From: Bolinopsis microptera
Lineage: Eukaryota; Ctenophora; Tentaculata; Lobata; Bolinopsidae
Assembly: GCF_026151205.1 (NCBI RefSeq)
Contig: NC_087073.1
Location: 18,628,837 to 18,692,836 of the forward strand
DNA: 64,000 nucleotides
Reading direction: 5' to 3'
Positions 1 through 64,000 of the stretch are shown one piece after another. The translations under genes and the position numbers were made by a program. Position 1 is the stretch's first letter. Each line of letters begins with the position of its first letter. The notes under the pieces are model-generated. The model was not told where the DNA came from. It was given only the letters and a program-made list of their open reading frames with translations, and made no database searches.

Positions 1-607
1 AATGAGTTGAAAAGGTTTTGATGACACCTCACAGTAGAAAAGAGGTATCGTATTCTGAGTGTGACAAAGTTTACGAAATATTGCCTTAAAGCCGTTCGAT
101 CCGTGCCCTTTAACCAATGTTGTATCATAATTGTTAGATTGACCTAATCTACTATATATCAGACCAAGGAATGATAATTGGGCAGCTATGGTAAACAATG
201 TCACAAAAATGTGACATTTTTTACATTATAGTGCCTAAAAGCAATACATTTTATTTCTGAGCAGTGCATATGGGAGTATGGGTCATGTGGCTAATGTTCA
301 GAACTTATGAACACGCTAGATTAATAGATGCTAAAATTAAGCCACTATCGTCGAAAACGCTATTTTAGAAATTTACCAATATCCTCAAACTTCAATGAAC
401 GTGTCCATATATTATTTATTCAAAAGCCCTTTGTGGTAACTTTCGGAATTTAACAATATAACACAAAATATTTGATTACGTGACCATTCTGTAGAAAGTT
501 TAAAGAATTTAATGAAAATTCATCTATTCACATTCAGTCATCTTTGGTATTTTTATTTCAGCAAACTCGACAATTCGGCATATTTTTGTTGATCAAAAGT
601 CTACGCT
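1..607 (+). other. Upstream region of GPCR gene with a candidate 5'UTR splice acceptor
   Basis: I see no coding exon here. A pyrimidine-rich stretch ending in CAG at about 551-562 looks like a 3' splice site just upstream of the GPCR start codon at 608, so the receptor probably has an upstream non-coding exon. The rest is AT-rich and unassigned. Confidence 0.35.
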
Positions 608-1770
608 ATGTTTCTCCAGTCTATTATGGCATCTACCGACGATTCGGATGCTACTCTGACTGATGCAGCACGATACACCTGGTCGAGTTGGGTCATATTC
701 GTTATCTTCGCATCACTCACAGGAGACAGCATCATACTCATCGCCTCAGTCAAGTACAAAGCATTCAAACTTCACAAGGTCATAGTGACCATTATCCAGC
801 ATGTCGCCCTGTGTGACCTGTATTCAACTACCTACACGCTGGTGAATGTTGTTTCACTCATCACAAACAGGAATATCAACAGATACTTCTGTTACATGGC
901 ATTCTGGACAACTTATCAGGGTGTTATAGTGAGTGTAAACCTTATCTGTGCCATGTCAGTCAGCAAGCTAATCCTCCTAAAATTCCCTCTGAAATCCGCG
1001 TCATGGTCCGGACGCTTTACTCACAGATTCTGTGCAGTTATTTGGATGGCTTCCCATCTTCTCCCTGCTTTGCATATCTTAGTTGACAAGGAAGGGGTTT
1101 CCTTCGACCACAGGATCCACCAATGCATGTACCAGTACACCTCCGAGATAGGCAAGCTGCTCCTACTTGTAACAACACAGCTGGCGCTTCTAGTCCCAAA
1201 CCTTATCTCCAACATTGCCACGTTACTCTTACTAGGAGAGGCGAGAAAAGGGGCTAAAAAGATGAACAGAGGACTACGTCGACAAGGGCTCATCACAGTA
1301 ATTATTACTGCCACAATCTACACCCTCTCTTATTTACCCTTTGCAATCTACTGCACCGTCTACCTTATCGACCTGGCTAGAGAGGAGACCGTTGGATCGG
1401 AGCAGTTCTACATTTACTATTACAGGGTTGCTAGCAACCTTGTATATCTAAATATCATCACAAATTTCTTCGTGTACACTTTAACAGTGAGGAGTTTCAG
1501 ACGCTGGCTGAAAACCAAGTTATTCAACTTTAAGGGTATTAAATTACTTTTCTTCATCATGTTGTAACACTGGAATATCGCTTCTTTTTTTTTGCAGAGT
1601 GCAGACACGTTATTTATTAATGATTGTTGATTGTTGAGTACTTTTAATACAATCTCAAATTGTCAGGTGAAGCTTCCGAGACGAGGACTGGAGGATCAGC
1701 CGGTGGAAGTAGCAACTGTCGGACAAAAACAATCCCCCCAGTAAGCCAACATGAACACACATTTGTCTAA
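608..1770 (+). CDS. Rhodopsin-like (class A) seven-transmembrane G-protein-coupled receptor, orphan
   Basis: This encodes a plasma-membrane receptor; no ligand can be inferred. The main exon (608-about 1535) shows seven hydrophobic helices. The class A landmarks are degenerate: GD instead of GN in TM1, VALCD in TM2, SVSK where DRY is expected at the end of TM3, a Trp in TM4, a Pro in TM5, LSYLP in place of CWxP, and NFFVY in place of NPxxY. Unspliced, the frame would stop at 1567. A donor at 1536 (G|GTATT) and an acceptor ending at 1666 would join a second exon, 1667-1770, in phase. That exon adds a Ser/Thr/Gly-rich tail ending HTFV, which fits a class I PDZ-binding ligand. The ATG at 608 is used; Met7 is an alternative. 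The SVSK motif and the xVRSF end of TM7 are shared with the receptor at 43972-44864, so both belong to one subfamily. The second exon is inference. Confidence 0.75.
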
Positions 1771-2401
1771 AGAAGAAGACTTACGCGTAAGAGTTACTTA
1801 CTAAGAGTCATGAAATGTAAGGACTGAGGAGCCAGGACAATGGTAATGGAATAAATATGAATTAGTCTGATTTTTTGTTTCAATTTTGTTGTTTTTACTG
1901 ATTAATGTATTGACCATTTTTTTCTGTTTGTTTTACTGTGTTTTTATGTTTGTTTTTCTGTTTGTTTTACTGTTATTTGCTGATCTGTTATATATTGTTA
2001 TATATTTTCATATTTGTTTCAACTGAATTTTTCAATTCGATGTGTTCAATCATTTCAGTTATCTTTTAAATTTCAATCCATTCATTTTATTGTGTCCTAA
2101 AATGTTCAACAATGTCAATGACAGTGGCGCCAACTCCCACATGGAACCGGGATTATTAAAATTTACTACAATTACATTAGTATTATAAGGCATAAGTGCT
2201 AACTAAAAACGGCGTATCGTCTAGAAATAGCGATAAAAGAGGGAGTTTCTTCTACAAAATAGTATAAAGTCAGGGGACAGGGGTATAAACTAAAATTACA
2301 GTACTATTATATATTCGTGGTAATGATTATATTACTGGATTATATTGTATAATTATATTACTGGAGTCTTACTTCAAATCATGGTAGAGGATCGGGGGGC
2401 C
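1771..2401. other. Non-coding AT-rich interval
   Basis: No convincing exon on either strand. A T-rich stretch with repeated TGTTTTTCTGTTTG-like words lies at about 1875-1980 and may be the 3'UTR of the GPCR. Confidence 0.3.
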
Positions 2402-3435
2402 GGGGGGGGGGGGGGGGGCAATGGCATAAGATGGCATAAAATGGAGACTTTTTCTATGGAGAAAATGGAAAAACCCTTGCCGGATATTAGTCAGAAATTT
2501 CATTAATTTTCAGGAAAAATTCTCGAGGGCTAGGTCCCAGCTCATAATGATCAGAGTAATATGAACACTGGAGAAAAGTGGTTTCCAGGAAAAATTTTAA
2601 AAATTTTGACTTAGAAAACTTTTGACTTAGACAAAAATGTTGGACTTCTAGACAATTTTCGGTCTGAGTCATCCTCGATGAGTACCTCTGCTCGCACTGC
2701 AAAGGGGAGGCTTGCCTTCCGATATCACATTACAAGAGGGAACCCTCGAGTCCAAAATTGTACATTGAAAGGTATGTCCGGACTTCGAAAATCGAAAAAA
2801 TATTTTTGGCTAATAATGATCAGGGTAGCTTGAATCGTGAACAAAAGTAGTTTCCAGAAAAACTTTGAAAAGATTTTGACTTAGAAAATTGTCGTTCCGA
2901 GTCAACCTCGATACGTACCTCTAAAGGCAGGGCTCCCGCGCTTCCGAGCTCGCACTGCAAAGGGGAGGGCTGCCTTTCGGGATCGAATTACAAGAGGGAA
3001 CCCTCGAGTCCAAAATCGTATATCGAAGGGTAGGTCCGGATAGAAAAAAATGGAAACTTTAAAATCTCGGAAATATTTTTACAGGATTGTTTTCAGCTTG
3101 GAAAGGCAAAACGTTTGGTACCAAATATATGATATTTAAAAAACAAATTATTTTACAATTTGTGTTCGAGCTGGAAAATTGTTGAAGGTCGAGATACGAT
3201 AAAAGGGCAAAAATTGTCCTTTTTGGTGTTCGATATGATATTTAGATTCTAAGATGAATATTGTGTTTAAATCATTTCGTCCTAGGTCAAAATTTGGTAA
3301 AAAATTGGGTTTTTTTAATTTTTAGGTTTTTATATGGCATAAAATGGCATAAAATTGAGACTTTTTCTATGGATAAAATGGAAAAAACCTTACGTAATTC
3401 TCCATTTATGCCATTTATGCCATTGGCCCTACCCC
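2402..3435. mobile_element. Element A: 1-kb non-autonomous element with G-tract/C-tract ends and ATGGCATAA terminal modules
   Basis: The left end is a run of 17 G (2402-2418), then CAATGGCATAA and a second ATGGCATAA copy, then a stretch containing CTTTTTCTATGG and AAAATGGAAAAA (to about 2482). The same module recurs in the same orientation at 3334-3393. It is followed by inverted copies of the motif (TTATGCCATTTATGCCATT) and a C-rich end at 3427-3435. The outer ends are therefore inverted repeats while the modules are direct repeats. No open frame of note lies inside. I could not find a target-site duplication. The motif is shared with the 8.6-kb element at 47964-56570. Confidence 0.6.
2540..3041. 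repeat. Two diverged tandem copies (about 240 bp each) inside element A
   Basis: Copy 1 (about 2545-2782) and copy 2 (about 2812-3041) share the order ATAATGATCAG, GTTTCCAG, TTTTGACTTAGAAAA, CTCGCACTGCAAAGGGGAGG, TTACAAGAGGGAACCCTCGA and GGTCCGGA. The divergence (about 15-20% by eye) points to an old internal duplication. Confidence 0.65.
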
Positions 3436-3637
3436 CACTCCCCATCTGAACGTTTTACAGGCGATTTATTCTCGTTTTTTCAATCATTAAACTTAACTGT
3501 GACCGTCTATTTTTACGCTTAGATAATCGTTAGTCCAGCCTATTTCATAGTACGGCATAAATAAATTATTAAGATCCCGTAAATCACAAATAATCTTTAT
3601 CACCAGAATTGTGTCACCAAAATGTTAAGAAACTTAC

Positions 3638-4866
3638 TTCTGGTCGATGTGGATATATTTAGCATCCATACTGTGTTGAGACGTCCACTCATTAAGTGTG
3701 GGGATAGTAGGAGTCATCTCCCTAATAGTCTGGGTACACTGCAATCTGCCGACTCCCACCAAACAGAACCCATCTAATGGGAGCATCTCCACAGTCTCCA
3801 TAGGAGAGTTCCGGGTAACTTCATTCCACCGTCTCAAGTGTCCCGAGCAGCTCACCATCTCGTATTCTGTTTTAGACGAGAAGCCGCCACGGCGCATTCG
3901 CGCCACGAAGTTCCTCCGCAGATAGCTGGGCGTATCGGAGGAGGTGGAGCTGGGTGAGTTGACCGGCGGTGGGGAGGGGGTTCCCAGCTCCTCTATGTAG
4001 CCATTTTCTGATTGTGCCTGGGACAGACAGGTACGTTAGCCGTGATATCAAGTACTCAACTTAAGAAATAGCAGACGCATATTATATTTCTAATCGCAAA
4101 ATAAATACCTGTAAAGTACATCCTACACAATATCATTTCATAACAAATTTTCCAAGGTCATAAGTCAGTTGTAAGTAGGCATGTGGAAGGTAACTAGTGA
4201 CCACTTACGGGAAACATTCTTTCTCGAACCATCGACATGTCTTCAGGGTGAATAAGCTCCAGAAAGTTCTTTCCTAGCAAATCCTGCTGCAAGTGGCCAA
4301 GCAGTGGCGTTATACTCTCGGATACGTATATTGTTCTTCCGGTACTCCAGATGACAAATAAAAAACCGTCCAGAGCCTGAAAAAGGGACGATTAGAGTGA
4401 AAATCATTGAACCGTATCCGGTATTCAGTGTAGCGAACCTTGGAATTGTGAACAAGGCAACTAAGTAAACATTCCAGTAAACATTGAGGAAAAATGCGGC
4501 TACTGATATAATATGCACATTCTATTGAAATGTATTAATTAGAAATATATTATCAAACATATTATGCAAGGTCACGGTTTGCTGACTATAGGTAAGGTAG
4601 TGTGTGGCGATTTGTGGCCTACCTCTAACATAAGCTGACCGAGTTCCTCATTAGACAGAAACGAAGGTTTCCAGCTCATCGTACTGTCATCTAACGTATC
4701 TGGCAGGAGATCTGCGTGTAACTTCATGTAGGAAACAGTCAGCTTGAGGATGGTGCTTTTGTCAAGTTTCCTTTGGGACTGTGGCATCCTGCAGCTGGGG
4801 ACCATGCTGCTCAGCTCGCTGATATAGGTATTCAGTTTGTCTCGTCGCTTCTTTTCCCCCGCATTT
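3638..4866 (-). CDS. bHLH-PAS transcription factor (CLOCK/NPAS2- or Met-like), partial, three exons
   Basis: This is a nuclear DNA-binding factor expected to dimerise with another bHLH-PAS protein on E-box-like sites. Exons in transcription order are 4866-4623, 4376-4209 and 4017-3638, all with CAG acceptors and GT donors and agreeing phases. Exon 1 carries the basic/HLH region (EKKRRDKLN, ISELSSMVP, RKLDKSTIL), then WKPSFLSNEELGQLMLE. Exon 2 continues ALDGFLFV and the PAS-A core (YVSESITPLL, LLGKNF, IHPED). Exon 3 holds the inter-PAS region (VARMRRGG, YEMVSCSGHLRRW, CLVGVGRLQ) and ends phase 2 at HIDQ. The FLSNEE-QLMLEALDGF block is closest to CLOCK/NPAS2. The RRDKLN basic region also resembles Methoprene-tolerant and BMAL/ARNT proteins, so the subfamily is open. 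Exons before the bHLH and the PAS-B exon were not found; PAS-B probably lies beyond the left edge. Confidence 0.85.
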
Positions 4867-7800
4867 CTGAAGTATTACCGTCGTTAAATTTGCTGGAAAT
4901 AGTATCGAAAGAATGGTTATACGAAAAATGTCACATATTTTGACGACTATTGAGGGGGTTTCTTCCAACTGGAAAAAGTGAAGTGTTAATACTTACACCC
5001 CGGTACATTTAATACAGAAATTAACACCGCAAAGATTAGCCTTATGGTTATTCCTCCGTTTGTTTGTAAGTTTCACGTCCCTCAATTAGATTACCAGTAA
5101 TAAATGAAGCCGTAACTTGTGGATCGGCCCTGGCTGATATCTAAATTGGCATTTTGACAAATGCGTTTGTGAATCGCCACCTACACACGGAGAACACATG
5201 GAATTTGTCACTTTGCTAATTGTAAAATGAGAATATTCCACTGCACACTGAAATTGATAATAGGTGTATCGTTGGGAAGTATAATTTACATTTCTTTCTC
5301 GATTAAATCTACAAGGTTTTGTTTGATAGTGAACGCAATGAGCTGAGCCATGTGATAATATACACGCGCGCACCTGCGCGCGCCACAGTCACTGAGGAAA
5401 AAGGGTACTTTTCATACAGCGCGCACAAAAAGTTGTCATCATTTTATGTAGACCTTGTCTTGTTATGCACTCTGTGACTATTAGCCAATGACCTGTTGCT
5501 CATTACGGTCAGGCACAATAGATACCCGTATAGAAGATCAGTAGTCATATGTAATTAGAGCAGGTGCAACTGACCGGAACACAGACCAAGATCTGTGGAT
5601 TGTAACACATTCTCTCTAATCCGTGCACTGAGCGGCCCACAGCCCTCACTAGACACACTAGAAACCCTACAACTTGACCTCAGTACTTTTGGTGATAACT
5701 TGCGCACAGAAAACCTGACAGTATAAATATATGTATTAGAGAGTACCGATGACAGATATTTAAACGTACCATCGCCCTTCAGAAGTCGAGGATAGTTATT
5801 TGATATGCCGCTCAACGGCCCGTGAAAAAGCGCAAATAATTAGGAAGATCGAGAGTTTCTGAAAGCCCGGAATTGAGCCCGTAAAGAAGAGAAACAGAGG
5901 CGATGAAGCGGAGAAATTACCTGGCAGTCTGTCATTTTCGTAATGTATCAAAGAGAAACGCCTAGCGACACGTGCCACTGCCTCCTTTCATTCGATACTA
6001 TCAATTACGGTTACGGTAATTTGGGCGGCAAGATAAATTATTGATCCGAGCAGATAAGAATCGATACTGTGTTCATGTGACTGAACGTACCCTTATATTG
6101 CTTCTCAATTTTCAGTTCTTTTAGATAATTCGACTTGAGAGGGTTGAGAGAGAGTGAGAAAATAAGAATCGTTCCTGCAAATAATAATTCTAATATCATT
6201 ACCGTGAAAACGTGAGCTAGCCCTCGGACCCCGCGAGACGATCGAGCCAAGGGGGGAGAGAGCGGAGCTCGCAAGCCCAAAATATGTAAAATATTTAACA
6301 CTTTTAAAATTGAGCATTACATTCTGCTGTAACTAAAGACCCTGGTTTCAGAATGTTGACACAGGACACCCGGCCATCAAATCCTTGCTCCCTCATGCGT
6401 GTAATTAGGCAGTTTATCAGTTCTCAAGTACAAGTCAAGGTAAGGGAGACATTTGTATTGTTGCTGTGAGTTAACGAGAGCTATTCATTATATCGGGGGG
6501 AGTCCAATGTTCAGTGTGATGCAATGTAATCGATGATTTAATGTCATGCTGATTTCCGGCGAGAACATCACGAAATATTAATTATACTCAGATAAGCGTG
6601 ACTGGCCTGGCAGTACTTTATAATTTCAATGTGTTATTTTTAACACGTTTAACCGAATACGTGACTATTCAAATAAGAGCCGGAGAATGTCAGCAGCAGC
6701 AACAGCTGAAGGTTTTCCCCGCGCTAACAGAGATATGAGCCAACTAAAATTCCGGCGGCAATATTCCCAGTTGAGTTTTAAAATTTAGAAAATTACAGAC
6801 ATTTTAAAAATGAACAACTAGCCATAAGGGTATGAATAAACGTTGCTAATGCAGTCTTCACGGTATATTTGCACATATTTGTGGAATTCAGTGAGGTTAC
6901 CTGGGTTAATCGAATGGTTACGGTGATGAGGGACCGTGTCAAGAGTTTTATATAATATTATATAGTTTTAAATTAATATATAAAATATATAATATAGTTT
7001 ATATCATAATATTGTCTATATAATCATATAATATCGTTTATATAAAGTCATCCATATATTGTATAATGAAGAAGATTGTGACGATGTCGATAACGTTACA
7101 GCGCGACATGAAGAATTATTCTAATTCTTGTTGTAATAGTAGAGCTTAGGTTTATTGATTCTACCTGATAATAGCCGAATAAACTTGTGTTGTTTAACAT
7201 GTCGAATTATCTGGAAAGCGTTGAAGCGGTACTGGTTAAGTTTGTTCAAGTAAGTTAAGTTTGTTAGCAAGTATAAAAGCAATCGAACTAAATTGATATC
7301 TGATGGCGTGAGAAGATAAGAAGTGAGCACGAACGGACGGGACAGTGGCGGTGACAGTGGCGGTGACAGTGACAGTGGTAGTGACAATGGTAGTGACATG
7401 GATTAAATATTATTTTATGGCAGGATGGGGGTCATACAATTATTTTATCGACAACTTGGCAATGATTTGATCCCAAAATTAGAACTCCACACCAGCCAGC
7501 ACCACGCCAGGTTCACACATTTTTGGGCGCATCATAACTCAAATATGGAATGTTATAAGTCTGATAACTATTCGTATTATTCCACACCTCGCAACTATTA
7601 TCACGGATACCAGCCTCAAATTCATCACGGATAGTCGCAGCACAGAAATTTACAAATTTGAAATATTTTGAATATGTATTTACACTTTACCGTGTTATTA
7701 AGACGGACACATACTATAATAACCCGAAAAATAATTATGTAATCACATAAAAACTTATATTTGGCAGTTAAAATAGCCTCACAACACCGCAGAAGGTAAT

Positions 7801-8763
7801 TCTTCTCCCCGGTTAACGACACTGATACGTCTGCCTATATTGCCATCACATTATCATTATTACTGTAAATTATAATACAACAATATCCTCTGGCTGTGTA
7901 ACAAGACAAAATTGGTCTCGCAGATTTCGTTTACAAAGCCTGCCGTTCGCTGGAGCTGTAATACGAACTTTAAAACATTAATATAATTCCCGACCTATTA
8001 TAAGTTATGCCTATATAAGTGAATGGGGCTAGGCAGGCACTGGCACGGGTAGAGCACTTTCAAATAACTCTTTACATTTTAAATGTCAAATCTCATCGGA
8101 AGGACGCCAAATATTTGATCGGATCTAACTACAGACTTCCAGTTCTGTATTTGAAATGATTCGATCTAAATTAAACTTGCCTGTCGGGATGAACAATCAC
8201 TTCACACAACATGACAGTTGCCTGTCTCCGTGTCATTTGCACTGAAATCATCCGCAATTAAATCCACCCACCACACTATTGTCAGCCCAATCTTTTGGTC
8301 ACGTGCCCAAAACTCATCACATGTGTACAATCTACAATCTACATTTTACATGTACAATTATAGTTTATACAATATGACAATATCTCATAGTTGTAGATAT
8401 ATCCGGCCTCGTGGCCTACACCGGCCATTTAACGTGACATCTTCATACATGAGTGAGATCAAAGCTAAAATCTGTGCGAGTGTATATTATGTGTTGACAT
8501 GGTAAGTGCTGTAAGTACAGTAAACTGTAATGCCAGTGCTTATAATATATAGGTCCCTAACTTTTGTAGAGGAGGAGGTGGCTCTGACTAGATATTGAGA
8601 AACAAAACCTCCCCTTTCTTCTCTCTACAGCAGAACAACAATGTTCCATGTTATTGTTGACATTATCCTCCTGGATCAGGGTGTTATTTACATAACTTTA
8701 CCAGCGTGTGTAAGTGTGGTATGTGTGTCGGGACTAGTATATATATAGTGCGAGAAAGATATA
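4867..8763. other. Gene-free interval, possibly 5' introns of the bHLH-PAS gene
   Basis: Short open frames here are stop-limited and show no recognisable domain. A minus-strand stretch of about 30 codons near 5010-5095, ending at a GTAAGT donor (complement of about 5000), is in a phase compatible with the bHLH exon and could be an upstream exon, but its sequence resembles nothing I know. A very AT-rich tract lies at about 6950-7066. CG-rich hairpin words occur at about 5361-5382. Confidence 0.3.
7340..7400. repeat. Imperfect short minisatellite, GTGACAGTGGCG-type unit
   Basis: Successive GTGACAGTGGCG, GTGACAGTGACAGTGGTA and GTGACAATGGTA units form about five imperfect 6/12-bp repeats. Confidence 0.7.
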
Positions 8764-8772
8764 AAGAGAGAT

Positions 8773-8844
<72 letters not shown>
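8764..8844. repeat. (GA)n microsatellite
   Basis: Nearly uninterrupted AG dinucleotides after a short ATAAAGAGAG lead-in. Open frames across it are artefacts of the repeat. Confidence 0.95.
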
Positions 8845-8846
<2 letters not shown>

Positions 8847-9408
8847 TGTGGCTAACACATGACCTGGTTGGTACCTACTTCCTACACATTTCATGGTTAA
8901 CAACCACAGCCAGCTTAGCACCATTGTTAATTGTTATTAGTGTTACACACACACCAACAATACAACAATATATACTCAAGATTCCCTGACAACACTTCCA
9001 GCTGCTGGCTGCACCGATACTATTTGCACTTGATAGCACTCGCTCAAAATACTAGCACTCTTCGTGGGCGAATGACAGATGTGAGAGACCCGCTCAAATA
9101 GTACCCAGTTAATGAATAAAAGATGTTGCACACACCTGTAATTACCGTCCCGACAGAGAGAGAGGAGAGTTAGGTATACTGGGTACAGTGTACACCCATT
9201 TAAAATCACCGAGCGTGAAATGAACGCTGACGCGCTCATAATATATTTTACGGAAATTGAAACCACACACATGTATTAAAAGTACACACACATTCGTACA
9301 TTCCCGGAGACATGCCATCTGGGCCACTATTCACGGCTTAGTTCAGCGCTGTCATGTAACACCATGTTATATTATGAGAGAGTCACGGTCCACCGCCTTT
9401 ACACTAAG

Positions 9409-9656
<248 letters not shown>

Positions 9657-11398
9657 CTTATCATCCGCGTATTGATCGAGTTAGAGCCAGCTTAAGTCAG
9701 ACAGATCTAACTAATGAGGGGGTGTTATGTGACATGTGTATCTGATTTTATAGTTCGGGCTGGTAGTATTGTGGGCCCTGGCAAGACACCCTTTTAGAAT
9801 CTGATCTCATAAAAAATGATGGAGCCACTTTCAAAGAGTTCTCGAGAATTTCGGTGGGCCTTTTGGGGCATGTTGAGGTCATATAGCAGGAAGGGTAATG
9901 TCAATATTCATTCTGAAGAAAGAGAGCTATTTAGCGACCCCGGCCACGGCCCTGATATGATGATTCTCCAAAAAGTTGTATATTGTTTTCACTGCCACCT
10001 GGCCTCCTATATACTTTGGTTTTTAGTTTATCATTAAATTGCAAAATAAAACTAAATTGCTTAATATTATCCTCCATAGTCATCACATTACAAATAAATA
10101 AACATGGCAGTGTTAAATGATACTGTGTAAACACAGTTTAAACTTAAACTTTGGCATCACCCGGCCCCTGACACAGCTATATTATACAGTAGAAGTACTA
10201 TTATAGCAAAAACGTAAGATGTGCTTCTATTACGTTGAAGAGGAAAGTTTAATGTGGATACTCACCTATTACGTAGGGGTCGGAGGGTGGGGTACTTGAA
10301 AAGGCTTACTTTAGTGTAAATTATCACAATAGCTATGTGTAACTCAAGAAAACTTTAGGCGCCTAGGTCCCTCAACTTTTACTCGTCATTAAAAGGCTCC
10401 ATTGTTTGCTCAATATTAATAAATCATGGAATAGATTTGCAGTGTTAACTAATTTAAATTAGTTTAATTTAAATTAGTTTTATGTAAATTAGATAACCAG
10501 GTATAATGTATATTGGTAGCGTTGTCATAGCGTTTGAGCACCTAATCGACCATTAAGTAATCTTATCTCCAACCTAAATCAAGTACTTCCATCAAGTACT
10601 TTCATTAAATACCTTCACAAGTATTTGCAACTTTTCTTTCCTCCTTAATAACGGCTCAGTGGTTGGATGTGCACATGTTTCGCAAGGTTTGAAGCAGCAC
10701 ATAAGTAACTTTGAAAACCAGAAGTAATTAGGGTTTGGAACACAGAAATAATTTCTGTGCTCTGCCATTGCGGTGAACTTTGAACCCACAACCGCTTTCG
10801 GCTTCATCTCATAGGTTCTCTTTTCTAAAGGTTGTGGGAAACATCTGACAAAACTCACGTTTTTCCGGTGACAGAAGCAGGGAAGAAGTCCTTGTGGAAG
10901 TGACGAAGGACAAGGTAAATAGGTAGACCTCAAATTATTTCGATACAACCAATTTCACGTGGAACAAGGCCGTAATTGTGATACCACGCATGCGGCATGA
11001 TCAACTATCCAGATCTCTATTATCTATAGATCGAATCATGGCACTGACGAGGAGATGAACACATTTGTTTTGACACGTGACAGTGATTCTGGGTTTTGAT
11101 TGGTCAATGCTGGAAGCTGATTAGTTAATCGCTGTCCGTTGTCAGAAACCAAAGGTTCACCTACTCACCAGAATCCAGCTCTACTGAGCCACAATTGGCC
11201 ATTTTAGCGGTTCCTTGGTGACTGTCGACACATTTTCAATAATATCCCAATATAGTTCTGACATATAGTAGCATGTTCCAGCGCCCAATAAGCACATGTA
11301 CTCTGTCAACATGAAATATCCAAGACAAGCCGGGAGGTTTCACTTTCTAGTCTGATAACTGTCCTGCTCATAATGATGCGTGTGTAGAGCTTACTGAG
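9657..11398. other. Gene-free interval
   Basis: No supported exon. A 118-codon minus-strand frame at 10592-10948 has no recognisable domain and no flanking splice signals that I trust. Confidence 0.3.
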
Positions 11399-11412
11399 GA
11401 GGAAGAGGGAGA

Positions 11413-11465
<53 letters not shown>
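11399..11465. repeat. (GA)n microsatellite
   Basis: GA dinucleotide array of about 60 bp with GGGAGAGAGGG interruptions at its left end. Confidence 0.9.
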
Positions 11466-11469
<4 letters not shown>

Positions 11470-14085
11470 GTTAATATAAACATACACATAACTAAACATT
11501 GATCCAGGACGTCATGACATTCACTCTTCAGGATATCTCCTGACCCGGTAAAATCTTTATTTTGACAAATTTACTACAATCCCAAAACTATGTTGGTGGT
11601 CTGCTGCTCATTAGATGTTTTCAACTGTAGCAGATATGACTCTTAATACCACAGGGATTACCGGGCCGGGCCGGATTCAAAAGTTCAAATACCATTCATA
11701 GCCAAATTTTAAACATGTAGATTTTAAGTGTTTGACCGTTTTATTCTTGGACTGTTTTAACTGTTTACCTTTTCAAAGAAATTCTACATCACCTGCCAGT
11801 GAAGAAGGACAAAACGGTCTCAAAAATAACGAGTGCAGTCTGTTAAAAGTTACGAGAATTTAAAATTGATCTGCTCGTTCAGGCTGGTGGTGCGTGGTTG
11901 TTGATGGTAACGTTGATTACTATGTGAAACAATTACATGACAGACAAGCTAAACACTTTACATCACTCTATTGTGGTTTTTATACCATCTTTAACATTTA
12001 TTTAGACGTCAACGATGTTCAATTTGCTTGCACTTAAATTTATAGGTTCGTTTTTTATTTTTAAATGAGATATTTAAATTTAAAAGAGCCGGTTTGACGA
12101 CGAAAATTTATAATTTCAATATCTATTTAAATTTTCGAGTCCTGCTTTATCCTATTTAATCTTTTAGCTTTATCTTTTTTGCACCTAATGTTATAAAATA
12201 CCTATAATAAATTTCTTTGTAGTTCTAATAAAAGAAACGCTCCATTGATTTTAAATGCGTCATCAGAACATTTAACACCTAACCACCCCACTCAGCTCAC
12301 GAGACCCCAAAAAACCTATTCTATCTATTTTTATTTGCTTTAATGCGTGTTAATAAACTTTTAGCAGACTAAATAATATGCAATGCTCTCTCACAATGGA
12401 ACAGTATATCTTGGTTTGTGACGTCTGCTCTCTTAAAAGCAGATGCCGGTCCATTAAAACCTAGAATTACATTCAATGGAAGAGAGATAGAGCACGCGAT
12501 ACTGTTATATTGTCTACAATAATTTACCATGATGCAGTGCGCACCGCGAACCTATAACATGCTACTTAGATTACTTTGAAGTTCAAAGAATGAAAAGTCA
12601 ATTGAGTAGCGACACCCACCTAGCATTCCTTCCTGGATCAAAGAAACACGAACAAACAGTAATTGTAATGATTATCTAACAGTATCGTACCTACTACAAC
12701 CACTACCCACTACCCAGACACCTCTCTCTCTCTCTCCTCTCTCTGTTAACAAGATACCATCTCGGTATATTAGAGCTGATACGTAAACACTAAGTACAGG
12801 GAGGTGTATCGGACAATTATCAAGTCTGGAGATACCAGGTCCAGAACCGGTGATGATGATGATGATGCAGGGTCCCTGCCCTGTGTATTATGAATAATAG
12901 AACTTACATTTAACTGACCTGGGTGGTACCTGATTTCATTCTTTATAGACCTTGACCAATTACCATGGTACGTGATTAAGTGAAATGAGTCATGATGTGG
13001 CGGACTGGGAGTTTTGGGCAGGCAATATCACACCTTTGACGGGATCCATTCACACTTCACCTTTTCACGAGGATCATGAACTTAAACCAGACTGTTATCT
13101 TGAAGTCCACACAAGCTCGTAACTTGGGTAAGTGAAGTAAGACTAAAATAAGAGGTTGTTGTGAGCTCCGGGACATGCGTGGCTAACAGACCGAGACAGC
13201 TAGTTGGAAAGCAGCCAATTCTAAAGAAAACATTACGACATCTGTTAAACGCATCGATAAACTGCCCGGCCTATGAAGTTGCGTTGACAGGGAACAAAAC
13301 AGTGCAGAATTCATTTCCCGCCGGGTCAATTCCACCCAACTTAATAACCCCCTGGCCATCTTAGTTTCCGCTCAATTAAATGCTTTTTCCCGCTTTCGTG
13401 CGTTTGGTCATGTTCAGACATCAAAGCATCTTTGAAAGTATTTCTGAATCTGATGTCACTTTTCTTGCAGTGTGCACTCAAAAGTAAAATTAAGAGTTGG
13501 AACTTGATATAACTGTTAAAGCCTCGGTTCTATTTACTGGGCAGATTTAGAACAAAATAAGAATTAGAACAAGATTTAGAACAATACGATTCTACTATTT
13601 TTATCAACCATCGAGTACGGAAATGACGTGAAAGGTGAGTGATGATTTGAGTACACCCCGTCTGTTAATTATAAGGAAGGAACAGTGAATTATTTTGTTA
13701 TCAGCACGGAAAGAATTCTCTAGAAATTTAAAATGCCAGTAAAATGCCAGTAATGAACGGAGTGTACACTAGACGAGTACTTCATTGCTAGTTAACATTG
13801 GTTAAGACGAAGTTTAAGCTGTCGGGGACATGCTCGCTGAAGCTATAGAGTTAGCAGGCAGTTTAAGCTAGATGACCATGTACATGTGTAATACTACACA
13901 TACTATTGGTTATGATTGATGGTGATCATGTAGTCATGAAAACGACGTATCAAGAGGCGACTTGCTTGTGACTAGACTAGTTTCGGTTTTTTACGGCCAT
14001 CCACAAGGGAGTATTACCTAGCAGATTAAAATTATGATAAATTATATCAGAAATACCATCATAACTGAACTGTAGATTTCATCCT
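11466..14085. other. Gene-free interval
   Basis: AT-rich, stop-dense DNA in all frames. A short (GAT)5 run lies at about 12851-12866 and a CT cluster at about 12722-12744. A 67-codon frame at 13161 has no recognisable features. Confidence 0.3.
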
Positions 14086-14218
14086 AACTACTAGTTATGT
14101 ATGTTAGCTAGATGAGCTGTACTACTACTAGTTATGTTTGTAACTATGTAAGCTAGATGAGTACTACTATACTACTAGTTATATAGTTATATAGTATAAC
14201 CTAGATAAGTAGTAGTTG
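14086..14218. repeat. Imperfect tandem repeat, ACTACTAGTTATGT...GCTAGATGAG unit
   Basis: Three diverged copies of a unit of roughly 45-60 bp containing ACTACTAGTTAT and TAGCTAGATGAG or close variants. Confidence 0.6.
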
Positions 14219-14385
14219 CTACTAATGGGCGCAGTAGTGTGTGATGAGAAACCCCCCTCTCCACCATATGGCTACAAAACATAATTATGTGTGATACATG
14301 TTATATAAGATGTGATTACATGGCATGAAGTTAGGAGTGGTGGGGAGTGTGTTTAAGAATGGTGCCAGGTGTGCGACCAAATCAG

Positions 14386-14541
<156 letters not shown>

Positions 14542-14588
14542 AAGAGTATAGAATCATGTGTATCACATGTGCATGGTATCCAGTCATA

Positions 14589-14731
<143 letters not shown>

Positions 14732-17700
14732 ACCTCCTACTCAGCTGTGACGGACTGGGGATCTGACCGGGTCTAAGGTCGCATACTTAAAAACTACACT
14801 GACAGGCAAAAATTCTGGAAGGTATTCTTCAGAATTGTGTCGTTAGTATGCAGAGCACAACCACGTGACGTGGTTTTAATCGCTTCAGTAAAATGTTAAA
14901 ATTTTGCAATATTCTGATAAAGTTTTTCTCGTGTTGGCTGGCCCCTCTGTACCCTGAAGTTTACATATTTTAGGGTCATACAATCCGGGCTGAGTTAATG
15001 AAATAAGTACTTTAAATTACAATAAGACTCGGGGGCAGTGTTAAAACACACCGAATGTTTTGCGATTAAATTTACACGATAAAAACTTATACAGCCTCAT
15101 ATTAGCAGGTTCTCCGAGCAGCGTTACAACGGGAAGCGGGAAAGTCCTAAACTTTCCCTCAAAATACCGGCCAGTACAACAGCCACAGTACATCAGCACC
15201 TAGTCAGCTGGAATTCATCACCGAGCTCACAGTCTATTTGGAAGTAGCCCGACACTACACTTGCTGGGCTTGTGTGCCCGGCCTTGTAACACTTCAGCCC
15301 CGGTTCAGGGTACACGTTCCCCCAATTTGAAGCACCCTGAACTACTGTGCTCTGGATGCCCAGTTCTGCCGGTATATGGAATGCAAGGCACACAGTGACG
15401 CACATGGATAAATAACTTCAAGTTTCTGCTGTCTGTGCAGATGTTTAACTACGAGTCAAGCCTTGTTCTTGATGACAGAAGTAAATCACTTAATTTCCCG
15501 AGGCGCGCGGTAGCTTGGGCTGAATAATAGATTATTCTGCGTGTAAAATATTAATGCTATATTAACATTCTAAGTTAATATTTTGCCCAGGTTATATTAT
15601 GGGAGACCTATACGATACACTGAATCTCCTTCTTCTGCAACGTGTAAACAGGCTATATCTCCCTATCATGGTGGATTATATGCCGGACGCGGAGGGGAAG
15701 GATATGAGGACAAAGACTGTAAATAATTAGTTGGTAGTAGTTAGAACCGCAGTTGCTACTCTAAAATAAATGGAACAAAGCAGGGCTGTAACCACTCACG
15801 CTAGTCATCACGCGTTGGGAGGACCATGGGAAACGTGTGTACGACATAATTGAAAAGAAGCCAAAGTCAGATACAAGGCCAAATTAGATATTTTTACACG
15901 TGTATCGAGTCACGTGACCGTGCTATTAAGTCACCAACAAAAGTGCTGGAACAAGTCCAGATTGGGTCACGTGAGTCCGGTCACACCCAGTTACGCTGCT
16001 GGTGAGTGTGTCTGAATATTTAGTATAACAGGTGGTGAGTGGAGCCTGAGAATCCAGGCTGACCAATGGAAATAGTAGACCAGTCAAATAGTTCTCTCTC
16101 TCTCTCTCTATCTCCCCGGAACTCCGGAACATCATGTTGTCATCGCTCAAAAATAGATAGTTTTAGGGCCACTTAGAACCCACCACTGACTTTAAACCAT
16201 TATTTTGAGTAAGTCCCAACAAGTGGTAACTGGTAATATGTGGGCACGTCATCAGTGTGAACCATATTGGTTGTGGTGCAGCAGTTGGGTAGCAGCAGGT
16301 AAGGCGGGGCGGGGTGATGACTAGTGGTCACTAAAGATTGGAACTACTGGAACTGTTCTAGTGTAATAGTAGCCTGGTCACTGGTCTGTGGGCACGTGGG
16401 CTGGTGTCACGCTTCACTGGACCAATCATTAGTGAGCAGATCAGTCAGCACTAGCACACTTTTGTCTGTTATTGGGAGAGAGAGAATATTATTTACTATG
16501 ATTCTCTCCCTTCTCTCAGTGCAGACGTTAAAAGTGTTAGTTTGCGAACAAGCGTCTGGCATTTAATAGAAAATGTAGTTAATTAATTAACTGTTGATTA
16601 TCCGATTAACAGATTGATAATAGCTTCTAGCTTTAGAAACTGATGATTCACTGCCATGGTACGAGGATAATACAAACTATGCCAGATGGCACTAGTTACA
16701 GTAACTGCTCATGCGATATAGCTTGTAACTCCACCTACCTGATCTTGAGCCATACAAATAGCGGTACAGTCACGACTATTTAGCGATTTCAGCCTCCTTT
16801 CTGGGATTATATTCCAAATATACCTGTTAACTCATGATTCCACTAGCTCTTACCGACGAAATATACGCAATGCAGATGATCGAGCGTAATGATTATAGAG
16901 TATATTATAATCGTTACTTGAAGAGAAGGTTGTGAGTTTGTTTTTAAAGCTGATTAGCATGTATCTTTGAAGACGCAGACAGTGTATGGAGATTGTAAGT
17001 ATTGAGGCCAAACGTGGTTGTAAATTTGTTACGTGAAGCATGTTTAAAATATTCAATATATTAGCATGTTTGAGCTCAATTGACAAAACCAAGATGACTC
17101 CAATACATTTTATAGTGAATTCACTTTCATTATGCATAAATGTAAACATATAATCTTGACTTTAAAAACCATAAATCGTGAAAGTCTCGTGGCTTAATCT
17201 AATTGATGTATTTCCAAGAAATGGAATGAATCCCATTCATAAGTTACCGGTGTAATTCATTGCTCCGTAAATCATCAATGCGTTCCACATTACTCGAAGC
17301 AGTAGAACTGTGAACGATATTGCAAATTAGATTAAAGAGTAAGGGTTGAATTTGCGGGATGTTATCATTGGAAGTTGGTAGGATCTTATTAACGGCTCCC
17401 GACTAACTACCAACGATAAAATCGCCTCGCACTCTCCTCTTATCAGGCTTATTTAAGTATGCCGTAATTCGGGGAGGAGGTGCCATTTCATTGTTGGTGT
17501 AGAAATGGGCATGAAATGGGTCGGTTATTGCACATCACCTCCCCGCCTGAACTTTGCCTGATTATGTGTACTAGAGCTAGGAGATATAACGCCTCTGACA
17601 GGATTGTACCCTCAAATTACAGTACACAGAACAATTCTCTGATAAGCCAGTTTTAATGGGGAGTGGCGAAGTGATGTGAAAGTCGTGTTGCGCTGGCTAT

Positions 17701-19067
17701 GCTATGAAATCATCTACTGAGTAGGTTCGGGCAGGTGAAAATCAGGTCTAACCACCGTCAAAATACAATCCGGTTTATCCGTTATCGTCTAGTTTAGCAG
17801 TTGATAGGACACAGCAGACATTGCTGAACAACAAATTGGTCTGCTTCCCTCTTCTTCACCAGAGACCTCATCGAAAATTGGCCGGACTCCAATTGGTAGC
17901 CGCAAATATCCCCTAACCAGTCATTACACGAGACGTCAAACGTAGACGGAGTGTTGCAATCGACAGTATTTCCTCCAGATCTCAATTGCTATATGGTGAG
18001 CGATAATTACAACTGTTTTAATATTTTTAAATAACGTTACCAGCGACATGACTGGGTTCCCGACAGAAAACCGTTTATACGCCGCCCAACGGGGAGGAAG
18101 AATTTAACTTCGTAGATTTTAAAAATCGAGTTCAAGTGAATCTAGATCAAATTATCCAAATAAATGTTCAAGGGATTTTGAAATAGTTTCTTTCGAAATA
18201 ATGCTTTTTAGGATCGGTTGATGCAAAAAGTTTGCCAATTGTTCCAGTCTTATTTGCAGTCGCTTTTAGTTCATGTTACCAATAACAGATTACATCCACA
18301 AAAGTTCGTGCATTACAGAAAATTAATCTCATAATCTTGACGGAAAGTAAAGCCATTTAATCTTGAGCGGAACATTAACTTCTACAAGCAATGTTAAGCG
18401 AACTTGATGAAATTTACTTAACATCAGAGCATCAGCGTCTTATTTCTCAACGAAGATCTCAAATAGAATAATTTTAAACACATTGGGGTGAACATCTCAA
18501 CGACCCACCAAATTCACCCACATATTTGGAATGCGGAACAAGACGCTTTTAAAATGGTGCTTTGCTCGGTACCGTACTGAAGCAGGTAATTTATCCGCAT
18601 TTTCTAACAAATTAGCTCCCCGTTTTACTTGGCGCCGGTATTTACCCTGTTTCAACTGTTTACATAGTTATTTAACTTAATCAATACGTCCACACCGTAA
18701 TCACAGAATTTAAAATTGAACTAGCTTGCAATATAGTTTATTGAGTAGCATGCTAGTACCCGGATACACTATATGTTCACAATTTTACATTTGTACCAGT
18801 AAATTGGCTGGAAGGACTTTTCTAAACAATTCATGAATTGGATTTTTTAAATATTGGCTCAATGAAAGAGGCGCCTCTAATAAACCTTTGAATTCATCCT
18901 CTTAGCGAGAACTCTGCTCTAACCGAACACGACACGTTGAAGTTAGGGCGGTAGAGGATCAGACATAAAGAAGAAGTTTTTAAAAGACCCACAATTATTT
19001 GTTAGTATTCTGTGAATACATGTGATTTTATTGACGCAAACCGAATCAGTACAAGAAGAGGCCGGCA
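14732..19067. other. Gene-free interval
   Basis: No exon with both frame and splice support was seen. Short frames at 15193-15405 (minus), 16324-16566 (plus) and 16850-17149 (minus) carry no motif. A (TC)7 run sits at about 16092-16110. Confidence 0.3.
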
Positions 19068-19285
19068 GCATTCAGCAGAGTAGGGCCCCCCCCCCCCCCC
19101 CAACAAGGCAGGATGATTGGGTAGTCTGAAGATGTAGGAGCGAGGCAGAGGGAACAAGTCTGGTGAGGTAGGAGCGAGGCAGGGTAAGTACAGCGGAGTC
19201 TGGTAATGCAGCAGCTCAGGGAGGTAGATGAGGGGTACTACAGGGTAAGTCTGGGGTTCAGGAGCGAGGCAGGTGGAACTACAGC
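19068..19285. repeat. Degenerate GGAGCGAGGCAG repeats with a C17 tract
   Basis: The word AGGAGCGAGGCAG recurs at about 19137, 19170 and 19260, each followed by related GTGGAACTACAG/GTAAGTCTGG text. A run of 17 C lies at about 19087-19103. Confidence 0.55.
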
Positions 19286-20225
19286 TGAATCTATCCTCTA
19301 GTCAGCTGACGTGACATTTTCTAGACGACTCAACTTTATACCCATTCCTACCTAGCTACCATAATAAGACAATTTTCGGGCAAATTTATTATCATTTACC
19401 AGCTAGGCTCTCTAGTCGTGGAGCGAATAATTGAATTGAAGTTACCTGCGAATCAATCATAATGCTTTCTGCAGTAACTCAATATAAGCGAATCATGATA
19501 AATTGACGTCCGTTTCATGATTTTAAACTTTAAAAGTGCAGTTGAATCACACAAGAGTTCAAATTTACAGGATGTCCATGTCAAATAAATCATCCTGATT
19601 CATTAACTCCATCTCTAAATAAACTTTCAGCACCGTGCATTTTAAAACTTCAAGTTCTAGAAATTCCAGCAGGAGTGGGGACACACCATGTCCTAGTCGC
19701 TACATCAGTCTTAAATCTTAATGTGCACATGGCACAACAAAACGCGCACGAACAGTCCACATCTACCAATAGCAGGGCCCCTCTTTTTCTTCTCGTCACT
19801 ATCTCTCTCTCTCTGTTTGTAGACCTACACACGTTGCATGTAGCGTGTTGGGAGGATGAGCAGGGAACACAATTGCTAGTATATTTTAAAAACCCCTCTC
19901 TCTCTCTCTCCATGATACACGTCGAATTAAGTGTGTATAATTCTCATCTTTATATATATGTATTTAGAGATTTAAACAGCCTCTGTGCTGGAACACGAGA
20001 CACATTTCTCCTGTTTTTACACATGCACACAGTTACAATGCTGAAGAAGATGGGGGCTGTATATAGCTGTAATGCTGGGAGAAAGAATGCTGATTTTTCT
20101 GGTGTAGTTTCGGATAGTGAGAGCAATTTAGAGTGGAGCTATCCTGTACCTGGTATCTCGTTATTATATTGGTAGCAAGAACACTGGAGACGACAACAGC
20201 GCTGGTGGGAAAGTTTTGAATAATT
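19286..20225. other. No supported gene
   Basis: A 166-codon plus-strand frame spans 19675-20175. It crosses two short TC arrays, has no domain and looks like chance openness; I do not call it a gene. Confidence 0.3.
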
Positions 20226-20752
20226 CAACAGGAGAATTTGAGATAAATCGTGTATTATCATATCCGGTAGTACTAGTAGCAGTTCCGGTCAGATTTGATT
20301 CTAGACATAATTTACATTTTGATTATTAGGCCAACCGTGACCAAATAAAATATTCTTATGATAAAATCTAGAGAGAGAGAGAGCTTTGGATCGCTTCTCC
20401 ATAAAAACATGACAATTTAAGAGAAAGTGTGTACTATCCGAGAGCCATTCAGGTATAATTGGATTTTAGACATATCCGATAATTTGCATTTTGATTATGA
20501 AGACTGTTACAGGATCATATAATATAATAACGAAGGTCTAGACAAATCTTAAGTCTGCTTCTCCATAAAAACATGTAGAATTTGAGAGAAATCATGTATT
20601 GTCTGTGAGCATTGAGCAGTCACAGTCGACTTGATTCCAGACACATCGCACATAATTTACATTTTGATTATCAAGCCAACCTTGACCTGATCATATACAA
20701 TAACGAAAGTCTAGATAAAGCGATAGTCTACTCCTCCATAAAAACAATAAGG
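20226..20752. repeat. Three diverged tandem copies of an approximately 170-bp unit
   Basis: Copies at about 20230-20405, 20407-20575 and 20577-20752 share the order AATTTGAGA, TCGTGTATTATC-like, GATTCTAGACATA, TTTGCATTTTGATTAT or TTACATTTTGATTAT, GACC...ATAA, GGTCTAGA-like and TCTCCATAAAAACA. They are satellite-like but strongly diverged. Confidence 0.7.
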
Positions 20753-20841
20753 CTGTCCGTCATTTAGGCTAGTCTTGAGCGCATACCATTCAATATTCAA
20801 CAATTGTCACTTAATATTCCGTCGAGGTCCGTCGTTCTAAT

Positions 20842-20868
20842 AACGGCAGAACGGCCCGTTCTGCCGTT
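20842..20868. repeat. 27-bp near-perfect palindrome
   Basis: Arms AACGGCAGAACGG and CCGTTCTGCCGTT flank a single C. A partial extra copy of the arm (GAACGGCAGAACAG) follows at about 20873, with its inverse ACGTTCTG. It could form a cruciform or be a binding site; function unknown. Confidence 0.8.
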
Positions 20869-21633
20869 ACGAGAACGGCAGAACAGCACGTTCTGTCTAA
20901 ATAATAAAGTATACCGTCTCATGTGGTGCAACGGAGTAGTTTTTGAGATGAACACTGGACACAATCATATATTCAGCTTTTAAGTAGTTTTTGATGGACA
21001 CAATATATCGAGTTATAATAGAGAGATGTATATTATGTAGAAATAAAAGAGTTTCCCCACAGTAATTGTTCCACCAATATTAACGTAATATTTCGTACCA
21101 GGAGGACCCCATTACCCGATGAGCACAATGCCCTCATATTGTTCTATTCAGTGGTTCCAGTCAGCTGGTCATTTTACATTTCGATAATAACGTGTAACGT
21201 GTTGCACTGCACGTTGGCCATGCAGTTACACTACACTGATTCCAACGTCGCCTTTGTTCGTCCTGACAATGCTCCTCCTCATTGAGTCGGGAGGGGCTAA
21301 GGACGTGTTATCAATTGAATATATTGAATAATATATTCTAATATTGTAGGTATAGCCTTACAATTGGTCGGACAACCTATAGTATTAATACATGCCTATA
21401 TTATTATTATGCCCATGCGATGTATATTATGTTGCGAGTAAGTGCAGATACAGTGTAGGTTGAATGAAAGAGCATGGTCTACCCACTCTTAGGTTACTAT
21501 TAATGAAAAATGTTTTGTAATAGAAAACATTTATATGGCCACATACAATAATAGAACATAGTTTACGAAACAGCACATGGTCATCGCTAATTGAATTTCA
21601 ATACACAGTATATCTGACTGTTAGTTAGTTGGG

Positions 21634-21852
<219 letters not shown>

Positions 21853-21904
21853 ACTTGTCACGGAAGAGAGGTCACCAGGGCAGGGACCAGAGCAGGAGAC
21901 ACAT

Positions 21905-22410
21905 AGTCTGCAGAGTACACCAACACTTAGCACTTCTACTTACACCAGGGACCACTACTTCTAACTACTCCAACACTTCACGCTTACCACTTTAAACTAT
22001 AACCCACGTGCCAGAACTCCACACTTAGCACTTCTAACCACATTCGCACAACTCTTATCTTAACCAACAATCCATACTTAGCAAATTCAACTTGAGCAGC
22101 AATTAAGTAGTCAGCGACCCAACTTCACCAAAACTCCACACTTCACACTCCATATTCAGTGCTCTTTTAAATTCAGCACTACGGACTACACCAACGTTCA
22201 GCACTCTTGACTATACCAACAATACATACTTAGCACCCTTAACTAGGGATAGGTACACGTTCAGCACTCTTAACTATACCAACAATACATACTTAGCACC
22301 CTTAACTAGGGATAGGTCCTACTCTATTGGACCCAAATATAGCTCCCGGCCCCCAATCTAACTATACCAACAATACGTACTCAGCACTCAGGATTCTTGG
22401 CACGGCCCTA
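21905..22410. repeat. Degenerate CAGCACTC/ACACTTAGCAC-type repeats, including a 66-bp duplication
   Basis: Words such as CCAACACTTAGCACTTCTAAC recur irregularly. Two nearly identical copies of a unit with CAATACATACTTAGCACCC and TTAACTAGGGATAGGT occur at about 22204-22255 and 22270-22318. Confidence 0.65.
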
Positions 22411-23975
22411 AGAACAATAAATTCAGCAGAGGTTGAATGATGAATACAAAATTGGATAAACTAGGCATGTGCTTACATAACACATAATGCTTGAATGACT
22501 TAAATAAAACGTACATCTGCATCTGTCATCTTCGTTGGGTATATTTTAATGTCGAAGCGTGTAAATGTAATAAATGTTAGAATTTATTTATTTATTTATA
22601 TGCAAATTGTAATTTTAAATGCAACAGGAAGCGTACGCACGTTACATGATAACCTCCGTATATTACCGTGTTCCGTATTCATGAAGCCTACTCAAGAAAT
22701 CAGGCCAGGGCAGTAAGGCAGGGGCACTATACTCACGGTAGTATGTTGGCATTATTAATAGCGTCTCTTGTAATTAATGTAAATCATGACGGCAGCATGT
22801 GGGAACAATTGTAAACAGGTGGAACAATTACTCTAGACACGACATACATATTGAGCATGAAACAAGGCCGGCCGCGACTTCCAGTGATCATCTCCGTTTA
22901 AATGTACGGTGTAAATAAATAAAAATCGGTGTAAACAAGGCGGGGATAGGATCACTTCTAATTTTTATGGGCGGGAGATGGGATCATGCCTAACTTTTAC
23001 TGCTCCCTGCTTTAACTAGTCAGCTTTACAGTGCTCACACGTAACAGTAAATAACGTGACGTGACGTCACAGTAAATAACGTCACGTATGTCACAGCAGA
23101 CTAATTACAATGTAAATGACAGTTGTTTTAAAAAGTGTATCATTTCACCAACCTTATTAAACGTGTCACGCTTGATCGACTCTGAGCGGAGAGCCTAAAG
23201 CTTTAGACACTTGTTGATAGTGAACACCCTTCTAACGGGGAGAATGCATGTTTGTAGAGAGTGAACACTCCCCATTCTACCTAAGGTTCGAAGTCCTACA
23301 AGCTGCCACCTCTAACGAGACCACTAACTGGTGTGCCTATGGTGGCTCACCTCGACATACTACCGTTCAAATTTCATCTCAGTCGTGAAACTGTTGCCAC
23401 TGCCACACGCACCGCTCCAAATAGTTCTTCAGCTCTCTCCGGTTATTTGTTATGTTATATCCGGATACTTTTAAATTGTATGTATCCTGCCACAGTGAGC
23501 CTGTCAAACAACTATTTTCATTGATTACCGTGACGAGCTTTAATAAATAAATTAATTCTAACATTTATTACACACTTTAAATGATGAGCAGAAATATGTT
23601 TAAGTTTCTAGGGTGTTATCTTGACATCGATACAGGTTTTCATTCATGCTGATTGCTGAACATAAAATTATAGTAATAGCGTAAAACGTGACTTTCCTAA
23701 CTTCAACGCGAATATATGGCACTGGTTAAAGTTAAGGTTAAACATTAACTTGAAGTCACGAATTTTAAATCATGGTTCATTCAAGTGTGAAACATCGCTA
23801 AGTTATATAAATATGTAGCAACCTTCAACAAGCTTTTTATAGAGAGCTTTAATCTTAACAAGTCACGCTTGGATGGCTTAAGCATGTCTTTATTGGGTGT
23901 GTATTTAGAGTCGAAGCGTGTTATAAATACTCGAAAAAATATTATTAGAATATAGAAGAATTTATTATACTACTT
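22411..23975. other. Gene-free interval
   Basis: No supported exon. Short direct repeats of AAATAACGTGACGT/AAATAACGTCACGT lie at about 23049-23088. Confidence 0.3.
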
Positions 23976-24323
23976 CTAGAATTCATTTTGTGGAATAAAC
24001 AGCATATTCGCGAAGTAGTTCCTGATGGTCATCTCTTCTGCTTTAATCATAATACAAGTATCCGAGTAAGTTGCTTGGAAAACACCCACTGCACATGAGG
24101 CCTGAAAAACAAAAGTAAAATACTGACGGATTACCTAGGAGAAACATGGAAAGATGTGTATCAGGTGTCTTGACCATCCATCCTATGCGCGTTAAGTGGT
24201 TCAATAGCATAATTCCAGCTAATAATTAATCCTAACAATAATTATATTCACCTTGAATAGCTTGAGCTGAGAGTGTTTCGAGTAGGGCTCTAACATTTTA
24301 CAGAACTGACGTTTATAGGCCAT
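23976..24323 (-). CDS. Tentative two-exon small gene, product unknown
   Basis: In transcription order, an ATG at 24323 opens 24 codons ending at a donor AAG|GTGAAT (exon to 24252). A pyrimidine-rich acceptor ending TTTTTCAG precedes a 42-codon terminal exon (24101-23976) with a TAG stop. Both exons are phase 0 and give a 65-residue product containing KLFKASCAVGVFQAT across the junction and IMIKAEEMTIRNYF near the end. The first exon's frame stays open about 10 codons further upstream, so it could extend. I recognise no family. Good splice signals and matching phase are the only evidence; it could be chance. Confidence 0.3.
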
Positions 24324-24880
24324 CTCTATGTATGAATCAGAACAGTTATAGCTTTATAGTCAAAAGAGTCAGATGATATCATGGTATTGAAGAATGAAGA
24401 CCTAAAGTGAGCCTTCCAACCATTACCATCGTCACTGGTCAAGAAACTGACAAGCGTACTGCGTAATCAGGCTTAAGATTTTTCGCTAGCCCGTCGGCCG
24501 TCGGGCTTTTAAGTACCTACTACTTGCTCAACTAATCACAAAAATTAGAGTTGGCATTACGCCAGCCAAGCTTATTTGTATCTTTATTAAAGAGAGTAAA
24601 TCTTAATACGCAACATTATAAGAGTCGACAGGAGGCCGGAATAAAGTATTTTATGAGCCAACAATAAAGCGGGCCTTTAGAAATTATACCGAATACAAAT
24701 TGGCCCCTGTATAAAGTATGTATAATATCGAGTAAGACGAGTATTTTGGGTATTTCTGTGCACCTGTGTCCTGTAGTTAAGAATGTGATATCACTACACA
24801 AAGTGATTGACAAAATGTCACAGCTGTCACCTATCAAGACGTATACACCACGCACATCACAGCTGGAACTCGACCGTCAG

Positions 24881-25021
24881 TCAGGTCAGGAAAACGCAAT
24901 TCTTTTAATCCGGAGAAAACTCCTCTCTAGCCAGGTCAGGAAAACGCAATTCTTTTAATCTGGACAACACTCCTCTCTAGCCAGGTCAGGAAAACGCAAT
25001 ACTTTTAATCCGGAGAACACT
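24881..25021. repeat. Three tandem copies of a 50-bp unit
   Basis: CAGGTCAGGAAAACGCAAT followed by CTTTTAATC and a CTCCTCTCTAGC tail recurs with 50-bp period starting at 24881, 24931 and 24981. The copies differ at only a few bases. Confidence 0.9.
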
Positions 25022-25586
25022 GCGACTGCTATCTGTGATTGGAGGCAGCATGTTACTCCGACTCTAAAACATGTATCACATCATGTACACATTGTGTTTC
25101 TATCTCGACTAAACTACTCCGAAGTAGTCACCGTGGTGTGAACAATTTGACAAGCTATAAATAATCGGAGAGAGTGTCTGTGTAAGTGTAGTAGTGGAAC
25201 TGGGCCGGTGTAGTAGTGGAACTGGGCCGGAACATGAATTATAATGTTCGGGGGAGGATGACGTCAGGGTTGGAGGAATGTAGAGGAACCACGTGATCAG
25301 CGGAGAATGACAGCACTTCACAATTCACTTGACACGGTAAGCTAGGCTCCTGTTACGGTTAAGTCTCCCCTAACCCAACAATAATTGGAGCGTTTTTTAA
25401 CACCTTATTTTCCACAGGCTCGGTACACACAGAAAGGACAATTCGGACAGTAATGATAATTAATCTTAAAGCGCTTAGTAATATCTAAAAATATGTGCTG
25501 CTTCACACAGATCCCCGAGACCGAGCCGGCAATGCCAGCTCAGTCTGATAATGCTTGATAGGGCCGGAAAAGCAATGCGAGCTGCT

Positions 25587-25664
25587 TTCTCTCTCTTGCT
25601 CTCTCTTGCTCTCTCTCTCTCTCTCTCTCTCTTTCCTTTCTCTCTCTCGCTCTCTTTCTCTCCG
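25587..25664. repeat. Interrupted (TC)n microsatellite
   Basis: TC-rich low-complexity stretch with TTGC and CTTTC interruptions. Frames across it are artefacts. Confidence 0.9.
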
Positions 25665-27806
25665 ATAGTATATGTTCAGAGGGAAAACCTTTGATGTTGG
25701 GATACGTGAACCGGCGCAATCTCTCAATATTAATCAGTGATAAAATCATACACAGGACACAATCACAAATTATACGTTTACATCGGTTATGAAGCAAGTA
25801 AATGAGGGTAAAATTGGGGGCGGGGCACACGGAGCAGGAACAAAACAGTCCTCATTGAGCTCATCTCACATGATGATAAAATCATTCTAATGACTTCAGG
25901 AACATTAGCAAACCGTTTAAACAAACCGTCGTCTCGTGCAAGACAGTGAGTTTGACTCTAATTTTTACTGGCTTCCTGGGAAAACTTTATAACTTTAACG
26001 AGGGTCAATATCCCCTGAAACTTGTTAACACTGTATTGACAGGTCATTATACCCTCTAAAATATCGACAGTGTGCAGTTCTAGAGTTGAGTGCAGTAGCT
26101 GCGTCGTCAGCCGGCCTACTGTAATAAGTATTCCCTACGTCCCAGCTAGCTGCAGAGTACATTCCCAACGGATACAGAGTTGTTAGTTACAGTTAAACCT
26201 AACGTTACACTATCATGTCAGGTCAATGTACACAGCTCAGGACACATTTTGAATTGTTGAAATGGTGTGCGTGTGTGTGTGTGATGAAGTAATACTAATA
26301 GCTCCGAAATTAATGACTTTATATGTAGAGTATTGTGGTGTTTGATGTGTGCGGGCCAGTGAATGTACCAGTATAATTACTAAACTGTCTTAAGTTTGAT
26401 TGATTCTATTGATGGTGCTATCAATCGGAGATAAAGCTCGAACTGAGCTGGGCATCTTAAGATGCTAATTTAAAATATGTCAAGGATAAAATTACAGTCC
26501 TGGAGCTCTCTTTATCGACATTCACTCCGTCCAGGATCTCAGAGCGGCACATTGCAGACAATATATATATATAATAATTACAATATATATATATATTATA
26601 ATGGACCTGTCATGATCAGGACAGTAATTTCGCAACCAAATCGTTCAAACTTAAACGGACGGTCCAATAAACAAGTATTTGGATCTGACCAAGTCCACTT
26701 TTAATATGGTGCTTATTAGTGGAATTGTGTGGCGTTCATTTTCTGAAGCTTTAGAGCAACATTTTCATGGCAAAAGTTGTTCTGCAGAAGAATATTCTCA
26801 CTCCAGTTTTCTGTTATTTAAGTGCCAAGGAGCCAGGCGTATACATATCTATGGAAATAGCTTTACAGATACACATATTGTTGTGAACCAGAGAGTTACC
26901 ATTACTTTTAAAATATCTAAGTTCTATTCAACATTTTACAATTTACTAATAAAATGTACTGACCTTTTTAATCTCGTTCGATCATCCAACTGACCAGATC
27001 TGCAGTGAAATGGATGTGAAAACAGGATTACTTTAAAATAAAAAAGCAATCGGGATGTCTAAAATTTTAAATCCTGACGTTAACTCAATTATTACAACTT
27101 ATCTATTTAAATCAAGAGAGTTCACAAGAAAATCGACTTACTTTTTACTCGTTGAGTTTGATTTACAATTCGTCGATCCTGTTGGTGAAGGGACAGAGCT
27201 TTTATTGGCAGACATTTTCTATATCATCACATTCCTAAAATAACTTTTTGTTACGAATTGAGTGTTAGTTAAAGAAAATCGATCCATCTAATAACCGGAT
27301 AACAATTCAACATGAAGAAGAATAGCGAAGGATGAAATCATATTTTATGTGATATTCCTAGACATATTTACCAACGTTCAACACTCAACCGAGCCTGGTG
27401 TGGCCTTGCACATGTAACCAGCAGTTCAGTTTAAAATTAATTTTCCGAATTAAGGAAGCTATGCCATTAGTGTTTCAATACCACAGTACAAAAGCTGGAA
27501 ATTAAAAAATAATTGAACTAGCATCTAAATAGAAACACGTACACTTTATACAGAAGATAATCTATATTATAGACGGAATTCTTGCCATAAAATTTTCCTA
27601 TTCTACATATGCATCAATCAGACACACAAACTTCCAAAAATATTTTGGAAGATTAAAATTTCAAAATTTTAGTAGGTAAAGTAAATTTAAATTAACCAAA
27701 ATACATTGGTTTATCAATTTAACAGAGAATATTATACCCACAGCAAGATAGCAAAATCACGAAAGTAGAAATAATATGATCAAAATTCAAAATCCATGCG
27801 CCATGT
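25665..27806. other. Gene-free interval
   Basis: No supported exon. A self-complementary (AT)n patch lies at about 26561-26600. Frames at 26679-26993 and 27055-27243 show no domain. Confidence 0.3.
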
Positions 27807-27904
27807 GCTCCTGGGGGGGGGGGGTCAACCTCATTTTACCTCATTTTACCTCATCCCAATTTTGCCTTTTTTGGCTGGCCTCGTGAGGTAAAATGAGGTA
27901 AATC

Positions 27905-28363
27905 TCGGCAAAAATTTTAACAGGTAAAATTCTCTAAATCGTCAATTTAGTCACGAAGGAGTATGGAAGGAGTTCTAAATGTGTGCTCCGTTAATATAAA
28001 CAGTAAGAAATGGTTAACTTTAGTCGAGGTCTCAGGTCTCTACAATGTCGGGAAGTTCCTGCAGGAATTTGCGCATTGCGCTTGAAGCGCAAGATTCACA
28101 GCGCCAAAAGCGAAGGTCGTAGAGACATGAGACCTTGACTAAAGTTAACCATTTCATACCATTGCTATAAGAGTATGCCACTTTCAGAGTCCTGAACACA
28201 CTCCCATATCTCTTAATCGTCAATTATATGAATTTTACCTGTTAAAATATATCATCTTTTACTGATATCATTTTAGTTTAACACTGTTAGTTTTAAAAAA
28301 GAAAATAATACTTCACACCAAACTAACACACAATATGAGAATATAAAAAGGAAGGTTTTCTTG
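27905..28363. repeat. Left arm of a large inverted repeat inside element B
   Basis: This arm (about 460 bp) is the reverse complement of 28929-29378, with roughly 10% differences and small indels. It contains a smaller hairpin at about 28011-28151: GGTTAACTTTAGTC..GAGGTCTC pairs with GAGACC..GACTAAAGTTAACC. A 63-codon frame in the arm has its mirror in the other arm and is not a gene. Confidence 0.8.
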
Positions 28364-28928
28364 GTGACCTGGATCGAGCATCAAAATAGTGTACATTGCT
28401 ACTGTCATTGTCAAGACTGAAGAATAAGAGGGTCTAGTTGTGGGATTATGCTGGATAACAGATATGATAAGTGGTAACATCCTACAAAAGAATGTTAGCT
28501 TACTAAAGAATTTTCCTCTTACCGAATCATACAAGAAGTTAACTAAGCTCCTCCTAGTCCTAAGCATTATCTTGTTTCAGAGGGAATGAGTGATTTAAAA
28601 AGATGAGGCCGAAGAGTTAGTTGTGAAGAAGGCATTTGTACTCTGTAATTTCTAAGCTAATTTTTTTCGATATTTTTAGCTATTTACTGATCTTGTCTTG
28701 ACGTATCAGTAAGAGATCACTGGACCTCGTTTGCGTTAGTTGTTAGTCATGTTATGCTGATCCAGTTAGTGACGAGCTATAAAGTAATCATTCGACCTCA
28801 TTTAATACTGATCCTATCAATGACGAGCTATGTCTACCTTAATTGGAACTTGCTGACTGCATTGGAAAATGGAGAACAATCGAGAAATGATAATCAGTGC
28901 CAGGATATAATCAAAGTTGAATTTGGAA

Positions 28929-29378
28929 TCCAAGGAAAACCTTCCTTTTTTATATTGTCATATTGTGCGTTAGTTTGGTTTGAAGTATTATGTTAAAAAC
29001 AAAAATTAACAGTGTTAAACTAAATTGATATCAGTAAAAGATGATATATTTTATCAGGTAAAATTCATATAATTGACGATTAAGAGATATGGGAGTGTGT
29101 TCAGGACTCTGAAAGTGGCATACTCTTATAGCAATGGTATGAAATGGTTAACTTTAGTCAAGGTCTCATGTCTCTACGACCTTCGCTTTTGGCGCTGTGA
29201 ATCTTGCGCTTCAGCACAATGCGCAAATTCCTGCAGGAACTTCCCGACATTGTAGAGACCTGAAACCTCGACTAAAGTTAACCATTTCCAACTGTTTATA
29301 TTAGAGGAGCACACTTTTAGAACTCCTTCCATACTCCTTCGTGACTAAATTGACGATTTAAAGAATTTTACCTGTGAA
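28929..29378. repeat. Right arm of a large inverted repeat inside element B
   Basis: Inverse copy of 27905-28363 across a spacer of about 565 bp. It includes the same nested hairpin with ends at about 29146 and 29284. Confidence 0.8.
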
Positions 29379-30220
29379 AAATTGGTGAAAAATATGGGCG
29401 TGGCCCAAGTCAGTATTATACGAAACCGTAGAGATACAAAAAATTTTTTTGGTTGTTCCCGACCCTATAGAGCAACTAATTAGAGGTGATATCTAATTAT
29501 TTGAACGAAATGTGGTTTTGTGAACCGCCCTTTATTCTACAGCGAATCATGAACATTGAACATGTACATAAGAACTTAGAATTGTATGAAGTATGAGTTT
29601 ATATGAGTAATTTATTATAAAATTACCTTTCACTATGCAATTTCGACTAAATTCATGTAGATATCCAATCCAGTTCCATGCACAACTGTTGTTTACATTT
29701 GGTCTAGTTAGACACAATTTGTTTCAGAGTGACTCGATAATCGCAATATCAAATTAAGATATTATTTAAATGGTCCATGTCATGCAATGCAGAAATATCC
29801 TTATAAATTGGCAACTGCCAAAGTGACACTAAAGTTATTGCTAATTCCTTTAAAAACTTAGCAAGTGCTATTTACAATATCCTAATGGATCATGGGAATT
29901 GAAATGTTCAATTTTCTTTTCATAAATAATAATTATAATGCGAAGTTTTATTTACCCCAAGTTTGGAGAGTAAGTAGGTTAAACTGGGAATGCCCCTTCC
30001 CAGGGACCACATCACCCCTAATAAACCATTAAATATCATGGGAGACCATGCACAGCCTCGAATTATAGTATAATGACTTCGAATAAACCTTTTTTGTCTC
30101 TAAAAAAAGGCTTAGAAGACTAGATTTATTTACCTCATTTTACCTCATTTTACCTCATCCCAATTTTGCCTTTTTTGGCTGGCCTCGTGAGGTAAAATGA
30201 GGTTGACCCCCCCCGCTCCT

Positions 30221-31790
30221 CCTTCAAACAAGGTAACACACACCTCACATAATTGAAAATAAAAATTTATGAAGAAACGGGAATACTATTTTATTTTTGA
30301 TAGAAAAATGAACGTTTGAGCATTCCCACGTATGAAAGCTGTGAATAGTTGATACGTGTGATGACTAAAGTGTGGGATTTTTTTCATTCTTGGTGACATT
30401 TGGGTTGCAGTTGGTCATTTTGATTTTACCCAAAAGTGTTTAGGTAGTTAGCAAATACAAACAAGGGCAAATAAAAAATGAACTGGAGACCACCTGCACC
30501 ATGGGTATTGGGTAGACTATAGGAGCCTTATACATACTGCATAGTGACATCCCAGAAGTACAACGAGTACAATTAGCCATTACACCAGTGCAAATCAGAT
30601 GAGAAATAGAAAGGTGCATAGCTACCATGGTAACAGTGTTCAAAAGCGCACATGCAAAATTTCAGATCTCTAGAACCCAAATTTAACATGGTTTTTAAGG
30701 CACCTGAATATGGCGATTTTGGGTTTTTTACCGAAGTGCTGGCTCGTATTTTGCGCAAATTTCTTAAAAACCTCCACAAACTATTTCTTATTCCTGTCAT
30801 CTTTGATGCCTGAAAAACAGTAAAGGGGGTATAATAGTATAGGGGGTAAATAGTATAGTGAGTATAATGACGGCGGTCGTGCTTGCCATCACTGTGATTA
30901 TTATTATTTAAATACAATTAATCTAGGGCTATAATTCTAATTATACCCAATCATGGGGTTAAACTGAAAGTTGAAAAGTAGTTGAAAGTAGTACATTCTC
31001 ACATTTCTTGTGCTTCATCCTATGTGGGAGAGGAGTGTAATTTACCGTACTTTATAATCCAATTCTATAAAAAGCAGTACTCAGTGAGTACCTGGGCCGG
31101 GGTGCCATTGTCTCACGTCACAGTACTTGACTTTGCACTTGTTAAATCAAGTCTCAGCTACTATAGTAGTTGTAAAACACACAAGCACTTTCAGATCCAC
31201 TTAAACGAGGAGAAGACGATTTCATCCGAGGAAACTCAGTCCAATGATACCATCTAGAGATATGTATTTGGGGTCCTAGGTAAGGCAAGAATTATACACA
31301 ATTTTGTGAAGTAAAAGAACCGACTGTTGATCATCGAGGGTGCTTTAGAAAAGCTTTCAGGTGATATGTGTGATATGTTAATGATTTACAAAACGACCTG
31401 TTGTGTCTTACTTTAAAATTAACATGTTGAAAGTTAGTTTTTTCGACGGCAAACTTGCTTCTGGTTTCGAGTGGTTTTGCTTTTGATACGTTCAGATCCT
31501 TTCCAGGCTCCAAAATATCGTCTGTATCTCTTGTTTATAATAAAATAATAAAACAACTTTTTTTTTTGTAAACTGTGTCGAGACAATCAAACTGTGGTAG
31601 CATTAGAGCATTCGCAAGCATTTTACGATATTTGATAGGTAGTAATCCCTTACATAGCCCCAAATTCTTTTCATAATCTTCGTTTTGATGAAATCGATAT
31701 GGAATATGAAATTTAACTTACTTAAACAAAAATAAATGTGGGATTAGAAAAGATGACTTATTTTACCTTGCACTTTGGCTCACTACAGAT
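30221..31790. other. Gene-free interval
   Basis: No supported exon or domain-bearing frame between element B and the gypsy fragment. Confidence 0.3.
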
Positions 31791-31796
31791 GGAATT

Positions 31797-32360
31797 ATGG
31801 CAGAAAGTCAGAAAATCACTGCGATTGAAAAGCTTCAAATGCCAAAAGATATCACTGGAGTGAAAAGGCTTTTAGAAATGGTTGAAAAGTTCAATCCCAA
31901 GCTATTCGAAACCACAAAGCCTATACACCAGCTGATAGAAAAAGGGGCAGATCTCAAAATAACAGACGAACACAAGCAAGCACTCAGACATTAAGAAATC
32001 ATAAACAATGAACTGTTCCATCTGGTCCAAGTCGTGAAACAAAGACGTCAGCAGATGCATCAGGAGGCCTTGGAGCAGTATTACTCCACAAATATGACAA
32101 TTCTTAATTGCCCATCTGTTATGCCTGTCGGAGCATGAGCATAATAGTGAAAAAAAATGGTGTGCACCTGCAAATTGAAAAGGATTGACAAGCTCAGGTC
32201 GTTGCTTGAGCAAGATTCCACCATGGTACGTGTGTGGGACTGGGAGGACCTTCACATGTCAAACAGACCACAAGCCTTTTGAAATATGGTTCGATAAAAA
32301 ACCATCTGAGAAATCTTAGGTGCACCTGCGATTTGCATGCAATGCAATTGAACGAAAAGA
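31797..32360 (+). pseudogene. Decayed Ty3/gypsy-type pol fragment (RT end plus RNase H)
   Basis: The first 65 codons (31797-31994) read like the RT-RNase H connection of Ty3/gypsy pol: MPKDITGVKRLLEMVEKF and then ITAPL-like text (TTKPIHQLIEKG). After a frame break, the RNase H region can be followed in pieces: DASGGLGAVLLHKYDNS at about 32060-32104, QIEKD and RFHHGT near 32175-32225, and a TDHKPF-like piece near 32255. Several stops and frame changes make it non-functional. No integrase was found. Confidence 0.7.
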
Positions 32361-32586
32361 ATTCACGTGTGTGCGTCGATAAATTCAGTATTAAATAAGT
32401 AAAACAACATTTTAAATAAAACAAAATTGTAAGTAAAACAAACTTTTAAGTAAAACAAAATTTAGATTATATTGCCATATTGCAAAAAATAATAATATCA
32501 TAATAAACCTAGTCAAACTTAAACATCCGATAATAAACTCATGAAAATTAGATATATTATGTAAAATACTTTTTTACTATATATTA

Positions 32587-32980
32587 ACGGGTGATACTCA
32601 TAAAATATTTGTTTCAACTCGGCGCGCATCTTGGCAGGTTATAAACCTACAAACTCTATACTACTCGAACATTGATCTCAATCATAAATTTCTATCATAT
32701 CAGCGCGGCCGTGCTAGTCACTTATTATAATGTCAGCGCCGAGCCTAAACCTATTCAAAAATAAAATAAAATTTCTAAAGCAGAAGTGAAAGTTATTTTA
32801 AAATACTTTCATTAACTGGATTGAATTCTGAAGGTTTAAATTTCATAAATCTATAGTCCATAATCTTTGTTTCATTTTGTAGCCCTGCCGCGCACGAGTG
32901 CGCGGCTTCGTTATTTGTGACTTTCGCCACAAAACCAATTCGTGCAATGATAGGGGGCTACGACGTGATACAAATAATTA
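32587..32980. repeat. LTR-like direct repeat, left copy
   Basis: It starts ACGGGTGATACTC.TAAAATAT.TGTT, followed by CAACTCGGCGC and GG.AGGTT.TAAAC.TAC, then a CG-rich hairpin (GCCGCGCACGAGTGCGCGGC) and ACGTGATACAA. The same order recurs at 33953-34180. The copies are diverged. They may be LTRs of a small element or a tandemly duplicated unit. Confidence 0.5.
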
Positions 32981-33952
32981 CATGTTGGCATATAAACAAA
33001 ATTTTAGTTGCGCATGTTCTGCATGAGACCAGAAACGGGAAAGTACTTGGACTAAAAACGGCTGGCAAAAGGGAACCAGTTGCTTGTAAAATATAAAATA
33101 TAAAATGTGTCCAGTATGGCGCAAATGCATCATTTGATAATTTCTCGACGCTGTCGTCGGGGTGAGAGTTATCTGAACCAACTGCATGCCCCTACGATTG
33201 CGTCACCACTGGTGAGCAAGCATTTGTTTGTTGTTTAGTTGTGTTGGAAGGGAACATTACTTGATTAATTCATCCATTAGGATTTTAATAACGATGAGCT
33301 AAGATATACCGTTCATCTTAGACTATTGGATCAATCTTATTATATGATTAGATTTTATAAACGAACCTGGCATACAAAAGATTGTAATGCGGAGGTTGGC
33401 TGGCTCTTCTATAATAAATACGACACTCCAACTTACAGAATGCTTGCTAGAGATAAAACAAAATATTATCAGACTATACATGCAGCATGAGTAACTGGTG
33501 GATAAGCCTTCGGTAAAAACGGATCCGGAAAAGTCAATGCGGCACTCGGGTCCTTGGTATTGTCGTCGGTATATTGTCCATTATTTACGTTCTGCTTTCA
33601 TAGTTCAAACAATAGTGAGCTCTAAATATACAGCTTTAAACCGATTAAGTATGAATGAATGAAATACATGACAATCCGCACTCCTATAATTCAAAAGCAT
33701 GAGTAACTCGTAGTGATGTACGATTTCTAGAAAGTTTAAATTAAATTTGGCGCTCACAGGTCCTCGTGATCATGTGATCGCCCGCATAATGTTCTGTAAA
33801 TGCGCAGGGCACCTTCAAGCTTAAATTATTCACCATACTGAGGCAGTCAACCAACGCGCGGCTTTATTTTTATGATATGATATGTTTTGATTGTTATTAA
33901 TAAATACCAAAATTTAAATTTGTTTTACTAAAATTTGTTTTACTAATTAACG

Positions 33953-34180
33953 GGTGATACTCGTAAAATATCTGTTCCATATATTGGACCGTCGACGAGT
34001 CCAACTCGGCGCTCGTCCTGGTAGGTTGTAAACTTACAATATACAAGCCTGTAAGAGCTTTATTGTCATACGTTGTATGACCCGCCGCACACGAATGCGC
34101 GATTCCCCCTGTATCGTAGAAACTCTACTACAGTGAAACGACCGTGGGTGTCACAACGTGATACAATTTTTGTTGTGATG
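33953..34180. repeat. LTR-like direct repeat, right copy
   Basis: Counterpart of 32587-32980, about 1.37 kb downstream in the same orientation, with the same landmarks (ACGGGTGATACTC, CCAACTCGGCGC, GGTAGGTTGTAAACTTAC, GCACACGAATGCGCG, ACGTGATACAA). The interval between the copies has no coding potential that I see. Confidence 0.5.
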
Positions 34181-34499
34181 TGAATTTGTAGATTTTAATT
34201 TTGTATCTATTGAATTGGTTTATTCATTTTTCGAATGTGTCTATCCTTATTATATAAGACAATAACTAGACAAGTACCATTGCTGAAATTACCTGTATAC
34301 TGTTTGAAAAATGACATTGATACATTTTAATACTTTCAACACTACTATATAATAAATTTAAGGCTCTTATGATGTAGTTTATGAAGATTTCAAGCCTTAT
34401 GTTATGTGTTTCCCTTCGTGTCCAAAAGCATTATATAATATAATACACGTTAAAAAGTTAAGTTAATAGTTACCGCAAGGGTGGTAAAGTCACATTTAG

Positions 34500-34736
34500 A
34501 AGGTTGTAGACTATTTGACTGTTTATATTAACTTCCTCGATGACGTGATCGTCATCGACAGAAAAGCTATAAAATCTTTACTTTCAAAAATGTTTTTACT
34601 TGTTGTTGCGCGATGCACTACTGGGCTGCTCCGCGCAGCCAATAATGCCTATCGCAATAATGCTGGTGGCATTAAATTGTATTTTACTTTAAAAAAATTA
34701 GAGTTGGACTGTTCTGTGTACATTTGTAAATGCTAA
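34500..34736 (+). pseudogene. Possible reverse-transcriptase scrap
   Basis: A short frame reads VYINFLDDVIVIDRK near 34521-34565, which resembles the catalytic motif region of LTR-element RT. Nothing recognisable flanks it. Low confidence. Confidence 0.2.
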
Positions 34737-34739
34737 TTT

Positions 34740-36320
34740 AAATTTTTATTACTTACTATCTTCACAATTACATTCACACATAATTGAACAACACGAGACA
34801 AGCGGAAAACAAACAAACGAATAGATTTCAAGCTTGTTAAGGATCGCTGCTTGAGATCGGAGATTTCAAAACTCCAGTTTGACAGTTGAAGTTCTTTTGT
34901 CAAACTTTGGTACGTGTCATACTTGAGTCAAGAGCACTTTAGTTCGACAGAGTTGAACCTTAAAATAACTAAAACTAGCCAAATGGATTTAAGTAAAATA
35001 CAATTTAAGTAAAATACAATTTTTATTTTCCACAGAAGAATCAATACATATTGAATAATAAATATCCGATAATTCCATTAATAATCATTAAAAGTTGCTT
35101 TGTCATTTGTAAAATCAAAAACGAAAAGCCGTACGCTGAACTGTGAACGCGCGCGGCGCCTTTTCTGCAGCTGCCTAGCTTCAAGCTTGTAGCCGCTAAC
35201 ATCAAAGCCGCCGCGCGCGCCCAGTGCTGGGGTGCATTCTCATTAACAATTAAACTTGGTCAAAGATAGTTATATACAATTCCTAAATTAAATCAATAAT
35301 CATGTTAATATGAGTATTCAACACTACTCGACAACAAATATTTGCCGGCCCATCAACAATTCAGTCGCCGAAACAAAAATCAAATGTTTGCTTTTTCGTT
35401 TCGGGGACTGTTTGAACTCAGTACTATATCCGACTAATCATACTTTATAATGGTTAAAATACAAAGTAAAAAGATTTTCCTCGATGGGCCGGCATTCGCA
35501 ACCGCGAAACGTTTTGAGTACGACAAACGATGACACCACCACCAGCCGTTAATTAATAAGTCCATTGGTGACGGGATAAAGTTAAAGCAAGATGTGTAAT
35601 TTCATATTGCCTATCACCTGTCACCAAAGTTACTTTGCATATACTGCTTCTAGAATCTAGTTACACGATAGCGATCTCAGTTCCCAATAACGTGTGACCC
35701 AACAGAAGGGATTGTGGAAGGACACGTACATTTTTCATTAACACGTGCCCTGATTACCCCCTCCGTTGAGCTACTATACGGGGAACGTTGACCGCCAGTC
35801 TGCACTGTAGTCAGATCGTTAATAAATTTTACTTTAAAATTGGTTGCCGGCGATGGTGTCAGTGAGAGACGTTAAGTTAGGTGAACATTGGTGCAAAAAT
35901 ATAATAATATACTAGTTTATCTCAAAGTTAAAATCACTATTTGTTAAAGTATACAAACAGTTTACAGTTCTATTCAAAAGAACAAAGTCCGAGAGCAGAG
36001 AGAAGATTTGGAGACTATACACGCATATGTGGGGTTTAAATTTGGTATTAGTAATTTTAGGGTTCGACCGAAAATGTTGGTCGGTTGGTTAATAGGGAGC
36101 AGTCACTGTCATTAGAATTATCAGATTAGGAGCAACAATTAGAATCAAATTGGACATATTGTGTATTGTGTATTGTGAAATCAGTGAAACCTAGAATGGC
36201 GGTAAAAATGCTAGCGCGCCTTGTTATGCGCGCTAACATACTAGCTGCTGAAAATAAAGAAGTATATGCATGATAATGTCGTTTGGCGGCAGCGCCTGCC
36301 GATACCTGGATTATATTGTG
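34740..36320. other. Gene-free interval with CG-rich hairpin patches
   Basis: No exon seen. GCGCGC-rich words occur near 35146-35222 and form a hairpin near 36206-36236 (GCTAGCGCGC paired with GCGCGCTAAC). A small inverted-repeat element is listed separately. Confidence 0.3.
35343..35494. mobile_element. Small MITE-like element with 12-bp terminal inverted repeats
   Basis: TGCCGGCCCATC (35343-35354) and GATGGGCCGGCA (35483-35494) are perfect inverse copies. Just inside the left end is a second hairpin, CCGAAAC...GTTTCGG (about 35373-35409). No clear target-site duplication. It could be a non-autonomous DNA transposon or a structured RNA. Confidence 0.45.
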
Positions 36321-36326
36321 TTTAAC

Positions 36327-37022
36327 TTAGAATTCAGTGAAATTTTTGTCATTCCATTCAGCACCATACCTGTTTTGGGCATTCATCAATGACTTTTGTA
36401 ATTTATTCTTAACAGAAGAACAAGAGGAATTAAAATTAAATGAGCCAATTTTACAAAACTCATTCCACAGCCACACTGATTTATAGATGAATTGTTTAGT
36501 TGGAGAAGGTGTGATTAACATATTGTCTTTCCTATGAGATATGGTGAACAAAGAGAACATTGAAATTGGTACTCTTGTCTTAATTATCTTAAAAAATTCC
36601 ATTAGGCAACGTAGTCTATATAGGTTCTCTACAGCTAGTAATTTATGTTTTTCAAATAGAGGTTTGGTAGACTCCTTAACATAAAAATCGCAACCCAAAC
36701 GTTGGGAGCCGAACGGTCTAACTCTAGCACATGTTTTGAATTTGTCTACATACCTTTTATGGTCTCCGAATAGAATTCTTATACATTTCTTCTGAGTAAT
36801 AAATAGTGGTTTTAACTGGATATTAGGAATACCTCCCCACACAGAAATAGCAAAACCGAGATGAGATTCAAAGAGAGAATGGTAAATTTGTTTATATAGT
36901 GATTCTGGTAAGCATTTCTTAATACGGTAGATACGTCCACAAGCACTGCTTAGTTTTTTGTTAAGAGATTGTATGTGTGGTTTCCAACTTAATTTATCAT
37001 CAATATTTGATTTAACTTTTTA
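36327..37022 (-). pseudogene. 3' end of a non-LTR retrotransposon ORF2 (CR1/L2/jockey-like RT C-terminus)
   Basis: The frame stays open from about 37022 down to the stop at 36327. It reads KLSWKPHIQSLNKKLS, then LYHSLF-like text (YKQIYHSLFESHLGFAISVWGG region), LFITQKKCIRILFG, KLLAVENLYRLR and a Trp-rich C-terminal part (SVWLWNEF). This is the typical C-terminal domain that follows the RT palm in CR1/jockey-type LINEs. It lacks the RT active site and endonuclease, so it is a 5'-truncated remnant. Just beyond its upstream end the PHD/RT element begins on the opposite strand, so that element may have inserted into or next to it. Confidence 0.75.
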
Positions 37023-37234
37023 CACAAAATTTGTTAATTTTGTTATATTGCACATTTCAACTGTGATATATAATAAATCAATAGAGTTAGACGAAATATT
37101 CTGTAAAACCCTCTGGTGTCGAGATTACTCCATCAGATCCCAAATTCGGATCCACTACTGTTAAGGAGACCCGCATCCAGTAGGGACTGTCAGCGGTAAG
37201 CTACAGCTCCTGTTGGTAATCGACTCGGAAAACA

Positions 37235-38374
37235 GTGGTGGTCCCCGTTTTTGGGTTGGAAATGATGAAAACCAGATCTAAATCAGTTGAGAACAAAAAT
37301 ACCGATTCTAGTAAGCTTGCTAATCTAGATCAATGTACAGACCCAGAAGAAACAAATAAAACTGTCTCTCAAGCAATCAAGGATTTGAGGACACTTACCG
37401 AGACTTGTCCAATATGCGATCTCAAAGTGACTGAGTATGACGATGGCTTGCTGTGCGAAAGATGTCACTCATGGCATCATAGGACTTGCTTGAAGATCAG
37501 TAAAACAGAATACAAGAAACTGAGTGAAAGCAATGATGAATATCTATGTACAAGATGCCTAAAAACAACATCAAAGGACGCTGATACTGTGGTAGAAGAG
37601 GCAAAGGAGTGCTGTTTCCCAGATCATGATAATGTAAGTGATCCATCTCGATTGAAATTAGGACCATGGAATAGTTGGGAAGTTCTGACAAAATGTGAGG
37701 AAATATATGGTGTTATAGTTAAATGGAGAAGAAACATATTTTTGCTTCCCTCAGGGGCAGCAGGAAAAGCATTCATCGAAGAAATGACTAAAGTGGCCGA
37801 CAATTTCACATCAGGCAGTGCTATGGAATCAGTGACCATCACCCTTTTGATGATAATGCCATCACTGCTGTTGCAGAAACCCTCAAAGAGGTCCAAAGCA
37901 AAGGAACACACTGAAGTGTTGAAGAGAAGACTTGCTTTGTGGCAGGCAGGTAAGCTAGAAGAGCTGCTGCGAGAAGGACAGGAGATTCAGAGGAGATTGG
38001 GAAAGGGGAAAAATAAACATGGCCATGTTGAGAGAGTCTTCACTCGACTCATGATGAAAGGAAAAGTCAGTGCAGCAATGCGGTGGATTGGTGAAAATGC
38101 CACCGGGATTCTTGAACCTACTCCAGATGTGATTAAAGTGCTGAAAGAGAAGCATCCCAAGGCATCACCTGCATCAAAGGGAAGCTGTCTGAGTGGACCA
38201 GTGAGGAGGGTAGAGCCGGTTATATTCGACAGTATTGACGGGGAATCGATAAGACAAGCAGCAAAGAGAGTACAGGGTGCTGCAGGGCCTTCAGGGATGA
38301 TGCGGATGCATGGAAGAGACTACTGTGTTCTAAACAGTTTGGTAAGAAGTGTGAGGATCTATGTAATGCCATAG
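37235..38374 (+). pseudogene. 5' ORF of the PHD/RT retroelement
   Basis: A PHD finger spans residues 58-108: CPIC, then CERC at 74-77, HRTC with H82 and C85, and CTRC at 105-108, fitting C4HC3. A lysine-rich linker follows (about residues 215-260), then the start of the RT region (AAGPSG near residue 350). The frame leaves the conserved RT sequence at about 38300 and ends in unrelated codons, so a one-base-type indel is likely. PHD fingers in LINE proteins are thought to guide chromatin targeting; here that is inference. Confidence 0.7.
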
Positions 38375-38406
38375 CAGGGATAGCAAGGAAACTATGTGTC
38401 CGGAAT

Positions 38407-38664
38407 TTGGATCCAACGCTGTTGACCTCATTGACAGCATGTCGACTTGTCCCCCTGGATAAAAAGCCTGGAGTCAGGCCAGTAGGCATAGGTGAAGTCT
38501 TAAGAAGGATAATAGGGAAAACAGTAATGACCCTCCTACAGAAAGATCTGGTTGGAGCCACTGCTCCTATCAAGTTTGTGCTGGTCTTCAGGGAGGAGTG
38601 GAAGCAGCAGTCCATGCTGCAAGGGACTGCTTTGAAGACCCTGAAACTGAAGCAATCATCTTAG
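38407..38664 (+). pseudogene. Middle segment of the RT coding region of the PHD/RT retroelement
   Basis: In frame 1, conserved RT text runs from about 38301 (DADAWKRLLC) through CRLVPLDKKPGVRPVGIGE and RRIIGK. It leaves the conserved sequence near 38577, where frame 3 takes over (CAGLQGGVEAAVH). The segment carries fingers-region RT motifs and no catalytic Asp pair. Confidence 0.7.
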
Positions 38665-40448
38665 TGGATGCAGAGAATGCATTCAACTTGCTGAACCGAG
38701 AGGCTGCTCTCAACAACATGAACATCGTTTGTCCAGAAGTTGCTACTTACATTATGAACACCTACAGAATGCCTGCTAGACTGTTCATTGCAGGAGGAGA
38801 TGAGCATCTTTTTAGTGAAGAAGGGACCACACAAGGTGATCCACCTGCCATGGGATTTTATGCCTCTGGTACAATACCATTGATTGATGCAGGAAACATT
38901 GAGAGAAAGGTGACTCAGATCTGGTATGCTGATGACTCTGCTGCTGGGGGAAAACTGGAGGAAATAAGGAAGTGGTGGGATAACCTCTGTATTAAAGGAC
39001 CACTCTTTGGATACAACCCTAAATCTTCTAAAACATGGGTGATAGTCAAGCCTGAGCACGAAGAGAAGGCAAGAACCCTATTCCCAGATGTCAATGTGAC
39101 AAGCATTGGTCGACGATATCTGGGCAGCTTCATCGGAACAGACCAAGGAAAAGAGGCTTTCATTGAGGAAAAAGTTCAAGAATGGTGTCGTGATCTTAAA
39201 CAGTTAAGTGATATAGCATCAAGAGAACCTCAAATAGCATACAGTGCATACATGTATGGGCTTAGTAAAAGATGGAACTATGTGTGCAGAACTACCCCAG
39301 GAGTTGCAGATAGGCTCACTCCTCTAGAACAAGTAACACGTGATGAGTTTATCCCAGCTATCATTAACAGGCTGTTTAGCTGCACTGATGAACTAAGGAA
39401 CATAATGGCTCTACCACCAAGATATGGAGGATTGGGTATACCAGTTATGATGGAAATGGCAGACCGAGAGTACAATTTCTCATGTAGAGCCACAAAACCC
39501 CTTAAAGAAGCTATTCTCAAGCAGATAGACAACTACACAGAGGACTGGAGACATAGTAAAGGAGTGAAAACTGAGATAACGACTGAACGAAATCTCTTTT
39601 ATCGACAAAAACAAGCAGAAATACGCCAGGAGCTCGAGTCAACACCACTGGCAAAGTTGATGTTCCAACTAGCGGCTGAGAAAGGGGCAAGTGCTTGGTT
39701 AACAGCACTACCTTTAAAAGAGTATGGATATCTGATGAATAAACAACAGTTCTCAGATGCAATAGCTCTCAGATACAACCTGAACTTAAAGGACTGCCCT
39801 AAAACATGTACGTGTGGCCAGAAATACTCAGCAAACCATGCGCTCATCTGCAAACTTGGTGGATATGTGTCACTGCGGCACAACTCGCTGAGAGACACCT
39901 TTGCAGAACTAATGAGAACTGTGAAATGCAAGGATGTGCAGACTGAGCCAGTTCTTCTTCCAGTTGATGGTCTACAGTTACCAAAGGGAACAGTCCTAGG
40001 AGACCAAGCCAGGCTGGACATTTCTGCAAGATCGATTTGGAATGCTTCAGAGAGGGCATTTTTTGATGTAAGGGTATTTCATGCCCCAGCCCCCTCCAAT
40101 GCAAGCAAACCGATACCAGCAATGTACCTGTCCCATGAAAATGAGAAAAAGCGATGTTACAATGCAAGGGTTCTTGAAGTGGAGAAAGGAAGCTTCACAC
40201 CTTTAGTGTTCTCGACTTCTGGTGGAATGGGTGGTGAAGCTGAGAGACTGGTCAAGAAGCTGGCCAGTAAGATGGAGTACCACACTGGCCAGAGGTACTC
40301 AGACGCTGTAGGATACATAAGAAAGCGCCTTCGCTTTGAAATCCTCAGAACAACAGTGATTTCTCTCCGTGGAGACAGAGGTGCGAGAAAAAACATTGTA
40401 GATATAAACAGTCTAGATCTTAACTTGGAGCCACAAGGCCAAGGGTAA
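38598..40448 (+). pseudogene. RT palm and restriction-like endonuclease part of the PHD/RT retroelement
   Basis: This 616-codon frame keeps the RT catalytic residues: LVDAENAF with D24, GTTQGDP at 76-82, and YADD at 110-113. A thumb-like region follows, then a CTCGQKYSANHALIC zinc knuckle at about 404-418 with RHNSLRD after it. The C-terminal nuclease-like domain has ARLDISARSIW and FFDVRVF (about 472-490) and then HENEKKR and FSTSGGMG (about 515-548). These are the landmarks of restriction-like endonuclease LINEs. The frame itself is intact, but it lacks its own N-terminal part because of the upstream frameshifts. Confidence 0.75.
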
Positions 40449-40790
40449 AAAATTTTTGATTGTTAAGGGAATTTTTTGAATTCTTAAAGGGTTGATTTTA
40501 TATAGGGTCATTGCTATATTATGTGTATATTGTTTGAATATTTTATTTTTAAAAAAAAACCTTAGGGTTTGTTGATCTACAGTACGTGTCGAACTAGAGT
40601 AGGTGTCGAACTTGAGTATGTATACCGAATTTACCATGGTAAAATCATCTTCACACCGTTAACTGTGCAAACAACTACAAAAGGTTCCTCCAAAATTGTA
40701 TACAGTGGGCAATATCCTTTATTTCATTCAATTCTTCTAAAGTATTCATAACCAAATTACGATCTTTAAGGTCATCCATCAATAATTTAA

Positions 40791-41060
40791 GGTTGCTTTT
40801 GCCGGGACAACTTATACGGCATACGCCCTTTTAATTTTTCATTCATAGATACAGCAAAAACAAGAGATACATTGGCCGGTGTATTGTCAACACTACGTAA
40901 AATATGACCGAACATTCTCCATCTCATCTACTTGCTCTGAGAGGGGTTTTGACTCACATTTCTTAAAAAGCTCAGAAACTTTTTGTTTGCCCTGGTTTCA
41001 CTAATCAGCTCAGATCCTGTCCGTGTCCAGTCCTCGTTCAGGAATTTCAGATGGCGGCTG
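40791..41060 (-). pseudogene. Decayed 3' end of another LINE ORF2
   Basis: On the minus strand, 40924-40791 reads RWRMFGHILRSVDNTPA and KGRMPYKLSRQ, the usual C-terminal signature of LINE polyproteins. The preceding 40985-40925 reads ELFKKC and PLSEQVDEM in another frame, so at least one frameshift is present. It differs from the LINE remnant at 36327-37022. Confidence 0.6.
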
Positions 41061-42032
41061 TTTCCTCTTCCCATGGCTCCACTCCTGAAAATAGTCATGT
41101 GTTAAATCATCCTCGATTGGTGATCGGCTATTGAAGAGATTTAAGGCACTGTGGTCACTAAGACAGTGGATAAAGATGTTAAGTATAATAATCGTTTCAC
41201 AGAAGAAACGTTTGAGGTTGAAGAAAACTTTAGTTGCAGTTCAAAAAGAATATTATACTTAATATTGTGTAAGTTTGTTATGTACAGTATGTTAGACAGA
41301 CTAAATCTTGTTTGAAAATAGTTTTTCGGGTCATAGGAGCGGGTTAAAGTATGGAAATGACGTCTTAATTCACTTCACCAAGGTTCATCAACCTTCGGAT
41401 TTAAAAAAATTTAAAGATAGGCTGGGCCTGGTTGGCCCACGAGAGGTTAGCATGTGGATGCTTTGCCTACCTCTGGGGTATGGCAGTCTTATGGGAGGAT
41501 GCCGGTGGAATCAGAATGTTTAGTCAATGATGATGGTAAGTGTTGTGGGGTGTGTCATAGATGAACGCTTCAGTGGTGGCTGGGTGTGGAAGAGAGAGGC
41601 GAACTAAGACGACGTGTAAGTAGTTGCTATGTTACACCAGTCTGGTCCAGCTCCTCTGGCACTATTAACCATTTAGTGTGGTTTGCAAAGTTGACGATGG
41701 TGGAGATGTGTCGGTTGTCGAGTATGTCATTGACAGAGAGGTAGTAGTCCAGGAAATATTGACCTCTTATTTGACCTCTTATCCACATCCTTCGGATGTG
41801 GTCATTAAACACTTAGTATACAGACCGATTATAAAATCTGCGAATTAGCTAAAAAATGAACTGTGAAGGGTGTGAAGTACAAAATAGTGAGGTGACTGAG
41901 TTGATCAGCGTGGTGAAGCTGATGTGAAAAAGAAGACCTGAATTATCCATTTCATTCCATGCTAGATGCTAGTTCAACTATGAATGAAATTATTCAATTT
42001 TGGTAATTACATTTATTTACTTTTAGGAAGCA
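41061..42032. other. POLR3C upstream region
   Basis: No coding exon seen. A splice acceptor (TTACTTTTAG, ending at 42026) lies just before the POLR3C start codon, so a non-coding first exon should lie upstream in or near this interval. Confidence 0.35.
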
Positions 42033-45000
42033 ATGACAACTGGAGTTCATCAACTGGTAGTATCTTTAGTGGATGATTTATTTGGCCCAATATGTGCCAA
42101 AACAGTATCAACCATCCTTAAAAACAGTCAAATTGGTATGAAAGAAATCATTGAACGCACTGGATTTGACAAACGCACAGCTAACCAATGTCTTTGTGTC
42201 TTAATAAAACACAGATTTGTCAGGTATGTAGTATAAGTATTTTGTATCCTAGATTTTGAGCAGTAAACCAAGCCATTCATAATTTAATATTTTCAATTTT
42301 TAAATTTTTTTACACACCTGTTTGAGCTTATGTATATTAATCCCATTAATAGATCTATTCTGTGCTAGGTTTGACGAGATTGGAGAGAAAAAACGAGCTG
42401 TTCGATACACTGTCGACATACTTCAGTCACTTAGTCTACCATTTTACCCAATGTTTGTCAACATTGTGAAACAACAACACGGTGACATGGCTGAAGTTGT
42501 ACTGGAGGAGCTATTACACCAAGGTTCTTCTTTTAAAGACTCCCTCCTTGATATTTGTCTGATCAGGCTGCAAACATCCGTTAAAGATAAACATACTGTC
42601 AATATGGAAACTTTGGACAGTATTTTTGAGGTATTTTTGAAGTATTTAATTTGTAGTACAGGACAATTTGTTTCTGTTCAGTTTATAATTCGATTTACAA
42701 TGCTTCTGTTTGAGTTCAACTTTTACTTCTTATCTTTTGATATGAGCCATTTGGACACTGATTTTATTTCATGATGGCTGACTCTTCCATGACATTCTCA
42801 AAATGTAGCTTCTTAGATTACTTCGATTGGAACTGTTTAAGATACTTCTTATAATTAATTATTTAAATAATAAACAGGTACTAAGATCAAGAGGGTATGT
42901 TGAGAAAACAGAAGAGCCATCAGAAGACGGGGAACCTCCAACTAAAAAGAGTCGTTCTTCAGGAGGTGTTATGTGGCGAGTCAACACCCAAGCTTTCTAC
43001 ACCTTCATGCGAGATACTCAGATTGTGAGTAAAACTCTGATTGACATAATTAGTGTGATGTATAATTACAATTAATTAGTAAAATCTTATCAGAGGATAA
43101 AGGAGAGGCCGTAAAAATGTTGATGTAACATAAATTATGTGTAATCAATTCTTGCAATTTGGAATATGAAGAAACAATTCATAACACAAAGAATTACCCA
43201 AATTGGTTAAACGGCACGTTTACACATAATTTGGGCTTTTCAGCATTGACCCACCTTCGCCTCATACAGTTGAAGAATTATCATGAATATTCAATTTATT
43301 CTGGGCAAGAGCTTTTGTTCTATTATGATCATACGGACCCTTATGAATAGTTATTTGACTCAGCATACACCGAGCTGTACATACAAATCCTTCTGCCCAG
43401 GTAGAATTTATAAAGAACAGGTTTGATGAAGGAGCAGGAGAGGTTGTGAGCGTTATACTGCTTCTTAATAACCAGATAGATGGTGACATGTCGCAGTGTT
43501 CCTCGAGTGCTTCTTATGATCAGGTAGATCTACAGTAACTCACGAAGACATTTTTTAATGATTTATAGATTTTGTGGGGTATGGTAGTTATTATCTTTTT
43601 GGGGTTTCAGATTAGGGTCTTAGTTTAGGTCGTTCTGAAGGATCGGAGCTCGAAGTTTATTAAAGGGAACTGTTCAACAATAATACATTATAACGAAATA
43701 TGTGATCTGGTAAATTAGAATTTTTGATTATCAATTGTCATAATTTCAGATTCTTCACGCACTGAAGAACAAGAGTCCGACCATGGTTCCATTTGCGAAA
43801 AGTTATCTTGATATTCTGACTGATAGTGATTTAGGTAAGAAACTAAAACGCAGATGTTCAATAAAAGTATTCAGCTTGATTAATGTCAGATATAATATAA
43901 TATTGTATACGTTCACAAGCTCGTTCGCTAAATATCATACAATTTTATTTTATTCGATGCGCTTGTGAATTTTACGTGGTTGGTTCAGTAGCAGCTTGAT
44001 TCAAATCCCCTGAACAAACTTGTAACGATAGTGATTTCCTCACGAAATTGCCGAAACTTCTTATTGTGATTAGGTACACTATTGGATTTGTTGCAAGGTT
44101 TAGGACTGTAAGATAGCTTGAAAATCTTGTGAAATGTTCATTAGATATTCCTTGACTCGCAAGAATGTATTTCATTCCAACCGGCAGAAGAGAGATCAAA
44201 AACACGACTGATACACCAAGATTGGTCGCTAGTGTTCCAGGTTTCAGTTTTCTCGCTTTACGAAATGTATAGATAAGCAGTCCAATCGTACAACCCAGAA
44301 TTATAAATCCTGGGATGACAATGTAAACAAAATAGAGGTACGAATACGCATCAGATGCTCCACTCTTCTTTGAAACTATTGTGCATCGCAATATTTCGGG
44401 ACTGAAAGAGAATTCATCCTGATACATGATAACGTATCCAAGTATGGGCAGCGCTGCTAGCCAAATAAACCCTGCTATGAAGTAGCCTTGTCTAGTACTT
44501 CGTATTCTTGCTAGGAACGGAAAAGCGAGCAAGTTGCTTTGCTAACATTAAGAGAACAGAGGGAAAAAATACTCACCGAAAAGAAGATGTTACACAAAAA
44601 TACTGATATGAAACAGTTTTGCTCTCCCAAGACATATCGTCCCGCTATAATGTTGATAAAGTTTGTCAGCATGTACAATCCACATCCCATATCAGCCACT
44701 GCTAGGTTTCCTATGATTACCACTGATATTCTGTCCAGCTTTATTGATTTCTTCTTTATGGCTATGAGAACTACCAGATTTCCTAAAATAGCCGAGGTGG
44801 TGGTAGAGATGGTCCAAACTGCTAGAAGGTAGCGCTCAACGGTACTTGGAGTAGTTTCAGTCATTACCTTTCTTTAGGGATGTTTGAAGTTATTGAAGTG
44901 TGAGCTGTTGTTCTAGTTAGACTTGTGTTTGCTAATTAATATTACAACTGGTAAATTTTTAAGAACCTGAAAAGTTTCAGCGCAATAATTAATTAACGAA

Positions 45001-48000
45001 AAAAGGTGTGATTTTTAAATGTTTCTTGATAATTTTACCACCATTGTCTCACTGTGAAATGTCGTTTAAAACGCTTCTTCGGACTATTCCTAATTGAGCT
45101 GAAGAAATAATAACTGATCGTCACATTGTCATGTACCCATTAGAGTGTATTCTCCAATTAACAAGCATGTAAGTAACTACATCATATCGCTCAAAACCAA
45201 GGAGTGGTTAATTTACCATCTTGTACTTATTACCAAAACAGCGCAGCAGAATTTTCTCAATAAAATGTCGAGAAAATAGTTAAAGAGAAACTAGTTAAAG
45301 AGATGTAGTATAAGATTAAACAATTCTCAGCTGCAAACTAATTAATGAGAGTAACGAGTAGACGCAAGAAATAAACGGAATCACCTGTTAATATTTGTTT
45401 ATAATCGGTTTCTAAAGTTTGGGTACCGCAGTTGTAAATGATATTTCGGCTGCCTCGTGTGAGCCACGTGGAAATTGCAGCTGTTGTAGCAGTTTTGGGC
45501 TATGGCAGGTGATTAGTAACTATTGCACGTGCGCTAATTATTTACTTCGATCATGAGTACTACTACCTGCAGCAGCATTACCACTTGACAAAATTGCTGC
45601 CCGACAAAAAGGCCCCCTGAGATCTAACTACCTAAACAATTAATAATTATACCAATCAGTGGCTGTTTGGTCTGACACGTATTAATAATTAACCAACTGT
45701 AATTCCCGACAATAAGGCCCGTGTAACTTTGTAAACTTGTATACTCAGTTTTATAATGCAAAACTCACTACAAGAAATTGAGCCTAGAAACATAATGTGT
45801 GTAATATTATTTCCTATGAGGCGTCAACATGACCTATTTTCAGTCACCGGACAAAACAATCATATCAGTTAAAAGGTCCCTCAATATTGCCAATCTACAT
45901 TGAAATGAATAATCATGATATAAATGTTCACTAGTTAGAGTCAACTTTTATTTTCAATGCACGTAGTTGGTTCGGATGTAGCACTGTAGCAGCTTGATTC
46001 AAATCTCATGAACAGACTTGTAACAATAGTGATCCACTCACGAAATTGCTGAAACTACGAAGTATTGATTTTGACCTCTATCCCGTACGGATAAAACTTG
46101 TATCATAAATTAAGCCTTAAAGTCTGGCCTCTTGCCGTCATTATATGGTACATATTCTAACATAACTATTTCATGTGACTCCAAATTATTTCAGTCTTAG
46201 TTACCCAGTGCACACGCTAAGTTATACTTAAACTTGATTTGAAACTTCTACCAAAATGTATAGTATAACAGTAATTCTATGCAATGATCTCCACCATCAT
46301 GGCTATTTATAGCTCACACCCTTTCAAGCACGTAAATGGGTAGCCACACTCGCGAGATAGTTTCAGCACCATCCTCTACAATAATGTACACTACACACGG
46401 AGATAGTGTTTAGAAGATACTATAATTCTAGTGGTGAGTTAGTGAGTTAAAGCACACACTGTTCTGCCGGAGAACCACCTCTAAAAACAAAACAATTTGA
46501 TGATTGCAACATTAACCATTATTAATGATTAACATGCTCACAATATATTTTTTCAGGTATAGTGAAGTTAGTGGACGACTTCGGGGGCGGCTCCTTTCTG
46601 ATAAACTTCTCAAACTTTTATCTCGAGTACGCCAAACACCACATTTGTTCTATTGTTCGGGAAAGATTTGGTCCCAAATCACATCGGATATTCTCCATAG
46701 TCATGGCCAAGAAAATGATCGAACAAAAACAGGTAATTTTATTATTATTTAGGTAAGTTTTCATAAAAACGATTTATGTTACTAGTTCTTTTTGTAGTAA
46801 AAAAACATACTATTTTTTATTTAGATAAGTTTTCATAAAAACGATTCCAGGTGCAACTTTGGTTGAAAAAAGACACTTCCATCTTGTGTTTAGCCAGTTT
46901 TTTGTATAGTTTTTAGAATGGTGTTATAAATCATAATTCAGTCGGAGAATTTGCCTCTCTCAGTAACGATTAAACACTACAGGTAGCTGAGTTAGCTCTA
47001 ATCCCCTATAAAGACGCTAAAGAGCTTCTCTACACCCTTTACACAGAGAACTTTCTAGAAATACAAGAATTGCACAGAACACCCGACTTTTCTCCTCTAC
47101 GAACCTTCTATCTCTTCCATGTGCCCCTGGAGAAGCTGACATTGAAGTTACTCAATGTTTGTTATAAGGCTATTTATAACCTTATGTCCCTAAGAAAAGA
47201 CAATTTAAATGTGAGTGTTGGTATCTTTAATTACATCCTAAAATGAATCTTGTCAAGGAACTTTTGCTTTTGTATCTGTATTATGTACAGTGTATTATAT
47301 CAGTGAATAATGGCTTACTCCAGAGCCTTACATTAAGCCGGAATGAAGGACTAAGTTATGACTTTACTAATTTCCAGGAGAACAGCAGATTGGTAGACAA
47401 GTCACTGCGCGCAGACGCGTCAACACTTGCAGCCACGCAACAAGGCATAGCACCGGAGGATCTTGAGGATATGCTGACTTCTAGCGAGAAACAGCAACTT
47501 GGTTAGTACACAATATGTGCATCTACTAACTAAAATGGCATAGATAGAAGATTTACATCCTACACACAGTGTAGGATGGCTTGGAATTATCTCAATGTCT
47601 AAGTTTGTATTTTGTTCCTTCTGGTTACAATTTTTACTTTGAATCTTCCCATGTATTACTCAGGAAACATTTCACTAAAGTTTTTCAATTCAAAATTTCC
47701 TCACTGTGCTAAGGGATCATTCACATGTTATGTTAGCACTAAGCATCCTATAGTGTAGGGGTTATAGAATATGGCATGAATTGAATCGTGATGTTTATTT
47801 TTGATCTGAGCTTAAGTTCAGTCAGAGGAAAATTAGGGTTTTGGTTCAGTACTCATTACCCAGTCTTAGAGCTACACACTAAAAGATGATAACCCCCGGC
47901 ATATAGTTGGGCATTGTACACTGACATGTCGATCATTCTAAATATAGACCAAAGGGGACGTGTGGGGGGTACCAATGGCATAAATGGCATAATGGAGAAT

Positions 48001-51000
48001 TGGCCAAACAAAATTTCCATTTATGCCATGAAATTTCTATGCCATTTGATGAATTTTATGCCATTTTTCTCCATTCTATGCCATTCGAAATATTAAATTT
48101 TAAAACTTTGAACTGAGAATTTAATAACGAATAGTCTGCACCCCACTAGTACTGTCCACCTTTATCTCTATTTGTTGTACTGACCCTGGTCATTAGAAAC
48201 ACCCCTAAAAGTTCGTTTTTTGACAACAAATTTAAAACTTCTGTAATTTCATTTCTGTTTTAGTTACGCATTTGATTTTTGGTATGCGTATAGAAAATCG
48301 ATACGGCTTTAAAATGAGATGTTCGGCGACCTCCTAGCTCACTCACTAGACTCAGTAGGAGTGATTTAACTGCGAGGGACAATTGAGGCTAACAAATTAG
48401 CCTCACCACTTTCAAAATATAACTTTCTTATGTTACGTCCATGATATCCAAGTTGCAAGTATAATTCATAGTGATTATACTTGATCGAGATCTAAGCTTT
48501 AAATATTCGAGGTGAAAATGAGGCTAACCACCTTTTGAGAGGGTGAAATGAGGCTAACAAGTATACTTTTGTGTATATTTTCGAGTTGGTTCGGTATTGT
48601 GACTATCTAATATGTCAACAATAAAGATTGATTCATCCTCTTCAAACTCAACATTTCAGAAATCGCCGAGTCTACTTGTAGGAGGCCAAAATGAGGCTAA
48701 TAAATAATTCGACCGCATTTTAACTTTAATTTACGGAAACAGGTTAACAACTCACAAGTTACTTGATATCTATGTTGCACATGAAATTCCGTCGGATAGC
48801 TTCTATACTTTTGTGTATATTTTCGAGCATGTTCGGTATTGTGACTATCTAATGTGTCACCAATAAAAATTTATGATTCGACCGCATTTTAAGTTTTAAC
48901 TTTAATGTACGGAAACATGTTATAGACCCACTATAAAACTTGTAATTGTAGCCCGAAGGTTATTGAGACTTTATCGAAACTTATGAGAGGTTGGATTGAG
49001 GCTACCTTCCCTCCTTGAGGCAAAATTGAGGCTAACAGATACACTACGCAGACAATTGTCACTGTGCCAGCTATCAAGTAGTTGCTGAGCAGCAGCAGCA
49101 GTTAGATGAAGAAAATGAAGTTGAGGAAGGAAATGTATTAAAGCTGTTGGCTAGAGTAGGACCCTTACTTCTATGGAGCTCTCTGGCCAATTGCTCTGGC
49201 AATGCTCTCCATGGGGCCATGTAATATCACATGATCTTGGCCAACATAACTGTATTTTATGTAATGAACAAATGCGTTTACAGTAACACTGACATGATGA
49301 AGAGAGTCAGGACTGTAAGACGGTACATTGACGATGGTGCAGGTTTCTTCTACAGCACTGAAAGGAAATTTGACCAGTGGATTTCCGATGTAAACAAATC
49401 CTTGAAAGAATATGGGCTACTCATTGACGAATCCCAATGGAAGGAAGTTGGCACGCCTGTGGCTTTTCTAGATATCGAGTTTTGTTTCGACCCTGAGGGA
49501 AACTTACAAACTGACCTCCATATCAAGGAAACAGATTCAAGGAGCTATCTACATTTTAGCAGTGCACATCCAAACCACATTTATAGTGGAATAGTTTACA
49601 GCCAGTGTATCAGACTCAGGAGAATAATCAACTCACAAGAACGACTGGAAACCAGATTGAGTGAATTAAGCCAAGCATTCAAGGCAGCTGCTTATCCCTC
49701 AAAAATGGTGAACAACATTAGCAAAAAAGTTCTCAACTCAGAAAGAAACCTTGAACGAAGACCTCCCAAGGACAACACATTGAAGCCAGAGATCCTACCA
49801 ATAAGGGTTGTCTCAACCTACGGAAGTGACTCTGACATTGTCACCACAGTGAAAAAGTATGAGGAGAACTTAAAGAAGACCAGAAGTTTTTGTAACCTGA
49901 GTGACTCAAAACAACAGAGTAACACCCTTGAAGAAAAGAAGAATGGCAAAAAGTTCTTCCAATTTGTCAAGAAAACAGGAAGCAACCTCAAAAGCCGGTT
50001 GGTTAAGGTGAAAGAAATAGCTCTGGGGAATAAGCATGGTCAAACAAGGCCGTGTAGAAAGAAGAACTGTGCAACGTGTGAGTCTATTGATAGTGCTACA
50101 CAAATCAGCATCAATGGGAAACGGGTAAAACCAGCACCAGGTACATGCATCACTTACAACATCATATATTTGATCAGATGTAAACTGTGTGAGAAACCAT
50201 ACGTAGGCAAATCCACCAGAATGCTACGGGTAAGGTTTGGCGAACACAGAAGAGCATTCTACAAGATCATCAGTGGGCAAAAGGTTGACACGGATGATGA
50301 CTCAAACTGCGTAGGACTCCACCTCCATATAGAGCATGGACTGACTCAGAAGGAAAATTTTAACAATAGTGTTTCAGTGTGTATCCTAGAAAATTCAAGT
50401 CCTAGTAGTTTAGATGTTAAGGAGCACCGATATATACATGCCTTAAATTCCCTCCGCCCCTCAGGAATGAATAGTACAAACCCTTTTAAGATTCCTTTAT
50501 TGCATAATTGATTTTTATTTTGCCTGAGGGGCTTTCCATAAATTATTTTTTTAAATAATTGGTCCTTTTATTGATGTTTCATATTTCACGGCAGTTTCCT
50601 TTTCAGAGTTTGAGTTTATATTTAGAAACTAACCATACTATCTTTTAGATTTATGTCACTTATGATGGCTCCGGCTGAAAGTACTATGACTCATTTTATC
50701 TAGAAGATTGTAGTTTCATTGCTTCTGAAGTAGCTATCAGTTCGCCGGTCAATGTTGGGTATAATACTCTTATCACATGATCTGATATCATGCCAAATTA
50801 GACTCTAAACTATAAAGTATAATAAAAATGGAACTGTTTGAGAAAAAACATTTTTCGTTACTTGGAAAGAGAATACTTACTCAGCTGTCAGCATAACGAA
50901 TCAGACGTACCTTGATCTTATATGTACTTGTGACGGTCTTGTTTTGTATTTAAGGGGGCATTATGAAATTTCTCTCGAAATTGATTTTATAGTTGTTTCT

Positions 51001-54000
51001 GATAGAGGAGAGTGATATCTATCTGCTGCTTTTGGTCCCATGGAAAAATATTGTTCCTAGCCGAATTTATTGCCGGTCAAAGGTCAGCGTTCATGTGTAA
51101 TTGTATTGCGCGAGCGATTTTCAATCGCGCGCCCTGAAAATTGAGTCTAAAATTCTATCTTCTCCTACATTTTTTGAGCAATCACCTTGAAACTTTCAGG
51201 ATATGTTCTAAGGACCGTTTAGAAGATTCCATTCGATCAGAAGTTTAAGATAGGCCTTAGAAAATTTTTTATTCGATTTTGAAAATCTTGGACCTGGAAA
51301 AATTGTCCAAAAACGAGGTCCAAGATTTTCAAAATCGAATAAAAATTTTTCTAAGGCCTATCTTAAAATTCTGATCGAATGGAATCTTCTAAATGGTCCT
51401 TAGAACATATCCTGAAAGTTTCAAGGTGATTGCTCAATAAATGTAGGAGAAGATAGAATTTTAGACTCAATTTTCAGGGCGCGCGATTGAAAATCGCTTG
51501 CGCAATACAATTACACATGAACGCTGACCTTTGACCGGCAATAAATTCGGCTAGGAACAATATTTTTCCATGGGACCAAAAGCAGCAGATAGGTATCACT
51601 CCCCTCTATCAGAAACAACTTTAAAATCAATTTCGAGAGAAATTTCATAAAGACCCCCCCCTGCCCCCTTAACTCTGCTGAAGAAGCAATTCCCTAATGC
51701 TGAAATCGTCACTTATTACCTTGGAAGTGATCAGAATGAGCAGCTGTTTGCATTTATTCGGGTTTCTTTTTCATCTGGTCGCTCAAGAAATACGGATGCG
51801 ATAATTATGGCCCATGGAATGGAGAGGAAGAATGTGTACAGTGCTTTATCATTACATGAAGACACATCTGCAATTGCACATGCACGTGGAAGTACAGTTT
51901 TGCATCCTACAGTTCACCTCAAAAAGGTTAAATCTACAGGCCAGAAAGCAGAACGAGTGAAATGGACTGGTGGTATGATAAGCCTAGGCAAGTTGGCAAA
52001 AACGCTGGACAGGGCATCGAGGGACTGCATTCGAGAAGGGAAAAGAAACAATTTCCCTGTGTTCGCCGCAGTCGCAGATCCTGAAGAACGGAGTGGGAAG
52101 CCAATCGTCCATGGCCAAGAACTTTCTTGGGAAGCTGTAGATGATGAAGCTGGACGACTTAGCTTATGAGGTAGAACCTGGAGTTGATGATTGTGATGAT
52201 GGAGAAACGATATCAACAGATAAATATATGGAACACTATCCTTCCGGTCTTTTGAGACACTCACGCTCAATGGAGGAAGAAGCACTTTATCAACAAAATC
52301 TCGTCTTTCAAGATTCAAGGGGGACGCGTTTGGAGTGTCTTCTGATGTTCGCATATACAATCAACCTGAATGCGGATGTTCAACAGTTTTGAAAGCTGGC
52401 AGTACAGAAACTCTTAAAGTCTTCAAATCTCAGCAGGACTTTGCAACAGGAGTGGTTAGATTTATTTCTTATAAGTCATGCCCGATGAAGTACTACTGCC
52501 AGGAACATAGCCTAATCAATGGATCTCCTAATGTTTGGCTACTCGTCGAAGACAAATACATCAGATGCATTGTTCCTTGATGACATTCAAAATCGTTGTG
52601 TTGTCAATGTTTGTATTCTGTACATTTTGAACATCTCACAATTTGCTTTTCTTGAATAGTGAAATGTTTGGTATATATTTGATATACGGTGACTTCCACA
52701 CTTGCATTCTACCGTCCTACTGCACTCAGTCCTAGTTAGGTGTCAGCACTACACTACATATACCGGCCTATCATCCCACATCCTCGTCTTTGATCAAATA
52801 ATTTGAGGCACAGTGTGTAACACTATAACTATAGTTGGCATTTCTGTTGGGCAAAAACGTTTTGGCAATGTATTGGCAGTTGGGATAGTGCTAAGCACTC
52901 TAAACTATAAAGGTGCATGGGAATGTTGGATTATGGTATGGTTGTCATATTGCTGGTGTGGCGTCCGCAATATTATCAGTCGCCTTTGAAAATCTACTAC
53001 AGATTTTCTTTCTGTATATCACTATACAGTTCCTCTTTAGAAAAAGTGCATGTGACAAGTAACGAGACAAGGATGCTCTAGGATCAGGAGCGACAAATGA
53101 TCAATTGTTCTAGACGTGAGGCTTTCTGCAGTAACGGCCCTAGCGAACAGGGGGATGGTTGTTCGCTTGAGTACTATGATGCGGTTATACAAGTCTGGCA
53201 AAACAATTTGTGACCTGCCTATTGGCCGGGCGCCGCCGTAGACTCAACACATGGTGTGTGGGGTATTTACCTCGGGCACACACCTTAATCTCTCGACCGG
53301 CGGGTCACACCCAAATCTCCTGCTCCAACTCTTTCAAAGGCTGGTACCCTACTACTACGTGGCCAGAAGGAAATTCTTGTAGGAACTCTTAATGTACGAA
53401 CAATAAGAGAACAATACAAGAGGGATGAGCTGGGTGTATGCATGAGGGATAGTGGCGTACATATTTTGGGCATTCAGGAGCATCGGGTAGTACATAGCAC
53501 TGAAATCGAGTATCAAGATCTTGGAAGCTCTCACCTCATAACAACTTCGGCATGGAGAACCAGCAATGGGGCGGCTGCTGGTGGGGTTGGTATTGTCTTG
53601 GACAAAAAGACAGTATTCAACTCATTGATTAGTGTATACTCACATGACAGGAGGACGATGGTAGCCAACTTTGCAGGGAACCCGGTCACAACTGTTATTG
53701 TGACTTATAGCCCGACAGAGGGGGCGACTGTCGACGAAGCAGAAAACTACTACGACAGCCTTGGTGGTGCCATCGACCAGATACCAGCCCACAACTTACT
53801 ATTCGTTGTAGGAGACCTCAATGCGCATGTCTCATCATCAGGAAACTGGACATCCTTCCACAAGGGTCCAGCAAACCGAAATGGTAGACTGCTAGAGGAT
53901 ATGCTGTTGGAGCGACAGCTAGAAATCACAAACACCAGATTTCAGAAGCGAAGAGGTAAACTCTGGACATATCTCTCAGATATGAGTCAAAGTAAATCTC

Positions 54001-56902
54001 AAATCGACTTCATCATTTGCCGGAAGAAATGGCGGAACTCCGTCAAGAACTCCGAAGCATATGGTAGTTTCCACAGTATTGGCTCGGATCACAGAGTAGT
54101 CGTAGCAAGGGTAAAGCTTAGTCTACGGATAAGCAAGACGGAGAAGAGGGCTCCGGTTCTGGACTGGTCTAAACTTAAAACTGATATCGCTCTACAAGAG
54201 AGGTACACAGTGGAAGTTAAAAACCGCTTTTCCATACTTGAAAAGGATGATCAGACGGCAACAGAAAGGTACCAATGCTTTATTGATGCGAATAGGACAA
54301 CTTCTCGACTTTTACTACCTGAAAAGGAGAAAAAGAAAAGATGTAAAATCTCAGCGACTCCAAGTGTTGAAATTGCCAGGCTGAAGCTGAGGGAATGTAG
54401 CATAAAATACCACTCAGATGCTACAGAAGACAACCGAATAGCTGTCCAAGAGGGCAAACAGAAGCTAGGCGATGCTTATCAAGCAGCCAAAGAGCACCTG
54501 CTGGAGGGGCAGGTCCGGGAACTGGAGGAAGCAAGTTGGCAGGGCAGACATGCTAAAAGCTGGACCATGATCAACAAGATCACAGGTAAAGCTCCATCAT
54601 ATACTGGCAAAATCAAGGGAAACTCACCAACGGAAAGGGTTCAGAAATGGAAGGACTATTTTGCTACTCTTCTCGGCTCACCACCGACGGTAGAGAACGC
54701 GGAAGAGGATATTGATCCAGTCCACCCACCTCTGAATATCGGAACAGAACCGTTTACGTTGGATGAGTACAGGAAAGCAAAGTCCAGCATAAAGGAAGGG
54801 AAAGCATGGGGTGACGACAACATAGCCCCAGAAGTCTTAAAACGATGCGACCTTGATCAAATTGTCTTAGACTTCTGTAACAATGCTCTATTGAAAGGTG
54901 AGAAACCAGACCAATGGTCAACTGCCAACATCATACCAATTCCAAAGAAGGGCGACCTTAGCGAACCAATGAACTATCGGGGAATAAGCTTGTCATCCCT
55001 AGTTGCCAAGTCTCTAAACAAGATGGTTCTAAACCGGTTGAAGCCAGAAATCGAGACAATTCTGCGTAGAAACCAGAATGGATTCAGACCAGGAAGGTCA
55101 ACAACTCAACAGATATTGGTACTGAGACGTCTTATAGAGGGTGTCAAGAGTCGGAAACTGCCAGCTGTTCTGACATTTATAGACTTTAAGAAGGCTTTCG
55201 ACAGTGTACATCGTGGGAAAATGCTAAAGATTCTAGAAGCTTACGGCATTCCAGTCAAAATCGTGCAGCTTATACGGCTCATGTACGAGAAGACAATGGC
55301 CAAAGTCCTAACTCCAGACGGAGAAACTGAATTGTTCGAGATACTTGCAGGTGTGTTACAGGGTGATACCTTAGCACCTTACCTCTTTGCAATAGTCATC
55401 GACTACTGTATGAGGCAAGCCATAGGCGATGATGCGGAGCGACTTGGACTCACCCTCGAACGTAGAAAAAGCAGAAGAGTGGGGCCCAAGATCATCACCG
55501 ATGTGGACTTTGCAGATGATATAGCACTTATATCTGAGGACATGGACAAGGCTAACGAGTTCCTGCTCAGAGTAGAATCGGCGGCAGCAAGCGTGGGACT
55601 ACACATAAACGAAGGCAAGACCAAGGTCATGACACTGAATATGGAGGATCGATCTAGCGACCTACAAAGTCGATCCGGGGAAGCCATAGAAAATGTAGAT
55701 GATTTCATCTACTTAGGCTCCTGGATTGAGAGCACAGATAGGGAGATAAGGGTTAGAAAGGGAAAAGCGTGGGGTGCCCTACATAGACTGAAGGATATCT
55801 GGAAATCCAAACTCTCAAAGAGCCTAAAGATTAGATTGTTCATAGCGGCTTGTGAATCAGTACTGCTCTACGGATCAGAAACCTGGACACTGACAAAGGC
55901 TCAAGAGAAAAGTTTGGACGGGACATACACAAAGATGTTGCGTATGGTGCTGGGTATCTCATGGAAGGACAAGGTCAGCAATATAACTTTGTATGGTAGC
56001 CTCCCAAGGCTGTCAAACAAGTTACGAAGCAGGAGATTAAAAATGGCGGGACACTGCATCCGACATCCTGAGCTACTTGCCAGTGATTTAGTCTTATGGG
56101 AACCTACGCACGGTAGAGCACAGCAAGGCCGACCAAGACAAAGCTACTTGTCTATGTTACTGAAGGAAGTTGGGACAAACTCTAAAGAGGAACTGCGAAC
56201 CCTGATGCGGGACAGGGATATATGGAGGGGGTTTTCTGGCGTAGATCGGACTTAGCTCCGACATAGTAGTAGTAGTAGTAGTAGTATACGGTAATACATT
56301 TCTATTTTTTTAATTTGTCATATGAATCTTTGACTTTAACGATCATTCCAAGCGTTATAAAGCATGAAACATGTCTCTTATTCAAGTACTAATAATATTT
56401 GCGAATTTAAAGTCATCCTAAAGGTCAAATATGAAGACCTAAATTCATGGCATAAATTGGCATAAATGGAGAATTGGCCAAACAAAATTTCCATTTATGC
56501 CATGAAATTTCTATGCCATTTGATGAATTTTATGCCATTTTTCTCCATTCTATGCCATTGGTACCCCCCCGGACGTGTTATAAAACGTTGACTAACAACG
56601 CCTAGTGAACAAAATGTGCTTAGAAAATTATGCGCATAAAATGTACCATTACTGGTACTGCCTTAATATGTGAACGGTCCTTTGATACTTTGAGTAAAAC
56701 ATAATCGCCTCTTTTTTATTCTTATTGTTCTAGAACATTACCAGATGACTCCACAAAATCACACCTATTTTGAGATTTCTTTACTTAATTCCCACCAGGA
56801 AGTTGTATGAGAGTTGTAAAGCGACTGGATCTAGGAGAAATCAACATTCTGGACAGTATTTCTGCGTTAACACATTTTGGGAACAACCAGAACGTTCACT
56901 GA
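42033..56902 (+). CDS. POLR3C: DNA-directed RNA polymerase III subunit RPC3 (C62/C82 homologue), nine coding exons
   Basis: Subunit of the Pol III heterotrimer (with the POLR3F and POLR3G products) that helps open promoters for tRNA and 5S transcription in the nucleus. Exons: 42033-42223, 42369-42630, 42878-43024, 43401-43523, 43750-43834, 46557-46732, 46983-47210, 47378-47501, 56799-56902. They sum to 1440 nt, a 479-residue protein against about 534 in human, and every junction is GT-AG and in phase. Family landmarks: N-terminal winged helix (KRTANQCLCVLIKHRFVR), DMAEVVLEELL, the acidic/basic linker PPTKKSRSSGG, GGGSFLINFSNF, VRERFGPKSHRIFSIVMAKK, IEQKQVAELALIP, KELLYTLYTENFLEIQE, SPLRTFYLF and the coiled C-terminus (EDLEDMLTSSEKQQL). 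The last exon, KRLDLGEINILDSISALTHF, aligns with the human KLDASEI region and ends at a TGA at 56900. Intron 5 carries an antisense GPCR; intron 8 (9.3 kb) is filled with transposons. The ATG lies 6 nt after a splice acceptor, so there is a 5'UTR intron. Confidence 0.92.
43972..44864 (-). pseudogene. Rhodopsin-like GPCR inside POLR3C intron 5, broken by a one-base frameshift
   Basis: A class A receptor antisense to its host gene. From the ATG at 44864, the first frame covers TM1-TM3 (GNLVVL, NLAVAD, C in TM3, then SLNVSK in place of DRY) and stops at about 44511. A second frame, open from about 44532 to 43972 with no ATG of its own, resumes with FPFLARIR, TM4 (FIWLAALP), TM5 (VIPGFIILG), TM6 (SVVFLISLLPVG) and a canonical TM7, NPIVYLITIRSF, plus a short tail ending EPTT. 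Alignment with the receptor at 608 needs one extra base between the SLNVSK codons and the second frame, with no splice signals between. A single-base deletion near 44532-44540 (or a sequencing error) explains it. Otherwise the sequence looks well preserved. Confidence 0.75.
44865..45955. other. Intronic sequence between the GPCR and its tail duplicate
   Basis: No coding sequence seen. Related words CCCGACAAAAAGGCCC and CCCGACAATAAGGCCC occur at about 45600 and 45708. Confidence 0.3.
45956..46060 (-). pseudogene. Duplicated GPCR C-terminal tail fragment
   Basis: About 95 bp closely match the 3' end of the neighbouring GPCR (43972-44055): both contain TAGCAGCTTGATTCAAATC, GAACA.ACTTGTAAC.ATAGTGAT and CTCACGAAATTGC.GAAAC on the plus strand. 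It covers only the last turn of TM7 and the tail. The match ends abruptly on its upstream side, so this is a relic of a tandem receptor duplication. Confidence 0.75.
48383..49037. repeat. Block of repeated TGAGGCTAAC motifs with internal tandem duplication
   Basis: TGAGGCTAA(C) occurs at about 48384, 48519, 48549, 48692, 48998 and 49028, with an inverse copy at 48398-48405 forming a hairpin with the first. Two diverged copies of a segment (ATACTTTTGTGTATATTTTCGAG, GTTCGGTATTGTGACTATCTAAT, ATTCGACCGCATTTTAA) lie at about 48562-48740 and 48804-48930. It may be a further small element of the same style or the subterminal region of element C. Confidence 0.55.
49231..50511 (+). mobile_element. Penelope-like element, 5'-truncated (RT end plus GIY-YIG endonuclease)
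   Basis: The 426-codon frame begins within the RT: ANITVFYV, then RYIDDGAGFF at about residues 30-39 with the YxDD-type catalytic pair, and AFLDIEF. A linker with a Cys cluster (PCRKKNCATC, about 271-282) precedes the GIY-YIG nuclease: YLIRCKLCEKPYVGKST at about 312-328 and RVRFGEHR. The RT fingers and N-terminus are missing. Just upstream a frameshifted RT-motif piece (PMGPC, about 49208-49222) suggests the coding sequence once continued. Penelope elements use this RT/GIY-YIG pair for target-primed insertion; this copy should be dead. Unspliced, it lies in the sense direction of POLR3C. Confidence 0.85.
50950..51672. mobile_element. Foldback (palindromic) element flanked by TTAA
   Basis: Arms of about 345-357 bp (50950-51295 and 51316-51672) are reverse complements with few mismatches around a 20-bp loop. 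Both outer ends read TTAA next to GGGGGCA (inverse TGCCCCC), so either TTAA is the target-site duplication, as in piggyBac-type MITEs, or it is part of the repeat. The left arm has a short gap near its outer end relative to the right arm's extra C run. No coding capacity. A transcript would form a long hairpin. Confidence 0.85.
51673..52579 (+). pseudogene. Unrecognised broken ORF between the foldback and the RTE LINE
   Basis: Coding-like sequence is open from the foldback boundary: LLKKQFPNAEIVTYYLGSD, AFIRVSFSSGRSRNTDAII, then the 120-codon frame from 51807 (HAHARG-type text, VKWTGGMISLGKLAKTLDRA, RNNFPVFAAVADPEER, ELSWEAVDDEAG). It shifts near 52150 into DKYMEHYPSGLLRHSRS and again near 52320 into FGVSSDVRIYNQPECGC and VRFISYKSCPMKYYCQEH, stopping at 52579. 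About 300 codons with two frameshifts. I recognise no family. It may be the remnant of the gene that belonged to element C, or a captured host exon set. Confidence 0.4.
53295..56285 (+). mobile_element. RTE-type LINE, nearly intact, with (TAG)n tail
   Basis: One uninterrupted frame runs from a stop at about 53292 to 56255 and is followed by a short (TAG)7 tail (56264-56285), the simple-repeat 3' end typical of RTE elements. The 5' untranslated part probably begins near 53100-53150. It lies in the same orientation as POLR3C, inside element C, and looks young because the frame is unbroken. Confidence 0.85.
53442..56255 (+). CDS. RTE-like LINE polyprotein (APE endonuclease plus reverse transcriptase)
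   Basis: A 937-codon protein for target-primed retrotransposition. The apurinic-like endonuclease occupies about residues 1-225: GIQEHR (E13), GDLNAH (D125, N127), QIDFI and GSDHRVV (D216, H217). The RT spans about 440-720: NYRGISLSSL, NQNGFRPGRSTTQQI, TFIDFKKAFDSVH, GVLQGDTLAPYLF and FADDIAL (about 689-695). The tail has YGSETWTLT, KMAGHCIRH and GRPRQSYLSMLLKE, as in RTE proteins. The first in-frame ATG is at 53442, but the frame is open about 49 codons further up with endonuclease-like sequence (KEILVGTLNVRTIRE), so the N-terminus is probably longer or starts at a non-ATG. All catalytic residues I can check are present, so the copy may be competent. Confidence 0.85.
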   Translation: MRDSGVHILGIQEHRVVHSTEIEYQDLGSSHLITTSAWRTSNGAAAGGVGIVLDKKTVFNSLISVYSHDRRTMVANFAGNPVTTVIVTYSPTEGATVDEAENYYDSLGGAIDQIPAHNLLFVVGDLNAHVSSSGNWTSFHKGPANRNGRLLEDMLLERQLEITNTRFQKRRGKLWTYLSDMSQSKSQIDFIICRKKWRNSVKNSEAYGSFHSIGSDHRVVVARVKLSLRISKTEKRAPVLDWSKLKTDIALQERYTVEVKNRFSILEKDDQTATERYQCFIDANRTTSRLLLPEKEKKKRCKISATPSVEIARLKLRECSIKYHSDATEDNRIAVQEGKQKLGDAYQAAKEHLLEGQVRELEEASWQGRHAKSWTMINKITGKAPSYTGKIKGNSPTERVQKWKDYFATLLGSPPTVENAEEDIDPVHPPLNIGTEPFTLDEYRKAKSSIKEGKAWGDDNIAPEVLKRCDLDQIVLDFCNNALLKGEKPDQWSTANIIPIPKKGDLSEPMNYRGISLSSLVAKSLNKMVLNRLKPEIETILRRNQNGFRPGRSTTQQILVLRRLIEGVKSRKLPAVLTFIDFKKAFDSVHRGKMLKILEAYGIPVKIVQLIRLMYEKTMAKVLTPDGETELFEILAGVLQGDTLAPYLFAIVIDYCMRQAIGDDAERLGLTLERRKSRRVGPKIITDVDFADDIALISEDMDKANEFLLRVESAAASVGLHINEGKTKVMTLNMEDRSSDLQSRSGEAIENVDDFIYLGSWIESTDREIRVRKGKAWGALHRLKDIWKSKLSKSLKIRLFIAACESVLLYGSETWTLTKAQEKSLDGTYTKMLRMVLGISWKDKVSNITLYGSLPRLSNKLRSRRLKMAGHCIRHPELLASDLVLWEPTHGRAQQGRPRQSYLSMLLKEVGTNSKEELRTLMRDRDIWRGFSGVDRT

Positions 56903-57295
56903 CCCATTTAGAATATTTTTATAATAATATGCCTGGATTGGGTTTTTATTCAGTGATTGTGATATCATACATTTTATTTATTTTCAGCGATGTACTAATT
57001 TATTTCGAAGCTTTATCCATCCATCTGTCGTACTAACTGGTCACGTGATCTGTAACCCTAATCTTTATATTCTTTTCACAATGAGGAAGGGAAATTTAGA
57101 AGTCCTTTAAATTTTGTGGCTTCATAAAACGCTTTTGTTCTGTGAACTTCTCGTTCTGTTACAGGCCTCATCAGATATTATTCTGTATGACTTTCATGTT
57201 GTAACACTAAATTCTTGACATTGATATTGAACATGTTTTGAGTTTGTTTCATTGTTTTTTCTTCATTCTATTATATATCTATGTTTATACAGCTG

Positions 57296-57718
57296 ATGGC
57301 AGGAGTTGCAGCCTCTGAAGATCTAGTCACTCACTCTGGTTCATGTCATTGTGGTAATGTTAAGTTCACAGTTCTAGCTCCCAGCACGCTGGATGTTTGG
57401 AAGTGCAACTGTTCCATCTGTACTAAGAAACAAAACGACCATTTTATCGTACCCAAATCCAGATTGACACTGGCTCCAGGATCAGAGAACCATCTTACAA
57501 CCTACTCGTTCAACAGTGGTAAAGCGAAACATACCTTCTGTAAAACATGTGGCGTGCAGAGTTTTTATACCCCTCGATCAAACCCTGATGGAGTTGGGGT
57601 CATGCCCCATTGTATTGATAGTAAGACTGTGACTGAAATTGTGTGCAAGGAGTTTGATGGACAGAACTGGGAACAGTTTATTGAAACTTCTGATATCCGG
57701 AGTAAATCTAAAGAGTGA
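57296..57718 (+). CDS. CENPV-like protein (GFA/glutathione-dependent formaldehyde-activating domain)
   Basis: About 140 residues, the length of one GFA domain. Zinc-binding cysteines are visible: GSCHCGNVKF, CNCSICTKKQ and FCKTCGVQSFYTPRSNP. The spacing and the stretches KKQN.HFIVP, TTYSFNSGKAKHTFC and PHCID match vertebrate CENPV, which binds microtubules and affects centromeres and the cytoskeleton. Invertebrate homologues are short and of unknown role. A pyrimidine tract ending TACAG at 57292 is a likely splice acceptor, so translation probably starts at the ATG at 57296; an ATG at 57281 would lie in the intron. The gene sits between POLR3C and PDCD7 on the same strand with about 300-400 bp on each side. 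Confidence 0.85.
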   Translation: MAGVAASEDLVTHSGSCHCGNVKFTVLAPSTLDVWKCNCSICTKKQNDHFIVPKSRLTLAPGSENHLTTYSFNSGKAKHTFCKTCGVQSFYTPRSNPDGVGVMPHCIDSKTVTEIVCKEFDGQNWEQFIETSDIRSKSKE

Positions 57719-58023
57719 TATTTTTAATTTTTAACTTTTACTTTGAGCTTGGGTAAACTGTTATGCTAGGAGATCAATTTCATAACTTTTCTATTGTGGA
57801 TAAATTCAAAGTTTGTAGTTCAGCAGAATGTTCTGAGAAGGAAGATGAAAGTAAAATACATCTAAAAATTAAATGAAAGGGAAGTGTTATTCTCAGTGAT
57901 CTCAACCGCCAACTTACAGTTCCACTACTGTTCAGTATCTATTTCTATTTTGTGTACTATCAGCATAATACATGAAAGTGCTGTCCATTTCTCCGTAATA
58001 ACTCAATGCACTGTTTAGGTATC

Positions 58024-61000
58024 ATGTACCATCCTGGAATGTATCAGCGGATGCAGCATTCTCAGTACAGAATGCCGCCGCAACACCAGTTACCCCGACA
58101 CCAATACTCGCCACACGTTCGATACCAAGGTAATCGTAGCTTTCCTACAATACTTATCTCCATTATGGTCTTTGTTCTAGGTCTAATGGTAGATGCAGCG
58201 ATTTGTTCTCTTTCGTATAAGTCACAAAAGAGACGAATTTTCTGTTGAGCTTTATGTAAGACGCGACCGGTTTTTCAGACGTTTTTGTGCGCAACACATG
58301 AAGCGCGCGATCGCGCGCAGATTTCATTTGAATTAAATATGTAGTAACGTATATATAATAGGTGACCTCTAGCTTCCTCTAGACTCAAGGTACTCTCTTG
58401 CTTTCGTGATGCAACTGATATTGCGGCTAGGTCCACCAGCTGTTGTACAATAAAATTACATGGTCATTGGACCTATAGAATATCCCGATTGAATTTCGCG
58501 ATCGATCCTTGCCATTAGTATTTAGTCCAGTATTAGGTGGGTAGATCAATACCACAATACTTCTTCTTTACAGTGACATTTCTGAGAATGTCGGTGTTCG
58601 GTATTCACACACTTTATTGATGTTCTTCCTTCAGGTGATATGCAACAGCCCAACAAGCGTAGAAAGGTTGAACTAAGTACAGACGACAAGAGATTTTTGG
58701 GGGCTTTTCAACAGCGAGTCGGTCTTCGGCGAAAGGACACCGCTCGACAAACGGTACTTTACGGGTCTCATTTTGCGCCTAAGTAATTTCTTAGGTAAAG
58801 TCCACTCAAGGTGCTAAAATATGACTGTACCATCCATATATATATTTCTAATTCTCACTTCTGACAGTTCTGAGATCAAATATTATAACTTTTTCAGGTC
58901 GCTCAAACATTGGAAAAGCTCGGAAACGTGTACAAATTGTTAGAGAAATGTAAAGACAACCTCAGTGACGTTGATGTTGCAAAAAAGCTGGTGGGTTCTT
59001 ATCAGCTCCAATGATTTTGTCATGAACCTCCAGATTATTGATAGATATTGGGTTTTTTAAGTTATTGTCAAGTAAGTAACCTGTGATATTCAGGAGGAAT
59101 CCAGTGCTCAAGTAACAAAAGTGTGCACGAAACAGAACATGAGTCATCTCAAGAAGATCATAGTTCAGAGACACAAGAAGAAAGTTAACAATGCAGAGAA
59201 AAGAAACGCGAAAATAGCCGCTCTAGCCCTCGAAATAGACCATTGGAGGGCCACTATGCTGGCTCAAGATAAGAAGAAAAAGGAGGTAATTATTATTTTA
59301 ACCCGGTCTGACACTATTGGTAGCTACTCTGGAAGATAAATCATAATTTACATTTAACCTAATTTTTAATCGGAAATGGAGCTGAGGAAGTGAGGGAATA
59401 TAAATGCACAATATGCGTGCGGTTTCTTCTTTAAAATCTATTTCTTACATTTCATACATTCCTGACAGGACGATGAGCTCTGCAGCACGGCGGGGAACAC
59501 ACTTCAACAAGTATTGCAGAAACAGAGACAAACCAAACGTTTACTGGACACTGTCAAACTTCTAGTTGATCTCCGAGATATCAGAAAACAGCAGTCTGCT
59601 AGACGCCATGGTGAGTTTCAGTGCTGTGCTGAGATAGTTTGTGGGTTCTGGCCTGGCTTTGCATAGAAGTGCGGATGTGATTAAAGGTATTATCACTTAC
59701 GGAAATACTAAGAATAATGAATTATGGCATTATTTCAAAATTCGACAAAACCTTTGCTTTGATAACATTTATGGTTTTATCGTTCAGAAAAATCTAATGC
59801 TTTTCAAACCATTCATAGCTTCAATATTTAACAAGAATTTCGCCGCGGTTACACCACGCTCGATCAATTTTCCCTGCTTAAACCGTTAATATTTGCAACG
59901 AAAAGTTAATTTTATCGATTAATAATAATAACAAGAATTTCGCCGCGGTGAAACCACGCACGATCAATTTTCCCTACGATGTACTTGTACCATTAATTCT
60001 TTTGAGTGAAAAGTGTGACTGGAAAAAAGTGCATCATATTTACATACTATGTTTTTTATAAATGAGTGTGATTCGTGCATGGTATAAATTGACGATTTAT
60101 TTGACCAATGCAGCGCCGCGCATCAACAATAAATAAATCCAGAAAATTGCGGAAAATAACTTTGCGAAGGAGGAATTTCACTGTAATTAATTAACACATG
60201 GCTAGCGTCGAACGCAGCATAACAGACGCTTCCTATACACTTAATTATAGGGGAGTGGTCTATATTTCGAAGGAGCAGACTTTTGTCATCATCGCAGGTC
60301 CATCGGGCCACCTCATATATCCAAACCCGATTACTTATTCCCTACGATCTTTTTGCCTTCGGCAAGAGTAGGGAAAAAATTAGATATTGGATTATTTTGT
60401 TGTTAAAAAGTTGCAATATTTTCATCGTAATTTGTCATTGCGCGCGTGCAGGATTGCATGTACTAGAATATTTAGTACGCCGCGCACAAATTTTGGGCTA
60501 ATTTAATTTGAACGGCATCGTTTGACAATTGAAATTCGCGTTGGATACTGCAATTAACTAACACATGCCGAGCGTCGCGCGCAGCATAACAGACGCTTCC
60601 TATACTCATAATTATAGGGGAGTGGTCTATATTGCGAAGGAGCAGACTTTTGTCGTCACCGCAGGTCCATCGGGATAGCTCATATATCCAAACCCGATTA
60701 CTTATTCCCTACGATCTTTTTGCCTTCGACAAGAGCAGGGAAAAAAATTTTATATTCAGACAACGTCAAGAAAAACTTACCTATTCAGGAACATTCGTCG
60801 AGCCGGAGGTGGACCAGAGATTTGATAGAAACGTCAGTAAAATTAAAGAAGTCATCAAAGAAAAACTTGAGGTTTGTTATTTCTGCTGACTAAAATATAA
60901 AATAAATGGAAATATCAGCGTATTAAAAGAACCCTAGTTTTGTGTTTCTTAGGTTGCTACTTGCTTGTGTTCCTTAGGTTGCTACTTGTTGTAAATCAAA

Positions 61001-61712
61001 GAAGATTTTTCGAAAATGCATCTTGAGCCGCATCTTAGAATGTATTTTGTCGTGATGTTTAATTTTTAAATCTTTTCTCTCCACCAGACGTTTTATGCTG
61101 AAGAAAAGACAATAAAAGTTTTGATGGATTCAAATGAAGCTGACATTTGGGGAGTAGAGAAGAAGCTTAGACAACTCGAGCATATTCCTGATAACGGTAA
61201 ATTTTTATATGTACCTAAAACATCAATCGATAGTTTTATGTTATAGTAAATTTTCATTTTTACGTATAAAATATGGTTAAGCAAGTCACTAAAAGTTAAA
61301 ACGAACGTTTTATTTTCAGTTATCGATTACAGCAGCGTATATCTGGAAATCCAATACAATCCTCGCAAACTTGTAGAAATAAGGTTCGTTATTTTATTAT
61401 CTCCTTTTTTATGGTCCTTGAATTCTTCTATCAGACAGATTTGAGATGGAATTTGTGAATATAATTAGCAACCAGTTTAAAAGTATTATTTTATTACCGT
61501 AATGAAAAATATGACCCTACAGGCGAGAATGGGACGATTACCTGTGTGCGCCAGGGACCCCAGCAGGTACCCGCATTCCTACAACCACCCTGCTGCCTCC
61601 CTCTAACCCCAGTCCTCAATGGGGACAATACTTGCGAGTTGAAAGTAGCCACTCCCCCTCTACTTCTCACCAACCCCCGCCACCCCCAATGGAACCAATA
61701 CCTAAAAGTTGA
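58024..61712 (+). CDS. PDCD7: PDCD7 / U11-U12 snRNP 59-kDa protein homologue, nine coding exons
   Basis: A component of the minor (U12-type) spliceosome, part of the U11/U12 di-snRNP. Exons: 58024-58129, 58635-58753, 58898-58990, 59094-59285, 59469-59610, 60789-60871, 61088-61196, 61320-61383, 61523-61712. They total 1098 nt, a 365-residue protein (human about 485), with all phases agreeing. Order: a Pro/Gln/His-rich N-terminus (MPPQHQLPRHQYSP), a basic patch (NKRRKVE), then charged helices: EIDHWRATM, VLQKQRQTKRLLDTVKLL, TFVEPEVDQRFDRNV and TFYAEEKTIKVLM. The C-terminus, VEIRREWDDYL then LLPPSNPSPQW, matches the human IRHDWDQYL and VLPPLPSND region closely. The N-terminal Pro-rich part is shorter than in vertebrates. 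An upstream acceptor at 58018 suggests a 5'UTR intron. A minisatellite begins in the last codons. All introns here look U2-type. Confidence 0.9.
59837..59976. repeat. Short direct repeat in PDCD7 intron 5
   Basis: CAAGAATTTCGCCGCGGT followed by ACCACGC.CGATCAATTTTCCCT occurs twice, at about 59831 and 59931, 100 bp apart. Confidence 0.75.
60187..60752. repeat. Pair of approximately 195-bp direct repeats in PDCD7 intron 5
   Basis: 60187-60381 and 60553-60752 share TAACACATG...GAGCGTCG-like text, CGCAGCATAACAGACGCTTCC, AATTATAGGGGAGTGGTCTA, GGTCCATCGGG and CCAAACCCGATTACTTATTC, with about 90% identity. The right copy ends about 35 bp before the acceptor of the next PDCD7 exon. They may be two copies of a short interspersed element. 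Confidence 0.75.
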
Positions 61713-61985
61713 GATACTTGGTTCCAATACCTACAAGTTGAGATACTTGGTTCCAATACCTACAAGTTGAGATACTTGGTTCCAATACCTACAAGTTGAG
61801 ATACTTGGTTCCAATACCTACAAGTTGAGATACTTGGTTCCAATACCTACAAGTTGAGATACTTGGTTCCAATACCTACAAGTTGAGATACTTGGTTCCA
61901 ATACCTACAAGTTGAGATACTTGGTTCCAATACCTACAAGTTGAGATACTTGGTTCCAATACCTACAAGTTGAGATACTTGGTTT
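61695..61985. repeat. 29-bp minisatellite, about ten copies, starting in the PDCD7 stop region
   Basis: The unit contains GAGATACTTGGTTCCAATAC followed by CTACAAGTT. The array is nearly perfect except for its first and last units. The first unit supplies the last PDCD7 codons and the TGA at 61710-61712. A more diverged relative of the unit (CAATGGGGACAATACTTGCG) lies at 61617-61636 in the same exon. Confidence 0.9.
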
Positions 61986-64000
61986 ACATACCAACTACGA
62001 TGAGCGTCGTTTGAATATAAACATTTGGAATGACTAAGCTGTGCCTGAATATCACCGAGGTGGAAAATGTTGACTATCATGATTCTTTTACAAGTCGTAG
62101 GTGTAATGCTTTTGAGTTTTGACTGAATATTTTATTGACTATTAGCTATGGTGGCCCTCGGTCGGAACTTAAAAAGTTGACTGTGAAATGAAATATGCTA
62201 CATGTTTCAGCGAAAATAAAACTTGCATTCGAGCACACGATTTTTGCGGGGCTAATTTAAAAAATTCTTGCTGCTGCTATTCTTTAGGTTATTTATTGCC
62301 ACATTCTATACAAGCAATATTTTATTTGTGTTATGATGATCATTGATAATTTCAAATTATTTGAATTAAACTGAAGTTCCCAAATTCACTTTCTGGCGTT
62401 TAAATGTCTTAATAATTACGGTAATAAAATGAAGTATTGCCAGCCCATCAGAGTTCAAACACCACATCTGCTATGTTCAACGGTTTTAGCCATTCTAAAG
62501 CTAATTAGTGTTAATCAATACTATAAATAACCAATACATTATTGGGCCTTGTCTGGTGAACACTGGGTGACTGGGTGCGACAGCAATAGAACACGTTTCA
62601 GCTCCTTGCTAACCACCCTATTTAGTGACAAAGCATTTTAGTGACAGAGTATTTTAGTGACAGCTAAGATCACCCTTCATAAAATATGAATTTTGCACTT
62701 TGCAGACTGGGTGAAAAGGGAGGAACAACGTTTCATAACGAAAGGAATCGATTACGAACGTCATTAATATAAATGGTTCTTAAATTGCTCCTTCTATATT
62801 AACGAATCATTGCAAAGCGTTTCTCATTGTAAAGTGTGAGAATCTCACTTTTCGACCAAGAGTCTTCACATAACAACATATGCATTTAGTCTTCGGTTAT
62901 AGCATATAGGGTCAAAATTGGAAAATATAGCTTGGATTTAAGAGTTTAATGTCATCTGTGAAGCACTGGAAGCAAACAATGTGGAGGATGTTGTTCCATT
63001 GAATACCATTTCTTCCCGTTCCAATGTTGTATTGGTGAAAATCTGCCCAAATTGGGCTTTGCTTCTGGCTTAATTGCAAATAATAAGACAGAGGTACACT
63101 GGTACAGGGTCAGGAAACCTTCTTGTCCTCTGCTCGCTTCACTTCTCAATGGAGGATGTCCTCATCGAGTCTACGTAATCTAATGGTATAATATGCTACC
63201 AGTACCAGCTACGGACAGGCAATTGTCCGCCACATTTCATCCTTAATTTCAACAGAAGTTCTTTGTACATCGATAGTTTAAGATCTGTTCAATTCCGCAA
63301 GATCATTACGAAAACTACAATGAGATGTTATTCTCAATTATGATATATAATGCGATTCTTAAACGAATATCAGTATCACTATCACATCAATGTGCAACTA
63401 GTTCTATTAGATCCCAAGCTTATTTCAATTACCTAGCGAGCGAGTTCGATTATTGTACGGATCGAACGACAGCGGAGAGATATTTATGTAATATACACCT
63501 GCAGGCTGCAGGCCATCAGGTGAGAAGATGCTGATGAAAATAAACATATTTGCAGGTGTAAAATATAAATAGTAGCACTTTAGTGCTAATCCTGTTCTCA
63601 CATTGATGGAGCGATATATTTAGACTTTCATCAGTCTGTTTATTATTATTCTATGGAATGAACCACTATGTGCCCCAAGAGATGTTGCAAATGTTCTTTG
63701 TTTGTGTTGGTTTTCATCAAGTTTGCACAGCTTCGGCTAAGAAAACCACGTTAATAAGTCCAAACTTCAGAAAGCTCTTTTGGAAGTTCAAGTATTTTTT
63801 AAACATAGGCTGGATCTAGATAGACAACGAAAATATTAGATAGGATTAGATTTAGATAGCAGACAGAAAGTCTGCCTGACTCTGGGGTTTGGCAACCCTG
63901 GAGGAGGCTATAATCGGAGTTATCTATGTGGAGGTGAAGTGAGTGGTGAGGGGCAATGAGTAAAGCGTTTACTAAACGCTCAAGACCAAGTGCCAATTTT
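61986..64000. other. Gene-free right end of the window
   Basis: No supported exon. Three TTTTAGTGACA(A/G)AG-type words in a row lie at about 62619-62664. Frames at 62952-63149 (minus) and 63325-63534 (plus) have no recognisable features. Confidence 0.3.

What the first reader, a model, noticed from the sequence alone, without database searches (positions are those of the whole stretch)
47964..56570. 8.6-kb element with outer G/C tracts, inverted ends and direct terminal modules
The outer ends are inverse copies (GGGGGGTACCAATGG / CCATTGGTACCCCCCC), yet the roughly 120-bp module next to each end is in direct orientation. The left module lacks the C-tract end and the right module lacks the G-tract start. 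An 8-bp repeat, GGACGTGT, flanks the whole, which argues for a single mobilisation event. I know of no named superfamily with exactly this layout.
Basis: partly seen in the sequence, partly recalled or inferred. Interest (0 to 1): 0.8.

Follow-up and report, generated by a model that had tools for sequence, protein, structure and literature searches.

The report
Composite-like DNA transposon with paired modules
The 8.6-kb stretch is one copy of a mobile DNA element, swollen by three later insertions, whose two ends look like two small complete transposons fused to their cargo after losing their inward-facing tips.

Summary
In detail: one copy of a family in its 264.65-Mb genome. The exact end GGGGGTACCAATGGCATA occurs 134+137 times (control 0); the first 100 listed form 46 facing pairs. 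Target duplications of 8 bp or more flank 37 of 43 copies in hand; 1 of 1806 mismatched flank pairs reaches 8. So it is one transposed unit, not two neighbours. The 8.6 kb is a ~2.75-kb element holding three nested insertions: a Penelope-like fragment, a TTAA foldback and a non-LTR retrotransposon.

Each outer tip lies beside a ~95-nt direct module. Solo modules with both tips and own duplications exist. Of 39 longer copies none has an inner G tip and two keep an inner C tip. In large copies the two modules tend to change together, and one probable dimer exists. A diverged family at 2394-3443 has the same layout.

Closest precedent: KolobokP (PMC9587614), with 3-5-bp duplications, ~450/660-bp repeats and intact inner tips. 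Transposase superfamily unresolved; P-element profiles gave no significant hit. Verdict: new variant of a known kind.

The parts
47956..47963 (.). left copy of 8-bp target site duplication GGACGTGT
   Evidence: direct read
47964..47982 (+). left outer tip (G tract + GGTACCAATGGCATA), inverted copy of right tip
   Evidence: 19 nt, 100%; 134+137 exact genome matches to the 18-mer
47984..48085 (+). left module; ends at GCCATT, inner C tip absent
   Evidence: 44 exact genome copies of the tipless junction CTATGCCATTCGAAATAT
48086..49237 (+). internal region, 5' part, with 'GAGGCTAAC' repeats of which L035 has more units
49238..50770 (+). nested insertion: Penelope-like retroelement fragment (open frame 49225-50511, GIY-YIG match below the curated cut-off; 'Penelope-like' is my reading), 13-bp duplication TATCACATGATCT
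   Evidence: absent from L034, L035 and L042
50771..50953 (+). internal region, includes the start of the ~344-aa ORF of the family (broken here)
50954..51668 (.). nested insertion: foldback element, 342-nt arms 97% complementary, TTAA on both sides
51669..52686 (+). internal region with the rest of the family ORF (6 stops inside in this copy)
   Evidence: 91% identity to L034 ORF
52687..56291 (+). nested insertion: non-LTR retrotransposon, open frame 53289-56255 (endonuclease + reverse transcriptase), (TAG)n tail
56292..56446 (+). internal region, right arm, homologous to the inside of the 324-bp short elements
56447..56559 (+). right module, direct copy of left module; inner G tip absent
56551..56570 (-). 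right outer tip (TATGCCATTGGTACC + C tract)
56571..56578 (.). right copy of target site duplication GGACGTGT
2394..3443 (+). second, diverged family with the same layout: inverted tips 2402-2429/3415-3442, direct 58-nt modules 2421-2478/3334-3391 (93%)

Best explanation
It is a non-autonomous copy of a cut-and-paste (DDD/E-type) DNA transposon with an 8-bp target duplication and a composite-like body: module - internal region - module, the modules in direct orientation. SHOWN: a single module with both tips occurs as a complete inserted element with an 8-bp duplication; the longer elements keep the outward tips while inward tips are gone (2 of 39 keep an inner C tip); the window copy is inflated by three nested insertions. 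SUPPORTED: the two modules of one large element change together; a (module-internal)2-module dimer exists. INFERRED: a transposase, whose C-terminal part is probably what the family's ~344-aa ORF encodes, binds the ATGGCATA/TATGCCAT motifs in the module (6 in the left, 5 in the right module region) and cuts at the G/C-tract tips. A solo-type module came to flank the internal region on both sides. Loss of the two inward tips then stopped the modules from leaving on their own, so only the outer pair works and the whole moves as one. Recombination or gene conversion between the direct modules keeps them alike and also makes solos and dimers.
For: Unit transposition: duplication of 8 or more in 37 of 43 copies (33 of 39 non-solo) against 1 of 1806 control pairs. 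Paired ends: 46 facing pairs and 8 unpaired among the first 100 of 271 places. Solos: 4 of 4 fetched have the duplication (L005, L014, L027, L063; that of L063 lies in a tandem repeat). Tips: of 44 loci scanned, 44 have one G tip and only L061 and L069 have two C tips; 44 and 49 exact tipless left junctions in the genome against 1 exact inner-tip junction. Change together: site T/G is TT in 5, GG in 12, discordant in 1 of 18 large elements; mean mismatch 0.33 within against 0.73 between elements, 24 of 20000 shuffles as low. Between one short (L052) and one large (L035) element the right modules are 66/79 identical with 22 gap columns while the adjoining internal arm is 142/144, yet left = right within each. 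Dimer: one 91/91 match to internal-module-internal at C7:15027296-15027386, overlapping the second of two tipless junctions 216 bp apart. Same layout in a diverged family in this window. Nested insertions.
Against: No intact autonomous copy and no recognisable transposase: the ORF has no Pfam match at E<=10 (its 172-aa window piece only DUF4687 at 0.17), and NCBIfam and PDB gave only insignificant matches (E 0.15 and above); a relative also has none in Pfam. P-element RNase H models find nothing significant in the genome, although these models also failed to ring in the tool's controls. Among 16 short elements there is no left-right correlation per copy, and in the B-like set of 7 (with L038, L045, L050) the shuffle test is weak (0.14). 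The large-element test uses copies picked as best hits to the window's left module and does not correct for shared descent. The dimer rests on coordinates and a 91-nt match; its right end was not read. The order of events (composite first, tips lost later) rests on two copies with an inner tip. The link between the ORF and the tips is by co-occurrence only.
Confidence: 0.68

Rival explanations
1. An ordinary terminal-inverted-repeat transposon whose subterminal region was copied from one end to the other by gene conversion; it was never a composite of two solo elements, and solos are just internal deletions between the direct repeats.
For: Modules carry motifs in both orientations, so mispaired repair between ends is easy; solos combine the left start and right end of a full element, as a deletion between direct repeats would; duplicated or tandem TIR regions are known in MULEs (PMC3310237, sections read).
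Against: The left module includes the sequence that belongs next to the C tip, useless at a G tip, and L069 and L061 keep a C tip there; the same arrangement recurs in a diverged family.
Confidence: 0.24
2. Two neighbouring, independent insertions of a short repeat that happen to flank 8.6 kb.
For: Short solo copies with both tips exist.
Against: One octamer flanks the whole; neither module has its own inner tip; the arrangement with other octamers recurs in 33 of 39 non-solo copies; internal sequence is homologous between copies.
Confidence: 0.02
3. A retroelement with terminal direct repeats (Penelope-like or LTR/TRIM-type), explaining the identical modules and the reverse transcriptase genes inside.
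For: Direct terminal repeats, solos and modules that change together are LTR-like; the window copy contains retroelement genes.
Against: Those genes lie in blocks absent from L034, L035 and L042; the Penelope-like block has its own 13-bp duplication; the outermost 19 nt are inverted; the 324-bp and solo forms read carry no retroelement genes.
Confidence: 0.03

Closest known systems
KolobokP (Kojima & Bao 2022, PMC9587614)
   Same: Internal region between two direct terminal repeats that have their own short inverted tips; solos and (repeat-internal)n-repeat multimers; a DNA transposon
   Different: 3-5-bp duplications (Kolobok: TTAA) against 8 bp here; repeats of ~450 or ~660 bp against ~95-113 nt; inner tips kept there, lost here; encodes a recognised Kolobok transposase and usually a His-Me nuclease, neither found here
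P superfamily (P element, THAP9, Galileo)
   Same: 8-bp duplication; target preference here R-T-C-C-G-G/A-T-T is close to GTCCGGAC (PMC3276498, passages); internally deleted copies and MITEs known (PMC1562414, passages)
   Different: No significant match to P RNase H profiles in the genome; no direct terminal modules reported in the passages seen
MULEs with multiple TIRs (PMC3310237) and MULEs in general (PMC6446971, passages)
   Same: Duplicated terminal regions; 8-11-bp duplications
   Different: There mostly tandem external and internal TIRs; here one module per end in direct orientation; no MULE domain in the ORF
Tn3-derived TIME-COMPs, bacterial MITE-bounded composites (PMC13367494, start of abstract in the listing)
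   Same: Two short non-autonomous elements bound and move a segment
   Different: Bacterial, Tn3 family; nothing seen on loss of the inner tips

Membership tests
KolobokP | direct terminal repeats each with own inverted tips | tested here: inconclusive
   direct modules yes; longer copies keep only outward tips except an inner C tip in 2 of 39; solos have both
KolobokP | 3-5-bp target duplication (TTAA in Kolobok) | tested here: not met
   duplications of 8 bp or more in 37 of 43 copies, exactly 8 in 30
KolobokP | Kolobok transposase and His-Me nuclease in the internal region | tested here: not met
   no Pfam match for the family ORF; only copies in hand tested, no autonomous copy known
P superfamily | 8-bp duplication with GTCCGGAC-like target | tested here: inconclusive
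   8 bp met; T20 C19 C20 G20 of 37 at positions 2-5, but position 7 is T 14, A 8
P superfamily | P-type RNase H transposase | tested here: not met
   PF21789 no match at E<=0.001, PF21787 best E 0.47; the control genomes of that tool did not ring either, so sensitivity is unproven
MULE | MULE transposase domain, 8-11-bp duplication, usually long TIRs | tested here: not met
   no MULE domain in the family ORF; inverted part only 19 nt; duplication length compatible
hAT | 8-bp nTnnnnAn duplication and hAT dimerisation domain | tested here: not met
   position 7 A in 8 of 37; no hAT domain in the ORF; autonomous copy not available
LTR or Penelope retroelement | reverse transcriptase belonging to the element | tested here: not met
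   retroelement parts lie in blocks absent from L034, L035 and L042

The most novel reading that the evidence does not exclude
An LTR-like DNA transposon: a lineage of 8-bp-duplication elements that arose as a composite of two solo transposons, became one heritable unit by disarming both inward tips, and keeps its two terminal modules identical by a copying step linked to its transposition (circular or replicative intermediate, or conversion), giving solos and dimers as by-products. The layout is held by at least two diverged families in the same genome.
Probability: 0.3. Interest if true: 0.75.

Novelty: new variant of a known kind. Interest (0 to 1): 0.58.

Why it matters
Composite transposons are generally viewed as opportunistic and can fall apart when one flank leaves. 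The KolobokP authors speculate that some mechanism must keep such an architecture intact in animals, for instance by inhibiting excision of the solo repeats (PMC9587614, Discussion read). This family offers a simple, testable answer, loss of the inward tips, in a lineage with a different target duplication, and it ranges from solos (~130 bp) through 324-bp forms to multi-kb forms in one genome.

Tried and rejected
Two neighbouring insertions: rejected by duplications at other loci. Retroelement: rejected by copies without the nested genes. P-element membership: suggested by the duplication consensus and by the motif SDxNEQLFAxIR, read by eye as like a P/THAP9 C-terminal motif (recalled), but profiles gave no support and neither did PDB sequences. 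NCBIfam: one insignificant match, E 0.15. Structure prediction of the 172-aa window ORF piece gave mean pLDDT 39.5, so no fold search was made. In IMG/VR, 21 stretches matched the protein patterns and none was confirmed; no exact copy of the tip. A per-copy left-right test on 16 short elements showed nothing. A duplication around the second family was looked for by eye and with one octamer and not found. An autonomous copy was sought with the family ORF: 123 matches (117 of 193 candidates scored); nine nearly identical ones have stop-free frames of 344-349 aa over all, or all but one residue, of the query; frames of 434-766 aa occur in relatives at 31-43% identity.

Host: 13 scaffolds of 15-26 Mb make up nearly all of the genome (contig lengths), as in lobate ctenophores (Mnemiopsis 13 chromosomes, 248 Mb, start of abstract of PMC11797021); an inference, not tested.

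Full report
Observation. The window lies at G000:C2:18628837-18692836 of a 264.65-Mb genome in 232 contigs. The inverted 19-nt ends, the 95/95 identical direct modules and the octamer GGACGTGT are all present. The exact 18-mer GGGGGTACCAATGGCATA occurs 134 times forward and 137 times reverse in the genome, with 0 control matches. The tool lists the first 100 places; they form 46 facing pairs and 8 unpaired ends, with sizes 116 and 129 bp (2), 305-325 bp (19), 609, 823 and 1706 bp (3) and 2531-8604 bp (22). The 116-bp pair is the left module of L069, which kept its inner tip.

Target duplications. Of 43 copies with both ends in hand (4 solos, 39 longer), 37 have a flank match of 8 or more, exactly 8 in 30; the 7 longer matches mostly run into the G or C tracts or a tandem repeat. 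When left and right flanks of different copies are paired, 1 of 1806 reaches 8. The misses are L039, L047, L053, L057, L068 and L069; the fetched L068 begins inside its G tract. A 44th copy, L046, has no right end in the stretch fetched and was left out. The 37 octamers favour T, C, C, G at positions 2-5 (20, 19, 20, 20 of 37); 20 of 37 for C or G has a binomial probability of 2e-6 at a 19% background. The palindrome excess over column frequencies is slight (0.02). P elements of flies target GTCCGGAC and hobo GTNCGNAC (PMC3276498, passages).

Nested insertions. Against L035 (3216 bp), L042 (2652 bp) and L034, copies of the same type, the window copy has three extra blocks: 49238-50770, which I read as Penelope-like, with a GIY-YIG match below the curated cut-off and a 13-bp duplication TATCACATGATCT; 50954-51668, a foldback with 342-nt arms and TTAA on both sides; and 52687-56291, a non-LTR retrotransposon with endonuclease and reverse transcriptase domains and a (TAG)n tail (its duplication, perhaps TATACGG, is not certain). 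They total 5853 bp, leaving 2754 bp.

Forms of the element. Solos: L005, L014, L027 and L063 were read, all four with a duplication (that of L063 lies in a tandem repeat); two more are inferred from coordinates (C8:10635313, C7:755154). Short elements of about 324 bp have a related module on each side of a piece of the right internal arm, about 145 nt. The large elements read fall mainly into two types: A, with an inner block bounded by 208-nt inverted repeats (L031), and B, with the ~344-aa ORF (L034, L035, L042, window); L038, L045 and L050 have other internal structure. Scanning 44 loci, each has exactly one G tip; only L061 and L069 have two C tips, the inner one closing the left module and followed by GTTTGATA (in that scan the outer C tips of L056 and L057 were missed by the looser match and L046 has none, while one search found those of L056 and L057). 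Exact counts in the genome: tipless left junction 49 (short type) and 44 (large type); inner-tip junction 1 exact. Those patterns are exact, so all are lower bounds.

Modules change together. In 18 large elements the T/G site near the module end is TT in 5, GG in 12 and discordant in one (L049), and the split crosses the types; the window copy is B-type but TT. The summed within-element mismatch is 6, against a shuffled mean of 12.7; 24 of 20000 shuffles are as low. In an A-like set of 11 the fraction is 0.015, in a B-like set of 7 (with L038, L045, L050) 0.14. The copies were chosen as best hits to the window's left module, so left modules are a biased sample; right modules were not selected. 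Between one short (L052) and one large (L035) element the right module is 66/79 identical plus 22 gap columns, the left 57/63 plus 32 gap columns, and the adjoining internal arm 142/144 plus 19 gap columns, while left and right agree completely within each over their shared length (63 and 95 nt). Among 16 short elements there is no per-copy correlation. One place, C7:15027296-15027386, matches an internal-module-internal junction over 91/91 bases, the only full-length match among 40 scored of 285 candidates (the others match from base 7), and it overlaps the second of two tipless junctions 216 bp apart in the same orientation, the spacing expected of a dimer. Its right end was not read.

Second family. 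At 2394-3443 of the window, inverted tips (28 nt, 82%) enclose two direct 58-nt modules (93%), and again the left lacks the C end and the right the G start. No duplication was recognised; the copy looks old. Its right module has many relatives (40 scored of 429 candidates); the one whose two borders were read (C7:1070831-1070990) has a tipless inner start and an outer C tract. Two further copies show a left-hand match to the right module in direct orientation (C1:10303586 and C7:19782437). Its internal sequence is also a dispersed, often tandem repeat; one copy (C11:1359785-1360042) lies about 250 bp from a diverged relative of the B-type ORF (L071), which is suggestive only.

Protein. The B-type ORF has 123 matches in the genome; nine nearly identical ones have stop-free frames of 344-349 aa over all, or all but one residue, of the query; the window's copy is split by the foldback and holds stops. 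Relatives at 31-43% identity include frames of 434-766 aa. [quoted passage not shown] the reading of the E in the latter as the last catalytic residue is mine. No library match supports a superfamily, and P-type profiles found nothing significant in the genome, with no ring in the tool's controls either.

Comparison. KolobokP (PMC9587614; parts 1-4 of 6 read) is the nearest known architecture; its authors state that it is unlike any other DNA transposon and speculate on what keeps it intact. A library search for KolobokP, long terminal direct repeats or LTDR found only that paper on transposons among the 12 listed of 174; other searches, judged by titles and starts of abstracts and by the passages read, showed no further case with 8-bp duplications. 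Subscription journals and Repbase were not searchable. The family differs from KolobokP in duplication length, repeat length and loss of inner tips, so it is not filed there; it works like it.

Judgement. Shown: one mobile unit, its nested insertions, the recurrent layout, solos, absence of inward tips in all but two of the longer copies. Supported but not proven: modules changing together, one dimer. Inferred: DDD/E transposase acting in trans, composite origin, tip loss as the lock. Confidence in the whole account 0.68.

Noticed in passing
window 2394-3443: A second, diverged and old-looking element with the same layout of inverted G/C-tract tips and direct modules.
   Followed up: partly
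window 50954-51668: Foldback element with 342-nt arms at 97% and a 20-nt loop, flanked by TTAA; G/C-rich tips.
   Followed up: partly
window 52687-56291: Non-LTR retrotransposon with one 988-codon open frame and a (TAG)n tail.
   Followed up: partly
window 49238-50770: Penelope-like fragment (my reading) with a weak GIY-YIG match and a 13-bp target duplication.
   Followed up: partly
L031 (and other A-type copies): Inner block with 208-nt inverted repeats that hold 88-nt direct units, and a 194-aa ORF without a Pfam match; by eye like the C-terminal part of a MULE transposase (recalled).
   Followed up: no
L036, L042, L059, L060 tips: G and C tracts at the element borders vary from about 5 to about 50 bases between copies, on one side or both.
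   Followed up: no
L047: Copy containing very long G- or C-rich low-complexity stretches that read as poly-proline or poly-glycine frames.
   Followed up: no
window 61695-61984: Ten copies of a 29-bp tandem repeat, 99% alike.
   Followed up: no
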